Shown here: one piece after another, positions 1 through 64,000 of the stretch | How positions within the stretch are numbered: the stretch's first letter is position 1 | Layout: each line of letters opens with the position of its first letter | Source of the DNA: Gammaproteobacteria bacterium | GTDB lineage: Bacteria > Pseudomonadota > Gammaproteobacteria > HK1 | Assembly: GCA_021773645.1 (NCBI GenBank) | Contig: JAJFJU010000026.1 | Span: forward strand, 186,001 to 250,000 | Reading direction: 5' to 3' | DNA: 64,000 nt | The notes under the pieces: generated by a model | Databases searched by the model: none | The model's input: only the letters and a program-made list of their open reading frames with translations | What the model was told of the DNA's origin: nothing | Program-made: the position numbers and the translations under genes

Positions 1-16
1 CCTGACACTCACTCAT
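1..16 (-). CDS. pilR: Start of PilR response regulator (partial)
   Basis: Only the first five codons (M-S-E-C-Q) are inside the window. The ATG at 16-14 overlaps the TGA of the upstream histidine kinase gene by four bases (ATGA), the usual arrangement of a coupled two-component pair. PilR, an NtrC-family sigma-54 activator of pilin transcription, is the expected product next to a PilS kinase. The identity is inferred from the neighbour; too little sequence is present to show it. Confidence 0.4.
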
Positions 17-1635
17 GCCAACGGAACCTCCTGGCGTCTCGGGTCTGAAAAGGTGATGCGAAAACGGCAGCCATGCGCTTCAGGAATATGCTCCAGGGAG
101 GCTTGATTAGTCACACAGAGCTCCCGCGCAATAAATAGCCCCAAACCCGTCCCACTCCCCTGAGTGGTATAGAAGGGTTCGAAAATCCGCTCTCGATCCG
201 CCGCCGAAATACCGGGCCCATTATCACCCACTTCCAGACAGGCGCGTCCCGTTTCCGCCAGGGGAAAAACCGAAATTTTGATTTTTGCCCCCGCACCACC
301 GTGGTGAATTCCGTTCTCTACTAAATTCCATACCACCTGCCGTAATTGCGAAGGGTCAAATCTAAGCGCCGTGCTCACGCTTTGAATATCCACCGAAATG
401 CACCCTTTTTTGATGCCATGATTCGCCACGACCTCATCACAAAATTCATCTAGCCAAGTATCCACCGCTAGGTTTTCAGCCACAGCTGGCCGTTGCCGAC
501 TCAAGCTCAACACATTCTCAATGATGCCATTCATACGCTGACAATTATCCCTAATGATTTCCACAAGACGTCGATCATTACTTGCCAGCTCTGGCGCCTC
601 TTGTAATAGCTGACCCGCGTGCGAGATAGCGCCCAATGGATTGCGAATCTCATGAGCAATGCTGGCGGTAAGCCGACCTAGGGAGGCCAATTTCAACTGC
701 TGTGCCCGCCGGGTAATCGCCGTTGCATCTTCCAGAAAAACCAACACGCCCGCTCCCGCAGGTTCCCCGAGGCTGGCAAAAGAGGCCATGACCTGAACGG
801 CCATTCCCTCCGCATGAAAAAGATGGCTATTCCAACCATCTCCATTGCGCCATTTCTGCAATAAAGTTTGAAGATCGGGGCATAATTCTGGCAGAGCTCG
901 TCCCTCCACCTCTCCAGACAACGCCAAAAAGCCTCGTGCAGACTCATTCAACAAGCGCACCCTTCCCCGCGGACCCAAGGCCAGAATACCGGCCTGCATG
1001 CGCTGGATAATATGTTCATTCAGTTGCGCCAGCTTGGCCAGATCCTGCTCCCGCCGCGCTGCCAACGCCTCGCTCGCCCTGACCCTAACGGCCAGGCGCT
1101 GAGCAACATGGGCCACAGCAAAACACAGGGCGCCAAGAATTCCTGCTTGGGCGTAATTCCCCACCGGGAGATGTACTGCTAGCCCGATATAGAGCTGCTC
1201 GCTGAGTAAAATCAGGGAGGCCATGGCGGCAAACAGCAAGGCGACGCGACTGGCAGCCAGGATACTGCCGCCGGCAACCGCCACTAGCAGCAACATGCCA
1301 AAACCACTTTTGATGCCGCCACTGGCGTGCATCAAAAGGCTAATGGCAATCACATCGACCATCACTTGTAATACGATTTGGAGGTCAAAATCCGGCCGCC
1401 GTCGGTGAATTGTAAGGCTGCTGAAAATACTGAATGCGAAGTAGAATAAGGCGGTATTACGAAATAGCGCAGTGTCGACCTGCCCCAGAGTACGCGGTGC
1501 GACACCCCAGAACACCAGCACCAAAAATAATCCGGCCAGCGTGGTGCGGTAGAGATTAAAGAAGTAAAGTGGCCGCCATTCTTGGTCGCTGGCGAGTGGC
1601 CACGCGTGATTTGGCGGTAGATTTGTTGCCTTCAC
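13..1635 (-). CDS. pilS: Two-component sensor histidine kinase PilS
   Basis: Membrane-bound kinase that controls type IV pilin transcription with PilR. From the chosen start it has a hydrophobic N-terminal region (about residues 25-180, several membrane segments), a PAS-like linker, the phospho-acceptor H-box ASIAHEIRNP with His near 328, and the HATPase boxes N (near 441), G1 DNGPGI, F FEPFY and G2 GTGLGL. I chose GTG at 1635 because AGGGG sits five bases upstream. The frame stays open to 1728, but that longer form would overlap the start of nadE on the other strand. The resulting 540 residues fit PilS. The pilB, pilC and pilD genes lie 7 kb away. Confidence 0.88.
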   Translation of the reverse strand: MKATNLPPNHAWPLASDQEWRPLYFFNLYRTTLAGLFLVLVFWGVAPRTLGQVDTALFRNTALFYFAFSIFSSLTIHRRRPDFDLQIVLQVMVDVIAISLLMHASGGIKSGFGMLLLVAVAGGSILAASRVALLFAAMASLILLSEQLYIGLAVHLPVGNYAQAGILGALCFAVAHVAQRLAVRVRASEALAARREQDLAKLAQLNEHIIQRMQAGILALGPRGRVRLLNESARGFLALSGEVEGRALPELCPDLQTLLQKWRNGDGWNSHLFHAEGMAVQVMASFASLGEPAGAGVLVFLEDATAITRRAQQLKLASLGRLTASIAHEIRNPLGAISHAGQLLQEAPELASNDRRLVEIIRDNCQRMNGIIENVLSLSRQRPAVAENLAVDTWLDEFCDEVVANHGIKKGCISVDIQSVSTALRFDPSQLRQVVWNLVENGIHHGGAGAKIKISVFPLAETGRACLEVGDNGPGISAADRERIFEPFYTTQGSGTGLGLFIARELCVTNQASLEHIPEAHGCRFRITFSDPRRQEVPLA

Positions 1636-1713
1636 GGCATCCCCTGACTGACTGGATATGACTAGCCTAACAGGCTGTTCATAAAGAACCACCACCCCGA
1701 CAAGGACCCCAGA

Positions 1714-3721
<2,008 letters not shown>

Positions 3722-3723
3722 AC

Positions 3724-4497
3724 TTATTTCACCACCAAACCAGTCACTTCAGAAATCCCTTCATGCTCCGGGTAGTTGAGCTTGAGTACCCGCAAGGCAT
3801 CCGCGGATAGCTTGTCCAGCTTCAGTAGCTTGTATGCCTTGGCCATCAGTACCAACGCATCGGGCATTGCCGGCGTTTTCTGGTAGTTCTCCACCACATA
3901 GCGCGCCCGGTTTACCGCCGCCACATAGGCACCCCGCTTCATATAGTACTCAGCCACATTGACTTCATGGCGCGATAAATTATTGCGCAAATACAGCAGC
4001 CGTTTGCTGGCATCCTCCGCGTAACGACTGTTGGGAAAACGCTCCACCAGCCTGGCAAAGACCTTGAAAGAGGCCCGTGCTGCACCCGGATCGCGGGAAG
4101 AATCATCTCGGGGAATAAAACGATCGATGATCCCCTTGCCCTCGTTAAAACTGGTGAGTCCCTTGATGTAATACACATAATCGACGTTGGGGTGGGCCGG
4201 ATGTAACTTGATGAAACGGTCCGCGGCAGCAATGGCGGAGGCTGGTTCGTCAAACCTATAATAGGCATAGACGATTTCCATCTGCGCCTGCTGGGCATAC
4301 TGGCCAAAAGGGAAACGCGACTCTAGTTTTTGATAGAACTCAATGGCGGCTTCATACTCACCGCCATCGAGTGCCGTCTTGGCGCTGTTATAGAGCCGTC
4401 GCGGCGACCAATCACGGGTCACATCCGCCTCTTTCCCAAAGGATGAACAGCCGGCCAGCAAGGCCACCATAAGCAATACAGAAAGTTGTCTTAACAT
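3724..4497 (-). CDS. bamD: Outer membrane assembly lipoprotein BamD
   Basis: Essential TPR-type lipoprotein of the Bam complex, which inserts beta-barrel proteins into the outer membrane. From ATG 4497 the protein is 257 residues with a lipoprotein signal ending in LLAGC (Cys17). Tetratricopeptide-like helical repeats follow, with the BamD pattern YNSAKTALDGGEYEAAI and the conserved FPNSRYAEDA. The frame extends to a TTG at 4524 without a better ribosome site. The shorter start gives a normal signal peptide and was preferred. It is divergent from rluD across 54 bases, the same pairing found in many gammaproteobacteria. Confidence 0.9.
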   Translation of the reverse strand: MLRQLSVLLMVALLAGCSSFGKEADVTRDWSPRRLYNSAKTALDGGEYEAAIEFYQKLESRFPFGQYAQQAQMEIVYAYYRFDEPASAIAAADRFIKLHPAHPNVDYVYYIKGLTSFNEGKGIIDRFIPRDDSSRDPGAARASFKVFARLVERFPNSRYAEDASKRLLYLRNNLSRHEVNVAEYYMKRGAYVAAVNRARYVVENYQKTPAMPDALVLMAKAYKLLKLDKLSADALRVLKLNYPEHEGISEVTGLVVK

Positions 4498-4551
4498 CCG
4501 CGTAGCGTAGCTGATAGCCAACAACAGGGTAAAGGAACCTCGGCTCTATTC

Positions 4552-5517
4552 ATGAACACACCTGAAACTGCACCACTGGAGCGTACCGTACCTACGGAAT
4601 CGGCGGGGCAACGCCTCGATCAGGCGCTGGCCAAGCTATTCCCGGAATTCTCCCGCAGCCGCCTGCAAGCCTGGATTCGCTCAGGATTAGCGCTGGTGGA
4701 TGGGGTCGCTCATAAACGCCCCCGCGACCCGGTTCAGGGCGGCGAATGTATTCAGCTCAAACCCATCTACGAAATCTCGGGAGCACCCAAGGCGCAGGAA
4801 ATCCCCCTTAGCATTGCCCATGAAGATGCGGATCTGCTGGTCATCAACAAACCCGCTGGACTGGTGGTACATCCAGGGGCAGGCAACCGTGATCGCACTC
4901 TGGTTAATGCCCTGCTCCATCGCTTCCCGGAGCTCTCTGGTATCCCACGTGCCGGACTGGTGCATCGTTTGGATAAGGACACCACCGGCTTGCTGCTGGT
5001 AGCCCGCAAGCTCAGCACCCATAAGGCGCTGGTTGCGCTACTGGCAGAACGTGAAATTCATCGCCAATACGCCGCCATTGTAGTGGGGCGCATCATTGCC
5101 GGTGGCTTCGTCGACGCCCCCATCGGCCGCCACCCCAAGAACCGTACCCATATGGCAGTGGTACAACGAGGACGTGCCTCGCTCACCCACTATCGCGTGC
5201 AGCAACATTTCCCCGCCCACACCCTGCTTTCACTGGCCCTGGAAAGTGGCCGCACCCATCAGATTCGGGTTCATATGAGTCATATCGGCCATCCGCTGCT
5301 CGGTGACCCCGCCTATGGCCGCCGATTGCATATTCCCCCTGGCGCCAGTAACGAACTGGAGCAGGCCTTACGCACCTTCCATCGCCAGGCCTTGCATGCC
5401 TGCGCGCTGGAATTCGAGCATCCGGGCACGGCTAAAAACCTGCGCATTGAGGCCCCTTTGCCTGCCGATATGCAGGCGCTGCTGAATGTGCTCGGCGAGG
5501 CAGACAAAAGGGCGTGA
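4552..5517 (+). CDS. rluD: 23S rRNA pseudouridine synthase RluD
   Basis: Makes pseudouridines 1911, 1915 and 1917 in helix 69 of 23S rRNA. An S4 RNA-binding domain (about 18-80) precedes the RluA-type catalytic domain, with the catalytic Asp141 in HRLDKDTTGLLL and the downstream RTHQIRVHM motif. The length of 321 residues matches RluD and is longer than RluA. The gene overlaps pgeF by four bases (GTGA), so the two are translationally coupled, as is usual for the rluD-pgeF pair. Confidence 0.93.
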   Translation: MNTPETAPLERTVPTESAGQRLDQALAKLFPEFSRSRLQAWIRSGLALVDGVAHKRPRDPVQGGECIQLKPIYEISGAPKAQEIPLSIAHEDADLLVINKPAGLVVHPGAGNRDRTLVNALLHRFPELSGIPRAGLVHRLDKDTTGLLLVARKLSTHKALVALLAEREIHRQYAAIVVGRIIAGGFVDAPIGRHPKNRTHMAVVQRGRASLTHYRVQQHFPAHTLLSLALESGRTHQIRVHMSHIGHPLLGDPAYGRRLHIPPGASNELEQALRTFHRQALHACALEFEHPGTAKNLRIEAPLPADMQALLNVLGEADKRA

Positions 5518-6272
5518 GCAAAGCAACGGCCACACCGTGGATCACCCCCTCGTGGCCAGCCCCCAAACATGTCCACGCATGCAGCACGACCCGTGCAGCG
5601 GGCGTCAGCACCGGCCCTTATGAAGGCCTCAACCTTGGCGCTGCGGTCGGGGATGATGAATCGGCAGTAACGGAAAACCGCGGTATTCTCAGCACCACTC
5701 TGGCACTCGAGCAACCACCGCTGTGGCTCTCCCAACAACATAGTAAACGGGTGATTTTGGCATCGGAACACCAAGCAGATATCCCCGCCGATGGCTGCAT
5801 CAGCCAGCGTGTGGGCGAGGTCTGTGTGGTGTTAGGGGCCGACTGTCTACCGGTATTGTTATGCGATGTTGCAGGCACCCGAGTGGCAGCGGTGCACGCG
5901 GGCTGGCGCGGGATAGCCGCGGGGATCATTGAGGCCACCGTGGCACGTCTGGGCACCGACCCGGTTTCACTACTCGCCTGGCTCGGACCCGCCATCGGCC
6001 CCCGCGCCTACGTGGTGGGTAATGAGGTACGAGAAACTTTCCTGATAAAGGACGCGGCAACGGCAAACGCTTTTAACCCTGCCAGCGGCGCTGGCTGGCA
6101 CGCAGATCTCTATCAACTCGCCCGCCTAAGCCTGCAAAGGGCAGGCGTTAACCACACCTATGGAGGCGATCACTGCACCTACAGTGAGGCTGAGCACTTC
6201 TACTCCTTTCGCCGCAACGGCATCTGCGGACGTATGGCCAGCCTCATCTGGATAAACCACCCGCACCACTGA
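5514..6272 (+). CDS. pgeF: Laccase-domain purine nucleosidase/peptidoglycan editing factor PgeF
   Basis: YfiH/LACC1 family protein. The family is reported to edit wrongly incorporated serine in peptidoglycan precursors and to have purine nucleoside phosphorylase and multicopper-oxidase-like activity. The metal-site residues are visible: His76 (WLSQQHS), Cys111 (GADCLPVLL) and His128 (AVHAGWRG). It begins at GTG 5514 inside the last codons of rluD. The 252-residue length is typical. It is probably the end of the rluD transcript, since a separate heat-shock promoter follows for clpB. Confidence 0.9.
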   Translation: MSKATATPWITPSWPAPKHVHACSTTRAAGVSTGPYEGLNLGAAVGDDESAVTENRGILSTTLALEQPPLWLSQQHSKRVILASEHQADIPADGCISQRVGEVCVVLGADCLPVLLCDVAGTRVAAVHAGWRGIAAGIIEATVARLGTDPVSLLAWLGPAIGPRAYVVGNEVRETFLIKDAATANAFNPASGAGWHADLYQLARLSLQRAGVNHTYGGDHCTYSEAEHFYSFRRNGICGRMASLIWINHPHH

Positions 6273-6292
6273 CGGCCCAGTCTACTTGCTGC

Positions 6293-6320
6293 CTTGAATC
6301 TGTCTGAAACGTCCGCATGT
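6293..6320 (+). promoter_or_regulatory. Sigma-32 (heat-shock) promoter of clpB
   Basis: CTTGAAT at 6293-6299, a 13-base spacer, then CCGCATGT at 6313-6320. This closely matches the sigma-32 consensus CTTGAAA-N11-16-CCCCATnT. It lies 34 bases before the clpB start, and clpB is a classical sigma-32 target. The assignment is by eye. Confidence 0.75.
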
Positions 6321-6353
6321 TTGTAAAGGATACAAATTCACAGGCCCAGCCCC

Positions 6354-8945
6354 ATGCGTAACGACAAACTGACCAGCAAATTCCAGATGGCCCTCGCCGA
6401 TGCCCAGAGCATTGCCGTAGGGCGTGACCAGCAATTCATCGAACCGCTGCACCTGATGGAGGCATTGCTCAATCAGCCCGGCGGCAGTGTGCGCACCTTG
6501 CTGCAGCAAGCCGGAGGTGATCTGAATACCTTAGGCACCCAACTCGGTGAAATGCTGGAGCGCCTGCCTCGGGTTGAGGGCAGCGATGGCGATGTGCAGC
6601 CCTCTAACCAACTGCTGCGCCTGCTTAATATCACCGACAAGCTGGCTCAGGATCGAAAGGATCAGTACATCTCCAGCGAGCTGTTTGCTCTCGCCGCCAT
6701 TGCCGACAAGGGAACACTCGGACGCCTGTTGCGCGACAACGGCGTCAACAAAGACGCGTTAGACACGGCGGTGGAACGCCTACGCGGGGGCGAGCAAGTG
6801 AACGAGCCGGGGGCAGAGGAAAATCGTCAGGCGCTGGAGCGCTATACCATCGATCTTACTGAACGTGCGGAGCAGGGAAAACTCGACCCTGTAGTGGGCC
6901 GCGACAGCGAGATTCGTCGCACCATTCAGGTACTGCAACGACGCACCAAGAACAATCCGGTACTCATCGGTGAACCCGGTGTGGGCAAAACCGCCATTGC
7001 CGAAGGGCTGGCACAGCGCATCATCAACGGTGAAGTTCCCGAAGGGTTAGAAAGTAAACGCCTGCTATCGCTAGACCTCGGCGCTCTCATTGCCGGCGCC
7101 AAGTTCCGTGGTGAATTTGAAGAGCGCCTCAAAGCGGTCCTAAAGGAGCTTGAGAAAGAACAAGGCCAAGTCATCCTGTTTATCGATGAACTACATACCA
7201 TGGTCGGTGCGGGCAAGGCCGAGGGGGCCATGGACGCAGGCAATATGCTCAAGCCCGCGCTGGCACGGGGCGATCTGCATTGCGTGGGCGCCACCACTCT
7301 GGATGAATATCGCCTGTATATCGAAAAGGATGCGGCGTTGGAAAGGCGCTTCCAGAAGGTCCTAGTCATCGAACCCACGGTGGAGGACACCATTGCCATC
7401 CTGCGTGGGCTAAAGGAACGCTACGAGATCCACCATGGGGTGGATATCACCGACCCGGCCATTATCGCCGCCGCCACTTTGTCACAACGCTATATCAGTG
7501 ATCGCCAATTACCCGATAAAGCGATTGATCTTATCGATGAAGCAGCCAGCAGTATCCGCATGGAAATTGACTCCAAACCCGAGGCCATGGACCACCTGGA
7601 ACGCCGCCTTATTCAACTGAAGATCGAACACGAGGCCCTGAAGAAGGAAACGGATCCTGCCTCACTGGAGCGGCGAGGACAGCTGGCCGACAGAATCTCA
7701 GCGCAGGAAAAGGAATACGCCGATCTGGAGGAAATCTGGAAGGCCGAGAAGGCCGCGCTGAACGGTAGCCAACACATCAAGGAAGGCCTTGAACAGGCCC
7801 GCCTGGAACTGGAAAGCGCACACCGGGCCGGCAATCTCACCCGCATGTCGGAATTGCAGTATGGACGCATCCCGGAGCTGGAAAAACAGTTACAAGCCTC
7901 GGCTGATGCAGAGCCTATGAAGATGCAGCTACTGCGCAATGCGGTCACCGAAGAAGAGATAGCAGAAGTCTTATCCAAGTGGACCGGCATACCCGTCACC
8001 GCGATGCTTGAAGGGGAGCGAGACAAATTACTGCGCATGGAAGAAGCCCTACACCAACGAGTGGTGGGCCAAGAGGAGGCGGTGAACGCCATTGCCGATG
8101 CTATCCGCCGTTCCCGTGCAGGACTCGCCGACCCGAAGCGCCCCAACGGCTCCTTCCTGTTTCTTGGCCCCACGGGCGTGGGCAAGACCGAGTTGACTAA
8201 GGCACTGGCCGATTTTCTCTTCGATAGTGAGGAGGCCATCATCCGCCTTGATATGTCGGAATTCATGGAGAAACACGCGGTCGCGCGCCTCATCGGTGCA
8301 CCGCCGGGCTACGTCGGCTACGAGGAAGGGGGATATCTCACCGAGGCGGTGCGGCGCAAACCCTACTCGGTGATCCTGCTGGACGAACTGGAAAAGGCCC
8401 ATCCAGAGGTCTTCAACATCCTGTTGCAGGTGCTGGAGGATGGCCGCCTCACGGATGGTCATGGCCGTACCGTGGATTTTCGAAATACCATCCTGGTAAT
8501 GACCTCAAACCTTGGATCCGAGGCGATTCAGGAGCTGGCGGGAGAGGAAAATTACGCCACCATGAAAGCCGCAGTACTGGAAGTAGTGAAATCCCATTTT
8601 CGCCCGGAATTCATCAATCGCATCGATGATCTGGTGGTTTTCCATCCCCTGGGGCAGCAACAGATCGGCGCCATTGCAGCACTCCAGGTAGAGCATCTGC
8701 GAGCGCGCCTGCAAGCACAAAACATGGACCTCCGCGTATCCGCAAAGGCGCTGACACGGCTCGCTACTGAGGGGTATGACCCGGCCTTTGGTGCACGCCC
8801 TCTAAAACGTGTGATTCAGAACCGCCTGGAGAATCCGCTGGCCCAGGCACTGCTCAGGGGCGACTATGCCGCGAGGGATCTAATCATCGTGGACTGGGAA
8901 GGAGATAGCCCAGAGTTTCACAAACAAGCACCCAACGCCGCCTGA
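6354..8945 (+). CDS. clpB: ATP-dependent disaggregase ClpB
   Basis: Hexameric Hsp104-type chaperone that pulls polypeptides out of aggregates with DnaK. It has a Clp N-domain (1-150), a first AAA module with Walker A GEPGVGKT near 207, the coiled-coil middle domain (about 410-525), which separates ClpB from ClpA/ClpC, and a second AAA module with GPTGVGKT near 606 and the pore loop GYVGYEEGG. Length is 863 residues, as expected. No ClpP-binding IGF/L loop is apparent. A sigma-32-like promoter lies just upstream, so heat-shock control is likely. Confidence 0.97.
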
Positions 8946-9078
8946 AGAGATGCAACACCCTGTGCATCGGCATGCATCCACAAAAATAGGCCGCTGCTTT
9001 CCTGTGGCCAAATAAGGACTTATCCACTACTATTGAGCCGATTGTGGAGCACCGACTAAGGGAGATGCGCAGTCCTCC

Positions 9079-10797
9079 ATGGCGATCTCGAATAACAAAA
9101 TTCACCTGGGTGGCCTCGGCCGCAAACTGGTGCAGGAAGGTCTGCTAGGCGAAGAAGAGGCCAGTCAGGCTTTTCAGGATGCGCTCAAAGAGCGGGTTCC
9201 CTTTGTTTCCTATGTGGTGAGCAAGGGACTGGCAAACGCCAAGGCGATCGCCCAAGCGGCGGCCGAGGAATTTGGCCAGCCGCTCATCGATATCGATGCC
9301 CTGACCCTCGATCAGGACGTCACCAAGCTGGTGGAAGAAAAGCTAATCCGCCAACACCACGCATTACCTCTGCATAAACGCGGCAATCGTCTCTTCATCG
9401 GAGTCTCTGATCCCACCAATCTTCAGGCTCTGGATGAAATCAAGTTCCACACTGGAACCAATATTGAAGCCATCCTGGTAGAGGAGGACAAACTCTCCAA
9501 GGCTATCGACACTGCGCTGGAGGCAGCCGACACCTCCATGGCGGATTTTGGTGGTGACGACGATTTAGAAGACTTCGATGATTTGGAAGTGGGCGAAGAG
9601 CAGGCCCCTGCCGAGGACGATGCATTGGAGGTGGACGATGCGCCCGTGGTGCGCTTCGTTAACAAGATCCTGCTCGACGCCATCAAGAAAGGCGCCTCGG
9701 ATATCCATATCGAGCCCTATGAAAAATTCTCTCGCGTTCGTCTGCGCCTGGACGGCATGCTCACCGAGACGGCACGGCCACCGCTGGCCCTGTCCGGCAA
9801 GATTGCCTCACGCATTAAAGTCATGGCACGACTGGATGTATCCGAGCGACGAATCCCTCAGGATGGGCGCATCAAACTGAAGCTTTCCAAGAGCAAGTCA
9901 GTGGATTTCCGCGTTAGCACCTGCCCAACGCTGTTCGGTGAAAAAACCGTCATGCGTATCCTCGATTCCAGCATGAGCATCCCCCTCGATGCACTGGGCT
10001 ATGAGGACTTCCAGAAAGAAATCTTTCTGGAAAACCTGAACAAACCCTATGGCATGTTTCTCGTTACCGGCCCCACCGGCAGCGGCAAGACCGTATCGCT
10101 GTATACCGGCATCAATATTCTCAATACCGAAGATGTAAACATCTCCACCGCCGAGGACCCGGTGGAAATCAATCTGGCGGGTGTCAATCAGGTACAGGTG
10201 GACGAAAAGACCGGGATGAGCTTTGAGAAAGCCCTCAAGGCCTTCTTGCGCCAAGACCCGGACATCATCCTGGTGGGCGAGATTCGTGATATGACCACTG
10301 GCGGCATCGCCATTAAGGCCGCTCAGACCGGACATATGGTGATGTCTACCCTGCATACCAATGATGCGCCCCAGACTCTGACCCGCATGATCGACATGGG
10401 CATTGCCCCCTTTGCCATTGCCACGGCGGTCAATATCATCACCGCCCAGCGTCTAGCACGACGTCTGTGCAGTAACTGCAAACGCCCCATCGATATCCCG
10501 AAGAAGGCCTTGTTGGCCGAGGGTTTTACCGAAGAGGAAGTGGAGAGCGGACTCACCATCCATGAGGCGGTGGGCTGTGATCAGTGTAATGGCGGCTACA
10601 AGGGGCGGGTGGGGATCTACCAGGTGATGCCTATCTCTGATGAGATGAAACGCCTGATTATGGAAGGCCGCAACGCCATTGATCTGGCGGACCAAGCCCA
10701 ACGAGAGGGGATCCCCGACATCCGCCAATCGGCACTGAAAAAGGTCAAGGATGGCATGACGGATCTTAAAGAGATCAACCGGGTAACCCAGGAGTAG
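9079..10797 (+). CDS. pilB: Type IV pilus extension ATPase PilB
   Basis: Cytoplasmic hexameric ATPase that powers pilin polymerisation. It has an N-terminal MshEN/T2SSE_N domain (about 10-145), an acidic linker at 155-187, and the GspE ATPase domain with Walker A GPTGSGKT at 331-338, the Walker B region ILVGEIRD near 397-404 and the His box. A tetracysteine zinc site is formed by Cys464, 467, 500 and 503. The length of 572 residues matches PilB. It begins the block pilB-pilC-pilD-coaE-zapD-yacG. Confidence 0.96.
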   Translation: MAISNNKIHLGGLGRKLVQEGLLGEEEASQAFQDALKERVPFVSYVVSKGLANAKAIAQAAAEEFGQPLIDIDALTLDQDVTKLVEEKLIRQHHALPLHKRGNRLFIGVSDPTNLQALDEIKFHTGTNIEAILVEEDKLSKAIDTALEAADTSMADFGGDDDLEDFDDLEVGEEQAPAEDDALEVDDAPVVRFVNKILLDAIKKGASDIHIEPYEKFSRVRLRLDGMLTETARPPLALSGKIASRIKVMARLDVSERRIPQDGRIKLKLSKSKSVDFRVSTCPTLFGEKTVMRILDSSMSIPLDALGYEDFQKEIFLENLNKPYGMFLVTGPTGSGKTVSLYTGINILNTEDVNISTAEDPVEINLAGVNQVQVDEKTGMSFEKALKAFLRQDPDIILVGEIRDMTTGGIAIKAAQTGHMVMSTLHTNDAPQTLTRMIDMGIAPFAIATAVNIITAQRLARRLCSNCKRPIDIPKKALLAEGFTEEEVESGLTIHEAVGCDQCNGGYKGRVGIYQVMPISDEMKRLIMEGRNAIDLADQAQREGIPDIRQSALKKVKDGMTDLKEINRVTQE

Positions 10798-10800
10798 ACC

Positions 10801-12024
10801 ATGGCCCAGGCCGAAATAAAAAGTGTCATGTTCCTGTGGGAGGGCATGGATCGTGCGGGCAAGCGGGTCAAAGGCGAAATGTCCGGTACCAGCGATGCCT
10901 TAATCAAGGCCGTACTGAGACGTCAGGGTGTTAATCCCCTGAAGGTTAAGAAAAAGCCCAAGCCCCTATTTGGCGGCAATAGTGGAAAACCGATTACCCC
11001 TAGGGATATCGCCATTTTCAGCCGCCAGATGTCCACCATGATGTCTGCCGGTGTCCCCCTGGTGCAGTCCTTCGAGATCGTCGGACGGGGACATGAAAAT
11101 CCTAAAATGCAGGAACTCATCCTGGCCATTAAAGCCGATGTGGAAGCGGGCAACCGCCTGGCAGAGGCATTGGCCAAGCACCCGCTCTATTTTGATGATC
11201 TCTATGTCAACCTGATTCAGGCCGGTGAAGCCGCCGGTATCCTCGAAGATCTGATGAATAAGATCGCCACCTACAAGGAAAAAACTGAGGCGATCAAAGC
11301 CAAGATCAAGAAGGCCCTGTTCTATCCCATCGCGGTGCTGGTAATGGCCTTCGTAGTTACCGCCGTGCTAATGATCTTCGTGATCCCCCAGTTTGCCGCT
11401 CTGTTCGCGGACTTTGGTGCCGACCTGCCCGCCATGACCGTAGTGGTAGTCAACATGTCCAACTTTTTTGTCGCCTACTGGTATCTCATCTTCGGCGGTG
11501 TCGGGGGTGCCATCTGGGCCTTTGGTGAGGGAAAACGACGCAGCAAGTCCTTCCGCCACCTGCTGCAACGCATCTCATTAAAAATGCCCATCTTTGGGGC
11601 CATCCTGGTCAAGGCAACCCTGGCCCGCTTCGCTCGCACCCTGGGCACCATGTTCGCCGCGGGCGTTCCTCTAGTAGAGGCCATGGACTCGGTGGCAGGT
11701 GCGGCGGGTAACATCGTGTACTCCGATGCCATCTACAAAATGCGTGACGGCATTGCCACTGGCACTCAGTTACAGGTCTGCATGCGGGAAACCAAGCTAT
11801 TCCCAAATATGGTGGTACAGATGGTCGCCATCGGTGAGGAATCAGGCTCCATCGATCACATGCTTGGCAAGATTGCGGATTTTTACGAGGAAGAAGTAGA
11901 TAACGCGGTGGATGCCATGAGCAGTCTGATGGAACCGCTGATCATGGCGGTATTGGGCGTGCTCATTGGTGGCCTGGTCATCGCCATGTATCTGCCAATC
12001 TTCAAAATGGGCCAAGTGGTCTAA
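10801..12024 (+). CDS. pilC: Type IV pilus inner membrane platform protein PilC
   Basis: Polytopic platform protein that couples PilB and PilT to the growing pilus. It contains two GspF domains (about 75-195 and 280-400) with three long hydrophobic segments near 175-195, 215-240 and 380-400. The motif AGEAAGILE and its second copy IGEESGSID mark the duplicated domain. It starts three bases after the pilB stop, so the genes are tightly coupled. The 407 residues match PilC of Pseudomonas and relatives. Confidence 0.96.
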   Translation: MAQAEIKSVMFLWEGMDRAGKRVKGEMSGTSDALIKAVLRRQGVNPLKVKKKPKPLFGGNSGKPITPRDIAIFSRQMSTMMSAGVPLVQSFEIVGRGHENPKMQELILAIKADVEAGNRLAEALAKHPLYFDDLYVNLIQAGEAAGILEDLMNKIATYKEKTEAIKAKIKKALFYPIAVLVMAFVVTAVLMIFVIPQFAALFADFGADLPAMTVVVVNMSNFFVAYWYLIFGGVGGAIWAFGEGKRRSKSFRHLLQRISLKMPIFGAILVKATLARFARTLGTMFAAGVPLVEAMDSVAGAAGNIVYSDAIYKMRDGIATGTQLQVCMRETKLFPNMVVQMVAIGEESGSIDHMLGKIADFYEEEVDNAVDAMSSLMEPLIMAVLGVLIGGLVIAMYLPIFKMGQVV

Positions 12025-12064
12025 GCCACATCTAATCCGCACCCTGCTACGACCTGCTTCCTGA

Positions 12065-12946
12065 ATGAGCCTCACTGTCTACCTACAATCCCAGCCTGGG
12101 GCCTTTGTGCTATGTGCCAGCCTGCTGGGTTTACTGATTGGTAGCTTCCTCAATGTAGTCATCCACCGCCTTCCACTGATGCTCCAGAACGAATGGCGTG
12201 ATCAATGCACTCAGCTGCTGGCCGGTGAAGAAGACACCACACCGGCTGAGGAAGCAGAGCTAAGCTTGATGCACCCACGCTCACGCTGCCCCAAGTGTGG
12301 CCACGGTATCACCGCGCTGGAAAATGTCCCGATACTCAGCTACCTGTGCTTGCGAGGCCGCTGCTCGGCCTGCAACAGCTCCATTCCCCTGCGTTACCCG
12401 CTGGTGGAAATCCTCGGGGGCCTGGTTGCAGCAGGGGCCGCATGGCATTTCGGTTTCGCCCCCGCCGCAGCAGCGGCAATGATTCTGGGATGGGCGCTCA
12501 TTGCCGCCAGCTTTATCGACTTTGACCACCAACTGCTACCTGATTCCATCACCTTGCCCCTGCTCTGGCTAGGTCTAGCTCTTAATCTCTTTGAGATTTT
12601 TACTACCCTCGAATCCGCAGTCATTGGTGCCATCGCGGGCTACGGCAGCCTCTGGCTGGTATTTCACGCCTTTCGGCTGCTCACGGGTAAAGAAGGTATG
12701 GGTTATGGCGACTTTAAACTACTGGCCGTATTCGGTGCCTGGCTAGGCTGGCACGCGCTACCTGCCGTTATCCTGCTATCGTCCTTGGCAGGGGCGATTA
12801 TCGGCATGGCCCTGATTGCTGTAGCGGGAAGAGAGCGTAGCCTACCCATCCCTTTTGGTCCCTACCTGGCACTAGCTGGCTGGATCACCTTGTACTGGGG
12901 TGATGATTTGAACCACGCCTATCTGCAATGGAGTGGGCTAGCATGA
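12065..12946 (+). CDS. pilD: Prepilin peptidase and N-methyltransferase PilD
   Basis: Inner-membrane aspartyl protease that cleaves type IV prepilin leaders and methylates the new N-terminal Phe. The cytoplasmic N-terminal loop has the zinc tetracysteine (Cys75, 78, 100, 103: CPKCGH and CSAC). Catalytic aspartates lie in IDFDHQLLPD (about 152-154) and GMGYGDFK (Asp216). Eight hydrophobic segments are expected in 293 residues. It probably also serves any type II secretion system in the cell. It follows pilC by 40 bases. Confidence 0.95.
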   Translation: MSLTVYLQSQPGAFVLCASLLGLLIGSFLNVVIHRLPLMLQNEWRDQCTQLLAGEEDTTPAEEAELSLMHPRSRCPKCGHGITALENVPILSYLCLRGRCSACNSSIPLRYPLVEILGGLVAAGAAWHFGFAPAAAAAMILGWALIAASFIDFDHQLLPDSITLPLLWLGLALNLFEIFTTLESAVIGAIAGYGSLWLVFHAFRLLTGKEGMGYGDFKLLAVFGAWLGWHALPAVILLSSLAGAIIGMALIAVAGRERSLPIPFGPYLALAGWITLYWGDDLNHAYLQWSGLA

Positions 12947-12971
12947 GCGTCCGTGCCAGCAACCGATCTGG

Positions 12972-13586
12972 GTGAAAAGGCCTCTCGTCATCGGCCTAAC
13001 CGGCGGCATCGGCAGTGGCAAAAGTGTGGTCGCAGACTATTTTTTAGAGTTAGACGTGCCAATCATTGACGCGGATCAACTCGCGCTCGAATTGGTTCAG
13101 CCTGGAGAGCCCGCGCTAACGGAGATTGCCGCCACCTTTGGCCCTGAAATATTGACCACTGAGGGCCAGCTGGACCGTGCCAGGATGCGTCACCGGATCT
13201 TTTCCAATGCCACTGACAAGGCGCGTTTGGAAGCCATCCTGCACCCAAAAATTCGTATCCGAATAGAGGCATTTATCGCCTCGCTGCAGAGCAGTTATTG
13301 CATTCTGGTCATCCCCCTTTTGCTGGAAACCGGTTATAGGGAAATGCTCGACCGGATACTGGTGGTTGATGTTGAGACTGAGCTTCAGATAACTCGGGTG
13401 ATGAACCGTGATGGCGTCTCGCATGAACATGTTGCCCACATCCTAGCTAGCCAAGTCAGCCGGGAGAAACGGCTGGCAGCCGCTGATGACGTGCTGGACA
13501 ATAATCAGGATTGGCAGAGTCTGGAACGAGCCGTTCAGGCTCTGCATCAATGCTATTTACAGCTCGGTGGAATGAATACCGCATAG
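12972..13586 (+). CDS. coaE: Dephospho-CoA kinase
   Basis: Final enzyme of coenzyme A synthesis, phosphorylating the 3'-hydroxyl of dephospho-CoA. The P-loop GLTGGIGSGKS lies at the N-terminus, followed by the family motifs DADQLALELV and HPKIR. It starts at GTG 12972, 25 bases after pilD. A 204-residue length is normal. Its place in the pil cluster is a conserved genome layout and does not imply a role in pili. Confidence 0.94.
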   Translation: MKRPLVIGLTGGIGSGKSVVADYFLELDVPIIDADQLALELVQPGEPALTEIAATFGPEILTTEGQLDRARMRHRIFSNATDKARLEAILHPKIRIRIEAFIASLQSSYCILVIPLLLETGYREMLDRILVVDVETELQITRVMNRDGVSHEHVAHILASQVSREKRLAAADDVLDNNQDWQSLERAVQALHQCYLQLGGMNTA

Positions 13587-13685
13587 TGTGCATCGCACGC
13601 TAACCAGCGCTTAGTATTTCCCCTCTCGGTGTGTCAGTATCGGGAAGTTGAATTGAAATCACATGGGAAGACCCGCACGGCAATC

Positions 13686-14459
13686 ATGTCCAGCGATACC
13701 GTCATCTACGAACAACCGCTCAATGAGCGCATGCGTTCGCTGCTGCGTATCGAGTATCTGCTTGATCGCATCCATGCCCGCATTGATGTGCCTGACCAAT
13801 GGTCAAACCGTGCCACCCTGGAAAGTATTCTGGAAACTCAGGCCCTGCTCTCACGCAGTGATCTGAAGACCGAATTTATCAAGGAGTTGGAGCGCCATGC
13901 CAGCACCCTTGCCGCGTTATACCAAAATCCTGGCGTCGACCCCGCGCGCCTGAATACCATCCACAGTCAGGTTCAAGGCTTATTACAATCCTTGCGTGGC
14001 CGGGAAAATGGCCTTGCTCAGCCTTTGAAAAACAGCGAATTACTCAACACCGTCTGCCAACGCATCAGTATTCCCGCTGGCACCTGTGATTTTGATCTGC
14101 CGACTTATCACTACTGGTTACAAACACCGGCGGCACAGCGGCTCACGGACCTGCACGACTGGGCTACCGCCTTTAACGAGATAGGCCAGGTGGTAAAGCT
14201 CTGCCTTAAGCTCACGCGGGAAAGCGCGGTACCAAGCCAGGAGAGCGCCCGCAATGGCTTCTTCCAGCGTAGCTTGGATCACAATACACCCTGCCAGCTG
14301 ATCCGTGTCCAACTACCCGCCGAAGCCCCTTGGTTTCCCGAAATCAGTGCTGGCCGGCATCGTCTGAGTATCCGTATGTTAGGTCAGGATAATGCCAATG
14401 AGCGACCAACCCAGATATCTGAGAACGTAGATTTTGGCCTGCATTGCTGCACCCTGTGA
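13686..14459 (+). CDS. zapD: Cell division protein ZapD
   Basis: Cytosolic FtsZ-binding protein (formerly DUF1342/YacF) that bundles FtsZ protofilaments at the Z-ring. Homology begins at IYEQPLNERMRSLLRIE, matching the family N-terminus, so ATG 13686 was chosen. The frame is open back to GTG 13629. Neither start has a strong ribosome site. The chosen start gives 257 residues, close to the usual 247-250. It sits between coaE and yacG as in E. coli. Confidence 0.9.
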   Translation: MSSDTVIYEQPLNERMRSLLRIEYLLDRIHARIDVPDQWSNRATLESILETQALLSRSDLKTEFIKELERHASTLAALYQNPGVDPARLNTIHSQVQGLLQSLRGRENGLAQPLKNSELLNTVCQRISIPAGTCDFDLPTYHYWLQTPAAQRLTDLHDWATAFNEIGQVVKLCLKLTRESAVPSQESARNGFFQRSLDHNTPCQLIRVQLPAEAPWFPEISAGRHRLSIRMLGQDNANERPTQISENVDFGLHCCTL

Positions 14460-14473
14460 GAGCCACCTAATTC

Positions 14474-14674
14474 ATGACGCAGATAAAATGCCCAAGCTGC
14501 GGTCACCCGCACGAATGGTCCACAAAAAATCCCTGGCGCCCCTTCTGCAGCGAACGCTGCCGCAGCATCGACCTTGGGGAATGGTTTAATGAAAACCGCA
14601 GTATGAGTGCTAATGAAGGGCCAGAGTATGGCGGCGAAACACCTCCCGGCACCATGCTCTCAGAGATTAATTAA
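14474..14674 (+). CDS. yacG: DNA gyrase inhibitor YacG
   Basis: Small zinc-finger protein that binds GyrB and inhibits gyrase. The treble-clef zinc ligands are visible as CPSC (Cys6, Cys9) and CSERC (Cys25, Cys29), followed by the family signature RSIDLGEWFNE. The length is 66 residues. The last codons lie in a 13-bp perfect inverted repeat, and the gene ends four bases inside the convergent kinase gene. Confidence 0.93.
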   Translation: MTQIKCPSCGHPHEWSTKNPWRPFCSERCRSIDLGEWFNENRSMSANEGPEYGGETPPGTMLSEIN

Positions 14675-14686
14675 ATCTCTGAGAGC
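14656..14686. terminator. Bidirectional hairpin shared by two convergent stop codons
   Basis: A perfect 13-bp inverted repeat, GCTCTCAGAGATT (14656-14668) and AATCTCTGAGAGC (14674-14686), with loop AATTA. It spans the stop codons of yacG (+) and the fructosamine kinase gene (-). There is no clear T-run on either side, so termination efficiency is uncertain, though position and symmetry fit a shared bidirectional terminator. Confidence 0.6.
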
Positions 14687-15555
14687 AATTGATCCAGCAT
14701 TCCCTCTGCCTGCGATAAATAGCCCCCACCAAACAAATTATAGTGGTTGAGGATGTGATAGAGGTTGTAGAGAGTTTTGCGCCGACCGTATCCTTCATCT
14801 AACGGCCACGCTTCGCAGTAAGCCGCATAGAATTCAGAAGAGAAACCACCAAACAGCTCGGTCATCGCCAGATCGGCCTCGCGATCACCAAAGTACACCG
14901 CCGGATCAAACAACACCGGGGCACCCTTCGAGTCGAGGGCATAATTTCCCGACCACAGATCGCCATGCAGCAAGCTCGCCACTGGCCGATAGCCATCAAA
15001 AAATAGCCCCAAGGCCGTAGCCAGTCGATCCGCCTTGAGTTCCAGGGCACGGCTCGCACCACGCCTGACCGCCAATTCCACCTGAAAAAGTAGGCGCCGC
15101 TCGCGATAGAAATCGATCCAGTTTTCCAGCAGATCATTGGGCTGCGGCGTTGAGCCTATGGTGTTGTCCCTATGCCAACCAAATTGCTCCCGACTATAAC
15201 GATGCATAGCCGCTAACTGCCTGCCCAGACGTTGGGCGCTGTCACTGTGAGCCGAGCCAAAATCGATATACTCCATCACCAGGTAGGCCATCCCGTCCAC
15301 CGTGCCGCTACACACGGGATGAGGCACTCGAATAGCCCCGCTGCTCTCCATCTCTTCCAAGCCCTCGCTCTCCGCGCGGAACATCTCCAGCTCCTCTGCC
15401 CGGTTTAGCTTAAGAAAATAACGCACACCCTGGCCCTCCAACAGATAGGCCGAGTTAATGCAGCCGCCACCGATAGGGCGAATAGTATTGATGTTAAACG
15501 CTTGCCCGGTTGCGGTGCTGACAAGGGCCGCAATCTTTTGCTCCGAGATTTCCAT
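14671..15555 (-). CDS. Fructosamine kinase family protein
   Basis: Aminoglycoside-phosphotransferase-like kinase of the fructosamine/ketosamine-3-kinase family (E. coli YniA). The family phosphorylates sugars on glycated proteins or small ketosamines, leading to deglycation. The motifs are a nucleotide-binding region with FLKL near 47-50, the catalytic loop HGDLWSGN (197-204) and the metal-binding FDPAVYFGDRE (216-226). Length is 294 residues. It lies 34 bases downstream of nagZ on the same strand and may share its transcript. The exact substrate cannot be read from sequence. Confidence 0.88.
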   Translation of the reverse strand: MEISEQKIAALVSTATGQAFNINTIRPIGGGCINSAYLLEGQGVRYFLKLNRAEELEMFRAESEGLEEMESSGAIRVPHPVCSGTVDGMAYLVMEYIDFGSAHSDSAQRLGRQLAAMHRYSREQFGWHRDNTIGSTPQPNDLLENWIDFYRERRLLFQVELAVRRGASRALELKADRLATALGLFFDGYRPVASLLHGDLWSGNYALDSKGAPVLFDPAVYFGDREADLAMTELFGGFSSEFYAAYCEAWPLDEGYGRRKTLYNLYHILNHYNLFGGGYLSQAEGMLDQLLSEI

Positions 15556-15589
15556 CAGTGCCGAACCTCAGCCATCGGCGCAAGTATTG

Positions 15590-16648
15590 TCATGCCGGCA
15601 CATCCTCCCCAAAGTCCAGTTCCAGCTCCTGATGCAAGCTGGAAAGCATTGTTACCGCCTGCTGATACGCTGTACTCGCTAGCACCGATTTCCGCTGCAG
15701 CGGATGACGACCGTGCAAACGAGCCAGACGAGATGAGGTCACGGCAAGATGCTCCGGCTTTAACTCATCGAGAATCTGCGTTGCACCAAGCCGATCATTG
15801 CAAACCAGCACCATATCGCAGCCAGCGCCTAGGGCCAGCTCCGCGCGCTCCGGTGGATTGCCCCCCACGGCCGCACCCGCCATGGTTAGATCGTCGCTAA
15901 ATATGGCGCCCTGAAAATTGAGCTGGCTACGTAAAATATTCTGTAGCCAAATGCGAGAAAAACCGGCTGGATAGCTATCCACCTCCGGGTACAGCACATG
16001 GGCTGGCATGATCGCGGGCAAGCCATAATGAAACATGCGCTCAAAGGCCAGCATATCGTCGAGACGGATGGTTTCCAGATTACGTTTATCCACCGGCAAG
16101 CTGGTGTGGGAATCTTCTTTCACCGACCCGTGGCCAGGGAAATGTTTACCAACTGCCGCCATCCCGGCCTGCCCCATCCCGCGCATGAGCATGCGCCCAA
16201 GGCGAGCGATTATCTCCGGATTGCGGTGCAGGGCGCGGTTACCGATCACCCGGCTTTTCACCTTGCGTACATCCAGCACCGGCGCAAAGCTGATATCGAT
16301 CCCTAGCACGCGCAACTCCACCGCCATCAGCCAGCCAAAGTGCCTGGCCATAGCCAGCGCTTGCTCCGGATCCTCGTCATACAATGAGCCCAGGCGCGCC
16401 GGCTCAGGCAAGGGCGTAAAGGCTTGGCGAAAACGCTGCACCCGACCACCCTCTTGATCCACGGCGACCAATAATTGCGGCGTACGCAAGCCGTGAATCT
16501 GCGATACCAGGGACTGTAATTGCTCTGGATCCCGATAATTTCTACTGAATAGAATCACCCCACCCACCAATGGATGGAGCAACAATTCCCGCTCCTCGGC
16601 ATCAAGCTCCGCGGACTCGAGATCGAGCATAACTGGACCAAGGGTCAT
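15590..16648 (-). CDS. nagZ: Beta-N-acetylhexosaminidase NagZ
   Basis: Cytoplasmic glycoside hydrolase family 3 enzyme that removes N-acetylglucosamine from muropeptides during wall recycling. The catalytic loop KHFPGHG is at 168-174 with its mobile His, and the nucleophile Asp252 lies in FSDDLTM. It is the short single-domain form (352 residues), typical of Gram-negative bacteria. It is first in a two-gene leftward unit with the fructosamine kinase. Its products would feed into the same recycling that uses the wall genes at 20-28 kb. Confidence 0.94.
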   Translation of the reverse strand: MTLGPVMLDLESAELDAEERELLLHPLVGGVILFSRNYRDPEQLQSLVSQIHGLRTPQLLVAVDQEGGRVQRFRQAFTPLPEPARLGSLYDEDPEQALAMARHFGWLMAVELRVLGIDISFAPVLDVRKVKSRVIGNRALHRNPEIIARLGRMLMRGMGQAGMAAVGKHFPGHGSVKEDSHTSLPVDKRNLETIRLDDMLAFERMFHYGLPAIMPAHVLYPEVDSYPAGFSRIWLQNILRSQLNFQGAIFSDDLTMAGAAVGGNPPERAELALGAGCDMVLVCNDRLGATQILDELKPEHLAVTSSRLARLHGRHPLQRKSVLASTAYQQAVTMLSSLHQELELDFGEDVPA

Positions 16649-16758
16649 CGCTATATTTCCAATTCAAGATTCGGCATTTAGGGCCGCTAGCCAAGCTAGC
16701 GTAGGAATTCGTGCTGGCATCCACCATGCCTTATCAAGCGACTCAGGGAAAATAGAAA

Positions 16759-17178
16759 ATGATTAGACCATTCATCGTGCGGCTAGTGGGAACCAGCTTC
16801 ACTCTGCTGGTGCTCCTGCTCAGTACCGGCCTAAAGGCGGCGGAAGAGGATACGCCCGCCGAGGCCAAATATTACAAATTGCGCCCAGATCTGGTGGCCA
16901 ATCTGCAAAGCCGAGGCCGCTCCCATTTCCTCATGCTCACAGCACAGGTCATGAGCCGAGGCCCCGAAGGCATCAAGCAGGCCCAATATCATTTACCGGC
17001 ACTGCGACACCAGATATTGCTACTGATGGGAGACCAGAGCTACAGCACGCTAAAAACCCTGAAAGGCAAGAAGAAACTACAGGGCGATATCCTGGCAATC
17101 ATTCAAGAGATATTGACGGAAGAAACTGGGGAGTCACAAATAGAGGCCGTGTATTTCACTGATTTCGTCATCGAATAG
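16759..17178 (+). CDS. FliL-like periplasmic protein
   Basis: A 139-residue protein with an N-terminal hydrophobic signal segment (about 8-28) and the FliL pattern: YYKLRPDLVANL, a central LPALRHQILLLMGDQS, and the C-terminal IEAVYFTDFVIE. FliL proteins sit beside the flagellar stator. This one stands alone without flagellar genes, like many stray FliL-family proteins, so a stomatin-like role at the inner membrane is only inference. AGGGA lies ten bases before the ATG. It is divergent from nagZ. Confidence 0.75.
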   Translation: MIRPFIVRLVGTSFTLLVLLLSTGLKAAEEDTPAEAKYYKLRPDLVANLQSRGRSHFLMLTAQVMSRGPEGIKQAQYHLPALRHQILLLMGDQSYSTLKTLKGKKKLQGDILAIIQEILTEETGESQIEAVYFTDFVIE

Positions 17179-17193
17179 CCTGCACCGATCGCG

Positions 17194-17985
17194 TTACTTT
17201 CGAGTCTTTACATCAAGCTTGTCGCGCAGGCGATCTCCCAGCAGATTCACCGCCAATACCACCGCTAATATCGCCGCTCCCGGCGCCAACACCAAGTGCG
17301 GTGCCACCAGCAGGTAGCGGGTGCCATCGCGCAGCATGCTGCCCCAGGAAGCCGCTGGCGGTTGTACCCCCAAGCCGAGAAAAGAAAGCCCGGCCTCGGC
17401 AATCACCGCACCGGCCACCGCAAAGGTCGCCTCGACTATCAATGGCGCCGCTAATAACGGAATCAGGTGGCGCGCCAATATCCTCCAGGTGCCACTACCC
17501 AGGGCCAGCGCCGCGCGCACATGCTCGCGATGCTTAAGCGAGAGCGTCTGGGCACGGGCCAAACGGGCGAAACCCACCCAGCCCACCACCGACAGGGCGA
17601 TGATGACGTTCTCCTCGCCGGGCCCCAGTACGCCGGAAAGGGCAATGGCAAGCAAGATGCCTGGGAAGGCCAGGAAAATATCGATAACACGGACTGTCAG
17701 GTGATCCCATAAACCACCGCTCCAGGCACTCAGGGTGCCTATCAAGGTGCCGAAGCTCAGGGCAATCATCACCACCAGCACCGACACCATAAAAGAGGTG
17801 CGCGCCCCCACCACCACGCGCTCCCACACCGGCCGCCCAAGTTCATCATGGCCGAGCCAACTATCCACTCCGGGCGCCGCAAGTATGCGTGGCAAATCCA
17901 CCGCATTAGGGTCCAGTGGCAATAGCGGACCGCCCAGGGCGCACAAAGCCCAAACCAATAGAATGAAAACGGGGATGACTCTCAC
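17194..17985 (-). CDS. ABC transporter permease, DppC/OppC type
   Basis: Inner-membrane subunit of a dipeptide/oligopeptide/nickel-type importer. The hydrophobic protein (263 residues) has the EAA loop region RAALALGSGTWRI and the family signature EAGLSFLGLGVQPP near the C-terminus. It overlaps the partner permease upstream by four bases. No binding protein or ATPase gene is next to it, so the complex must use subunits encoded elsewhere. Peptides, possibly released wall peptides given the operon context, are a reasonable guess for the substrate. Confidence 0.85.
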   Translation of the reverse strand: MRVIPVFILLVWALCALGGPLLPLDPNAVDLPRILAAPGVDSWLGHDELGRPVWERVVVGARTSFMVSVLVVMIALSFGTLIGTLSAWSGGLWDHLTVRVIDIFLAFPGILLAIALSGVLGPGEENVIIALSVVGWVGFARLARAQTLSLKHREHVRAALALGSGTWRILARHLIPLLAAPLIVEATFAVAGAVIAEAGLSFLGLGVQPPAASWGSMLRDGTRYLLVAPHLVLAPGAAILAVVLAVNLLGDRLRDKLDVKTRK

Positions 17986-18911
17986 TGCCCATCTCCTAAG
18001 CGGATACGCGGGTCCAACAGTGCATAAATCAGATCGGTTGCGGTATTCACCAGCACGTAAGCCACGCTAATCACCAGAATACAGGCCTGCAAAACTGGAT
18101 AATCACGGCGCTGAATCGCCTCAACCGTCAACTGACCGATGCCCGGCCAGGCAAATACCATCTCGGTGATCACCGCTCCCCCAAGCAGGGTGCCGAGCTG
18201 CAAACCAAGGATGGTCACCACCGGCAAAGCGGCATTTTGCAAGGCGTGGCGTAGCACCACGGCGGACTCCCCCAAACCCTTGGCCCGGGCGGTGCGGATG
18301 TAGTCCTCTCCTAGCACTTCAAGCAGAGTCGAGCGCACCATGCGTGACAAAATAGCCGCTAGCGCGGTACCCAGGGTCAGCGCTGGCAACACCAAGGCAC
18401 CCGAGCCCCCTGTGCCACTGACCGGGAACCAGCCTAGCCACACTGAAAACACCATGATAAGTATTGGCCCGAGCACAAAATTGGGGATAGAGACGCCCAG
18501 CATGGAAAACCCCATGGCTCCCATATCCCAGCGACTACCCTGCTTGAGGGCCGCCAGGATGCCCAAAGGCAAGGCAATCAATAGCGCCACAGCCAGGGCC
18601 GCCAACCCGAGCTTTACGGTGGCGGGTATGCGCTCTTGCAGCACCTCACGCACCGGTCTGCGGGAATGTAAGGATTGCCCTAAATCAAGGTGCAGCAAGC
18701 CGCTTAAGTAATGCCCGAGTTGCACTTGCAGTGGACGATCCAACCCCATAGATTGGCGTAAAGCAGCCCGGTCTGCGGCGGGCGCACTCTCACCGAGCAT
18801 CACTTCCACCGGATCCCCGGGGACAATATGAATAAGCAGGAAAACCAGGCAACTAACCCCCGCCACTGCAATTGCCGCACTCAGCAAACGAGACAAGAAA
18901 AAGTGGATCAC
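17982..18911 (-). CDS. ABC transporter permease, DppB/OppB type
   Basis: Partner permease of the following gene. It has an N-terminal membrane anchor, the conserved VPGDPVEVMLG segment after the first helix, the EAA loop region EDYIRTARAKGL, and the closing motif EMVFAWPGIGQL. Length is 309 residues. Its start overlaps the lipB stop by four bases. The placement at the end of the wall operon, after D-amino-acid aminotransferase and lipB, is unusual and suggests co-expression with wall turnover. Confidence 0.87.
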   Translation of the reverse strand: MIHFFLSRLLSAAIAVAGVSCLVFLLIHIVPGDPVEVMLGESAPAADRAALRQSMGLDRPLQVQLGHYLSGLLHLDLGQSLHSRRPVREVLQERIPATVKLGLAALAVALLIALPLGILAALKQGSRWDMGAMGFSMLGVSIPNFVLGPILIMVFSVWLGWFPVSGTGGSGALVLPALTLGTALAAILSRMVRSTLLEVLGEDYIRTARAKGLGESAVVLRHALQNAALPVVTILGLQLGTLLGGAVITEMVFAWPGIGQLTVEAIQRRDYPVLQACILVISVAYVLVNTATDLIYALLDPRIRLGDGQ

Positions 18912-19567
18912 GCCGCACCTTGAACAGGCAATATCTGACCACCGTCTAGCAACTCATAATCAAAATTTGCCGCCAGACTTTGCACCAGCGCCTCCCCCGC
19001 TTTCGCTACGCTCCAGTCCAAACCCAAATCGCATAACTGAGTCACCTCCAGATCGCAATAGCCACAGGGATGGATACGTTGATAGGGCTCAAGATCCATG
19101 GCGACATTAAGTGCCAGACCGTGGTAACTGCAGCCACGGCGGATACGCAGACCAAGGGCCGCTACCTTGCGCCCAGCCACATAGATTCCGGGAGCACCAG
19201 AACGACGCTTACCGTTAATTCCCACCGCCGCAAGCATATCGATCACCGCCTGCTCCAGGCCTTGGACCAACTGCCGCACCGACAGCCCCGCCGCATGCAG
19301 GTCAAACAATACATACACCACCAGTTGCCCCGGCCCGTGGTAGGTTACCTGCCCACCTCGCTCCACCCGCAGCACCGGAATATCTCCCGGTGCCAGCAGA
19401 TGTTCTCTGGCCCCGGCACGCCCCAGGGTAAAGATGGGGGGATGTTCCAGCAGCCAGATCTCATCGCCGTCGGCGCGACCCCGGGCCTCCGTATAGTCCC
19501 GCATCGCCTGTCGAACCAACTCGTAGTTACATAGCCCCAGGCGACGCACGGTCAATGGGCGTAGCAT
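18908..19567 (-). CDS. lipB: Octanoyl-(acyl carrier protein) transferase LipB
   Basis: Transfers octanoate from ACP to the lipoyl domains of 2-oxoacid dehydrogenases and GcvH, the first step of lipoate synthesis. The conserved motifs RGGQVTYHGPGQLVVY and GRKVAALGLRI are present, and the catalytic Cys lies in HPCGYCDLEVTQL. I chose ATG 19567 (219 residues) because the family N-terminus begins there; the frame runs open to 19657 inside the upstream gene. No lipA is adjacent. It overlaps the permease gene downstream. Confidence 0.92.
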   Translation of the reverse strand: MLRPLTVRRLGLCNYELVRQAMRDYTEARGRADGDEIWLLEHPPIFTLGRAGAREHLLAPGDIPVLRVERGGQVTYHGPGQLVVYVLFDLHAAGLSVRQLVQGLEQAVIDMLAAVGINGKRRSGAPGIYVAGRKVAALGLRIRRGCSYHGLALNVAMDLEPYQRIHPCGYCDLEVTQLCDLGLDWSVAKAGEALVQSLAANFDYELLDGGQILPVQGAA

Positions 19568-19577
19568 GGTTAGAAAC

Positions 19578-20420
19578 TCACGCTGTTTGTAGCACCTGAG
19601 CCTTGTGCTTCTGAAACTCCTTCCAGGCCCTTTTCCAGACCATACCGGGCTTGCCATGACCCACCGGCTGCCCTTCCAGTTGGATCACTGGTGCCACCTC
19701 CAAGGAGGAACCAGTCAACCAAATCTCATCGGCAGTACGTAAATCCTCAACCTTGATCCGCCCCTCGATACAGGGCAAACCGGCATCATCGAGAATCTCC
19801 AGCAACAGGTCACGGGTCACTCCAGGCAGTGACATCACACTTTTCGGCGGGGTCACGATAAAATCCTCACGCACCACAAAGACACTGCTCGCCGCCGCCT
19901 CGGTAATGGCGCCATCACGGAATAAAATAGTCTCGTCGGCCCCAGCCTCTACCGCCTCTTGGCGCAGCAGCACATTGGCCAGCAAGGCGATGGCCTTGAT
20001 ATCGCAACGGCCCCAGCGATAGTCCTCACGCAACACCGCGCTCACACCTTCAGGATGAGCCGGATGCCGCGAATTGCACATAACGAAGACAGTGGGCGTC
20101 GCTTGCGCGGGGAAGGCATGCTCGCGCTTGGCAACGCCACGGGTAACTTGCAGATAGAGGCTACACTCACCGCCAACATTGCGGGCGACCAATTCCGTTA
20201 GCAGTTCCAGCCAATGCTCGCGCGGCAGCGGATTGTCGATACGAATCGCCGCTAGGCTGTTTTCCAGCCGCTCCATATGTCGCTCGGCATGGAAGGGCTG
20301 CCCCGCATACACCGGCACCACCTCATAGACCCCGTCACCAAACATAAAACCACGGTCGAGCACCGGCACCCGGGCTTCATCCAGTGGCACAAAATCTCCG
20401 TTCAAATAGACTATCGACAT
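19578..20420 (-). CDS. dat: D-amino acid aminotransferase
   Basis: PLP fold-type IV transaminase interconverting D-alanine and D-glutamate. The N-terminal YLNGDFVPLDEARVPVLDRGF signature is visible, and the PLP Lys lies near residue 142 in CDIKAIALL. D-amino acid specificity rather than branched-chain is inferred from the short length (280) and the context after dacA, which releases D-alanine. I chose ATG 20420, with GAGG seven bases upstream; an earlier in-frame start at 20435 is weaker. It lies eight bases after dacA. Confidence 0.87.
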   Translation of the reverse strand: MSIVYLNGDFVPLDEARVPVLDRGFMFGDGVYEVVPVYAGQPFHAERHMERLENSLAAIRIDNPLPREHWLELLTELVARNVGGECSLYLQVTRGVAKREHAFPAQATPTVFVMCNSRHPAHPEGVSAVLREDYRWGRCDIKAIALLANVLLRQEAVEAGADETILFRDGAITEAAASSVFVVREDFIVTPPKSVMSLPGVTRDLLLEILDDAGLPCIEGRIKVEDLRTADEIWLTGSSLEVAPVIQLEGQPVGHGKPGMVWKRAWKEFQKHKAQVLQTA

Positions 20421-20427
20421 AAACGCC

Positions 20428-21582
20428 TCACTCAAACATCAACAGAACACGGTCCGAGAGGCGCTGCCACCAACCGCCCTCCGCCACCGTTTGCAAGGCC
20501 ACCAACTGCCGTTCCACCACTAGGGTATCGCCCAGGTTAACGCGCACCACGCCATGTGACTGGCCCTTGGCAACCGGTGCCACCAGGTGCGCATCGACCT
20601 CCATACTTGCTTTCAAGCTTTTATATTGTCCGCGCGGAATGGTGACATACAGGGGGACCTGCAAGCCCAGCTCAACATGTTCGACGTCCCCCTGCCAGAC
20701 CCGCGGATTGGTCAGACCCTCGGCTGCGCCGTAGAGCTTATGAGTCTCAAAAAAACGAAAGCCGTAGTTAAGCAGGGTCTGGCTATGCCTGGCCCGCGCC
20801 TTCTCGCTACCAGTACCCAACACCACCGAGATTAGACGCATACCCTTGCGCTCGGCCGAGGCCACTAGGCAGTAGCCAGCGGCATCCGTATGCCCGGTCT
20901 TCACCCCGTCCACGGAGTCATCCCGCCATAGCAATTTGTTGCGGTTGTACTGAGTAATGCCGTTAAACACAAAGGAACGTTGGCGGTGCCAGGCGTAGTG
21001 ATCCGGAAAGTCCCGAATCAATGCACGCGCCAGAGTGGCTAGATCCAGCGCTGAACTATAGTGCTCCGGATCGGGCAGGCCCGTGGCGTTGACGAAATGG
21101 GTATCGGTCATCCCCAACTTTTGCACATACTGATTCATCAACTGGGAAAAGGCATCCTCGGAACCGGCGACGAACTCAGCCAGAGCCACACTGGCGTCAT
21201 TGCCGGACTGAATGATCACGCCCTTGAGCAACTGCTCCACCGGCACCCGTTTACCCACCTCGATAAACATCCGCGAGCCACCCATGCGCCACGCCTTTTC
21301 ACTCACCGGCACCGCATCGCTAAGGCTGATATTGCCCTGGCCTAACTCGGAAAAAATAACATAGGCCGTCATCATCTTGGTCAGACTGGCAGGCGCCACC
21401 CGAGCCTTTTCCTTGGCCGATGCGAGCACCCGGCCGCTGTGGAAATCCATCAGATAATAGGCGCTCGCACCGATCTTGGGTGGCGCTGGCATGGGTAGTG
21501 CCGCCGCCGGCAGGAGGCTTGCGAAACTGCTGCAAAGAAGCAAAAGCAGGAGATTAAATAATTTTTTTTGCATGTAATTCAC
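20428..21582 (-). CDS. dacA: D-Ala-D-Ala carboxypeptidase (PBP5/6 family)
   Basis: Periplasmic low-molecular-weight PBP that trims the terminal D-alanine from pentapeptides. It has a signal peptide (cleaved near Ala28), the active-site Ser66 in SLTK (66-69), SGN at 126-128 and KTG at 228-230. A C-terminal PBP5_C beta domain and an amphipathic membrane-attaching helix (RLSDRVLLMF) complete it. The length of 384 residues is normal. It lies between rlpA and the D-amino acid aminotransferase gene. Confidence 0.95.
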   Translation of the reverse strand: MNYMQKKLFNLLLLLLCSSFASLLPAAALPMPAPPKIGASAYYLMDFHSGRVLASAKEKARVAPASLTKMMTAYVIFSELGQGNISLSDAVPVSEKAWRMGGSRMFIEVGKRVPVEQLLKGVIIQSGNDASVALAEFVAGSEDAFSQLMNQYVQKLGMTDTHFVNATGLPDPEHYSSALDLATLARALIRDFPDHYAWHRQRSFVFNGITQYNRNKLLWRDDSVDGVKTGHTDAAGYCLVASAERKGMRLISVVLGTGSEKARARHSQTLLNYGFRFFETHKLYGAAEGLTNPRVWQGDVEHVELGLQVPLYVTIPRGQYKSLKASMEVDAHLVAPVAKGQSHGVVRVNLGDTLVVERQLVALQTVAEGGWWQRLSDRVLLMFE

Positions 21583-21608
21583 ACGTTGAGGGCTAAGGAC
21601 TTTCCGTT

Positions 21609-22409
21609 CTATTCAAGCAACAAGCGTATGCCAGAAATTCCGAGACCAGTTAGATTTGCGATCAGGCGATCCACCTGATCCACCCCTTCCACCGGGCCAA
21701 GGCGCACACGGTACAGGGCATTCTCCCCCTGCTCCACCTGATCAATCCACACCGTGTAGGCGGTCAGGGATCGTAAACGATCGCGTAGACGTTTTGCGTT
21801 AGCCGCCTCGACAAAGGCCCCCGCCTGAACAAACATTCCAATGCTCGCAGTGGGTGTCGGGGTTGTAGACACCGACACCACGGACGGACTTCCATCCGGT
21901 CCGATGGCCCGCACCTCCACCATCGCCGTGCCGCGCTTGAGCACTCCTAATTTGGCCGCTGCCACATAGGAGAGGTCGATAATCCGGTTTTCATGAAAGG
22001 GGCCGCGGTCATTCACCTTCAGCACCACGCGCCGCCCATTACTTAAGTTGGTTACCTGTACGTAAGTGGGCAGTGGCAGGGTCTTATGGGCCGCAGTCAT
22101 GGCATACATATCGTAGGTTTCGCCGCTGGAGGTGCGCCGGCCATGAAACTTGCTGCCATACCAAGAGGCAATGCCGCGCTTCACGTAGCCATTACTACTA
22201 TCCAAAGTGTAATAACGCTTGCCAAAAACAGTGTAGGAACGTGGATTTCCATAGCGGCTTTTAGGCGCGGCTCGCGGCACTGCATCGGCAACGTCCGTGG
22301 CCCCCTGGGGCAATGGCGGCGCCCCATCCCGCTGGCTCACGCCACCGCAGGCCGCGAGCAACGAGAAGCCAGCAATCAGCGCTATTCGAATACACAAGTT
22401 AAGACTCAT
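21609..22409 (-). CDS. rlpA: Septal ring lytic transglycosylase lipoprotein RlpA
   Basis: Outer-membrane lipoprotein that cleaves denuded glycan strands at the septum. The lipobox LLAAC places the lipidated Cys at 21. A double-psi beta-barrel domain follows (GIASWYGSKFHGRRTSSGE, then VTNLSNGRRVVLKVNDRGPF with the catalytic region), and a C-terminal SPOR domain (about 190-266) binds septal peptidoglycan. Its start overlaps the stop of mltB by four bases. The order mltB-rlpA-dacA matches Pseudomonas. Confidence 0.94.
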   Translation of the reverse strand: MSLNLCIRIALIAGFSLLAACGGVSQRDGAPPLPQGATDVADAVPRAAPKSRYGNPRSYTVFGKRYYTLDSSNGYVKRGIASWYGSKFHGRRTSSGETYDMYAMTAAHKTLPLPTYVQVTNLSNGRRVVLKVNDRGPFHENRIIDLSYVAAAKLGVLKRGTAMVEVRAIGPDGSPSVVSVSTTPTPTASIGMFVQAGAFVEAANAKRLRDRLRSLTAYTVWIDQVEQGENALYRVRLGPVEGVDQVDRLIANLTGLGISGIRLLLE

Positions 22410-23395
22410 CCCTTGCCCGCATACTTGGCCCGAATCTCCTCGGCCAACTGGTACACCGCCATGGCGTACAGGGCGCTGTGGTTGTAACGAGTGATGACAT
22501 AAAAATTTTTCAGCCCCAGCCAGTATTCCATGCCTTGGCCATTTTTCAGTTCCACCAGCGCCCCCATTCTATCGATGGGAATCACGGCCTCAGTAGAGAC
22601 ACCGTAGCGGGCCATTTCCGCCATTGGCGTCTTTGGCTTCAGGCCACGCGCCAGCAATGGGGCGTATTTGTTGCCATCGACCCGCGCCGGCACCGCCACC
22701 AATTGCCCCCGCTGCCAGCCGTGGCGGGCCAGATAGTTAGCCACACTACCAATGGCATCATTGACCCCATGGATGAGATCACGCCGCCCATCCTGGTCAA
22801 AATCCACCGCGTAGCGTCGGTAGCTGCTGGCGATAAACTGCGGCACGCCCATAGCCCCGGCGTAGGAACCGAGGATCTTGAGTGGTGCCAGGGATTCCTC
22901 CCGTGCCAGCAACAGAAAGTGCTCTAGTTCAGATGTGAAGAATTTCCCCCGCCGGGGATGTTTAAAGCCAAGGGTCACCAGTGCATCGATCACCCGATGC
23001 CTGCCGGCGCGGCGGCCAAAAAAGGTTTCTACGCCGATGATGGCGACAATTATTTCAGCGTTTACGCCATAAAGTTCTTCCGCCCTGGCCAAGGTGTCGC
23101 GATGCTCAGACCAAAACTCCGCCCCCTCGTCGATGCGGGTCTGGGTGAGAAAGATCGGCCGATAGGCATGCCAGGGCCGCGCCTCCGCCCGGCGCGACAT
23201 GGCGTCCAGAATAGATTGCTGATGCTGTGAATCACGCAGCAGGCGACTTACCTCGGCCTCGGCATAGCCATGCTCTGTCACCATGCGCTGAATAAAACGC
23301 TGTGCCTTGGGACCGAGCTCGAGAGCTTGGGCAGGGAGCATGAGCAATGCCGCCGTCAGCCCCACCAACCATCTTGTGGATCGAAGCCATGTCAT
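22406..23395 (-). CDS. mltB: Lytic murein transglycosylase B
   Basis: Family 103 lytic transglycosylase that cleaves glycan strands with formation of 1,6-anhydromuramic acid. The N-terminal hydrophobic segment looks like a signal peptide (cleavage after AQA, residue 24). There is no lipobox, so this may be a soluble periplasmic form. Catalytic Glu123 lies in IGVETFFGRRAG, and the substrate-groove motif YAGAMGVPQFIASSY follows. Length is 329 residues. It overlaps both neighbours by four bases. Confidence 0.92.
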   Translation of the reverse strand: MTWLRSTRWLVGLTAALLMLPAQALELGPKAQRFIQRMVTEHGYAEAEVSRLLRDSQHQQSILDAMSRRAEARPWHAYRPIFLTQTRIDEGAEFWSEHRDTLARAEELYGVNAEIIVAIIGVETFFGRRAGRHRVIDALVTLGFKHPRRGKFFTSELEHFLLLAREESLAPLKILGSYAGAMGVPQFIASSYRRYAVDFDQDGRRDLIHGVNDAIGSVANYLARHGWQRGQLVAVPARVDGNKYAPLLARGLKPKTPMAEMARYGVSTEAVIPIDRMGALVELKNGQGMEYWLGLKNFYVITRYNHSALYAMAVYQLAEEIRAKYAGKG

Positions 23396-24558
23396 CTTCG
23401 TCTACCCTCCGAAAGCAATCTGCGATGTGTATGTGCCGACATCAGTATGCCGAAAGCCGCCATCAAAGAAACCATGGAGGTACCCCCGTAGCTCACCAGC
23501 GGCAGCGGCACTCCCACCACCGGCAATACCCCCGTGACCATGCCAATATTGACCACCACATAGACGAAAAAGGTCAATACCAGCGCACCGCCAAGTAAGC
23601 GTCCGTATGGATCCTGGCTCTCCAGCGCAAGTTGCAGCCCGCGTACGGTTATAAACAAATAAACCGCAAACAATGCAAAAGCCCCAAAAAGCCCGAATTC
23701 CTCACTCAATACCGCAAAGATAAAGTCTGTGGAGCGTTCTGGCAGAAATTCCAGATGAGCCTGGGTGCCATTGAGCCAGCCCTTGCCATAGAGCCCGCCT
23801 GAGCCAATGGCTATTTTAGACTGGATGATATGGTAGCCCGCACCCAGAGGATCCTGCTCCGGATTAAGAAAACTGACGATGCGTTGGCGCTGATAATCGT
23901 GCAGCAAAAACCAGGACACCGGAGCCAGCACCGCCGCACAACATCCCAAGGCCGCGATGAGGCGCCAATTCATACCTGCGAGAAACAACACAAAGACCCC
24001 AGAGGTCGCCACCAGCAATGCAGTTCCAAGGTCAGGCTGCATGAAGATCAATACCGCCGGTAGCACAATAAAACCACCCGCGATAAACACTCGGCTGGTG
24101 AGTGGCGGCAAGCGACGCTCGGCGAGGTAGGCGCTCAGCATCATCGGCACCGTAAGCTTCAATATCTCCGAGGGTTGGAAACGAAGCACGCCCAGATCCA
24201 ACCAGCGCTGTGCACCCTTTCCCATCACCCCGCCCGCGAGAACCGCGAGCAACAGCGCGATACTCAGACCGTAGAACCATGGTGTCCAACGACACCACTG
24301 ACGTGGCGAGATCTGTGCCACCGCCAGCATCACCCCGAAGGCGATAAGCAGGCGTACCCCTTGACGAAAAAGTAATTGTGCATTCTGTCCGCTGGCACTA
24401 TGGAGCACCATCAGACCAATAGCGGATAACAACAACAAGCCAAACAACAACGGCGGATCGATGTGCAAGCGCTGAGCCAAACTACGCTGTTGTACCGGCC
24501 CCTGCAGGCGCGTTGGGCCACCACGTATTAATAGCCCACCCTCATTTTCCAGGCTCAT
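23392..24558 (-). CDS. rodA: Rod-shape peptidoglycan glycosyltransferase RodA
   Basis: SEDS-family polymerase that works with PBP2 in the elongasome. It has about ten membrane helices in 388 residues. Typical SEDS motifs are SEFGLFGA (with the essential acidic residue region), QSKIAIGSGGLYGKGW and the C-terminal PLPLVSYGGTSM. The start overlaps the mrdA stop by four bases, the standard mrdA-rodA coupling. Confidence 0.95.
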   Translation of the reverse strand: MSLENEGGLLIRGGPTRLQGPVQQRSLAQRLHIDPPLLFGLLLLSAIGLMVLHSASGQNAQLLFRQGVRLLIAFGVMLAVAQISPRQWCRWTPWFYGLSIALLLAVLAGGVMGKGAQRWLDLGVLRFQPSEILKLTVPMMLSAYLAERRLPPLTSRVFIAGGFIVLPAVLIFMQPDLGTALLVATSGVFVLFLAGMNWRLIAALGCCAAVLAPVSWFLLHDYQRQRIVSFLNPEQDPLGAGYHIIQSKIAIGSGGLYGKGWLNGTQAHLEFLPERSTDFIFAVLSEEFGLFGAFALFAVYLFITVRGLQLALESQDPYGRLLGGALVLTFFVYVVVNIGMVTGVLPVVGVPLPLVSYGGTSMVSLMAAFGILMSAHTHRRLLSEGRRR

Positions 24559-26441
24559 CCCGCTCCCGACTCTACGCTGGCAAGCTTCTCCGGCACCACC
24601 CTCTGTCCGAGATACTGATCCAGCAAACGACGGGCAATAGGCGCTGCGGAGTGACTACCACTACCGCCATTTTCCACCACCACCGCAATAGCAATGCGAG
24701 GGGTTTTCACCGGAGCAAAGACGATAAACAAACCGTGATCGCGCAAATGCTTGGCCACGTCTTTTTCCTTGTATTCCTCCTCTTGGCGGATGCCAAATAC
24801 CTGCGCTGTTCCCGTTTTACCCGCCATACGATAGCGCGCACCTCGTCCAGAACCCCGCGCCGTACCCCGTGGACCATGAGCTACCTGCACCATCCCATGG
24901 ACTACCCGCTGCCAGTTTTTCTTGCGCGCCATGGCGATGGATGATCGCTGAAGTACGGGGATAATCGTTTCCTCATCACCCTCCAAACGCTGCGACCGAG
25001 CCGCCACTCGGGGCACCACACGCTCCCCCATCTTAGCCAGAGACGCGGTTGCCAGAGCCAGTTGAAGCGGTGTGGCCAATACGAAACCCTGGCCAATGCC
25101 AGTAATCAAGGTTTCACCCGGATACCAGGGTTTGCCCCGGGCCTTGCGTTTCCAGCGAGGCGAAGGCATTAATCCGGCCGCCTCCCCGGGAAGATCAATA
25201 CCGGTTTTTTGACCAAAACCAAAAGGTACGAGGAAATCGTGCATGCGCTGAATTCCCAAGGCCCGTGCAATCTCATAGAAATACACATCACAAGACTGAG
25301 CCAGCGCATCGGTCATACTGACGTGCCCATGTCCGCTCTTCTTCCAATCACGATATTTTCGACCCTCCTTGGAAAGCTGATACCAGCCTGGACAGAAGAT
25401 CTTCTTGCCGGCTTGCTCAAGCCGCCCCTCCAACGCTGCCAGGGCTACAAAGGGTTTGAGGGTGGAACCTGGGGGATATTGACCATCCAATGCACGGTTA
25501 AATAGCGGGCGGGCCGGAGAATCACGCAGGGTGCGGTAGCGACTTGCCTCGATGCCATTAACAAACAAATTCGGATCGTAGGATGGGGCGCTGACCAGCG
25601 CGAGTATCCCACCGGTATTCGGGTCTATGGCAACGATGGCACCACGCAAGCCCTCCAGGGATTGCTCGGCCAAGGCCTGCAACGGGGCATCAAGATGCAA
25701 ATATAAATCATTGCCAGGCCGTGGCGGGGTGCGCTCCAACACCCGCAGAGTACGCCCCGCGGCATTACTCTCTACCTGCTGGTAACCCGGACTACCATGT
25801 AATAAGGCCTCATAGCTGCGCTCAATACCAATCTTGCCTATATGGCTGGTACCCCGGTAGGCCACCGTATCCAGCTTGGCCACATCCGCCTCATTGATGC
25901 GCCCTACATAACCCACCAGATGGGCCGCCAAGGTGCCCAGCGGATAATCCCTACTCAGACGCGCCTGGATATCCACTCCGGGAAAGCGATGACGATTGAC
26001 CGCGAAGCTGGCCACCTCGCTCTCGCTCAACAGAAAGCGTAAGGGCACGCCGTGAAAACTCTTTTTGCGTTTCAAGGCCTTACGAAAACGCTGTTCATCG
26101 ATCTTGCGGATAGACACAATCTCGCCCAATTCCCGCAACAAGGTGTCCATATCGGCCACCGCCTCCGGTACCACCTCCAGGCTGTAGGTCGGTGCATTTT
26201 GTGCCAGCACCACCCCATTGCGGTCGAAGATCAGCCCTCGGGTCGGGGCCAATGGCAGAATATTTATCCGATTATTGTGCGATAGATTCTGGTAGTGCTC
26301 GTGGCTCACAAACTGCAGATAGACCAGACGCACGCATAGCGCCAAGGTTAATAAAGCGATGCCCAATCCCGCCACCAGCACCCGGTTGCGAAATAGTGTG
26401 GACTCTCCAGCTAGGTCCTTAAGTGGCAGGCTAAGTGACAC
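24555..26441 (-). CDS. mrdA: Penicillin-binding protein 2
   Basis: Class B transpeptidase of the elongasome. It has one membrane anchor (about 20-42), a dimerisation domain with RGLIFDRNG, and the transpeptidase domain with active-site Ser326 in STLK (326-329), SCD near 380 and KTGTAQ near 550. The length of 628 residues is typical. It forms a unit with mreD upstream and rodA downstream. Confidence 0.95.
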   Translation of the reverse strand: MSLSLPLKDLAGESTLFRNRVLVAGLGIALLTLALCVRLVYLQFVSHEHYQNLSHNNRINILPLAPTRGLIFDRNGVVLAQNAPTYSLEVVPEAVADMDTLLRELGEIVSIRKIDEQRFRKALKRKKSFHGVPLRFLLSESEVASFAVNRHRFPGVDIQARLSRDYPLGTLAAHLVGYVGRINEADVAKLDTVAYRGTSHIGKIGIERSYEALLHGSPGYQQVESNAAGRTLRVLERTPPRPGNDLYLHLDAPLQALAEQSLEGLRGAIVAIDPNTGGILALVSAPSYDPNLFVNGIEASRYRTLRDSPARPLFNRALDGQYPPGSTLKPFVALAALEGRLEQAGKKIFCPGWYQLSKEGRKYRDWKKSGHGHVSMTDALAQSCDVYFYEIARALGIQRMHDFLVPFGFGQKTGIDLPGEAAGLMPSPRWKRKARGKPWYPGETLITGIGQGFVLATPLQLALATASLAKMGERVVPRVAARSQRLEGDEETIIPVLQRSSIAMARKKNWQRVVHGMVQVAHGPRGTARGSGRGARYRMAGKTGTAQVFGIRQEEEYKEKDVAKHLRDHGLFIVFAPVKTPRIAIAVVVENGGSGSHSAAPIARRLLDQYLGQRVVPEKLASVESGAG

Positions 26442-26475
26442 CCGCTAGCGCGCCTGAATTGGGTTCAGCAAACCC

Positions 26476-26964
26476 TCAGCACACGCCATAACGACGCCTG
26501 ACATCGCGCAAAACCACAAAGGTCCATGGCCATAGCAACATACTGACCAGTGCCACACTCCAACAGGCCCAGGCATTCACTGGCGTCCCCAAGGCACCGT
26601 TGATCCACAGCACCAGCAGCTGATAACCCACCACCAGGGCGAAGATTCCCCCGGCCTGTTGCCATAAAGGCAGCACCCGGATACGCAGATGCAATTTGCG
26701 CGTAATGTAGGCCACCAGCACTAACCCCAGGGCATGCTGCCCCAATAAGGTGCCGCCCAGAACATCAAGCAATAGCCCCACACCCCAAGCCAAACCCAGC
26801 CCAATCCGCTCCGGCAACGCCATACACCAATAAACCAACACCAGCCCCACCCACGCGGGACGCCATCCTTGCGCCCAATCCGGTAGTGGTAAAGCAGTGA
26901 GAAAAAAGGCGATGGCAAAACTGAGCGCTATCACCCACCAACCGGGGCGAACAAACCGTGTCAC
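26476..26964 (-). CDS. mreD: Rod shape-determining protein MreD
   Basis: Polytopic inner-membrane protein with five or so hydrophobic helices in 162 residues, linking MreC with PBP2/RodA. Sequence conservation in the family is low. The assignment rests on the N-terminal pattern, the conserved LGGTLLGQHAL segment and the position between mreC (four-base overlap) and mrdA. Confidence 0.9.
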   Translation of the reverse strand: MTRFVRPGWWVIALSFAIAFFLTALPLPDWAQGWRPAWVGLVLVYWCMALPERIGLGLAWGVGLLLDVLGGTLLGQHALGLVLVAYITRKLHLRIRVLPLWQQAGGIFALVVGYQLLVLWINGALGTPVNAWACWSVALVSMLLWPWTFVVLRDVRRRYGVC

Positions 26965-27818
26965 GAAGCGCTCTCCAGCACAGGTGGTGTTTTTAAGGCC
27001 GGCTCTGACTCCACCGGAATCAGCAACAACACTTCACGATTACGCCCCAGGCGAGCGCTTGGGGTCACGACTATCCTTGCAAAAGGACGGCTGCTATCAC
27101 GCTCAATACCCCGCACCCGCCCCACCGGATATCCCGCAGGAAAACGCCGCCCCAAACCGGAGGTCGTCACCAGATCGCCCACCTGAATATCAGCATTGTT
27201 GGGAACATGGGAAAGCGTCAGTTGATTGGCCACGCCACTACCCACCGCCACGGTACGATAACCGCTACGGTTGATCTGCACCGGCATGGCGTGATTAGGG
27301 TCGGTTACCAACAAGGCGGTGCTGGAAATGGGGCCCGCGTGAATCACCTGCCCCATCACCCCGCGTGCATCGATTAGCGACTGCCCGGAAACCACCCCAT
27401 GCTGACGCCCCTTGTTAAGCACTATGCGGCGACTATAGGGATCCATGTCCACCGCCATCAGCTCGGCCACCAACACCCGTTCGGCCACCTTGATAGAGGA
27501 GTGCAATAACGCCCGCAAGCGTTCATTTTCGGCCTTCAGCTGTTCAAATTTTTCTAACCGGGCTTCCACCAATAGCTGACGCTGGCGGGCAGCTTCCAGG
27601 CGGGCGCTGAGTTCGACCCGGCTCTGCAGATTATCACTGACCCAATGACCCACACGGGTCGGCAGATTGACAGCATATTGCAGCGGGTAAATGACGATTG
27701 ACAGGGTGTCGCGCACGCCGCGCAAGTACTGGCCACGGTGATCGGCAAACATGAAAAACAGGGATAACAGCACGAAGGCAAGCAAGCGGAGGCCAGCCCC
27801 ACGACCTTCGTTAAACAT
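26961..27818 (-). CDS. mreC: Rod shape-determining protein MreC
   Basis: Bitopic periplasmic scaffold of the elongasome. A short cytoplasmic tail and one membrane helix (about 10-27) are followed by a coiled coil (about 70-105, ARLEAARQRQLLVEARLEKF) and two beta domains with the conserved GVMGQVIHAGPISS and DLVTTSGLGRRFPAGYPVGRV. Length is 285 residues. It lies 109 bases downstream of mreB. Confidence 0.94.
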   Translation of the reverse strand: MFNEGRGAGLRLLAFVLLSLFFMFADHRGQYLRGVRDTLSIVIYPLQYAVNLPTRVGHWVSDNLQSRVELSARLEAARQRQLLVEARLEKFEQLKAENERLRALLHSSIKVAERVLVAELMAVDMDPYSRRIVLNKGRQHGVVSGQSLIDARGVMGQVIHAGPISSTALLVTDPNHAMPVQINRSGYRTVAVGSGVANQLTLSHVPNNADIQVGDLVTTSGLGRRFPAGYPVGRVRGIERDSSRPFARIVVTPSARLGRNREVLLLIPVESEPALKTPPVLESAS

Positions 27819-27927
27819 GGATTTCTTGCGGTAGATTTAGAAATCCTCGACGAGAGAGATAGGAATGCTGTCAGACATACTCGGAAACGTCGCCAAATCA
27901 CCTGTAAACGACTGTTTCACCCCTGAC

Positions 27928-29182
<1,255 letters not shown>

Positions 29183-29470
29183 ATGTCCTTGAGTGAGGAA
29201 GAAGTCCGCAAAATTGCCCATCTTGGGGGCCTGGCTATACGCGATGAGAACATCCCGCGCTATGCCCAATCATTATCCAGCATCCTCGATCTGGTGAACC
29301 AGATGGAGGCGGTGGATACCGCTGATATTCAACCCATGGCCCATCCCCTGGACGCCATCCAGCGCCTGCGCCCGGATGAGGTCAAGGAAATCGACCAGCG
29401 TGCCAAATTTCAGCCCTTGGCCCCACAGGTAGAAAACGACCTGTATCTAGTCCCCAAGGTTCTCGAATAG
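29183..29470 (+). CDS. gatC: Aspartyl/glutamyl-tRNA amidotransferase subunit C
   Basis: Small subunit that wraps and stabilises GatA in the GatCAB complex, which converts misacylated Glu-tRNA(Gln) or Asp-tRNA(Asn) to the correct amide form. At 95 residues it shows the family start SLSEEEVRKIAHLGGLAI and the core MEAVDTADIQPMAHPLD. ATG 29183 was chosen by homology; the frame is open upstream to 29024 without similarity to the family. It is first of gatC-gatA-gatB. Confidence 0.93.
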   Translation: MSLSEEEVRKIAHLGGLAIRDENIPRYAQSLSSILDLVNQMEAVDTADIQPMAHPLDAIQRLRPDEVKEIDQRAKFQPLAPQVENDLYLVPKVLE

Positions 29471-29548
29471 CTCCGCAGCATCTTGCGGCACCACTACTTA
29501 CCCACTCCCAATTATTAGGTATCCGGTCAAACCGATCGGGCTTTCGCT

Positions 29549-31006
29549 ATGCACAAGGCTTCCGTCGCAGAACTCTCCGCAGCACTCAAGGCGCGAAAAT
29601 TTTCCAGTGAAGAACTGGTCCGCGCCCATCTGGCACGGATTCACGCCCAGGATTCAGAGCTCAACAGCTTTATTACGGTCACCGAAACCGAGGCATTAGC
29701 CGCCGCCAGCCATGCCGATCGGCTGATCGCTGCGGGAGAGGCAGGGCCGCTAACTGGCATCCCACTGGCCCATAAAGACATCTTCTGCACCCGCGGTGTA
29801 CGCACTTCCTGCGGCTCAAAGATGCTGGATAATTTTGTTCCACCCTATAACGCAACGGTGGTGGAAAAGATTGCTGACGCCGGCATGGTGGTGCTCGGCA
29901 AGACCAATATGGACGAGTTCGCCATGGGCTCCTCCAACGAAAATAGCTACTACGGTCCGGTACGCAACCCGTGGGATACAGAGCGGGTACCCGGCGGCTC
30001 CTCGGGCGGTTCTGCAGCGGCAGTGGCCGCACGCATGACCCCGCTTGCCACCTGCACCGATACCGGCGGCTCCATTCGCCAGCCGGCGGCGCTGTGTGGC
30101 ATTACTGGCCTAAAACCGACTTATGGCCGGGTCTCACGCTACGGCATGGTGGCCTTTGCTTCGAGTCTCGACCAAGGCGGTGTTATGGGCCACTCGGCGG
30201 AAGACACGGCTTATCTGCTCGGTGCCATGGCCGGCTTTGATCCCAAGGACTCCACCAGCGTGGACCGCCCCGTGGATGATTATGTGGGTGGCCTTAACCA
30301 GAGCATTGAAGGGCTTACCATCGGCCTGCCGCGGCAGCACTTCGGCGAAGGACTCGACCCGGAGGTCGGTGCCGTGGTGGAGGCCGCGATCCGGCAATAT
30401 GAAAAACTGGGTGCCAAGGTAAAAGAAATCGACCTGCCCAATTCGCCGCTCTCGGTACCCGCCTATTATGTCGTGGCCCCAGCCGAGTGCTCATCCAATC
30501 TCTCGCGCTTTGACGGCGTACGTTATGGCTATCGCGCCAAACATCCCAAGGATCTTTCGGATCTCTACACCCGCTCCCGGGGTGAGGCCTTTGGAGAAGA
30601 AGTCCAGCGCCGCATCATGGTGGGCACCTATGCGCTGTCCACCGGCTACTACGATGCCTATTATCTAAAGGCGCAAAAAATTCGCCGCCTCATCAGCGAT
30701 GATTTCCGCCAGGCCTTTGCCGAGGTGGACGTGATCATGGGCCCCACCTCACCTACGACCGCTTTTACCCTGGGCGAGCGCATTGCTGACCCCATCACCA
30801 TGTATCTCTCTGACATTTACACCATCGGGGTGAACCTTGCGGGGCTTACCGGCATGTCGATACCCGCAGGCTTTGCCAAGGGCCTGCCAGTTGGATTACA
30901 GATTATTGGTAATTATTTTGAGGAGGCGCGGATACTCTCCGTCGCCCATCGCTATCAGCAGGTGACCGACTGGCATACCCAGGCGCCACCGGACGCGGGG
31001 AGCTAA
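29549..31006 (+). CDS. gatA: Aspartyl/glutamyl-tRNA amidotransferase subunit A
   Basis: Amidase-signature glutaminase subunit that produces ammonia for tRNA transamidation. The Ser-cisSer-Lys triad is readable as Lys76 (AHKDIFC), cis-Ser151 (GGSSGGS) and Ser175 (DTGGSIRQP). Length is 485 residues. It sits between gatC and gatB with short spacers, so the three subunits are made together. Confidence 0.96.
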
Positions 31007-31011
31007 GTACG

Positions 31012-32451
31012 ATGGAATGGGAAACAGTTATTGGCCTGGAGATTCATGCCCAGCTCGCCACTCGCAGCAAGATTTTCTCCGCAGCCTCCACCGCCTATGG
31101 CGCCGAGGCCAATACCCAGGCCTGTGCCATCGATCTGGGCATGCCCGGGATGCTGCCCGTACTCAACGCCGAAGCGGTACGCATGGCGGTAAAATTCGGG
31201 CTCGCCACCAAAGCTGAAATCACTCGGCGTTCGGTGTTTGCACGTAAAAACTATTTTTATCCCGATCTCCCCAAGGGCTACCAGATCAGTCAATTTGAGT
31301 TGCCCATCGTCGGTCCGGGCACGCTGGAAATAGAGCTCAAAGATGGCACCCGAAAACAGGTCGGCGTCACCCGCGCACACCTGGAAGAAGACGCAGGGAA
31401 ATCCCTGCATGAAGACTTTCACGGCATGAGCGGCATCGATCTCAATCGTGCCGGCACACCGCTCATTGAGATCGTCTCGGAACCCGACATGCGCTCGGCG
31501 GAAGAAGCCGTCGCCTACATGAAAAAGATCCACACCTTGGTGCGCTACTTGGAGATTTGTGATGGCAACATGCAGGAAGGTTCCTTTCGTTGTGACGCCA
31601 ATGTCTCTATCCGCCCCATGGGAAGCAGCGAATTGGGCACCCGCACCGAGCTGAAAAACATCAACTCTTTCCGCTTCGTGGAACGCGCCATCAACTACGA
31701 GGTAGAGCGCCAGATCGACGTATTGGAATCTGGCGGCAGCGTGACCCAAGAAACCCGCCTCTACGATACCGACAAAAACGAAACCCGCCCCATGCGGAGC
31801 AAGGAAGAGGCCAACGATTACCGCTACTTCCCGGACCCGGATCTGTTGCCAGTGGAGCTGGAAGAAGACTACATCGCCGCCATTGCGAAGACCCTGCCAG
31901 AGCTGCCTGATGCCAAGCGCAAGCGCTTCCAGCAGGAATATGACTTGAGCGCCTATGATGCTGGCGTACTTACCGCTAGCCGGGAACTGGCCGACTTCTA
32001 CGAAGCTACCGTTACCGCCGCCAAGGGCACGGCAAAACTCACCGCCAACTGGGTCATGGGCGAGCTTGCCGGCGTACTCAACAAGCAGGGCCTGGATATC
32101 GGCGCCAGCCGGGTTAGCCCGGAACAGCTTGGTGGGCTGGTACTGCGCATCGAAGACAACACCATCTCCGGCAAGATCGCCAAACAGGTATTCGAGGCCA
32201 TGTGGGCAGAGCAGCAGGATGCCGACAGCATTATTGAAGCCCAGGGGCTGCGCCAGATCACCGATACCGGAGCCATTGAGAGCCTCATCGACGAGGTCAT
32301 CGAGGCCCATCCCAAACAGACAGAACAATACCGCGGCGGGGCAGAAAAGCTGCTGGGATTTTTTGTTGGTCAGGTGATGAAGCGCTCCCAGGGTAAAGCG
32401 AACCCGGGCATGGTCAACAAGGTACTGCGCGAAAAATTGGGCAGCAGTTAG
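31012..32451 (+). CDS. gatB: Aspartyl/glutamyl-tRNA amidotransferase subunit B
   Basis: Kinase/transamidase subunit that activates the misacylated tRNA carboxylate and transfers ammonia. The start motif [13 protein letters not shown], the cradle-domain signature [17 protein letters not shown] (here KNYFYPDL) and the C-terminal YqeY tail domain (about 330-479) are visible. Length is 479 residues. It begins five bases after gatA. Confidence 0.96.
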
Positions 32452-32460
32452 CCCGGAACC

Positions 32461-34029
32461 TTGCCTTCCTCCTTCGAAAAGCGACTTTCCCAGCTGGCCA
32501 ACAGCCATGCTGGCAAGTTGCTGGCAAGCGGCAACATCGGCCTAGAAAAGGAGAGCCTGCGCCAGCAGCCGGACGGGCATATTGCCCAGACCTTGCATCC
32601 AAAGGCCCTCGGCTCGGCGCTGACCCACCCCTACATCACCACCGACTACTCCGAGGCGCTGCTGGAGTTCATCACCCCGCCGCTAGGCGGCGTGCGTGCG
32701 AGCCTGGATTTCCTGGACGATCTGCACCGCTTCACCTATTCCCGCCTCGAAGACGAACTCATCTGGGCCACCAGCATGCCCTGCATCGTCGAGGGCGAGC
32801 ACAAGATCCCCATTGCCCATTACGGCAACTCCCCGGAAGGCATGATGAAACACATCTACCGGCGCGGGCTGGGTTATCGCTATGGCCATGCCATGCAGGT
32901 CATCGCAGGGGTTCACTTCAACTATTCCTTTGCCGATGACTTCTGGACGGAACTGCAGGACTTACGGCAAAACCGCTCCGCTCCACAGGACTTCATTGCA
33001 GACAACTACTTCCGCCTGCTGCGCAACCTGCATCGCTACGGCTGGCTGCTCTACTATCTGTTTGGCGCCTCACCGGCGGTATGCAAGTCCTTCTTTGGCA
33101 GCTATCGCCCCAAGCTCTCCGAATACAACGAAAACACTTGGTACGAACCCTTCGCCACCACCCTCAGGATGAGCGACGTGGGCTATACCAACCGCAATAT
33201 CCCGGGCATGGAAGTCTCTTACGACAACCTCGAGGCTTACGTCTCCACTCTCACCCGCGCCACCCAAACCCCGCATCCGGAATACCAGCGCATTGGTATC
33301 TGCGTGGACGGTAAATACCGCCAGTTAAACGCCAACATTCTGCAGATAGAAAATGAGTACTACAGCGCCATGCGCGCCAAACAACTGCCGGAAGCCGGTG
33401 AAAAACCCAGCGATGCATTGCGGCGCCGGGGCGTCGCCTATGTAGAATTGCGCTCTCTGGATGTAAATCCCTTTGAACCAGTAGGCGTTGGCGAGGACCA
33501 GGCCCGCTTCCTGGTAGCCTTTATGGGCTTCTGCCTGCTGCAGGACAGTCCGCCTTTACGAAGCGAAGAACAAAGCGCCATCCGCTTCAACCTCTCCCAA
33601 ACCGCTATCCGCGGCCGTGATCCGGCGCTGCGTCTGAATCATGGTGACAAGCAACACAGCGTGCAGCGCTGGGGCGAGGAAATCTGCGAGAGCATGGCCG
33701 GCATCTGCACTCTGCTGGATGAAGGCAAAGAGGCCTCTCTATACAGCCGCGCACTGGCCGTTCAGCGAGAAGCCCTGCACGACCCTGACCGCACACCATC
33801 GGCCAGAACCCTCGCCGCCATGGATGCAGGTGAAGGTTCATTTTTCCACTTTGCCCGTGGTAAGGCGGAGGAATACCGAAGCTACTTTCATGCCCGTCCG
33901 CTAAGCTCGGAGCGCGAAACCGGACTCGTGAAACTGGCTGAAGATTCAGTACATCAACAGCAAGAAATGGAGGCCCGCCCGGCACCGGATTTCAAAGAAT
34001 ACCTCGCCAATTATTTCGGTCAGTCCTGA
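32461..34029 (+). CDS. gshA: Glutamate-cysteine ligase
   Basis: First enzyme of glutathione synthesis, joining glutamate and cysteine. It belongs to the gammaproteobacterial GshA family 1: GNIGLEKESLRQQPDG, the metal/substrate region TTDYSEALLEFITPP and AGVHFNYSF are visible. Length is 522 residues. The only suitable start is TTG 32461, nine bases after gatB, so co-transcription with gatCAB is likely. A terminator hairpin lies 120 bases after its end. Confidence 0.94.
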   Translation: MPSSFEKRLSQLANSHAGKLLASGNIGLEKESLRQQPDGHIAQTLHPKALGSALTHPYITTDYSEALLEFITPPLGGVRASLDFLDDLHRFTYSRLEDELIWATSMPCIVEGEHKIPIAHYGNSPEGMMKHIYRRGLGYRYGHAMQVIAGVHFNYSFADDFWTELQDLRQNRSAPQDFIADNYFRLLRNLHRYGWLLYYLFGASPAVCKSFFGSYRPKLSEYNENTWYEPFATTLRMSDVGYTNRNIPGMEVSYDNLEAYVSTLTRATQTPHPEYQRIGICVDGKYRQLNANILQIENEYYSAMRAKQLPEAGEKPSDALRRRGVAYVELRSLDVNPFEPVGVGEDQARFLVAFMGFCLLQDSPPLRSEEQSAIRFNLSQTAIRGRDPALRLNHGDKQHSVQRWGEEICESMAGICTLLDEGKEASLYSRALAVQREALHDPDRTPSARTLAAMDAGEGSFFHFARGKAEEYRSYFHARPLSSERETGLVKLAEDSVHQQQEMEARPAPDFKEYLANYFGQS

Positions 34030-34148
34030 CACCGGACCGTCGTTGGCTTGCCACATACGACGGGAACACACGTGGTCGACAATAATATTAATTCCCGAGA
34101 CGTTATAGGCTTATAGCGAAGCACTTCGAATCCACCCTTTCGACTAAC

Positions 34149-34190
34149 AAAAAAGCCTCGTCAGGGAGTCCATCCCCTGCGAGGCCTTAT
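34149..34190. terminator. Terminator between gshA and PEP-CTERM protease
   Basis: Stem GCCTCG-T-CAGGG (34155-34166) pairs with CCCTG-CGAGGC (34175-34185), with one bulged T. Reading leftward it is followed by six T (A-run at 34149-34154), a classic rho-independent terminator for the protease gene. Rightward, for gshA, the trailing run is weaker (CTTATTA). It is likely used in both directions. Confidence 0.8.
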
Positions 34191-34212
34191 TACATAAATA
34201 CCGAAAAAGACG

Positions 34213-35217
34213 CTAAACCATCCGGCGCCTACGAAAGCCAAGCCCGGCTAATCCTAGTGCCAGGAGCCCGATAGTGGAGGGTTCGGGAACAACAAGGATT
34301 TGGGAAGTTACTCCAGCCGTAAGGGTTAAGGGACGCCCACCTCCGTTTCCACCTTTACCACCACCCTTACCACCGCCACCGCCACCTGCAGATGGATTGA
34401 TGAAACTCATAATCCAATCAATAAATGAAGAGACCCGTGTATGCCCTGAAGCATCCCCATAGTTTGAGTCAGGGGTGCCGTCAAGAATACCCCAGCCAAA
34501 GGAGTGCACACCTGCCAGCATCGTCTCACCCTGCACATCGATAAACAGCCCACCACCACTGTCTCCCGGTGCTATCAGATATTCCAGGTCCAGCGGGGAA
34601 GTGGAACCCCACGAGCTATCTGATGGACCGTTTGGATTATCAAAGTCAGAAAGGAGTACCCGGTTACCCTTGCCCGGAGTTTGCAACAGCGTATCAATGA
34701 CATTTTGTCCCGCGCGCTTTTGCCCATCAAAGGTCGTCCAGCCACTCAGCCCTGTTCCAGTCGTCCCAAAACCAACCGCAGAACCGACACGCGAAAGCTC
34801 ATCTGTGCCCGCATAGAGCGAGGCCGGATCGATACCTGTTGCCGCGACAATATCTGTCTCAAACTGGACCAGACCAATGTCATAACCCTTACCCAGATTA
34901 CCGTCCCATTTTGAATGGGCAACCCAGTTGCTCGCCGCAAAACTTGCACCCCCGAATGTCAGGGTGAGGTCCGTAGCGCTGTCTACCACATGGGCAGCTG
35001 TCAACGCCCAGTTAGGGGCAATCAGGGTTCCCGATGCATAAAATCCAGAACCAGTCGTCGCACCGACGACCTGACCAACGCTCGCATACTGGGGCAATGC
35101 CCCCAAACCCACATAATCCAAGTCACTTCGATCCGCCCGTATGACGCCGGCAAAGGCCGTGGAACAAGTCAGCCCAAATATTCCAATCAGACCAATCTCA
35201 AGGTACTTCGACCACAT
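34213..35217 (-). CDS. Trypsin-like serine protease with PEP-CTERM anchor
   Basis: Secreted S1-family protease, 334 residues. It has a signal peptide (cleavage near Ala23), His76 in LTAAHVVDS, Asp113 in YDIGLVQF and Ser220 in PGDSGGGLF, so the triad is complete. A Gly/Lys-rich linker (about 278-294) leads to the PEP-CTERM sorting signal: VPEPST at 310-315, a hydrophobic helix, then RRRR at 329-332. Such tails are processed by an exosortase (EpsH family), which must be encoded elsewhere. The gene stands alone between a terminator and a sigma-54-like promoter. The target substrate is unknown. Confidence 0.9.
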   Translation of the reverse strand: MWSKYLEIGLIGIFGLTCSTAFAGVIRADRSDLDYVGLGALPQYASVGQVVGATTGSGFYASGTLIAPNWALTAAHVVDSATDLTLTFGGASFAASNWVAHSKWDGNLGKGYDIGLVQFETDIVAATGIDPASLYAGTDELSRVGSAVGFGTTGTGLSGWTTFDGQKRAGQNVIDTLLQTPGKGNRVLLSDFDNPNGPSDSSWGSTSPLDLEYLIAPGDSGGGLFIDVQGETMLAGVHSFGWGILDGTPDSNYGDASGHTRVSSFIDWIMSFINPSAGGGGGGKGGGKGGNGGGRPLTLTAGVTSQILVVPEPSTIGLLALGLAGLGFRRRRMV

Positions 35218-35251
35218 AATCTGCTCCAGTGATTTAAATATTGATAGCTAA

Positions 35252-35267
35252 TGCAAATATCATTCCA
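35252..35267 (-). promoter_or_regulatory. Sigma-54-type -24/-12 promoter of the PEP-CTERM protease
   Basis: On the minus strand TGGAATG-ATAT-TTGCA reads with GG and GC separated by exactly ten bases, the invariant sigma-54 spacing; consensus is TGGCACG-N4-TTGCA. It predicts a transcript starting about 24 bases before the ATG at 35217, leaving room for the GGAG ribosome site. PEP-CTERM genes are known to be controlled by RpoN with PrsK/PrsR in other bacteria. The match is by eye. Confidence 0.55.
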
Positions 35268-35671
35268 CCTCATTTAACACTTTATAAAACATGCTGTTAC
35301 GTAAATAAGGATTGAAAGCGTCGGAATTACAGAATCAGAAGAGTAAAAATTTATGACAAATTTCCCGGGTACAACATGGGATTATTGGCGGCCACTCTAA
35401 CAAAATGATCGGGGCCACATAACAACCACCTATTAATCATCGCCTTACATACTTTCAGCCCACACGCCGGCAGTGTAAGTAATCCTGACAATATGGCCAA
35501 AAATTCCAAGCACACAATGCTTAAGTAGGAATGTTGGTAAGGCCTGAACACTGAGACCGTGGACCGTAACTTGTCCAGTGGCCACCTAAGCGAGAAAAGG
35601 AGGCAGAGGAATTTTATTTTAACCACTCATCCCTACATGCCTACCTATCCTGTTGTGCCATCCGACCCTTC
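35268..35671. other. Gap without recognised gene
   Basis: About 400 bases between the protease promoter and cysK. Stops are frequent. One 91-codon leftward frame (35351-35626) has no recognisable features beyond a hydrophobic stretch and no clear support as a gene. A short CGACCC/GGGTCG inverted repeat (35663-35682) overlaps the cysK stop but lacks a T-run. I see nothing else in this stretch. Confidence 0.5.
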
Positions 35672-36640
35672 TTATTGGGTCGTATCGCTCTCCGAGAATT
35701 TTCCGGCAAATAGCGCTGAAGAAAGATAACGCTCCCCGGAGTCGGGCAGGATGACGACAACGGTCTTGTCCTTGAACTCATTGCTGCTGGCCAAGCGATC
35801 AGCTACGCACATGGCTGCACCACTGGAAATACCCGCAAGAACACCTTCTTTTTGCATCAGTTTATGGGCCCATTCGATAGCGTCTTCGTTGCTGACCTGT
35901 TCCACTCGATCAACCATATTCAGATCCAGATTTTCCGGTAGAAAGCCGGCGCCGATGCCCTGGATTTTGTGTGGCCCGTGGGTGGGCTCCTCCCCCTTCA
36001 GGCCCGCCGCAATCACGGTGGAGGAAGTGGGCTCGATGGCGACCGAGGTGATGGCCTTGCCGCGAGTGTTCTTGATGTAGCGTGAAATGCCAGTAATGGT
36101 GCCGCCGGTGCCGACGCCGCTGACCAGCACGTCGATCTCTCCATCCGTGTCGTCCCAGATCTCCGGCCCCGTAGTCTGTTCATGAATGCCGGGATTGGCG
36201 GGATTATCGAACTGCCCAGGCATAAAATATTTTTTCGGATCTTCTGTCACAATTTCCTTGGCTTTGGCGATGGCTCCGGGCATGCCCTTCGCACCCGTAG
36301 TTAAAACCACATTCGCCCCCAGCGCCTTCATCAGTTGGCGGCGCTCTATGCTCATGGTGTCCGGCATGGTGAGAGTGATGGCATAGCCGCGGGAGGCGGC
36401 CACGAAGCACAGCGCGATACCGGTGTTTCCGCTGGTGGGCTCGATAATCTCCATGCCAGATTTAAGCGAGCCGTCTTTCTCTGCCGCCCAGATCATGTTG
36501 GCACCGATACGGCATTTCACGGAGTTTGCCGGGTTGCGGCTTTCCAGCTTGGCGTACACCTTGCCTTGGGTAATGTTGTTTATTCTGACCAGCGGTGTGC
36601 CACCAATAGACTGGCTATTATCGTCGTATACGTGAGACAT
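35672..36640 (-). CDS. cysK: Cysteine synthase A
   Basis: PLP fold-type II O-acetylserine sulfhydrylase that makes cysteine from O-acetylserine and sulfide. PLP Lys42 lies in NSVKCRIG, the substrate loop is [11 protein letters not shown], and the phosphate-binding GTGGTITG follows. I chose ATG 36640 (322 residues), where family homology begins; the upstream open frame to 36853 is not similar to anything known. It supplies cysteine to gshA among others but is a separate leftward unit. Confidence 0.94.
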
Positions 36641-36759
36641 ATTCGATTCCTTATGTGCTTTCCCAAATCCAATGCGCAAGCAGGGCTCCCAAGAATCACT
36701 GACCAGCAAGCCTGCCAAGAGTGTACCCAACCAAGCCCACAGACACAGCCGGCCCGTAT

Positions 36760-37620
36760 TTAGCCCCGACGCCCTCCACTGATGCGCTCGTGCCCGGCCA
36801 GATCTCTCCAGGTACACAGCTCGAGGTAGCCGTGAGTGCCCAGCAGATCCCATACCGCCGCTCCCTGGCTGGTACCGTGCTCTAGTAACAGCCAGCCGCC
36901 GGAGCGCAATACGGTAAAGGCTTCAGGAATCACCCGGCGCAGATCGTCCAGTCCCTCGGGGCCAGAGGCGAGCGCTCCGTGAGGCTCGAAGCGCAGATCC
37001 CCATCAGCAAGACACGGGTCCGCATCGGCTATGTAGGGTGGATTGGATAGCACCATATCCAGACTCGCGGCGGGGAGCCCTGTCAGCCAGTTGGCGCGGA
37101 TAAAATCCACGTTGTGGATCTGCAGACGACGGGCATTGTGCTGCGCCAGCACCAAGGCCTCAGCTGAAATATCAGTGGCCAACACCCGGCAGGCCGGACG
37201 TTCCTTCGCCACTGCCAGGGCCACTGCACCGGTGCCGGTGCCGAGATCGGCCAACTTCCAGCTTGCTTCGGCCGGTATCCGTTCCAGCGCACACTCTACT
37301 AGCAGCTCCGTCTCCGGACGTGGCACCAGAGTGTCCTCTGATACCTCCAGTTCCAGTGACCAGAATTCCCGACGACCGGTGAAATGAGCCACCGGCTCAC
37401 CACAAGCACGACGGTCTATACACTCCTCATAAGCCCCCAGCTCTCCCTCGGTGAGTACCCGCTCAGGCCAGGCGTAGAGATAGCTCCGCGACTTGCTGAG
37501 GATATGGCAGAGCAGGAGTTCCGCATCCAAACGGGGGCTCGGAGAACTGGATTTGAGAAGGTTGATTGCGGCCTGCAACTGTAGGCTCAGCTTAACTTCG
37601 GTTTTCACTTTTTCCATCAT
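36760..37620 (-). CDS. prmC: Release factor glutamine methyltransferase PrmC
   Basis: SAM-dependent enzyme that N5-methylates the Gln of the GGQ motif in release factors RF1 and RF2. An N-terminal helical domain binds the release factor. The Rossmann SAM motif is [12 protein letters not shown], and the catalytic NPPY is in [12 protein letters not shown] 37620 was chosen; a TTG at 37647 is an alternative. It directly follows prfA, its substrate gene. Confidence 0.92.
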
Positions 37621-37650
37621 TCCAGCCACCCGAGATGAAGACGGCAAAGT

Positions 37651-38736
37651 TTAAGAATCGCCCAGCGCAGCCAGCTGGTCCGCCTGATATTCGCTCACCA
37701 TGGGGTTGATGATGTGGTCCAGTTCGCCGGTAAGGACAGCGTCGAGTTTGTAGAGGGTGAGGTTAATGCGGTGCTCGGTGACCCGACCCTGGGGAAAGTT
37801 ATAGGTGCGGATGCGCCCGGAACGATCGCCACTGCCCACCAGTTCGCGACGGGTATCGGCACGTTCTGCCGCCTGCTTTTCCTGCTGGGCGGACAAGATA
37901 CGTGCCCGCAATAGTGACATGGCGCGGGCGCGATTCTTGTGCTGGGAGCGCTCGTCCTGGCATTCCACCACCGTGTTGGTGGGCAAATGGGTGATACGAA
38001 TGGCTGAATCGGTCTTGTTAACGTGTTGCCCGCCGGCGCCAGAGGCGCGAAAGGTGTCCACCCGCAAGTCCGCGGGGTTGATGTCCACATCGGCAATCTC
38101 TTCCAGCTCTGGCATTACTGCCACAGTGCAGGCGGAGGTATGAATTCGCCCTTGGGACTCGGTTTCTGGCACCCGCTGAACGCGGTGCCCACCAGACTCA
38201 AATTTCAGTCGCGAGTAGGCACCCTTGCCCGCTACCCGCATGATGATTTCTTTGTAGCCGCCATGCTCACCCTCATTCTGGCTCATCACCTCCACCTTCC
38301 AGCGTCGTGACTCTGCATAGCGCATGTACATACGCGCGAGATCGCCGGCAAATAACGCGGCTTCATCACCACCCGTACCGGCGCGCACCTCGAGAAAGAC
38401 ATTGCCCTCATCGGCAGGATCCTTGGGGATCAGGAGTTGCTGCAGGCGGAGCTCCAAAGACTCACGCTCTGACTTAGCCTCGGTCAATTCTTCCTGTGCC
38501 AGTTCGGCGATTTCTTTATCGCTATCGCGCGCTAATTCAGTGGTTGACTCAATGGTCTCCAACACCTCCTGATAGCTGCGATGGGCCTCCACCACCGGAG
38601 TGATCTCGGCATATTCCTTGGACAATTCACGAAACTGATTCTGATCACCAAGCACCTCGGGACTACCCAATAAGGCGCTGAGCTCCTCCAGACGCTCATC
38701 CAGATTGGCCAGTTTGGCGAGTACCGATGCCTTCAT
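37651..38736 (-). CDS. prfA: Peptide chain release factor 1
   Basis: Recognises UAA and UAG stop codons. The peptidyl-hydrolysis motif GGQ lies in [15 protein letters not shown] (about residue 235), and the RF1 anticodon-like tripeptide PxT is expected near the REETES-equivalent region (VPETES). Length is 361 residues. Its start overlaps the hemA stop by four bases: the hemA-prfA-prmC order is conserved in gammaproteobacteria. Confidence 0.96.
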
Positions 38737-39989
38737 TCCTGTTCTTCTCCATTGTTATTCGAGGTTTCCAGATTCGCTGATCCAAGATCTGCCGCCCCGC
38801 CTTCGCGCAACCAGGTGGTCGGGGTATGAATCAGGCGATTGGTTAAGGTCTCGGCGAGATAATCCAGCACTGTTTCTGCCGCCTCACCCCGAGCCAAGCG
38901 GCGTTGGGCGCGGGCCAACACCTCGTCTCGAGCCTGCACCGCGGCATCGCGATAACAGCGAATGCTTTCACCCGCATCCAAATTTTCCAGCAAGGCCATG
39001 AGATGCCCGGTCTGAACTTCAACAATTTCCTCAGCCTTGCGCGCGGCAGCCTTGCGCGAACGCAAATTCTCGTCGATAACCTCCTTGAGGTCATCGACAG
39101 TGTAGAGGTACACATCCTCCAGGCTATCTATGCGTGGGTCGATGTTACGCGGCACCGCGATATCCACCATAAAAACCGGTCGGTGCTTGCGCGTGCCAAC
39201 CGCGGCCTGGGCGTCCTCAAAATGCAGTAAGGGCACCTGACTGTGGGTCGAGGCAATGACGATATCCGCCTCCGCCAGATGCCCCGGAATCTCATCCAGG
39301 GCAATGGCATAGCCATCAAATTCTGCCGCCAACTCATGCGCGTGTTCAAGAGTACGATTGGCGATAATTAAACGTCCCAGCCCTACTTTGCGCAGGTGGC
39401 GCGCAGCCAGTTCGATGGTTTCCCCAGCGCCGATCAATAGTGCGCTATGGGCCTTTAAATCCCCAAAAATCTGCCGCGCCAAGGTCACCGCCGCAAAGGC
39501 CACGGATACCGGGCTATTACCGATGGCCGTATCCGTACGAATCTGCTTGGCAATAGAGAAACTGTGCTGAAACAGTTTTCCCAGCTCACGACCGACGGAG
39601 CCAGCAGCGTGGGCCTGCCGATAAGCGGCCTTTACCTGGCCAAGGATCTGGGGTTCACCGAGAATCATGGAATCCAGACCGCTGGCCACACGTATAAGGT
39701 GGGCCGCTGCCTCCCGCTCACTGTAGCGATACAAATAAGGATTCAGTTCAGTGGCATCGAGCCCATGATAATTGCGAAACCACTCCAGCGCTGATTCGCC
39801 ATTGCCGGCGGAAAGGCTGCAAATAAGATCGGTGCGATTACAGGTGGAAACAACAACTGCCTCACTGATCTCATCGTGCGCCACCAACTGCTGCAGTGCC
39901 TCGGCCACTTTCTCCGGGACAAAACTCACCCGTTCGCGCACAGCCAAAGGTGCGGTATGGTGATTGATTCCAAAGGCGAAAAGCGACAT
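38733..39989 (-). CDS. hemA: Glutamyl-tRNA reductase
   Basis: First committed enzyme of C5-pathway tetrapyrrole synthesis, reducing Glu-tRNA(Glu) to glutamate-1-semialdehyde with NADPH. Catalytic Cys50 lies in [11 protein letters not shown]. The NADPH domain begins at [14 protein letters not shown], and a C-terminal dimerisation domain follows. Length is 418 residues. It is first of hemA-prfA-prmC, so heme synthesis and translation termination share a transcript, and it diverges from the TPR lipoprotein gene. Confidence 0.95.
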
Positions 39990-40036
39990 ATAAACTCAGG
40001 GGGTGCGGTGCGTCCTGGTAGCAGGAAATCCCTTCT

Positions 40037-40080
40037 ATATTAGGGGTAAAATGCGGGATGTCTGCATATGGACATCCTGC
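40037..40080 (-). promoter_or_regulatory. Candidate hemA promoter with overlapping palindrome
   Basis: Minus strand: -35 CAGACA (40059-40064), 16-base spacer, -10 TAATAT (40037-40042), 48 bases before the hemA start. The -35 lies inside an inverted repeat, GCGGGATGTC (40053-40062) and GACATCCTGC (40071-40080), 9 of 10 matched, with loop TGCATATG. This looks like an operator, but the regulator is unknown. Confidence 0.45.
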
Positions 40081-40193
40081 TTAACATTGAGTGCCACAAA
40101 AAACTTGCGGCAACATTTGCCACACACGATGGTCCTAATTCCGGTGCCGTAGCGCCGCAGTATATTAAAACTGGTTAAAATTTTATCGAGAAT

Positions 40194-41933
40194 ATGCACT
40201 CTGCTTCATTAAAAAAATTCCTTATGCCCTCGATCCCACGGTCCTGCTTGCCGGCCTTGGCCCTTGCCTTGGCGCTGCTTAGTGGCTGTAGTGGCGTACA
40301 AACTCAGTCAGTTGCCGGCGCCACCCCTGGCGCTGCAGCACCCGCCAGCAGCAAAATTTCCGCCGCAGTGCTCTACAAACTGCTCACTGCGGAGATCGCA
40401 CGCAAGCGCAATCGTCTTGATCTTGCGGTTAGCCTCTATCTGCAAGCGGCCGAGGAAAGTCGTGATGTGGCGGTTGCCGAGCGGGCGACTCGCATGGCGG
40501 TCTTTGCTCGCGATGAAGCACGCAGCCTGACAGCATCCATCTTGTGGATCCAACTCGCGCCGCGCAATCTGGCGGCCAGGCAAGTCCACGCGGCACTGCT
40601 GATTCGCGCACACCGCAATGACGAGGCCGCCCGCGCCCTTAGCGCCCTCATTGACGAGGCGAGCAATAATCAGCGCAACGGCTTTAAGCTGGTCACCACC
40701 ATCCTCAGCCGACAGAAGGACAAAAAGCTCGCCTTCACGATTATGCAGGCCTTGGTAAAGGAGCGGCCCAGTGACTTACAGGCCATCTACACCCTTGCCC
40801 AACTCGCAGTACAAGTGGGAAATCTCGAACAGGCTAAAACACTCTTGCAGCGAGTGTTGGAACTTGAGCCCGAACATCCTCAGGCACCATTATTCCTCGC
40901 TCGCATTTTGCAAAGTGAAGGCAACACCAGTGCCGCCATCACCTTGCTCTCCGATGCGCTAAAAAATAACCCCAGCAAGAAGACCCGCTTCATCTACGCA
41001 CGTCTGCTGGTGGACGCCAAGCAATATGAGATGGCGCGAAAAGAGTTTGAGCATCTGGTAAAGGAGATGCCAGAAAGCGCCGATGCGCACTTCGCCCTTG
41101 GGCTACTGCTGCTACAAACCGGGCGCCTGGAAGACGCGCGCGCACCCTTTGAGCAGTTGATCACCATGGGCAAGCGGCTGCATGTTGCCCATTATTATCT
41201 CGGCCAAATCGACGAGTCAGGAAAACGCCTGGAGGCCGCCATCAAGGCCTATGGCAAGGTCAATGGCGGTGAACATTTCCTCAATGCCCAGATACGCATT
41301 GCAATACTGCTGGCCAATCAGGGCAAGTTTGAGCAAGCCCGTCATCATCTCCATGGGCTGGAGCGTAAAACCCCGGCTCAGGCCGTGCGCATCCAGCGAG
41401 TCGAGGCGGAAATTCTGGCTAGGGCCGGAAAGCTGGAGGCGGCACTTAAGGTCTACGATGCGGCCCTGCTTGAGCGTCCAGATAACGATGAGCTGCTGTA
41501 CGCTCGCGCCATGCTCGCGGTGCGCCTCGATCGCATCGATATCGTAGAACGCGACCTGCGAAATATTCTTTCCCGCAATCCCGACAACGCCGACGCCCTT
41601 AATGCCTTGGGGTTTTCCCTTGCCGACCAAACCCAACGTTATCCCGAGGCCATGGCGCTGATTCAGCAGGCCCTAGTGCTTAAACCCGATGATCACTATG
41701 TCATCGATAGCATGGGCTGGGTGCTCTATCGCCTGGGCCGCTACCCGGAAGCACTGCAATTCCTGCGTCGCGCCTTTGCGGTCAAAGGTGACCCGGAAAT
41801 TGCCGTCCACCTTGGCGAAGTGCTCTGGAGCATGGGCAATAAGGATGACGCCAAAGCGATATGGAAAGGTGCTCTCGACAAGGTACCGACCGATCAGCGC
41901 TTACTTGAGCTGATTAAACGTCCCAATAAATGA
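40194..41933 (+). CDS. TPR-repeat lipoprotein
   Basis: A 579-residue protein with a lipoprotein signal ending LLSGC (Cys32) and many tetratricopeptide-like helical pairs through about 60-570, for example the segments NLEQAKTLLQRVLELEPEHP and RYPEAMALIQQALVLKPDD. It stands directly before lolB (four-base overlap) and ispE, where a TPR protein is conserved in many gammaproteobacteria. A scaffolding role at the outer membrane is inferred; the partner is unknown. An alternative start lies at ATG 40224. Confidence 0.85.
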   Translation: MHSASLKKFLMPSIPRSCLPALALALALLSGCSGVQTQSVAGATPGAAAPASSKISAAVLYKLLTAEIARKRNRLDLAVSLYLQAAEESRDVAVAERATRMAVFARDEARSLTASILWIQLAPRNLAARQVHAALLIRAHRNDEAARALSALIDEASNNQRNGFKLVTTILSRQKDKKLAFTIMQALVKERPSDLQAIYTLAQLAVQVGNLEQAKTLLQRVLELEPEHPQAPLFLARILQSEGNTSAAITLLSDALKNNPSKKTRFIYARLLVDAKQYEMARKEFEHLVKEMPESADAHFALGLLLLQTGRLEDARAPFEQLITMGKRLHVAHYYLGQIDESGKRLEAAIKAYGKVNGGEHFLNAQIRIAILLANQGKFEQARHHLHGLERKTPAQAVRIQRVEAEILARAGKLEAALKVYDAALLERPDNDELLYARAMLAVRLDRIDIVERDLRNILSRNPDNADALNALGFSLADQTQRYPEAMALIQQALVLKPDDHYVIDSMGWVLYRLGRYPEALQFLRRAFAVKGDPEIAVHLGEVLWSMGNKDDAKAIWKGALDKVPTDQRLLELIKRPNK

Positions 41934-42550
41934 GGATTTACCTCCGTGCTAGCAGGCTGTTGGTCAGCCTGAGCGGCCTAATCGTGGTGGGCCTGTTGTC
42001 TGCCTGTACGACCCTGCCGCAACAAAACACCCAAGCCTGGCAAACACGCCTGCAAGCAATTAAGAACTTGCCACACTGGACCGCCACGGGACGACTCGCA
42101 CTGCTTGCTGAAGACGAGGCCTGGAATGCTCATCTGCTGTGGCAGCAGCAGGATGGGTATTACCGCATCCGCCTTAGCGCCCCCATGGGGCAAGGTTCGC
42201 TGGAGCTGCTGGGCAACCCCACCGGGGTGATGTTAAAGCGTGCTGGCCAGCCCCCGGTGCAGGCGCAAAATGCCGAGGCGCTGCTACACCAGCAGACTGG
42301 CTGGCACCTGCCGTTGACGGGCTTACGCTATTGGCTACTGGGGAGCGCCGCGCCAGAAGACGAGGTGAGTGAACTCAAGCTTAATGCCACAGGACAACCG
42401 AGCAGCCTCTCCCAGCATGGCTGGCAGATTGATTATCGCAGCTACACTCAAGTGGCAGAGCAACTCTATCTGCCACGCAAACTGTTTCTGCACAACGGCT
42501 CACTCTCCGCTCGTATCCTCATTCACCAATGGGAGCTAAACCCCGAGTGA
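41930..42550 (+). CDS. lolB: Outer membrane lipoprotein receptor LolB
   Basis: Takes lipoproteins from the periplasmic carrier LolA and inserts them into the outer membrane. The lipobox LLSAC places Cys at 26. The body is the LolA/LolB half-barrel with the conserved WTATGRLAL and GQGSLELLG stretches. Length is 206 residues. It overlaps the TPR gene by four bases upstream and ispE by four downstream, so all three are coupled. Confidence 0.93.
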   Translation: MRIYLRASRLLVSLSGLIVVGLLSACTTLPQQNTQAWQTRLQAIKNLPHWTATGRLALLAEDEAWNAHLLWQQQDGYYRIRLSAPMGQGSLELLGNPTGVMLKRAGQPPVQAQNAEALLHQQTGWHLPLTGLRYWLLGSAAPEDEVSELKLNATGQPSSLSQHGWQIDYRSYTQVAEQLYLPRKLFLHNGSLSARILIHQWELNPE

Positions 42551-43434
42551 CGCGTATCAGCCGCCCGGCACCCGCCAAACTCAATTTGTTTCTGCGTATC
42601 ACCGGCCAGCGCAGCGATGGCTATCATGAGCTCCAGACCGCATTTCAGTTCCTGGATTTCGGCGACACCCTGCACTTTAGCCTGCGCCAGGATGAGCGCA
42701 TCCAACTCCAACCGGCAATCGATAACGTTGCCGCTGAGGACAATTTGGTGGTCCGAGCCGCCCACCTGTTGCAGCGAGAGGCGGGCGTTGCCTTGGGGGC
42801 GGATATCGACTTGGAAAAAAACATTCCTATGGGAGCCGGTCTGGGCGGAGGGAGTTCCGATGCCGCCACCACTCTAGTGGCCCTGAATCAACTATGGGAA
42901 TGCAGCTTATCAAAAGCTGATCTGGCTCACATGGGGCTATCGCTGGGTGCCGACGTGCCCATCTTTGTACACGGTCGCGCGGCTTGGGCCGAGGGCGTAG
43001 GGGAATGTTTTAGCCCAGTAAATCCTGCAGAACCCTGGTATTTACTCATACACCCCGCTTGCAGCGTGTCCACACAAGAAGTATTTAGCCATTCGGGATT
43101 GACACGAAATTCCAAGCCCTTGAAAATACCCCGTTCTCTACGCGTCACAGACTCGGACCAGGCAACTGAAGAAGCGACCTTCTTTGGGCGTGCCGGCAAT
43201 GATTGCGAAGCCGTCGTTCGGGCCGCTTATCCAGAGGTCGATCAAGCGCTACGTTGGCTCTCCGCATACGGGGCGCCGCGCCTGACCGGCACGGGGTCTG
43301 CGGTATTTTTGGCCCTGCCGAGTGAAGCAAGGGCCCGGGAGTTGATCGCACAGCTACCCAGCGATTGGGCGGGTTTTGTGACACGAGGACTTAATCGTTC
43401 GCCCTTATATGGGGGCGAACACTTTAATAAGTAA
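42547..43434 (+). CDS. ispE: 4-diphosphocytidyl-2-C-methylerythritol kinase
   Basis: GHMP-family kinase of the non-mevalonate isoprenoid pathway. The opening PAPAKLNLFLRITG and ATP loop PMGAGLGGGSSDAA (about 94-107) are diagnostic. I chose GTG 42547, which overlaps the lolB stop (GTGA) and gives the usual N-terminus; ATG 42529 in the same frame lacks a ribosome site, while GGAG at 42532 serves the GTG. The product is 295 residues. tRNA-Gln follows only four bases after the stop. Confidence 0.93.
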   Translation: MTRISRPAPAKLNLFLRITGQRSDGYHELQTAFQFLDFGDTLHFSLRQDERIQLQPAIDNVAAEDNLVVRAAHLLQREAGVALGADIDLEKNIPMGAGLGGGSSDAATTLVALNQLWECSLSKADLAHMGLSLGADVPIFVHGRAAWAEGVGECFSPVNPAEPWYLLIHPACSVSTQEVFSHSGLTRNSKPLKIPRSLRVTDSDQATEEATFFGRAGNDCEAVVRAAYPEVDQALRWLSAYGAPRLTGTGSAVFLALPSEARARELIAQLPSDWAGFVTRGLNRSPLYGGEHFNK

Positions 43435-43438
43435 CTTT

Positions 43439-43513
43439 TGGGGTGTAGCCAAGCGGTAAGGCACAGGGTTTTGATCCCTGCACGCCCAGGTTCGAATCCT
43501 GGCACCCCAGCCA
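43439..43513 (+). tRNA. tRNA-Gln (anticodon TTG)
   Basis: Seventy-five bases including an encoded CCA end. The acceptor stem TGGGGTG pairs with CACCCCA, the anticodon loop TTTTGAT carries TTG, and the T-arm reads CCAGGTTCGAATCCTGG. It lies four bases after ispE and 100 before prs, so it is probably cut from the same transcript, as at this locus in other gammaproteobacteria. Confidence 0.97.
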
Positions 43514-43613
43514 TATTTAGCAACAAATTGCGCCAACCATGATCAAGCATCGACACAAACACCAAAAGGGCTCTGCTCAGGACTATCCCCTGAATGACGC
43601 CCATGAAAGCAAT

Positions 43614-44552
43614 ATGATGGTGTTCAGTGGTGGCTCCAACCAGGCTCTGGCGGAGCAGATTTCCCGCTATCTGAAGCTACCATTGGGCCGAGCCCAGCTG
43701 GGTCGTTTCAGTGATGGTGAAGTGAGATTTGAGTTAGATGATTCGGTACGGGGCAAGGATGTTTTTGTTATCCAGTCCACCTGTCAGCCCGCAAATGAAA
43801 ACCTGATGGAATTGCTGGTCATGCTCGATGCCATGTGCCGGGCATCAGCGAGCCGGGTTACTGCGGTGTTCCCATATTTTGGATACGCTCGACAAGATCG
43901 CAGACCACGTTCGGCCCGGGTATCCATTGCTGCCAAGGTCGTCGCAAACCTGATCTCCAGTGTCGGTGCCCATCGTGCCCTCACGGTGGATCTGCATGCC
44001 GATCAAATTCAGGGATTTTTTAATATCCCGGTGGATAATATTTATGCATCACCCGTGCTGCTAAGCGACATCTGGCGGCATCGGGACGAAAATTTAATGG
44101 TTGTCTCCCCCGATGTAGGCGGTGTGGTTCGAGCACGTGCCCTGGCCAAACAGCTGGATGATGCCGATCTGGCGATTATCGACAAACGACGGCCAGAGCC
44201 CAACCACTCGGAGGTGATGAATATCATCGGCGACGTAAAGGGCCGCAGTTGTGTCATCGTAGACGATATCGTCGATACCGCTGGCACCCTGTGTCAGGCG
44301 GCAATCGCACTTAAGGCAGAGGGTGCGGCACGGGTCACCGCCTACTGCACCCATCCGGTGCTGTCTGGCCCGGCGCTGGAGCGCCTGAGTAGTTCGGAGT
44401 TGGATGAGCTAGTGGTCACCAACACCATCCCATTGACGGCTAAGGCTGAGGCTAGTGACCGCATCCGCCAACTGAGCATCGCTGAACTGCTGGCCGAGAG
44501 CATCCGCCGCATCAGCACAGAGGAATCCATCGGCAGTCTATTTATGGACTGA
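43614..44552 (+). CDS. prs: Ribose-phosphate pyrophosphokinase
   Basis: Makes PRPP from ribose-5-phosphate and ATP for nucleotide, histidine and NAD synthesis. The N-terminus [16 protein letters not shown], the loop GRFSDGEV, and the PRPP-binding signature [13 protein letters not shown] are clear. I chose ATG 43614 by homology (312 residues); the open frame extends back to 43539 with no family similarity. It lies between ispE/tRNA-Gln and rplY, the conserved order. Confidence 0.93.
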
Positions 44553-44621
44553 CGCAGGCCACTAACAACTATTTTCTTCCCGGCATCCATTGTGACCGGG
44601 CACACACTGGAGTATGGAAAG

Positions 44622-45290
44622 ATGAACGAATTTGAAATTAATGCCGAGGCCCGGACTGATACCGGTAAAGCGGACATTCGGCGGCTGCGCCGCACCGGCA
44701 AGTGCCCCGCCGTGGTCTATGGTGCTGGCAAAGAGCCGCAAACGCTCACTATCGACCAGAATGAGCTCAACAAGCACCTGCAGAATGAGGCGTTTCACTC
44801 CCATCTGCTGACCCTGAAAATCGGTGCCAAAAAGCAGCAGGTAGTGCTCAAAGCGGTACAGCGCCACCCTGTGACATCCCAGGCAACTCATCTTGATCTG
44901 CTGCGTGCCAGTGCCAAGCAGAAGCTGCACATGAGCGTGCCGTTGCACTTTATCAACGAAGAAGACTGCCCCGGCAGGAAGGCTGGCGGCGTTATTAACC
45001 ATCTCATCGTGGACGTAGAGATCATCTGTCTACCGAAGGATCTGCCAGAGTTCATTGAGATTGATATGGCGGCTATGGAGATGAACGATACCCTCCACCT
45101 GACCGATATTCCCCTGCCCAAGGGCATTGAATTGACGGTACTGAGCCATGGCGGCGATATCCATGATCAGGATCAGCCGGTGGTCAATATCGCCGAGCCG
45201 CGTGTAGAGGAAATCATTGAGGACGAGGAAGCAGAAGCCGGGGAAGGCGAGGAAGGTGAGGCAGGCGAGGAAGCGGCGGACGAGGAATAA
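44622..45290 (+). CDS. rplY: 50S ribosomal protein L25/general stress protein Ctc
   Basis: Binds 5S rRNA in the large subunit. This is the long two-domain form: an N-terminal L25 domain (1-90, DIRRLRRTGKCPAVVYG) and a C-terminal TL5/CTC beta domain, ending in a highly acidic tail (about 195-222, Glu/Asp/Gly/Ala). GGAG at 44609 lies nine bases before ATG 44622, deciding this start over the one at 44592. It is 222 residues long. Confidence 0.93.
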   Translation: MNEFEINAEARTDTGKADIRRLRRTGKCPAVVYGAGKEPQTLTIDQNELNKHLQNEAFHSHLLTLKIGAKKQQVVLKAVQRHPVTSQATHLDLLRASAKQKLHMSVPLHFINEEDCPGRKAGGVINHLIVDVEIICLPKDLPEFIEIDMAAMEMNDTLHLTDIPLPKGIELTVLSHGGDIHDQDQPVVNIAEPRVEEIIEDEEAEAGEGEEGEAGEEAADEE

Positions 45291-45311
45291 TTCCCGGCTG
45301 ACGCAACGACC

Positions 45312-45890
45312 TTGGAAACACCGCTGGCACTGGTGGTGGGGCTGGGAAATCCCGGCTCCCGCTACAGCAAAACACGCCACAACGCGGGCTACTGGTTTGT
45401 TGATGCATTGGCACATCAGGAAGGTGCCAACTTCAAAGCACAAGGTCGCCTGCATGGCGCCTTGTGCGAGTTTGAGCAGGCAGGTCAACGCCTGCGCCTG
45501 CTCAAATCCGATAGCTTCATGAATAACAGTGGGCGAGCCGTTGCTGCGGTTGCGCGCTTTTATCGCTATACCCCGGAGCAAATCCTGGTGGTCCACGATG
45601 ACATCGACTTGGAGCCAGGTGCGGTACGCCTGAAACAGGGCGGTGGGCACGGTGGCCACAATGGCCTACGCGACATCATTGCCTGTCTAGGCAGCCGAGA
45701 CTTTCAACGCCTGCGCATCGGTGTCGGTCATCCGGGCCACCGTGATGAAGTGGTTTCCTATGTGCTGCGCTCCACCCCGGCAGACGAGCAAACACTCATC
45801 GACGAAGCGCTGACAGATGCCCTGAGCTGTGCGCCCCGCTTTCTTGCTGGTGAGTCCGCCGCCGCCATGAACATCCTGCACAGCAGATAG
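45312..45890 (+). CDS. pth: Peptidyl-tRNA hydrolase
   Basis: Recycles tRNA by cleaving the ester of prematurely released peptidyl-tRNA. The opening VVGLGNPGSRYSKTRHNAG contains the catalytic His23, and the conserved FMNNSG and HDDIDLEPG follow. The start is TTG 45312. Length is 192 residues. It is coupled with rplY upstream and ychF downstream in the usual order. Confidence 0.95.
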   Translation: METPLALVVGLGNPGSRYSKTRHNAGYWFVDALAHQEGANFKAQGRLHGALCEFEQAGQRLRLLKSDSFMNNSGRAVAAVARFYRYTPEQILVVHDDIDLEPGAVRLKQGGGHGGHNGLRDIIACLGSRDFQRLRIGVGHPGHRDEVVSYVLRSTPADEQTLIDEALTDALSCAPRFLAGESAAAMNILHSR

Positions 45891-45907
45891 ATACGGAGTA
45901 AACAGCC

Positions 45908-46999
45908 TTGGGTTTTACATGTGGAATCGTAGGACTTCCCAACGTCGGAAAGTCCACCATTTTCAACGCCCTCACCGGTGCCACCATCGCCGCCGAGAAC
46001 TATCCGTTTTGCACCATCGACCCTAATGTCGGCGTGGTGCTGATACCAGATCCACGCCTCGATGCGCTGGCTAAAATCGTCCAGCCCAGCCGGGTGCTTC
46101 CCACCACCATGGAATTCGTCGATATTGCCGGCCTAGTGGCGGGCGCCTCCAAAGGTGAGGGCCTCGGCAATCAATTTCTTGCCCATATCCGCGAGACTGA
46201 TGCCATCGCTCACGTGGTCCGCTGCTTTGAAGAGGCCGATGTCGTTCACGTGTCCGGCACCATCGACCCGATTGCTGATATCGAGGTCATCAATACCGAG
46301 TTGCTGCTAGCCGATCTCACCACTGCGGAACGCGCCGCCAAGAGCATCCAGCGCACCGCCAAATCAGGTGATAAGGAAGCGCTGCTCAAGCAGGCACTGA
46401 TTACCGAAGTGCTCAAGCACCTCGACCAAGGCGTCGCACTACGCGCCATGGGGCTCGACGAGGAGCAAATAGCCCTGTTACACGAATATACCTTTCTGAC
46501 CGCCAAACCCACTCTCTATGTCGCCAACGTGGGTGAAGACGGGTTCACCGATAATCCCCATCTGGCCGCAGTAGAAGCCTTGGCAAAGGATGAAGGCGCC
46601 GTAGTGGTTCCTATTTGCGCCAATATCGAGGCTGAAATAGCAGAACTCGACGCCGATGACAAAGCTGAATTTCTCAAAGACCTGGGCCAACAAGAACCTG
46701 GCCTGAACCGTCTGGTCTATGCCGGCTACCAGCTGCTAAAGCTACAAACCTATTTCACCGCCGGCGTTAAGGAAGTCCGCGCCTGGACCGTCCACTGTGG
46801 TGCCACTGCCCCACAGGCGGCGGGGCGAATTCACACTGACTTTGAGAAGGGCTTCATCCGAGCCGAAGTTGTCGGCTACGACGACTTCATTGCCTGCGAG
46901 GGAGAACAAGGGGCAAAAGAGGCCGGGAAATGGCGCCTCGAAGGTAAGGAATACATCACCCAGGAAGGCGATGTCATGCACTTCCGCTTCAACGTCTAG
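45908..46999 (+). CDS. ychF: Ribosome-binding ATPase YchF
   Basis: Obg-family protein that prefers ATP and binds ribosomes; linked to stress responses and leaderless mRNA translation. The P-loop GLPNVGKST is at 8-16, the switch region has [16 protein letters not shown], and a C-terminal TGS domain ends in FRFNV. Length is 363 residues. The TTG start at 45908 has GGAG nine bases upstream. It is last in the ispE-to-ychF block. Confidence 0.96.
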
Positions 47000-47024
47000 A
47001 CCGACACCAAAACAAAGCAAAAAC

Positions 47025-47054
47025 TTGCGCAGAACGCAATGAACCCGGTATCCT
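47025..47054 (+). promoter_or_regulatory. Candidate promoter of tRNA-Met
   Basis: -35 TTGCGC at 47025-47030, 18-base spacer, -10 TATCCT at 47049-47054, placing the transcript start a few bases before the tRNA at 47065. A weak but well-placed match. Confidence 0.4.
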
Positions 47055-47064
47055 TGGCGGTTCA

Positions 47065-47141
47065 GGCTACGTAGCTCAGCTGGTTAGAGCGCGGCACTCA
47101 TAATGCTGAGGTCGGTGGTTCGAGTCCACCCGTAGCCACCA
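47065..47141 (+). tRNA. tRNA-Met (anticodon CAT), prophage attachment site
   Basis: Seventy-seven bases with encoded CCA. The acceptor GGCTACG pairs with CGTAGCC, the anticodon arm holds CTCATAA, and the T-arm is GGTGGTTCGAGTCCACC. It resembles elongator tRNA-Met rather than the initiator, since the acceptor begins with a G-C pair. The prophage integrase gene ends seven bases after the CCA, so the attachment core is probably the 3' half of this gene. The tRNA is intact, as expected when the phage restores it. Confidence 0.95.
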
Positions 47142-47147
47142 ACAAAA

Positions 47148-48242
47148 TCAAGCGCTTGCACGAAAATCCCGAACCCTCAGCAAAGTCAGTTCGGGAGTTT
47201 TTCGGGACTCGCCCCCACAAACACGGCCCGCCGCCTCGATCAATTCCCCGATCTCAGGGGCAGAGTAATGGGTCGTGATATCCCCGTTCTTGTGCCCTAA
47301 AAGCACCCTCCTCGTTTCCAACGGCACCCCGACAGCACGCAGCCGCCGGCCGAAGGTGTGTTTCAGATCATGTACCCGGAGAGAAGGCAGGCCCGATTTA
47401 ATGCGCGCCCGCTTCCAAGCCGAGTTGTAGATCCGTCCTACACGTGCCCCCCGGAAGGTAAAGACATACTCAGGATGGCCACCACGTAGCTCATTAACCA
47501 CCGAGAGAGCCACACGGTTAAGCACCACCAGCCGATCCTCACCATTCTTTACCCTACCCCCGGGGACGATGAACACGGACGTGGAAAGCTCAGGAACGCG
47601 AACCTCCCAATCCCACCGCAGCCCGCAAACCTCCTCCTGCCGAGTACCCGTGTTCACACAGAACAAGGCCATCCGCTGGAGATGAGCCGGGAGCTTAGCG
47701 AGTAACCGCTTCTCCTCTTTCCGGCTGATCGGGTAAGGCTTCCGAGCATCCCCCCAATCCACCATCTGGATCATAGGGGGAGTCACCAGCCAGGTAAGGC
47801 CCGCCTCATCCCGCCACAGCCTAGATGCCAGATTAAGCACCCTCCGAACCACAGCAAGCGTGCGATTAACCGTCGCCGACCGAACGCCATCCCGACGCCG
47901 GGACTCAACAAACGGCTGGAGGGTTCCCATATGCACCTGGTCCAAAGGCAACGCCCCGATAAACGAATCGACGCAATCAAGATCCTGCGCATCCCGAGAC
48001 AGGCTCCGCTTAGTGCCTTCCACTAGGTACTTCGTAGCAGCCAGGCGAAAGGATCGCCTAGGCCGTTCACCGTACAACTCCGACCGCCGTATCGCCTCTA
48101 TGCGGTGGGAGAGGTACGCTTCCGCTTCCTCCCGGTCAGACGTTCGACAACTTTCACAAAGTCGCCTTCCCCGGATTCTTTTATCGATGTGCCAGACTTC
48201 GCCGACCTTGACGAGACCTGGCGTTTTCCTACTTCGCCCCAT
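47148..48242 (-). CDS. int: Phage tyrosine integrase
   Basis: Site-specific recombinase, 364 residues. Catalytic residues by position: Arg201 (TGTRQEEVCGLRW), Lys232, box II HDLKH at 291-295, His317 (LLGHKNG) and Tyr326 (THYS). The second catalytic Arg of the usual HxxR is Lys294 here. AGGAGG lies six bases before ATG 48242, inside the overlapping xis gene. It is last in the leftward early operon and abuts tRNA-Met, as expected for the attachment side. Confidence 0.93.
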   Translation of the reverse strand: MGRSRKTPGLVKVGEVWHIDKRIRGRRLCESCRTSDREEAEAYLSHRIEAIRRSELYGERPRRSFRLAATKYLVEGTKRSLSRDAQDLDCVDSFIGALPLDQVHMGTLQPFVESRRRDGVRSATVNRTLAVVRRVLNLASRLWRDEAGLTWLVTPPMIQMVDWGDARKPYPISRKEEKRLLAKLPAHLQRMALFCVNTGTRQEEVCGLRWDWEVRVPELSTSVFIVPGGRVKNGEDRLVVLNRVALSVVNELRGGHPEYVFTFRGARVGRIYNSAWKRARIKSGLPSLRVHDLKHTFGRRLRAVGVPLETRRVLLGHKNGDITTHYSAPEIGELIEAAGRVCGGESRKTPELTLLRVRDFRASA

Positions 48243-48445
48243 GATGGACCTCCTTTGCCCGGGCGCCCGCAGCGCTGTTTATATTGATCAAACCAAGCAT
48301 CAAGATCCACTCGGTCAAATCCAACGCCATTGACACCAATAGGAACCTCGATCAAATCAGGCCGCACCTGCTCATCGAAGATGGCCCGGCACATACCCAA
48401 ATAAGCGGGCGCATCCTTATAGCGGATAACGCGATCGAGGATCAC
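48098..48445 (-). CDS. xis: Excisionase-like DNA-binding protein
   Basis: A 115-residue protein with an N-terminal excisionase/AlpA-like fold: RYKDAPAYLGMCRAIFDEQVRP, then VGFDRVDLDAWFDQY, the typical wing and helix of phage Xis proteins. The C-terminal half is polar and basic, ending RKRKRTS. It starts at GTG 48445, 17 bases after the antirepressor stop, and shares 145 bases with int in another frame. It presumably directs excision and represses nothing else visible. The start is the least certain part. Confidence 0.72.
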   Translation of the reverse strand: MILDRVIRYKDAPAYLGMCRAIFDEQVRPDLIEVPIGVNGVGFDRVDLDAWFDQYKQRCGRPGKGGPSWGEVGKRQVSSRSAKSGTSIKESGEGDFVKVVERLTGRKRKRTSPTA

Positions 48446-48462
48446 GATAGAGCCGGGGCAGA

Positions 48463-49083
48463 CTAGCCCCGCCCCCCTTCATCCAGTTCAGCCAACTGGG
48501 TGCCAGTAAGATTTTTCAGGCGGTCGATAACTTCATCGACAGCCTTCCTCGTTGCCTCCATTCGCCGGGAACTAGCTTGTAGATCCCGAAGCAGCCCAAC
48601 GAGATGCGCCAGATCAAGAAACGACACCACCATCGGGAGTTTCCGAAACCCCATCTGCTTGACCATGGCATTCAGCATCCGGTACTTGTCATCGTCACCC
48701 AGGACGGCCCTGGGTTCGGCGGGCTTGGGGGCAGGCAGAGCCTTGGCCTTACGCAGCCCCATGAGCTCTGCCTCGCAAGCGATGAAGTAGCGGCGGGCCT
48801 TATCTCCCATGGGGCAGTTCTCAGCCATAGCCAGCATCTTGGCCATATCCAAAGTGAGCCAATACTCCTTGCGAGGCCGGCCGCCTGGGGTTTTTAATAA
48901 AGTTATTAAAAAGTCTTCGCCTGCCAGAAACCGCCACTTGTGGACACGATTACGAATCCAGCTAGTGAAGTGTTGTTTTGATTGCAGGAAACCGTGAAGA
49001 GTCCGGGCGGACACCACGCGAGTGGGAACACCAGCGATGAATCGTTGCCGGAACGGGATGAGTCTGTTTTGTTTGCGTGTCAT
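48463..49083 (-). CDS. AntA/AntB-type phage antirepressor
   Basis: A 206-residue protein with an AntA/AntB N-terminal domain (about 15-110: VVSARTLHGFLQSKQHFTSWIRNRV, then FLITLLKTPGGRPRKEYWLTLDMAKMLAM). In phages P1/P7 this family binds and inactivates the lysogenic repressor. The C-terminal part (about 150-200) is helical and of unknown role. ATG 49083 was chosen as the domain start; the same frame is open upstream through the leader to 49452. The ATG overlaps the stop of a leader frame (ATGA), implying coupled translation, and a C4-like RNA lies in the leader. Confidence 0.85.
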   Translation of the reverse strand: MTRKQNRLIPFRQRFIAGVPTRVVSARTLHGFLQSKQHFTSWIRNRVHKWRFLAGEDFLITLLKTPGGRPRKEYWLTLDMAKMLAMAENCPMGDKARRYFIACEAELMGLRKAKALPAPKPAEPRAVLGDDDKYRMLNAMVKQMGFRKLPMVVSFLDLAHLVGLLRDLQASSRRMEATRKAVDEVIDRLKNLTGTQLAELDEGGRG

Positions 49084-49231
49084 GGCAGAGGCCTCGGTAA
49101 CAGTTGAGAGACCCACCACCGCCGGTGCAAATCGGCAAAAGGTGGCAGGACGAAACAGGTTTGCACTACCGCACCGAGGAGCGGCCACCCGAAGGTGCCT
49201 GAATCGCCCCGCCATAAAAAACTGCGGGCAT
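49084..49231 (-). promoter_or_regulatory. Antirepressor leader with antisense target sites
   Basis: Leader between the C4-like RNA and the antirepressor. On the minus strand AGGCACC (49194-49200) and GTGCAAA (49160-49166) are exact complements of two elements in the upstream C4-like RNA, in the correct antiparallel order. A frame ending at 49080 overlaps the antirepressor ATG. Within it GTG 49166 could start a 28-residue Icd-like leader peptide. Confidence 0.55.
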
Positions 49232-49300
49232 AAAAAAAGGCACCACATCGGATGAGCGCCTTGACGCTCGGTTTGCGGGGTGCAAATCCCGGCCGCTGCT
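49232..49300 (-). ncRNA. C4-like antisense RNA
   Basis: Two hairpins in series on the minus strand: CGGG-ATTTGCAC-CCCG (49276-49291), with an antisense element in the loop, and GAGCG-TCAAGG-CGCTC (49254-49269). A single-stranded GGTGCCT (49238-49244) and seven T (49232-49238 region) follow. The two antisense elements match target sites 40 and 110 bases downstream. Position before an antA-type gene is exactly that of C4 RNA in P1/P7 and many prophages. Ends are approximate. Confidence 0.65.
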
Positions 49301-49357
49301 GCTGCAACGACGGGCACAGAATAAGCTATCTTTTCCACCGACTGCAACTCCCCCACC

Positions 49358-49543
49358 CTACCCGGTACGTTCCAGGACAGCGCCGGCACGCCCATCAGGC
49401 GTAAGCTCGGAGCGCAGCACGAGCACATCCTTCGGCGCCTCAATACCGACACGGACCTTCCCTCGATCGACCCCGAGCACCTTCACAACAACGTCGTTGC
49501 CGATCCTTACAGATTCGCCCTGACGGCGGGTTAATACGAGCAT
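49358..49543 (-). CDS. csrA: Phage-encoded CsrA/RsmA translational regulator
   Basis: A 61-residue homologue of carbon storage regulator A, an RNA-binding dimer that masks GGA-containing ribosome sites. The start MLVLTRRQGESVRIG and the strand VRVGIEAPKDVLVLR (with the RNA-contacting Arg of the second half) are clear. ATG 49543 has GGGAG seven bases upstream; that site reads AGGGA and could itself bind CsrA. It is the gene just before the antirepressor leader in the left operon. Host CsrA is not in the window for comparison. Confidence 0.9.
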   Translation of the reverse strand: MLVLTRRQGESVRIGNDVVVKVLGVDRGKVRVGIEAPKDVLVLRSELTPDGRAGAVLERTG

Positions 49544-49544
49544 T

Positions 49545-49742
49545 TCAAAACTCCCTATCTGTGATTTGCACGAATTCCCAAGATGGGTTCCGCAGTGCAG
49601 CGTTCGCCATCTTTCGTGCATTTACTGCATCGTTGACCCATCCGTACACAACCCTCTTATCTAAGTCAGAATCAAAATAACTTATCTCGTAACGCTGGCC
49701 TCGATCACCGACCGGATGTGGTAGTCCGCCTGAATGTGTCAT
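49545..49742 (-). CDS. Hypothetical phage protein (65 aa)
   Basis: Not recognised. It reads MTHSGGLPHPVGDRG..., then a mixed region with YEISYFDSDLDKRVVYGW and an alanine-rich helix NDAVNARKMANAAL. It fits tightly between the genes on either side of the left operon (stop one base from the csrA start, start one base from the next stop), which is the main support for its being real. Confidence 0.6.
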   Translation of the reverse strand: MTHSGGLPHPVGDRGQRYEISYFDSDLDKRVVYGWVNDAVNARKMANAALRNPSWEFVQITDREF

Positions 49743-49955
49743 CTATTCAACCTCTGAGCCGTAAACATAAAAACCATGTTTGGCGTGGGGGCTGTGATTT
49801 ACCAATAACCCGCCGTTGTTCTTGTCGATAATCGTTACAATATCTCCCTCCACAGCTATAAACCCGGGAGGATGGTGATCCTGCCCATCGTCATAAATGC
49901 CCCGAGTTATTCGGACGCGATCACCGGGCGCTAAGTGGTCAAAGTTTTCAATCAT
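49743..49955 (-). CDS. Hypothetical phage protein (70 aa)
   Basis: Not recognised. An acidic, beta-rich 70-residue protein with the SH3-like pattern LAPGDRVRITRGIYDD and EGDIVTIIDKNNGGLLVNHS, suggesting a small barrel of the KOW/SH3 type. It abuts both neighbours in the left operon. Function cannot be assigned. Confidence 0.62.
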   Translation of the reverse strand: MIENFDHLAPGDRVRITRGIYDDGQDHHPPGFIAVEGDIVTIIDKNNGGLLVNHSPHAKHGFYVYGSEVE

Positions 49956-50273
49956 CTATTCAACCTCCGTGCGCACATGCTCAATAGCCCGACTGGGATC
50001 AGCGGTACGCCAGTCAGGCCAGTCTCTCGCTTCATTTTTCGTCTGCTTGGCACCAAGAGCGGCAGCTATCTCAACCGGGGTATGTCCTGCACGCCAAGCG
50101 CCGTCTAAAGCCAGCATCACTACGTCAATCCATTCCTCTAAATCGACTGGGCTTTCTTCGATTTCCTTGAGTTCTTTGCGGATATGGTCGAGCACCCCAT
50201 CTGTACGCCGACCCGGGCCAAATGTTTTTAGCGAGAATTTGCGCTGCCGTTGCAAATGCCTAATTAAGTCCAT
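49956..50273 (-). CDS. MazG-like dATP/dGTP pyrophosphohydrolase
   Basis: A 105-residue all-alpha NTP pyrophosphatase of the phage DUF550 type. The metal motif is visible as HIRKELKEIEE followed by EEWIDVVMLALDG (ExxE and ExxD pairs). The family removes pyrophosphate from noncanonical or excess deoxynucleotides. ATG 50273 was chosen by homology; the frame stays open to 50462 without similarity. It lies one base from the membrane-protein gene upstream. A role in adjusting host dNTP pools is inferred. Confidence 0.82.
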   Translation of the reverse strand: MDLIRHLQRQRKFSLKTFGPGRRTDGVLDHIRKELKEIEESPVDLEEWIDVVMLALDGAWRAGHTPVEIAAALGAKQTKNEARDWPDWRTADPSRAIEHVRTEVE

Positions 50274-50274
50274 G

Positions 50275-50514
50275 CTAGTCACCCGCCAAAGCCACCACGG
50301 CCTTGTGTAGTCTGGCGTTGAACCAGCGCCTAAGAACGTACCCCCTAACAACACTAAGCACGGTAAAGAAAAGCACGATGCCAAAATGCTGGCCGTGTGA
50401 GTACGGCATATCAAACATGGCCGCGGCTGGAGGCCATGCAGCATATGAAACAATAAAACCAATAAAGGTATTCATCGTTGCCTCAATTAATGAAACCGCC
50501 CGTGTTTGTTGCAT
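50275..50514 (-). CDS. Small phage membrane protein
   Basis: About 79 residues with two hydrophobic segments (IGFIVSYAAWPPAAA and GIVLFFTVLSVVRGYVLRR). The pattern SLIEATMNTFIGFIVSYAAW and VRGYVLRRWFNARL resembles small inner-membrane proteins common in phage early regions whose function is unknown. The start is ATG 50514 (or GTG 50517), overlapping the stop of the 48-codon gene upstream. Confidence 0.7.
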   Translation of the reverse strand: MQQTRAVSLIEATMNTFIGFIVSYAAWPPAAAMFDMPYSHGQHFGIVLFFTVLSVVRGYVLRRWFNARLHKAVVALAGD

Positions 50515-50660
50515 CACAACTTACCCCGAGCAATTGGCCCGTCGGGGTCATCTCCGATGAAACGGATAATCATCCGCATTTCCCTCGGCAGTCGATTAAA
50601 GTCGCGCCTGCATTTCCAGCGGCGGTAACGGCGATATAGGTGGCGGAGCCAGTTCACCAT
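50514..50660 (-). CDS. Small basic phage protein (48 aa)
   Basis: A short frame of 48 codons, strongly basic in its first half (MVNWLRHLYRRYRRWKCRR) and acidic later (FIGDDPDGPIARGKL). GAGGA lies four bases before ATG 50660 (seven before the in-frame GTG 50657). Its stop overlaps the next start (TGATG), and it overlaps the gene upstream by seven bases. Spacing and ribosome site support it. The composition suggests nucleic acid or membrane binding; the function is unknown. Confidence 0.6.
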   Translation of the reverse strand: MVNWLRHLYRRYRRWKCRRDFNRLPREMRMIIRFIGDDPDGPIARGKL

Positions 50661-50911
50661 AAGTCCTCACTAAACAGTTTCGTGGGGTGGTCGTGAGTGG
50701 TTATCTGCCCTGTTCTTAGCGCTAACGTTAAGGCTTGCTCGCGAGTGAGGAAATCCCCCTCATCGGTGTAAAACCCCTGCATCCCGGTAATTGGTGGCGG
50801 CACGTTCATCTCGTCCACCATGTGCCAAATGACGTGGTGGTGCCTGTTCGGCTTTGGCAGGGTGTGAACATCCCCGCTGTGCTTTATCGCTACACCTACA
50901 ATCTGGCTCAT
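50654..50911 (-). CDS. Conserved phage protein ending SEDLW
   Basis: About 85 residues, of a family I recognise from phage early regions but that has no known function: IVGVAIKHSGDVHTLPKPNRHHHVI, then an acidic segment with GFYTDEGDFLTREQAL and a closing SEDLW. ATG 50911 follows GAGGG by eight bases. It lies between the 48-codon gene and a small coiled-coil gene in the left operon. Confidence 0.72.
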   Translation of the reverse strand: MSQIVGVAIKHSGDVHTLPKPNRHHHVIWHMVDEMNVPPPITGMQGFYTDEGDFLTREQALTLALRTGQITTHDHPTKLFSEDLW

Positions 50912-50922
50912 CACTCAGCCCT

Positions 50923-51138
50923 CTATAACCTACTGAACCTACTGTCGTTCAGGATTGGATTACACCGTGATGCGATAGCCTCATCCTCTCCACGTACCGC
51001 GTAAATGTCTTTAATCACGCCCAATAGTTCATCAATCTGTTCATGCTTCTCGTCGATTATTTCAATTAACTCGTCCTTGCTAGAACGCCGCTCACTCTCC
51101 ACGATGAGTTCACGAAGATTGTCTGCCTCAGCTCCCAT
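50923..51138 (-). CDS. Hypothetical phage protein (71 aa), coiled coil
   Basis: Not recognised. A charged, helical 71-residue protein (LRELIVESERRSSKDELIEIIDEKH, then IDELLGVIKDIYAV) likely to form a coiled coil. ATG 51138 is preceded by GGAGG at seven bases, and shares its A with the TGA of the methyltransferase gene (TGATG). Confidence 0.65.
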   Translation of the reverse strand: MGAEADNLRELIVESERRSSKDELIEIIDEKHEQIDELLGVIKDIYAVRGEDEAIASRCNPILNDSRFSRL

Positions 51139-51680
51139 CACTCAGCCTCCATTGCTTCCATGAGTGTCGGCATGGCAGGCGGAACCCCCGGCCTCCACAC
51201 GACTAAAATATTGCCATTGGCCGGGGAGCCCTGGACTACGCCATCGAGCAGGAACTTAATCCTGCCCCTGATGGGGATGATTTCGTGGGCTTTCCCCATC
51301 ACGTCGCGGTGCCACCAAGCCGTATCCCAAGCGTTGCCGGGGAGAAGCCCAACGATGGTTGTGATATCAGCCGAGCAAGTGACAGCAAGCTCAGTCCATT
51401 TATTGATGCCGCGACCGTAAGGCGGGTTCATCCAGAGGTAAGGCGTACAAGCAACCCCGCTATCCATAAACTCCAGCGTCCAATCAAGAACCAGCGCATC
51501 ACGGAAGAGATCCACGGCATGATCCGGGCCGAAGTAGACGGGAGCCTTCGCTGTTTTCTCCGTTGCGCATACGTCGATAGAGAACGCTGCTCCAAGCCGC
51601 AGCCCAACTCGAAGCACAAACTCATAGGGGGTTTCGTAGAGCGAGGATTTAGAAGCGGGATTATTGGGGATGACGCTCAT
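51138..51680 (-). CDS. dam: Phage DNA N-6-adenine methyltransferase
   Basis: A 180-residue SAM-dependent methyltransferase of the phage Dam family. The catalytic motif is WMNPPYGR with NPPY at 85-88; the family start ETPYEFVLRVGLRLGAAFSIDVCAT and closing region FLLDGVVQGSPANGNILVVW are present. It probably marks phage DNA at GATC-like sites, protecting it or timing regulation. GGGAG lies nine bases before ATG 51680. No cognate endonuclease is next to it. Confidence 0.9.
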   Translation of the reverse strand: MSVIPNNPASKSSLYETPYEFVLRVGLRLGAAFSIDVCATEKTAKAPVYFGPDHAVDLFRDALVLDWTLEFMDSGVACTPYLWMNPPYGRGINKWTELAVTCSADITTIVGLLPGNAWDTAWWHRDVMGKAHEIIPIRGRIKFLLDGVVQGSPANGNILVVWRPGVPPAMPTLMEAMEAE

Positions 51681-51895
51681 TACCAAATACTCCCTTCACC
51701 AATATGGAGGCATCGCTTATGCCCTTTACGACGTATCGCATATACGTGATAGCCAACCAAATCCCGGTTGTAGCGAGTCTCCACCCACATGATTAAACCA
51801 ACCCTATTCGCGCCTCGGTGATCTTTGAAATAAACCGTGTGCCCGGGGATGAATTGCGGCGGTGAGAATTGGTATTTCTTTGGGGCAGCACTCAT
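51680..51895 (-). CDS. Hypothetical phage protein (71 aa)
   Basis: Not recognised. A basic, beta-rich 71-residue protein (FIPGHTVYFKDHRGANRVGLIMWVETRYNRD, written across about 16-45), with a short SH3-like look. It overlaps the gene upstream by four bases and the methyltransferase start by one. Position and coupling support it as a gene. Confidence 0.65.
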   Translation of the reverse strand: MSAAPKKYQFSPPQFIPGHTVYFKDHRGANRVGLIMWVETRYNRDLVGYHVYAIRRKGHKRCLHIGEGSIW

Positions 51896-52341
51896 GATTC
51901 CACCTCCGGCAGCGCCAACAATTTCTTATCCCGCACCGCCTCGCCTACCCGCCTGCCGTCGGGAAGCATGATGTGGGAGAGGAAAGCCGCGTCGAAGTCC
52001 ATCAGACCGATTTCCACGGCGGTGACCTGGCCTTTTATCCAGTCGCGCAGAATGGAGTAGATGGCAACGGAGCCGATCTCCAGCGCCTTGGCTTTATAGG
52101 CTGCTTCAGTCTTGCTGCGGCGTGTAGACCACGGGTTCTCCTTCAGCCAGGCGGCGGCGTAGCCTTTGGCCGAGGCCCGTAACTCCACCTGCCGATCTCG
52201 ATGCTGGAACTGGACGATGACCTCCCCGGTTTCAAAGTCATTCAGCGCCCCGAATTTTGCGCACCCGAAGCCGCGTAAAATCTTCTGGATCTCCTGCAAG
52301 GCACGGTCACCGGCGGATGCGTTTTGATATGGGAGGGCCAT
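51892..52341 (-). CDS. Conserved phage early protein (149 aa)
   Basis: A family found in phage early regions near recombination genes, with no assigned function. It shows ILRGFGCAKFGALNDFETGEV, VQFQHRDRQVELRASAKGYAA and WLKENPW, then SILRDWIKGQVTAVEIG. The strand-rich N-terminus and helical C-terminus suggest one compact domain. It starts at ATG 52341, two bases from the gene upstream. Confidence 0.75.
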   Translation of the reverse strand: MALPYQNASAGDRALQEIQKILRGFGCAKFGALNDFETGEVIVQFQHRDRQVELRASAKGYAAAWLKENPWSTRRSKTEAAYKAKALEIGSVAIYSILRDWIKGQVTAVEIGLMDFDAAFLSHIMLPDGRRVGEAVRDKKLLALPEVES

Positions 52342-52343
52342 TG

Positions 52344-52577
52344 CTACGCCTTTACCTTCCGCCGCGGGGCATCATGCAGCGCCCGGCGCAGAGCGCCAGC
52401 CAGCTTCCGAGCCTGATACATCATGGCGATAACTTCAGACGCGGGGAGAAGACGCAAATCCTCATCCTCCCCATCGGTTTCGTAAAACCCTCCATCGCCA
52501 CCCACGTAAACAGGGGGTAGTTTTTCCATAACCTCGTTGGCCAGGTTTTCCAGATCATCTAGTTCAGCGTTTTTCAT
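52344..52577 (-). CDS. Hypothetical phage protein (77 aa)
   Basis: Not recognised. An acidic N-terminal part (LDDLENLANEVMEKLPP, then DGEDEDLRLLPASEV) and a basic C-terminal helix (YQARKLAGALRRALHD, then RRKVKA). Its ATG overlaps the exonuclease stop by four bases. The charge split may mean an adaptor for the nuclease or annealing protein, which is only a guess. Confidence 0.65.
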   Translation of the reverse strand: MKNAELDDLENLANEVMEKLPPVYVGGDGGFYETDGEDEDLRLLPASEVIAMMYQARKLAGALRRALHDAPRRKVKA

Positions 52578-53236
52578 GCTCGTAAGGCCTCCAGCAGATA
52601 AGGATCAACATCGTCCTGGCGGAGTAACCAGCGCTTGTAATCAGCCGGCACGTCCGCGATGGGCATGCCCTTGTGCTTACCGAAGGGCATCACATCGGGC
52701 ACACGGGCAAGCTCAGAAGCAGCCCACAGGTCTTCCCACGTCGAGATGTCGGAGAGATGCCTGACGATGTGTTGCAGTAGCACGAGGCAGACACGTATAT
52801 CCGCATCCGCGCTATGAGCACTCCCAAGCCGTGCACGGGCCGTGTTGCGCTCCAGCAGGTAGAGCATCGCGGACTGTGAATGGGAATCGGCCTCGGGCCA
52901 GAGCTTTCGGCAAAGCGCGAGGGTGCAGATCCGTTTGATATCCGGCTCGCCGATAACACGCCAGTCGAAATCAACATTGTGGCCAATCAGGTAATCGACG
53001 TTGGCCGGCAAAGAGAACTCAGACGCAGGCGGGCACCCGGTTAGATCCCCGTCCATGATGTGGTGGGTGGCCATAGCACCAAGGGATATGGGCTTCCCGG
53101 GGTTATAACGCTGGCAGAACAGCTCGCCACCCGCTTGACGGGGGGAGCTGGCATTAATCGCCTGCATATAGGCGGCCTCAACCAAAACAGGATCATCAAT
53201 GCCGGTGGTTTCGGTGTCGAAGATGAGCGCGATCAC
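52574..53236 (-). CDS. ExoX-like DEDDh 3'-5' exonuclease
   Basis: A 220-residue DnaQ-superfamily nuclease. DEDDh residues: Asp7 and Glu9 (FDTETTG), Asp89 (HNVDFDW), His141 and Asp146 (HSADADI). The C-terminal part holds the ExoX-type MPFGKHKGMPIADVPADYKRWLL segment, also found in phage nucleases. It follows the annealing protein with a four-base overlap, so it is part of the recombination set: YqaJ exonuclease, Bet, ExoX. Confidence 0.87.
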   Translation of the reverse strand: MIALIFDTETTGIDDPVLVEAAYMQAINASSPRQAGGELFCQRYNPGKPISLGAMATHHIMDGDLTGCPPASEFSLPANVDYLIGHNVDFDWRVIGEPDIKRICTLALCRKLWPEADSHSQSAMLYLLERNTARARLGSAHSADADIRVCLVLLQHIVRHLSDISTWEDLWAASELARVPDVMPFGKHKGMPIADVPADYKRWLLRQDDVDPYLLEALRA

Positions 53237-54213
53237 TGGGGAACATCCCCGAGGGCGGCGCGTACATCCGCCGCGACCACTTTCACCGCCTTGCGATCCT
53301 TGGCAGGCAGAGCACGGGAAAGGTCCTCGATCTCATCAACCACCGAGAGATCCGTCCCGGGCTTCAGGGCGCGTAATTGATCGACCAGAGAGTCAGCGGT
53401 GATCTCCGTCGGGTCATCGGTAGCGGCGTCATCAGGCGGCAGGATTTCGCCCGTGTCAGTATCTACAACTTCACCAGAGGCAGCAGCATCAGGATCAGCC
53501 GCCGCAGGAGCGACAGCAGGAGCCCCGAGACGGGCCTTAAGGCTATCGGTGCGGGTCTCATATATAGGCTGTTCGCCGGATGTTTCCACGGCAGTCGCCT
53601 CGATAATCCTCTGCCCTTCATCCGGGTCGTAAATGCCGGCAAACCCAAAGGCCAGCCGGGCCGTCTGGATCATGGTTTTATGGCGGAGGAAGCGCTTGGT
53701 ATGGGTCTGCCACGGGCCGGAGATGGTGTATTCGTTGTTCTGCCCCTTATTCTTTACGAAGCCAGGGCGATAAACCTCATCCAGGTATTCCCGCACGACA
53801 ATGGCGTGAGAACGATCCTTCCGGTACATAACGCATTCCATCCACTCCGGCGCAGGCTTGGCGCTACCATCCATCTGACCCAGCGTTTCAGATTCCCGGA
53901 ACTCCATGCCATCGAACTGCGGGTGTTCGTTAATGATGCGAGCCCACCCATCTACGCCGACGATAGGCACAACGCCATGCTGCTTGTCCGGAAAGGCGTA
54001 AATCTCCCGAGTAAAGGGGTTGAGCTTGTACTGATCAGCCACCACTAGCAGGGCCATCATCTGCTCATTGCTAACCCCATCCTTTACCTGAAAGGCAGTG
54101 GCCTTGAGGGTGTTAAGCAGCTTGGAGGAATCCACGCTATAGCGGGAGGCGAATTTCTCCACCAGGCTGCGCGGCGGCTGGGGAATGGTTGCTACTGCTT
54201 GTGCTTGAGACAT
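53233..54213 (-). CDS. bet: Bet/RecT-family single-strand annealing protein
   Basis: A 326-residue phage recombinase that anneals complementary single strands, lambda Beta subgroup. The core is LVVADQYKLNPFTREIYAFPDK, followed by IVGVDGWARIINEHPQFDG, typical of Bet. The C-terminal third is Ala/Asp-rich and probably holds an SSB-interacting tail. It lies 11 bases after the YqaJ exonuclease gene, the expected two-component recombination unit. Confidence 0.93.
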   Translation of the reverse strand: MSQAQAVATIPQPPRSLVEKFASRYSVDSSKLLNTLKATAFQVKDGVSNEQMMALLVVADQYKLNPFTREIYAFPDKQHGVVPIVGVDGWARIINEHPQFDGMEFRESETLGQMDGSAKPAPEWMECVMYRKDRSHAIVVREYLDEVYRPGFVKNKGQNNEYTISGPWQTHTKRFLRHKTMIQTARLAFGFAGIYDPDEGQRIIEATAVETSGEQPIYETRTDSLKARLGAPAVAPAAADPDAAASGEVVDTDTGEILPPDDAATDDPTEITADSLVDQLRALKPGTDLSVVDEIEDLSRALPAKDRKAVKVVAADVRAALGDVPQ

Positions 54214-54224
54214 TGGGATCTCTC

Positions 54225-55184
54225 CTATTTAACGAGGAACCGACGCGAGCCGGGGACGGTGTTCAGGTATTGGGAATGCAGATCGGGGTGTTCGGATTTG
54301 AAGCGTTTGGCATCGAAACGCTGGCTATCGCGGGCTTTTTTCCACGTGATGAGCGGGAGGCCATTAGCGTCAACTAGCACGCTGTTATCCTCCATCGCTG
54401 CCTTAACTTTCTGCTCAAGCTCTTCCTTCGCCTGCTCGCCCACCTTCAGGGACAGCTTCACGGCGGAGAGCTTTTCGCACGCCGACTCAATCTCAGACGT
54501 TGCCGGCAGCGATTCGCCGTTGTCGATGGCGTAGAGGGTTTCGATGTCGCCAGCAGTGGAGGGAGGGGGAGCCAGCCTGGTTTCAACGTGTTGCGTCCAG
54601 AACTTTTCCTCCCGGGCCATCAGCAGGGCGATCAGGTCTTCATCCCGCGGGAGGTCATACACACGCAGATCGCGGCCACCAATAAGGACCGCAAGGCGTG
54701 CCCACGCATAGCCCGTGACAGCCAGATAGTGGGCTACCTGCAAAGCGTACTCGTCGGGCACTTGGTCTGTGCCAGGATCGCCCCATTTGTCGGACATATA
54801 TTGCCCGGCAGTTTTAACCTCCAGAATGCCCGGGCCTTTGTCCGTGCCGACGATAAGCCGATCAACGTGCGCGAGCATCCAGTCATGCTCAGGATGTTTC
54901 AGGGTGGCATTACGGCGCTGCACCTTCATGCCGGTGCGTTTGGAAAACTCCGTGGCTATGGTGTCCTCAAGGATGTTTCCCCAGGCCACCGCCTGATTGT
55001 CAGAGAGATCCACCGGCTCCGCCTGCCCGGTCTTCTCCAGCCAGACATCGACCGGGGTCTTATAGGGGCTGATACCGCACACGGCCCCTGCATCGGAACC
55101 ACCTAGTCCACGGTTTCTAACCGCCAGCCATTCATCGCGGGTCTGTCCAAGAGTGGAAGACACCACTTGTGCCGAGGCGCTCAT
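54225..55184 (-). CDS. YqaJ-type phage exonuclease
   Basis: A 319-residue lambda-exo-like 5'-3' nuclease that degrades one strand to give the substrate for Bet. The PD-(D/E)XK core: GGSDAGAVCG, Asp108 in LAHVDRLIV, and Glu122-Val-Lys124 in LEVKTAGQY. The C-terminal 100 residues form a helical extension. It overlaps the small gene upstream by four bases. Part of the left early operon. Confidence 0.93.
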   Translation of the reverse strand: MSASAQVVSSTLGQTRDEWLAVRNRGLGGSDAGAVCGISPYKTPVDVWLEKTGQAEPVDLSDNQAVAWGNILEDTIATEFSKRTGMKVQRRNATLKHPEHDWMLAHVDRLIVGTDKGPGILEVKTAGQYMSDKWGDPGTDQVPDEYALQVAHYLAVTGYAWARLAVLIGGRDLRVYDLPRDEDLIALLMAREEKFWTQHVETRLAPPPSTAGDIETLYAIDNGESLPATSEIESACEKLSAVKLSLKVGEQAKEELEQKVKAAMEDNSVLVDANGLPLITWKKARDSQRFDAKRFKSEHPDLHSQYLNTVPGSRRFLVK

Positions 55185-55402
55185 TCCACACCCCCATCAG
55201 CCGTAGGCAGGAACAAGCGCTTAGCGCTCTCAAGACGGTTCTTCCATCGACACCACGCGGCGGTGTCCGCCTGAGTCTCAATGGATTTGCAGGAGCAGTT
55301 TTCGTAAGCCCAAACGCCAGGCCCATAGTGATCGTCTCCCACACACGTGCAGGGAGCTTCTCCGGGAGAAAAGAACTCAATAACCTCGGCAATAGTACTC
55401 AC
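55181..55402 (-). CDS. Hypothetical phage protein (73 aa), cysteine-rich
   Basis: Not recognised. Four cysteines in CTCVGDDHYGPGVWAYENCSC (about 18-38) plus one later look like a small zinc site. It overlaps both neighbours by four bases in the left operon, strong support for its being translated. Function unknown. Confidence 0.65.
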   Translation of the reverse strand: MSTIAEVIEFFSPGEAPCTCVGDDHYGPGVWAYENCSCKSIETQADTAAWCRWKNRLESAKRLFLPTADGGVE

Positions 55403-55578
55403 GCCGCACCCCCGTCCACAGGAGCGGGCGCAGGACGCAGCCTCACAACGCTGGCAGGGAGATCATCGCGAGGTGAAGCCACCACCGAACGATCGGAGAT
55501 GTACCGCAGGCGCAGGCCAGCAGCACGAAGCCGGGAAAGGATGTCGGGGGTCATTTCGTCAGGGACTTGGATAATCAT
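55399..55578 (-). CDS. Hypothetical phage protein (59 aa)
   Basis: Not recognised. It begins MIIQVPDEMTPDILSRLRAAGLRLRYISDRSV (first 32 residues), a beta-alpha-beta style start, and ends proline-rich. ATG 55578 was chosen over an upstream in-frame start at 55620, because it overlaps the gene upstream by only four bases. Confidence 0.6.
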   Translation of the reverse strand: MIIQVPDEMTPDILSRLRAAGLRLRYISDRSVVASPRDDLPASVVRLRPAPAPVDGGAA

Positions 55579-55943
55579 TCGATGAGACTCCTTGCTATGG
55601 ATGCCGTCAGTGCTTGGCACTCCTTTTCATCTAACGCGGCCAGGGCCGCTTTCTCGATAACCCAGAGCGGGAGGACGTTTATGATTTCATCCGCCAATTT
55701 CGCATTAGCCGAGATGTCATCGAAAAGCACCTGAGGATCGTCGCGGTACATATCAACGCGGTCGCTCACAGGATCTAGCGGGTCGTTAATGCCCGGGGGG
55801 TCTAAAGGCGGTAAATCGCCCGCCCCCTTGCTGGCGAACGGGCCACCGAAGGGAGTGCTTGGGAAGTCTGCGGCTGAACTGCCGGTGAAAGGGCCACAAA
55901 CGAGAAAGGAATTGGCTTCAGGGATGTTCTGTGGGAGGGGCAT
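55575..55943 (-). CDS. Hypothetical first gene of the left operon (122 aa)
   Basis: Not recognised. A proline- and glycine-rich N-terminal half (FTGSSAADFPSTPFGGPFASKG, then LPPLDPPGINDPLDP) and a helical C-terminal half with WVIEKAALAALDEKECQALTASIAR. It lies 40 bases after the predicted start of the left promoter, in the position where lambda has N. It has no Arg-rich motif, so there is no sign that it is an antiterminator. AGGA lies about nine bases before ATG 55943. Confidence 0.6.
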   Translation of the reverse strand: MPLPQNIPEANSFLVCGPFTGSSAADFPSTPFGGPFASKGAGDLPPLDPPGINDPLDPVSDRVDMYRDDPQVLFDDISANAKLADEIINVLPLWVIEKAALAALDEKECQALTASIARSLIE

Positions 55944-55961
55944 CGTTTTCGTCCTTTTTCA

Positions 55962-56042
55962 GTGGGTGGAGCGTCCAGATGTGGATTACATTATAAACAC
56001 CGGGTTTATATAATGTCCACACCTTGTTTACGTTCCACCCAC
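55962..56042. repeat. 81-bp nested inverted repeat around the left operator
   Basis: Outer arms GTGGGTGGAGCG (55962-55973) and CGTTCCACCCAC (56031-56042) match at 11 of 12 positions. Inside them GTGGA (55981-55985) pairs with TCCAC (56016-56020), and the operator dyad is in the centre. The three levels share one centre near 56001. The purpose is unknown. Confidence 0.6.
55990..56019 (-). promoter_or_regulatory. Left early promoter and operator (PL/OL)
   Basis: Minus strand: -35 TGGACA (56014-56019), 18-base spacer, -10 TATAAT (55990-55995). The operator TATAAAC-ACCGG-GTTTATA (55992-56010), a perfect 7-bp dyad identical in design to those beside the repressor gene, covers the -10 and spacer. 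Repressor bound here would block the leftward operon. Confidence 0.8.
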
Positions 56043-56064
56043 AAAAAAGCCCGCTGGGCGGGCT
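56043..56064 (-). terminator. Leftward terminator before the left operator
   Basis: Stem AGCCCGC (56048-56054), loop TGG, stem GCGGGCT (56058-56064). Read leftward it ends in six T. It would stop leftward transcription from the accessory region before it enters the early operon. Confidence 0.7.
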
Positions 56065-56077
56065 GGGGTCTTTATCT

Positions 56078-56101
56078 GGACTATGCTTTTGGCTATAGTC
56101 C
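56078..56101. promoter_or_regulatory. Inverted repeat before the antitoxin gene
   Basis: GGACTAT (56078-56084) and ATAGTCC (56095-56101), a perfect 7-bp dyad with a 10-base spacer, 43 bases before the DUF4065 gene. Autoregulation of toxin-antitoxin operons makes this a candidate operator. A matching promoter is not clear. Confidence 0.4.
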
Positions 56102-56144
56102 CCGGGCGGTTAGGTATTGGATAGCTGCCCGCAAGGAGGGCGCC

Positions 56145-56612
56145 ATGACGGCCAAAGTCTCAGCGATTGAAGTAGCCAATAGGTTTTTGTCTCAGGCACA
56201 CGAGCACGGTGATCAGTTAAGCAACCTCAAGCTCCAGAAGCTGCTGTATTACGCGCACGCTTGGTATCTGGTGCTAAACGAGGACCAGCCACTTTTCGAT
56301 GATCGGATCGAGGCGTGGGTTCACGGCCCTGTCGTTCCCAACGTTTATCATGAGTTCAAGCAGTATGGCTGGCAGCCCATCATGGTTGAGCCGGATAAAA
56401 ACCCCTTGCCCAAAGATATTTCCACTCATCTGAAGGATATATGGGAAGTCTTTTCCAGTTACTCGGCATTTGATCTGGAGCGCATGACGCACCAAGAAGC
56501 CCCTTGGATAAATGCTCGTGGCGATCTTGAAATAGACGAGCCATCCAGCAACGCGATTTCTAATAGCGATATGGCCACCTATTATCGGCAGCTTTGCTCC
56601 CAGGAAAACTAA
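56145..56612 (+). CDS. Panacea (DUF4065/SocA-like) antitoxin
   Basis: A 155-residue protein of the Panacea domain family (also GepA/SocA): AIEVANRFLSQAHEHGDQLSNLKLQKLLYYAHAWYL near the start (residues 6-41), AWVHGPVVPNVYHEFKQYG, and the C-terminal LERMTHQEAPW. Family members neutralise diverse toxins in two-gene modules. AAGGAGGG lies just before ATG 56145. The toxin candidate starts 12 bases after its stop. It reads opposite to the left operon and lies where lambdoid phages carry exclusion genes. Confidence 0.85.
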   Translation: MTAKVSAIEVANRFLSQAHEHGDQLSNLKLQKLLYYAHAWYLVLNEDQPLFDDRIEAWVHGPVVPNVYHEFKQYGWQPIMVEPDKNPLPKDISTHLKDIWEVFSSYSAFDLERMTHQEAPWINARGDLEIDEPSSNAISNSDMATYYRQLCSQEN

Positions 56613-56624
56613 GCGCGGCGCCCT

Positions 56625-57047
56625 GTGGGTAAAATCAAGGCAGGGAAGCCCAAAACAACAGCCAAAGTTGTACCTGCTGGCGCGACACGCGATGCGCCCA
56701 CTCTTCGCTTCTCGTTCAGATACCTGGACCTTAAACACAAAAAATTCGGCATAGCTCGTCGAGACGGGAAGTACCTCTCCTCAATCCTAGATAGATTCAA
56801 AAGCCTCTCAGAAATGAGAGCAAAAGAGCTGTTAACATCGCGTTCAGGTTCTTTGCGTGTGCACGAGATCACATGGAAAGATACTTCTGAGCCGGGAGGG
56901 TTTACCGCCCTGAATCCGCAATTACGGGAATGGCCAGCTCATCAATTTCAGGTTTCTGCGAACAAGCACGGGCGAGTGCATGGGTTTTTTATAGAAAGCG
57001 TGTTTTTCGTGGTTTGGCTAGACCCAGAGCACAACCTCTATCCTTGA
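56625..57047 (+). CDS. Probable toxin partner of the Panacea antitoxin
   Basis: A 140-residue protein with no function I can name. It has a basic N-terminal tail (MGKIKAGKPKTTAKV), a core FSFRYLDLKHKKFGIARRDGKYL and a conserved-looking closing stretch HGFFIESVFFVVWLDPEHNLYP (about 119-140). It starts at GTG 56625 without its own strong ribosome site, suggesting translation coupled to the antitoxin. Assignment as toxin rests on size and position. A SocB-like or RelE-like fold is possible but not shown. Confidence 0.6.
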   Translation: MGKIKAGKPKTTAKVVPAGATRDAPTLRFSFRYLDLKHKKFGIARRDGKYLSSILDRFKSLSEMRAKELLTSRSGSLRVHEITWKDTSEPGGFTALNPQLREWPAHQFQVSANKHGRVHGFFIESVFFVVWLDPEHNLYP

Positions 57048-57171
57048 ACCCATAGCAGATCATCATCTAAGATAAACCCCGGCAGCGCCCCTCGCACGGA
57101 AGCAAGGCGACTATGATTCTTAGGTCGGTACGTCCAGGGATTCAGTCAGCGCATGGCGCCGGGCGTTGCCG

Positions 57172-57918
57172 CTATCCAAACGTGCTATCGACGAGCCACC
57201 AAAAAACCAGTAGCGCAATAACGAGGACCCAGAGGCAACCACCTGCTTCAGATAGCGGGTCGCTCGTTTTTTCTTGGCCGTTAGCCTTTGAGGCTGGTTC
57301 CCGCCTAGAATTCTTGCGTCGGAGAGACGGATCGGCCCCCAACGCGATTGCGAAAAACCGCTCTTCATCGCTTTCGATTTCTTCCAGTGTCAGGCTGCGT
57401 TCTTCCATGGCTTCGACGATTTCCCGGAACAGGCGCTTGCCGACTTTCTTGCAGTCGTAGTATTCGCAGGAGAAGTTGAGCATTTCCAGCGCGGACTCAA
57501 GGTCATCTTCTCTGCTTTCTTGCCTCCCCCAAGCGTCTACTTTGGCGTCGTCTTCAAAGAGTTCGCTGATTGTCGCCGCCGCATCACGGTGCCTGAGCCC
57601 ACGCGGAACCGGCATTTTGAAGAACCGATAAATCGCCTTCTGCTCTCTATCGGCCGGCCGATTCTCCCACCGCTCCGTCTTAACAGGATCTAAAAAGATA
57701 GCCTCCTCAGCCTTCCTCGCATCCGTTTGTGACATCTCAGAAATGCCGGGCACCTTGAAGAACTTAAGCACCTCAACGCATTCCTCCTCCGGCTCGAACT
57801 TTGTACCAATGAGATCGGATGCTTCGCCCTTGGTTATATCTTCGGGAAAGGGAATGCCGAGCTCTATGAGAAACTTCTTTTGAGCATCGCTAGCGAGGTC
57901 TGGCCGCCAATCACCCAT
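57172..57918 (-). CDS. Triple-repeat protein with C-terminal membrane anchor
   Basis: A 248-residue protein. A helical motif occurs three times: AQKKFLIELGIPFPEDITKGEASDLI (about 12-37), EVLKFFKVPGISEMSQTDARKAEEAI (49-74) and KAIYRFFKMPVPRGLRHRDAAATI (93-116), each K-x-x-I/L-x-F/L-F/G-x-[IV]-P then an alanine-rich helix. A charged middle follows, and the C-terminus is a single membrane helix (CLWVLVIALLVFWWLVDS). GGAGG precedes the ATG. It could be a tail-anchored sensor in phage exclusion. That is a guess from location and build. Confidence 0.68.
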   Translation of the reverse strand: MGDWRPDLASDAQKKFLIELGIPFPEDITKGEASDLIGTKFEPEEECVEVLKFFKVPGISEMSQTDARKAEEAIFLDPVKTERWENRPADREQKAIYRFFKMPVPRGLRHRDAAATISELFEDDAKVDAWGRQESREDDLESALEMLNFSCEYYDCKKVGKRLFREIVEAMEERSLTLEEIESDEERFFAIALGADPSLRRKNSRREPASKANGQEKTSDPLSEAGGCLWVLVIALLVFWWLVDSTFG

Positions 57919-57943
57919 AAATAGCCTCCTTGCTAACTAACGC

Positions 57944-58441
57944 TTAACGATACGGATTCTTAGTGGGTGGTGCCTTGCGGGTCGTTTTCTTGAAATCGGT
58001 CACCCGATCGTTCCTAAACCAGACAACCCACAGATCACGATGCCCGTATTGGTTCTTCCAGTAGTACCACGTCTCCTCAATACCGCCGCCGTAATTCGCA
58101 CGCTTAACTTCCGACGGATTCCCCCAAGCCTTGCGAACATGACGGGCCTCCATGTCTAAAACTAACTCGCCACGGCTGGATTTCTTGATCATCTCCATGG
58201 TTCGATCCGACTTAGCCGTTTTGATTGCCCGCTTACCAGCACGGATCAATTTTTTTAGCTCTCTTTTGTATCGCCGAACAAGCGCTTTATCGTTACGATT
58301 TTCGTTAATAGCATCAGTCAGCTCGCCCATCCTCTGATTTATTTCCTCCAGACTGAGCTTCTCGGCAGAAGCCGATATGGGATACGCAAGAGGCAGGACG
58401 CAAAACGCGAGCAGAACAACAATCCATTGCGAAGTCTTCAT
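57944..58441 (-). CDS. Secreted BamE/SmpA-like protein
   Basis: A 165-residue protein with a signal peptide (cleavage after SASA near 26), a helical charged region (28-88), and a C-terminal domain like BamE/SmpA: VLDMEARHVRKAWGNPSEVKRA, ETWYYWKNQYG and LWVVWFRNDRVTDFK. It is not a lipoprotein. AAGGAG lies seven bases before ATG 58441. It pairs with the membrane protein downstream. A periplasmic role against other phages or in envelope change is plausible for a lysogen gene but unproven. Confidence 0.7.
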   Translation of the reverse strand: MKTSQWIVVLLAFCVLPLAYPISASAEKLSLEEINQRMGELTDAINENRNDKALVRRYKRELKKLIRAGKRAIKTAKSDRTMEMIKKSSRGELVLDMEARHVRKAWGNPSEVKRANYGGGIEETWYYWKNQYGHRDLWVVWFRNDRVTDFKKTTRKAPPTKNPYR

Positions 58442-58515
58442 GGGCTTTCTCCTTGATTTGCTTATTAGACATCTTTAGTGTTTGCTACTCGAAGGGCTAC
58501 CGGGAGGGCTTTTAA

Positions 58516-58737
58516 GTGGACGAATCTCAACGCGACCATCGCCCCTATCCTCAAAATGCAAAATGGGTAATCGAAATTCGCGACGGAAGAGCATTTTTTT
58601 CTCGCATGGACAAAGAACGGGTGATCGAAAGTTATGCGCCTGTTCCTCTTGATAAGGCGGCTGTATTTTCAGTTTCGATTATTCATGGTTTTCAACCACC
58701 ACGTTGCCTTGCTCATCTCGACACGCCGTCTGATTGA
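58516..58737 (+). CDS. Doubtful small protein (73 aa)
   Basis: Starts at GTG 58516 with a good ribosome site, GGGAGGG seven bases upstream. The reading MDESQRDHRPYPQNAKWVIEIRDGRAFFSR looks protein-like, but the last 20 codons overlap the convergent gene at 58679. No similarity recognised. It may be a decayed gene or a real small protein. Confidence 0.4.
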   Translation: MDESQRDHRPYPQNAKWVIEIRDGRAFFSRMDKERVIESYAPVPLDKAAVFSVSIIHGFQPPRCLAHLDTPSD

Positions 58738-58879
58738 ATTCGACTTGAACTAAATCGGGAGCACGCTGTTTCAAACGGTGGAAATCAAGCATGGAAAAAT
58801 CTAGCCACATGTCGTCTTCATATGCATTCAACATTTTTTTGAAGTCGCCAACAGTAATTGACGGTTTGTATTTTTTCAT
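58679..58879 (-). CDS. Hypothetical phage protein (66 aa)
   Basis: Not recognised. Acidic, 66 residues: MKKYKPSITVGDFKKMLNAYEDD at the start and FNQTACRDEQGNVVVENHE at the end. GGAG lies eight bases before ATG 58879. It directly follows the repressor gene on the same strand, so it is probably expressed in the lysogen. Confidence 0.55.
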   Translation of the reverse strand: MKKYKPSITVGDFKKMLNAYEDDMWLDFSMLDFHRLKQRAPDLVQVEFNQTACRDEQGNVVVENHE

Positions 58880-58902
58880 TGATGTCTCCGGTTTCTCAGC
58901 CT

Positions 58903-59610
58903 CTACTCCGGCATATAGCTCCCAATCACGACCCCGACAATCTCGCAATCTCCATCACACTCGATAATCGGGTATTGCGGGTTCAGGGGGCGCAGGAAGC
59001 GCTTTCCAGCGTCCTCGACGTAGACCTTGAACGTGGCCTCATCGCCACGCAGCCGAGCCACTACGCGCGAGCCATTAACCGCCTCGCGGTCAGGGTCCAC
59101 GAAGATAATGATCCCTTCCGGGTAAGAGCGCGGGCCATGGGGGTTCGTCATAGAGTCGCCCTGCACTCTAAGCCCAAAAGCATGCGGGCCATGGGTGTCC
59201 GGACAGGGAAGCCATTTCTCGGCATCCCCCGGCTCAAGGTGGTCACATATCTGAGACCACTCTCCGGCCTGTACCCAGGAGATTAAAGGGATTTCGCCTT
59301 TAATTGAGGGGGCATGGGAGATGTTGCTGGACGCCTCATCCTGGCCCGCCTCGCCAATGTCATAGGGCATGCGGAGCCGTGCCTGTACCCGTTGGAGACG
59401 CATAGGGCCTTTGCCGGACATCAACCAATCCGTTGACACGCCAAGCGCGGACGCCACCGCAGGGACCCTGTCGCCAGGGATATTCCCTCGTGTTTTCCAG
59501 TTGTTTACATCCTGAGGCTTAACCCCGACAGCCCTCGCTAACGAGGCGTAACTAATCCTCGCCTCTTTTCTGGCCTCCTCCATTCGTTCTATGCGTTCAC
59601 TCATAAACAT
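58903..59610 (-). CDS. LexA-like phage repressor (CI type)
   Basis: Lysogenic repressor, 235 residues from ATG 59610. The N-terminal helix-turn-helix (about 20-45: ISYASLARAVGVKPQDVNNWKTRG) is followed by an S24 self-cleavage domain with the Ala-Gly site in VQAGEW (Ala115-Gly116), catalytic Ser153 in VQGDSM and Lys195 in ATFKVY. It should be inactivated through RecA after DNA damage. Other possible starts are ATG 59604 and an open frame to 59658. One operator covers its start codon, so it controls its own synthesis. Confidence 0.92.
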   Translation of the reverse strand: MFMSERIERMEEARKEARISYASLARAVGVKPQDVNNWKTRGNIPGDRVPAVASALGVSTDWLMSGKGPMRLQRVQARLRMPYDIGEAGQDEASSNISHAPSIKGEIPLISWVQAGEWSQICDHLEPGDAEKWLPCPDTHGPHAFGLRVQGDSMTNPHGPRSYPEGIIIFVDPDREAVNGSRVVARLRGDEATFKVYVEDAGKRFLRPLNPQYPIIECDGDCEIVGVVIGSYMPE

Positions 59611-59620
59611 AGAGTTTATA
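59602..59620. promoter_or_regulatory. Operator at the repressor start
   Basis: ATAAAC-ATAGA-GTTTAT (59603-59619), a perfect 6-bp dyad of the same design as the left operator. It covers the repressor start codon and its -10-like TATAAA (minus, 59615-59620). That -10 would place the transcript start at or beside the ATG at 59610. Confidence 0.75.
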
Positions 59621-59638
59621 GGCGGACGGTGGATGTTC

Positions 59639-59657
59639 AATAAACGCGTTGTAGACA
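59639..59657. promoter_or_regulatory. Degenerate middle operator
   Basis: AATAAAC-GCGTT-GTAGACA: the left half matches 6 of 7 positions of TATAAAC, the right half 4 of 7 of GTTTATA. Centres of the three sites are 37 and 21 bases apart. Lower confidence than the flanking two. Confidence 0.45.
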
Positions 59658-59680
59658 TATATACACCTCGTGTTTATAGT
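59652..59680 (+). promoter_or_regulatory. Right early promoter and operator (PR/OR)
   Basis: -35 TAGACA (59652-59657), 17-base spacer, -10 TATAGT (59675-59680). The operator TATACAC-CTCGT-GTTTATA (59660-59678) covers spacer and -10. The expected start of transcription, six to seven bases after the -10, coincides with the ATG at 59687, so the mRNA would be leaderless. Confidence 0.75.
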
Positions 59681-59686
59681 TGGCGC

Positions 59687-59914
59687 ATGGACGCTCTAAA
59701 CGAAGCAATAAAATCACTTGGCTCCCAAGCCGCTCTCGCAAAAGCCATGGGGGTCACCCCAATGGCCGTCTCTCAATGGAAATCCAGGGGCGTTCCCGCT
59801 GAGCGCGTACTCGCCCTTGAGGCAGCTACTGGCGGGCGAGTCCTACGGCACGAGATCCGACCTGACATCTACCCGCCTCCAGATCACCAGCACCCCCAAG
59901 CGGCTACGGCATGA
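59687..59914 (+). CDS. YdaS/Cro-type early regulator
   Basis: A 75-residue helix-turn-helix protein: MDALNEAIKSLGSQAALAKAMGVTPMAVSQWKSRGVP, then AERVLALEAATGGRVLRHEIRPDIYPPP, the YdaS-type Cro substitute that shuts off the repressor promoter. It is the first gene after the right promoter and has no ribosome site, in line with a leaderless message. The next gene carries a second copy of this whole domain, and overlaps it by four bases. Confidence 0.87.
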   Translation: MDALNEAIKSLGSQAALAKAMGVTPMAVSQWKSRGVPAERVLALEAATGGRVLRHEIRPDIYPPPDHQHPQAATA

Positions 59915-60315
59915 ACAAGAACCAAGCCGCCGATCTGTTCGGCAACAGGACAAAGCTGGCCGCCGCGTTAGGCATAACAAAGTCCGCCATATCCCAATGG
60001 CCCGAAGAGCTAACACAAGAGCAGGTAGATCGGGTTATCGGCGCAGCAGTACGCCTCAGCGTGTTTGATATCAACAAATACATCCCCTTATTCGCTCTAA
60101 ATAACGCAATAAGGTTGGTTGGTTCCCAAACCGCTATGGCAAATATTATCGGCGTCGCCCCCATGGCCGTATACCAATGGAGAACCAAGGGCCTCCCCGC
60201 CGAACGAGTCCTCGCCGTTGAGGCGGCCACCAGAGGAAGGGTATCCAGGTATGAACTCAGGCCTGACATTTACCCGCCACCAGGCCACTTCCAGCATCTA
60301 GCAACATACGCATGA
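59911..60315 (+). CDS. Cro-YdaS fusion regulator
   Basis: A 134-residue protein with two helix-turn-helix modules. The N-terminal half (1-50: AADLFGNRTKLAAALGITKSAISQWPEEL) is Cro-like; the C-terminal half (about 60-134) repeats the previous gene, including VGSQTAMANIIGVAPMAVYQW, GLPAERVLAVEAATRGRVSRYELRPDIYPPP and the same tail. Translation is coupled to the previous gene (ATGA). A duplication followed by fusion explains it. The function is presumably repression in the early switch, with two recognition surfaces. Confidence 0.82.
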   Translation: MNKNQAADLFGNRTKLAAALGITKSAISQWPEELTQEQVDRVIGAAVRLSVFDINKYIPLFALNNAIRLVGSQTAMANIIGVAPMAVYQWRTKGLPAERVLAVEAATRGRVSRYELRPDIYPPPGHFQHLATYA

Positions 60316-60370
60316 CCCGCCACACAGCAACCCTTTCCCCAATCCAACCGTACCCCAGCGGTGGACCTTT

Positions 60371-60396
60371 GGCGGGCACCACGCCCGCCTTTTTTT
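60371..60396 (+). terminator. Strong terminator between cro-like and cII-like genes
   Basis: Perfect 7-bp stem GGCGGGC (60371-60377) and GCCCGCC (60383-60389), loop ACCAC, followed by seven T (60390-60396). It has the place of lambda tR1 and should limit expression of replication genes unless read through. Confidence 0.85.
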
Positions 60397-60454
60397 CGAC
60401 TGTAGGGGCTGACCCAGACCACCGAAAGGGGATGGCTGGGGATGGCTGGGGACC

Positions 60455-60799
60455 ATGAGCGCGACGGAATCCCTCATCCTCAGACGCATAGCCCAGGTTC
60501 AACAGAATCGGCTAGCGGAGTCGGTAGGCATCACCACCAGCCAGGTAAGCCGGATCGTAGCCGGACAGCAGGGCATCACCCTTCCCCACTTAGGCAACTT
60601 CCTACAGGCGCTCGACCTGGAAATCACAGGTAACGACCGCGAGGAAGGGATCGTTACCGTCGCCTCAGAAGAGTACGAGGCGCTAAAAACCCTGGCCACG
60701 AAGTACCTGGAGAGGGCCGTGGCACCACCAGCCACACCGCCGCAGAAAGCCACGCCAAGGCGGCCTGGGTTCAACCCACGAGAGATCGATTCGTTATGA
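60455..60799 (+). CDS. CII-like phage regulator
   Basis: A 114-residue DNA-binding protein: SLILRRIAQVQQNRLAESVGITTSQVSRIVAGQQG places a CII-type helix-turn-helix at about 15-40, followed by a helical middle and a proline/basic tail. In lambda CII activates establishment of lysogeny. GGGGA lies just before ATG 60455. It lies between the terminator and the replication gene as cII does, and overlaps the latter by four bases. Confidence 0.82.
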   Translation: MSATESLILRRIAQVQQNRLAESVGITTSQVSRIVAGQQGITLPHLGNFLQALDLEITGNDREEGIVTVASEEYEALKTLATKYLERAVAPPATPPQKATPRRPGFNPREIDSL

Positions 60800-61629
60800 G
60801 CCTAGACGCTACCCGATGGGCTTGGCAGCAAGCAGTGAGACCCACCCAAAAACTGGTTTTATTGGCGCTCGCTGACCGGGCTGACGAGGAGCATAAATGC
60901 TATCCATCAGAAGCCCGAATGCGAGCAGATACCGGGCTCGATAAGAAGACGATCATGCGCTCAATTTCGGCGTTAGAAGAAGCGGGAAAGTTATCCGTAG
61001 AAAGGCGGACTGGAGCGGTAAATATCTACCGTCTGATCGGGGTAAGCGACAGACAAAAACCAATCCCAAAAAAGGCACCGGTACCAAAAACGGGACTAGT
61101 ACCAAAAACGGGACCTGGACCACTCCCAAAAACGGGGGTGGGTACTCCCAAAAACGGGACTGGTACCACTCCCAAAAACGGGACACTGAACCTACCAGTA
61201 GAACCTATCAATAACCTACCAAAGGAATCTATGGCGCACGCGAAAGGAACCGCTACATCAAAAAAACCATCCGGACGGAAACCTAAAACCACACCCCCTG
61301 AAAACTTCCAAATCACAGACACACTCAGGGAGTGGATCAGGGAAGAAATGCTCGTTGTAGACATCGACCAGGAAACAGAAAAATTCCTCGACTACCACCG
61401 GGCCAAGGACAGTCGTTTTGCAAGCTGGGAGGCCGCATGGAGGAACTGGATGCGCAACGCTGACAAATACGCCAAGGAAGATCACCGCAGAAAAACCAAA
61501 AAAGCGCCACGACAGACCTGGCAGCTATCCGATGGCGAGCTGATAGCCGGCTGCCAACACCTAGGCCTTCCCACAGCAGGCAAGACACGCGCCCAACTAA
61601 TCGCCGCCATCGACGGGGAGGCCGCATGA
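60796..61629 (+). CDS. Phage replication initiator, O-like
   Basis: A 277-residue protein. The N-terminal winged helix (1-75: TQKLVLLALADRADEEHKCYPSEARMRADTGL, then KTIMRSISALEEAG) is the HTH_36 type used by phage initiators. A low-complexity centre (about 88-130) repeats PK-T/N-G six times, encoded by iteron-like DNA. The C-terminal part (about 170-277) probably loads the helicase encoded next. It stands where lambda O stands and overlaps its neighbours by four bases. Initiator identity is from build and position. Confidence 0.83.
   Translation: MSLDATRWAWQQAVRPTQKLVLLALADRADEEHKCYPSEARMRADTGLDKKTIMRSISALEEAGKLSVERRTGAVNIYRLIGVSDRQKPIPKKAPVPKTGLVPKTGPGPLPKTGVGTPKNGTGTTPKNGTLNLPVEPINNLPKESMAHAKGTATSKKPSGRKPKTTPPENFQITDTLREWIREEMLVVDIDQETEKFLDYHRAKDSRFASWEAAWRNWMRNADKYAKEDHRRKTKKAPRQTWQLSDGELIAGCQHLGLPTAGKTRAQLIAAIDGEAA
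61066..61182 (+). repeat. Six iteron-like repeats, probable phage origin
   Basis: The core CCAAAAACGGG occurs exactly at 61084, 61102, 61126, 61148 and 61172, with a degenerate copy CCAAAAAAGGC at 61066. Intervals are 18, 18, 24, 22 and 24 bases. They lie inside the initiator gene, the arrangement of the lambda origin inside gene O. Four copies are extended by GGAC. Confidence 0.72.
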
Positions 61630-62942
61630 AACCCAGGCACAGCATTGAAGCAGAATGGGCCGTGATCGGCGGACTGCTGATCGACCCAACCAAGCTCGAT
61701 GACGTAATCGAGATCATCAGCCCGGAAGACTTCACCGACCCCAGGCACGTCAGCGCCTACCGCATGCTGCGCGGCATGGTGGCCGCAGGAGAGCCAACAG
61801 ACGTCCTAACGCTCTCCGACAGGCTAGGCGGTAAGGCAACCGCTTACCTGGGCGAATTGCAGATCAACACCCCCGGCACATCCAATATTGCCGCCTACGC
61901 AAAGATCGTCCGCGATCGGGCAATCGAACGACGGCTGGGGGACTCGATCCAGCGAGCGCAGAAAATCCTAGAGGATGGCGGGGATACCCGAGACATCCTG
62001 AATCGAGCGCAAACAGAAATCCTGGCCGTGGAGTACGAAATCGACGGCCAAGGACCGGCCCCAATGGCAGACTCAATCGCCGAATTTATCCAGGAGCTGG
62101 ATAGACGGGCACAAGGAGAGGCCCCAGGCACTCTCACGGGCTACCAGGACTTCGACCGCAAGACATCGGGCTTACACCCAGGCGATCTCTGCATCCTAGC
62201 GGGACGACCGAGCATGGGGAAAACGGCACTCGCAATGAACATCGCCACCCATGTAGCACAGACCGGAACCGTGCTCGTTTTCAGCCTGGAGATGGTTCGA
62301 GAGCAACTAATCAGCCGGCTAGTCTCAGCTACAACCAAGGTCCCATTACAGCGCATCCGTACCGGGAAGCTAGGCGACGACTGGGCGAAAGTCACAGAGG
62401 CAACGGCAGTCCTACGGGATCTCCCGATCTTCATCGACGAAAGCGCAGGACTATCGATCCTCGAAGTAGCGGCGCGGGCGCGGAAGGTAAACCGTAAAAC
62501 CCCCCTAAACCTAATCGTGGTTGATTACCTGCAATTGCTGAAGGGCAAGGGAGAGAACAGAACGCAGGAAGTATCCGATGTTTCCAGCGGGCTGAAGACG
62601 CTAGCAAAGACCTTGAAGGTGCCCATCATCGCCCTATCGCAGCTTAACCGCGGACTCGAATCACGACCCGATAAGCGCCCCGTAATGTCAGACCTACGCG
62701 AATCAGGAAGCATTGAGCAGGACGCCGACATAATCGCCTTCCTCTACCGCGATGAGGTTTACAACGAACAAAGTGAATACGCCGGATACGCAGAACTCGC
62801 CATCAAGAAGCAACGCAACGGGGAGCTAGGAAAAGCCTGGCTGACTTTCGACGGCGGAACCATGACGTTCAGAACAGCCGTCCCTCCGACCACCCCACCC
62901 CGGGCCGCGAGGCCGTTCCAAAAAGGCAGGAAAGCCTCATGA
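61626..62942 (+). CDS. dnaB: DnaB-type replicative helicase
   Basis: A 438-residue hexameric helicase. The N-terminal domain (1-130: EAEWAVIGGLLIDPTKLDDVIEII) interacts with primase and loader. The RecA-like domain has Walker A AGRPSMGKTAL near 192-200, Walker B LIVVDYLQLL and the DnaB tail signature SDLRESGSIEQDADII. The phage carries its own helicase in place of a lambda-P loader. It overlaps the initiator gene by four bases. Confidence 0.95.
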   Translation: MKPRHSIEAEWAVIGGLLIDPTKLDDVIEIISPEDFTDPRHVSAYRMLRGMVAAGEPTDVLTLSDRLGGKATAYLGELQINTPGTSNIAAYAKIVRDRAIERRLGDSIQRAQKILEDGGDTRDILNRAQTEILAVEYEIDGQGPAPMADSIAEFIQELDRRAQGEAPGTLTGYQDFDRKTSGLHPGDLCILAGRPSMGKTALAMNIATHVAQTGTVLVFSLEMVREQLISRLVSATTKVPLQRIRTGKLGDDWAKVTEATAVLRDLPIFIDESAGLSILEVAARARKVNRKTPLNLIVVDYLQLLKGKGENRTQEVSDVSSGLKTLAKTLKVPIIALSQLNRGLESRPDKRPVMSDLRESGSIEQDADIIAFLYRDEVYNEQSEYAGYAELAIKKQRNGELGKAWLTFDGGTMTFRTAVPPTTPPRAARPFQKGRKAS

Positions 62943-63682
62943 CCGGCCTAAACCTACAAGACGATCTCAGCTTCGACGAACTACAAGTCGTCGCCGACAA
63001 GCTCTTCGGCGAATACCAGATCATCCGCAGGAAGGCCGTGGAAATCGTCTTTGCCGTGGGCGACCTTTTGAACTTCTCCCTGGATAAATACGGGGAGAAA
63101 GCCTGGCAGCTAGTACCCGAGGGCTACTCCCACAAATGGCTGCAAAACGCCAAATGGGTGGCAAGCAGAATCCCGGCGCCGAGACGCACCGGAACCGACG
63201 TTCTGGACGCCGATCACTACTACGCAGTAGCCAAACTAGATCCCGATACCCAGGCAGCCCTGCTCACCCGCGCCAAAGACGAACAGATCGACACCAAGAC
63301 CTTCCGCCAGATCGTGAAACAGGAGCGAGATGGAGGGCCAGATCCAGCAGAACAACCGCCGCTCGTAGACCTCCAGAAGCGCAAGCCCATACGCTCGCCA
63401 AAGATACTGGCCTCAGCAAGGGGGGAAGAATGCACGATTTCATCCCCATGGTGTTCGTTTGATAGAGAAGAAACCGTAGCCTGCCACAGTAATTTTTCCG
63501 AAGACGGGAAAGGGATATCTCAAAAAGCCGACGATATTTTCATTGCTTATGGGTGCTCTGGCTGCCATCGCTGGCTAGACGCAAGCGACGCCCCGAAGGA
63601 AGAGAAAAGAGATCGCTTCCACCGCGGATTAAAGAAAACGCTCAGGAAATTAGTGGATAAGGGTTTGCTGGTAGTCACATAG
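62939..63682 (+). CDS. Fusion of helical domain and YbcO-type nuclease
   Basis: A 247-residue protein. The C-terminal third (about 150-247) resembles the DUF1364/YbcO nuclease of lambdoid nin regions: ASARGEECTISSPWCSFDREETVACHSNF, then YGCSGCHRWLD, with the paired Cys and His of a zinc/HNH-like site. The N-terminal 140 residues are helical (VEIVFAVGDLLNFSLDKYGEKAWQL) and resemble no domain I can name with certainty. It overlaps the helicase gene by four bases. Likely a recombination or resolution nuclease. Confidence 0.72.
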   Translation: MTGLNLQDDLSFDELQVVADKLFGEYQIIRRKAVEIVFAVGDLLNFSLDKYGEKAWQLVPEGYSHKWLQNAKWVASRIPAPRRTGTDVLDADHYYAVAKLDPDTQAALLTRAKDEQIDTKTFRQIVKQERDGGPDPAEQPPLVDLQKRKPIRSPKILASARGEECTISSPWCSFDREETVACHSNFSEDGKGISQKADDIFIAYGCSGCHRWLDASDAPKEEKRDRFHRGLKKTLRKLVDKGLLVVT

Positions 63683-63700
63683 ACGTATCAAGGGGATGCA

Positions 63701-64000
63701 ATGGTTGCGCTAAAAGACCTATCAGGGAGACGTTTCGGGAGATGGTTCGTTGTTGGCCGTGCGGAGTCGGGCCATCGAGGAAGCACCATGTGGAAATGTG
63801 TTTGTGATTGTGGAACAGAGCGGAATGTAGTTAGCGGAAATTTATTGAACGGGGGATCGAAATCATGCGGATGCCGCAAAGCCGATCTTGCGGCTGAGAT
63901 GTCCAAACGAAACATCACCCATGGGTTACACGATGCCCCCGAGTATCAAGTTTGGTCGCAAATGAAAGCCAGGTGCTGCAACAGAAGACATCGCTCCTAT
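63701..64000 (+). CDS. Phage zinc-finger/AP2-like DNA-binding protein (partial)
   Basis: Open to the window edge; 100 codons are present. The reading begins MVALKDLSGRRFGRWFVVGRAES and continues with a Cys cluster CVCDCG and SCGCRK, then THGLHDAPEYQVWSQMKARC. This pattern is typical of phage DNA-binding proteins found next to HNH or AP2 domains. AGGGGA lies just before the ATG. The C-terminus is outside the window. Confidence 0.7.
   Translation, partial: MVALKDLSGRRFGRWFVVGRAESGHRGSTMWKCVCDCGTERNVVSGNLLNGGSKSCGCRKADLAAEMSKRNITHGLHDAPEYQVWSQMKARCCNRRHRSY

Follow-up and report, generated by a model that had tools for sequence, protein, structure and literature searches.

The locus described here raises the question of whether an antirepressor gene of a gammaproteobacterial prophage is controlled by an antisense RNA of the C4 type and, if so, whether control is exerted through a leader gene, as in phage P1, or on the antirepressor gene itself. 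A sequence-only reading of the window (the whole 64,000-nucleotide stretch of DNA analysed) had proposed that two antisense elements control an AntA gene, preceded by a leader frame with a possibly new product, and a match to the Rfam C4 model had been set beforehand as the test of this proposal. On the evidence given below the locus is, with a probability of roughly 0.88, a C4-type riboregulator acting directly on antA.

The Rfam model RF01695 was matched over its full length (model positions 1-87) with 57.8 bits against a gathering score of 45, a score which we grade as moderate. The minimum free energy fold of the matching sequence (-41.6 kcal/mol, z-score -5.1 against shuffled sequences) has three stems, with the closing stem and the tetraloop hairpin that the family requires, and a GG motif is found in the sequence at the expected RNase P cut place. 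The product of the downstream gene was confirmed as an AntA antirepressor by PF08346 (E 1.4e-20, 74.1 bits against a gathering score of 27) and by PHROG 5817, anti-repressor Ant (E 3e-30). That the window carries a genuine relative of C4, i.e. a known type of switch whose function here is predicted, is well supported. It is a further case of a known family, and the match confirms a candidate C4 immunity RNA in a gammaproteobacterial genus of which little is known.

Table 1. Elements of the C4-antA locus and other features discussed in the text. Positions are those of the window, unless preceded by the name of another locus.
Feature	Position	Strand	Remarks
Promoter-like pair TTGCAG - 18 nt - TATTCT	49318..49347	-	weak; adjoins a1 on its upstream side; putative, from position
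c4-a1b1 element, hairpin with a1 site	49272..49324	-	Rfam RF03163, 36.4 bits, cut-off 46.7, E 9.8e-8
isrK match	49233-49311	-	Rfam RF01394, 34.3 bits, cut-off 50, E 7e-6
a1 site TTTGCAC	49280..49286	-	complementary to a'
b1 site ACCGAG	49267..49272	-	complementary to b'
Terminator-like hairpin and T run	49232..49262	-	fold -9.1 kcal/mol
C4 antisense RNA	49138..49219	-	Rfam RF01695, 57.8 bits, cut-off 45
Predicted mature C4	49141-49213	-	73 nt, 5' end GGC; 77 nt in P1
b' antisense element CCTCGGT	49173..49179	-	within second C4 hairpin
a' antisense element GTGCAAA	49160..49166	-	within C4 junction
a2 target TTTGCAC	49125..49131	-	complementary to a'
b2 target ACCGAGG	49092..49098	-	includes antA Shine-Dalgarno GAGG, 8 nt 5' of ATG
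antA antirepressor gene	48463..49083	-	206 aa; first cistron past C4
Prophage integrase	47148..48242	-	PF00589, PHROG 1; adjoins tRNA-Met 47065-47141
CI/LexA-type S24 peptidase repressor	58903..59658	-	PF00717 E 7.7e-26, Phage_CI_repr E 1.2e-6
sRNA-Xcc1	L069 300-388 and 837-922; L074-L103

The elements of the locus (Table 1) follow each other on the minus strand in the order promoter-like pair, a1, b1, terminator-like hairpin, C4, a2, b2 and antA. Downstream of C4, the sites a2 and b2 match its antisense elements a' and b' exactly over 7+7 nt and in antiparallel order; upstream, a1 and b1 do so over 7+6 nt, and ATTTGCAC is present twice on the minus strand (49280-49287 and 49125-49132). When the 55 bases past C4 were shuffled preserving dinucleotides, both downstream sites, of at least 7 nt each and in antiparallel order, reappeared in 2 of 20,000 shuffles. 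For the upstream a1/b1 pair the count was 16 of 20,000. In a comparison of 53 downstream regions (those of the window, P1 and the remaining C4 loci), 7+7 nt of match to the window C4 were found in the region belonging to it and in no other, and similarly only its own upstream region offers 7+6 nt. The Shine-Dalgarno sequence of antA is located inside b2, so that C4 should mask the ribosome-binding site of the gene. Raw RNA duplex energy was dropped as a measure of specificity, the own downstream target ranking only 17th of 53, an effect, presumably, of the dominance of G+C-rich targets; it was replaced by exact-match lengths and permutations.

All sequences quoted in the sequence-only reading are present on the minus strand at the places given, with their roles inverted. 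GTGCAAA (49160-49166), taken there for a target, is the antisense element a' of C4 itself, and its pairing with TTTGCAC is real and conserved across loci. AGGCACC (49194-49200), the other supposed target, forms the 5' arm of the internal tetraloop hairpin of C4, and GGTGCCT (49238-49244), read as an antisense element, the 3' arm of the terminator-like hairpin upstream. The element b', with its partners b2 and b1, and the second a-site, a2, had been missed. The idea that C4 logic controls the AntA gene thus holds as to the C4 match and the gene downstream, with the targets moved to a2 and b2, at the antA ribosome-binding site.

In order to compare these pairings among C4 loci, 369 genomes drawn from the class were searched, 23 of which contained C4, and 53 loci, including their flanks and with P1 added, were examined. 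For each pairing the exact matches between every C4 and its own sites were summed and set against 10,000 permutations in which partners were swapped. The observed sums exceeded the permutation maximum in all cases: 343 against 260 for a'-a2, 382 against 275 for b'-b2, 408 against 309 for a'-a1 and 408 against 325 for b'-b1. Kinship among the loci raises the permuted values too, and the test therefore errs on the safe side. The complementarity between GGTGCCT and AGGCACC is not conserved: over all C4 loci it was no better than with permuted partners (mean 4.13 nt for own pairs, 4.17 for permuted ones, 3388 of 5000 permutations being as good), and for this reason is best read as chance.

The most telling comparison is that with the locus of a sister species (L004), whose leader DNA is 79% identical over 218 bases. 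There a1, a' and a2 read TTGGAAC, GTTCCAA and TTGGAAC, against TTTGCAC, GTGCAAA and TTTGCAC in the window. This coordinated change shows that the antisense letters, besides the fold, are under selection. It also bears on the view that C4 is a decayed remnant and antA free of its control. The locus is a single one in a draft genome, and the right end of the prophage was not found on the contig, as might be expected of a relic; both antisense elements, however, match both of their sites exactly, the sister species changed them together and antA is intact, so that decay is extremely improbable.

C4 ends 54 nt before the antA ATG, compared with 46 nt between C4 and icd in P1; in the 38 loci with a recognisable b2 this distance ranges from 40 to 58 nt (median 51), with a median of 8 nt from b2 to the ATG, the value also found for antA. 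In P1, b2 lies about 10 nt before icd, which ant follows with a 4-base overlap. The first start codon past b2 in the window is the antA ATG, and no Icd-like leader cistron of the P1 type was found there between C4 and the antirepressor gene. As judged by position, the antA ATG is where P1 has icd, with no predicted leader gene between C4 and antA, and the new leader product that had been suggested finds no support.

In a P1-like arrangement in two steps, C4 would block a leader ORF whose translation is coupled to that of antA through the sequence ATGA (49080-49083). The frame in question is indeed open from 49307 to 49080, and its TGA overlaps the antA ATG much as icd and ant1 overlap in P1. 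It crosses C4, however, and between C4 and antA offers only a TTG, inside a2, which no Shine-Dalgarno-like sequence precedes; in L004 the equivalent frame has no stop at that place and continues into the next gene. In addition, antA has its own Shine-Dalgarno sequence in b2, at the standard distance, and antirepressors of several families directly follow C4 as the first cistron in other loci: AntA in L011, Rha in L016 and L047a, Bro-N in L020, L025, L041 and L048, and P22_AR_N in L047b. The leader ORF, open but neither conserved in the sister species nor endowed with a usable start signal, was rejected, and control in two steps is very unlikely. Direct control of an antirepressor by C4 would, on these sequences, be common. 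Nor is the arrangement new, since C4 is found about 50 nt before the ATG of an AntA-type gene in the Mannheimia phage vB_MhS_587AP2 and in the Escherichia phage phiv142-3. These phages share the layout with the window locus, unlike its DNA: a search of the phage collection with the leader DNA revealed no similarity, and a protein search of viral contigs with AntA gave no confirmed relatives. A simpler model is suggested, in which C4 can sit directly on the antirepressor gene and a leader gene such as that of P1 is dispensable.

The region upstream of C4 resembles two further Rfam families, c4-a1b1 and isrK. Both matches stay below their gathering scores in the window, with E-values (about 1e-7 and 7e-6) which come from a 401-base search, while in the sister locus L004 they reach 53.6 and 50.4 bits. 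By sequence a1, b1 and the terminator-like hairpin would form an isrK-like short RNA, the isrK match being below cut-off. The hairpin was not listed by the terminator scan, for which its loop is probably too long. A promoter-consensus scan returned nothing at the C4-antA locus; at the position of the promoter-like pair L004 has TTGCAG and TATGCT, and the annotated C4 promoter of P1 is found at the equivalent position.

The presence of the same sites in a1/b1 and a2/b2 could also be explained by a cis-acting attenuator, in which C4 pairs with one or the other set within a single transcript and no free RNA acts in trans. Alternative structures have been shown for the isrK-orf45 transcript of Gifsy-1 (PMC4825925), and some C4 copies elsewhere retain a1/b1 without a2/b2. 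Against this, the C4 fold is very stable, with a long closing stem; in P1, C4 is an antisense RNA released by processing, and in RNA-seq its Acinetobacter homologues are more abundant than expected from their precursor (PMC5320573). Regulation purely in cis is accordingly considered unlikely.

The preferred reading, a C4 RNA acting directly on antA, can be set out as follows. A leftward transcript, starting upstream of 49311, would contain a1/b1, a partial terminator, C4, a2/b2 and antA. RNase P would excise C4 (about 73 nt) at the GG of GGCGGGG, as in P1 and P7, where excision takes place at a GG motif, b' partly covers ribosome-binding sites and a' confers specificity (PMC5320573). In the lysogen, pairing of a' and b' with a2 and b2 would mask the antA Shine-Dalgarno sequence and prevent the synthesis of AntA, and this repression would help the prophage to stay dormant. 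Titration of C4 would allow AntA to be translated and to inactivate a CI-like S24 repressor. The titrating RNA could be supplied by a phage whose C4 differs, or could be a short upstream a1b1 RNA as in the IsrK system of Gifsy-1, where the short terminated IsrK RNA leads, in trans, to translation of the read-through antirepressor transcript (PMC4825925). Acting as a decoy, the a1b1-terminator RNA of the window could similarly relieve repression, with Rfam scores in that region below cut-off.

Compared with known systems, the window locus shares with P1/P7 C4 the fold, the order a1, b1, C4, a2, b2, the position of b2 over a ribosome-binding site and the control, here predicted, of an antirepressor locus. 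It differs in having antA as the first cistron after b2, where P1 has icd and then ant, in its antisense letters, in the predicted length of C4 (73 against 77 nt) and in the cut site (GGC against GGT). With c4-a1b1 it shares a hairpin upstream of C4 whose a1 and b1 sites are complementary to that RNA. As in the IsrK-orf45-anrP region of Gifsy-1 (PMC4825925), a short terminated RNA upstream, a read-through transcript and a downstream antirepressor gene are predicted in the window, which unlike Gifsy-1 has no orf45-like leader.

The integrase next to tRNA-Met, RecT, the S24 repressor, a DnaB helicase and, at a greater distance on the contig, a terminase show that the element is a prophage. A search from the vicinity of tRNA-Met over the rest of the contig gave no exact attL/attR repeats of 14 bases or more, and the right end of the element is therefore undefined. 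The S24 repressor is the presumed target of AntA. Directly upstream of the C4 locus lies a gene for a CsrA-like phage regulator (49358-49543, minus strand, PF02599 E 3.6e-21); control of the leader by CsrA was discarded, the region 49060-49330 containing a single GGA, in the a1 hairpin, and none being found at the antA start. On the plus strand, a SocA/Panacea antitoxin-like gene (55962-56612, PF13274 E 3e-20) is possibly half of a toxin-antitoxin pair, and opposite the S24 repressor are two consecutive genes for small YdaS/Cro-like regulators (59591-60315), the first of which matches both YdaS (E 3e-22) and P22 Cro.

The genome of the window contains a second C4 (L002, G000:C2:69846-69925), with TTAGTAG and CTACTAA as a1 and a'. 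Its a2 is unrecognisable, and b2 is kept, lying over the start of another gene, a small one which has no Pfam match and resembles the gene past C4 in L004. The difference in a' between two C4 RNAs of a single genome points to separate immunity groups. Inspection of the sequences indicates that the b' loop of L002, CCTTGGT, could reach the b2 of the window by way of one G-U pair, and orthogonality of the two RNAs would therefore rest mainly on a'. Elsewhere, two genomes (G288 and G380) contain up to ten C4 copies each (L029, L035-L037, L039, L040, L044-L046, L050-L052 and L054), most of which have 6-11 nt of complementarity to their own a1/b1 and lack a2/b2 matches at the start of the gene downstream.

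In one locus (L033, G093:C13) C4, at 1501-1583, is found directly before a gene for a SymE-type toxin (PF08845, E 7e-13), and its b' matches the SymE start region (GCACAAGGAA). C4 RNAs may thus also be antitoxin RNAs. A related layout was found for sRNA-Xcc1 (RF02221), so far without a known mechanism, for which that of C4 serves as a template. In 30 loci its loop and junction strand match their own upstream and downstream sites, and all four pairings beat each of 10,000 permutations; among the genes downstream are those for SymE toxins, one AntA gene and one KilA-N gene. In integrons, according to a paper of 2025 in which the regulatory mechanism is called divergent (PMC12444791), sRNA-Xcc1 lies upstream of symE; a literature search of limited scope found no paper treating sRNA-Xcc1 and an antirepressor together. 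These sequence matches suggest that sRNA-Xcc1 is a C4-like antisense RNA directed at start sites, possibly the second such family. More generally, we lean towards a reprogrammable antisense module, made up of an a1/b1 decoy hairpin, a terminator, a structured antisense RNA and a2/b2 over a start site, which is not tied to icd-ant, is placed on AntA, Rha, Bro-N, P22_AR_N and SymE genes and extends to sRNA-Xcc1, where the mechanism has apparently gone unrecognised.

As a separate observation, in the Escherichia phage PhiR5_2 sRNA-Xcc1 replaces C4 before two AntA-type genes.
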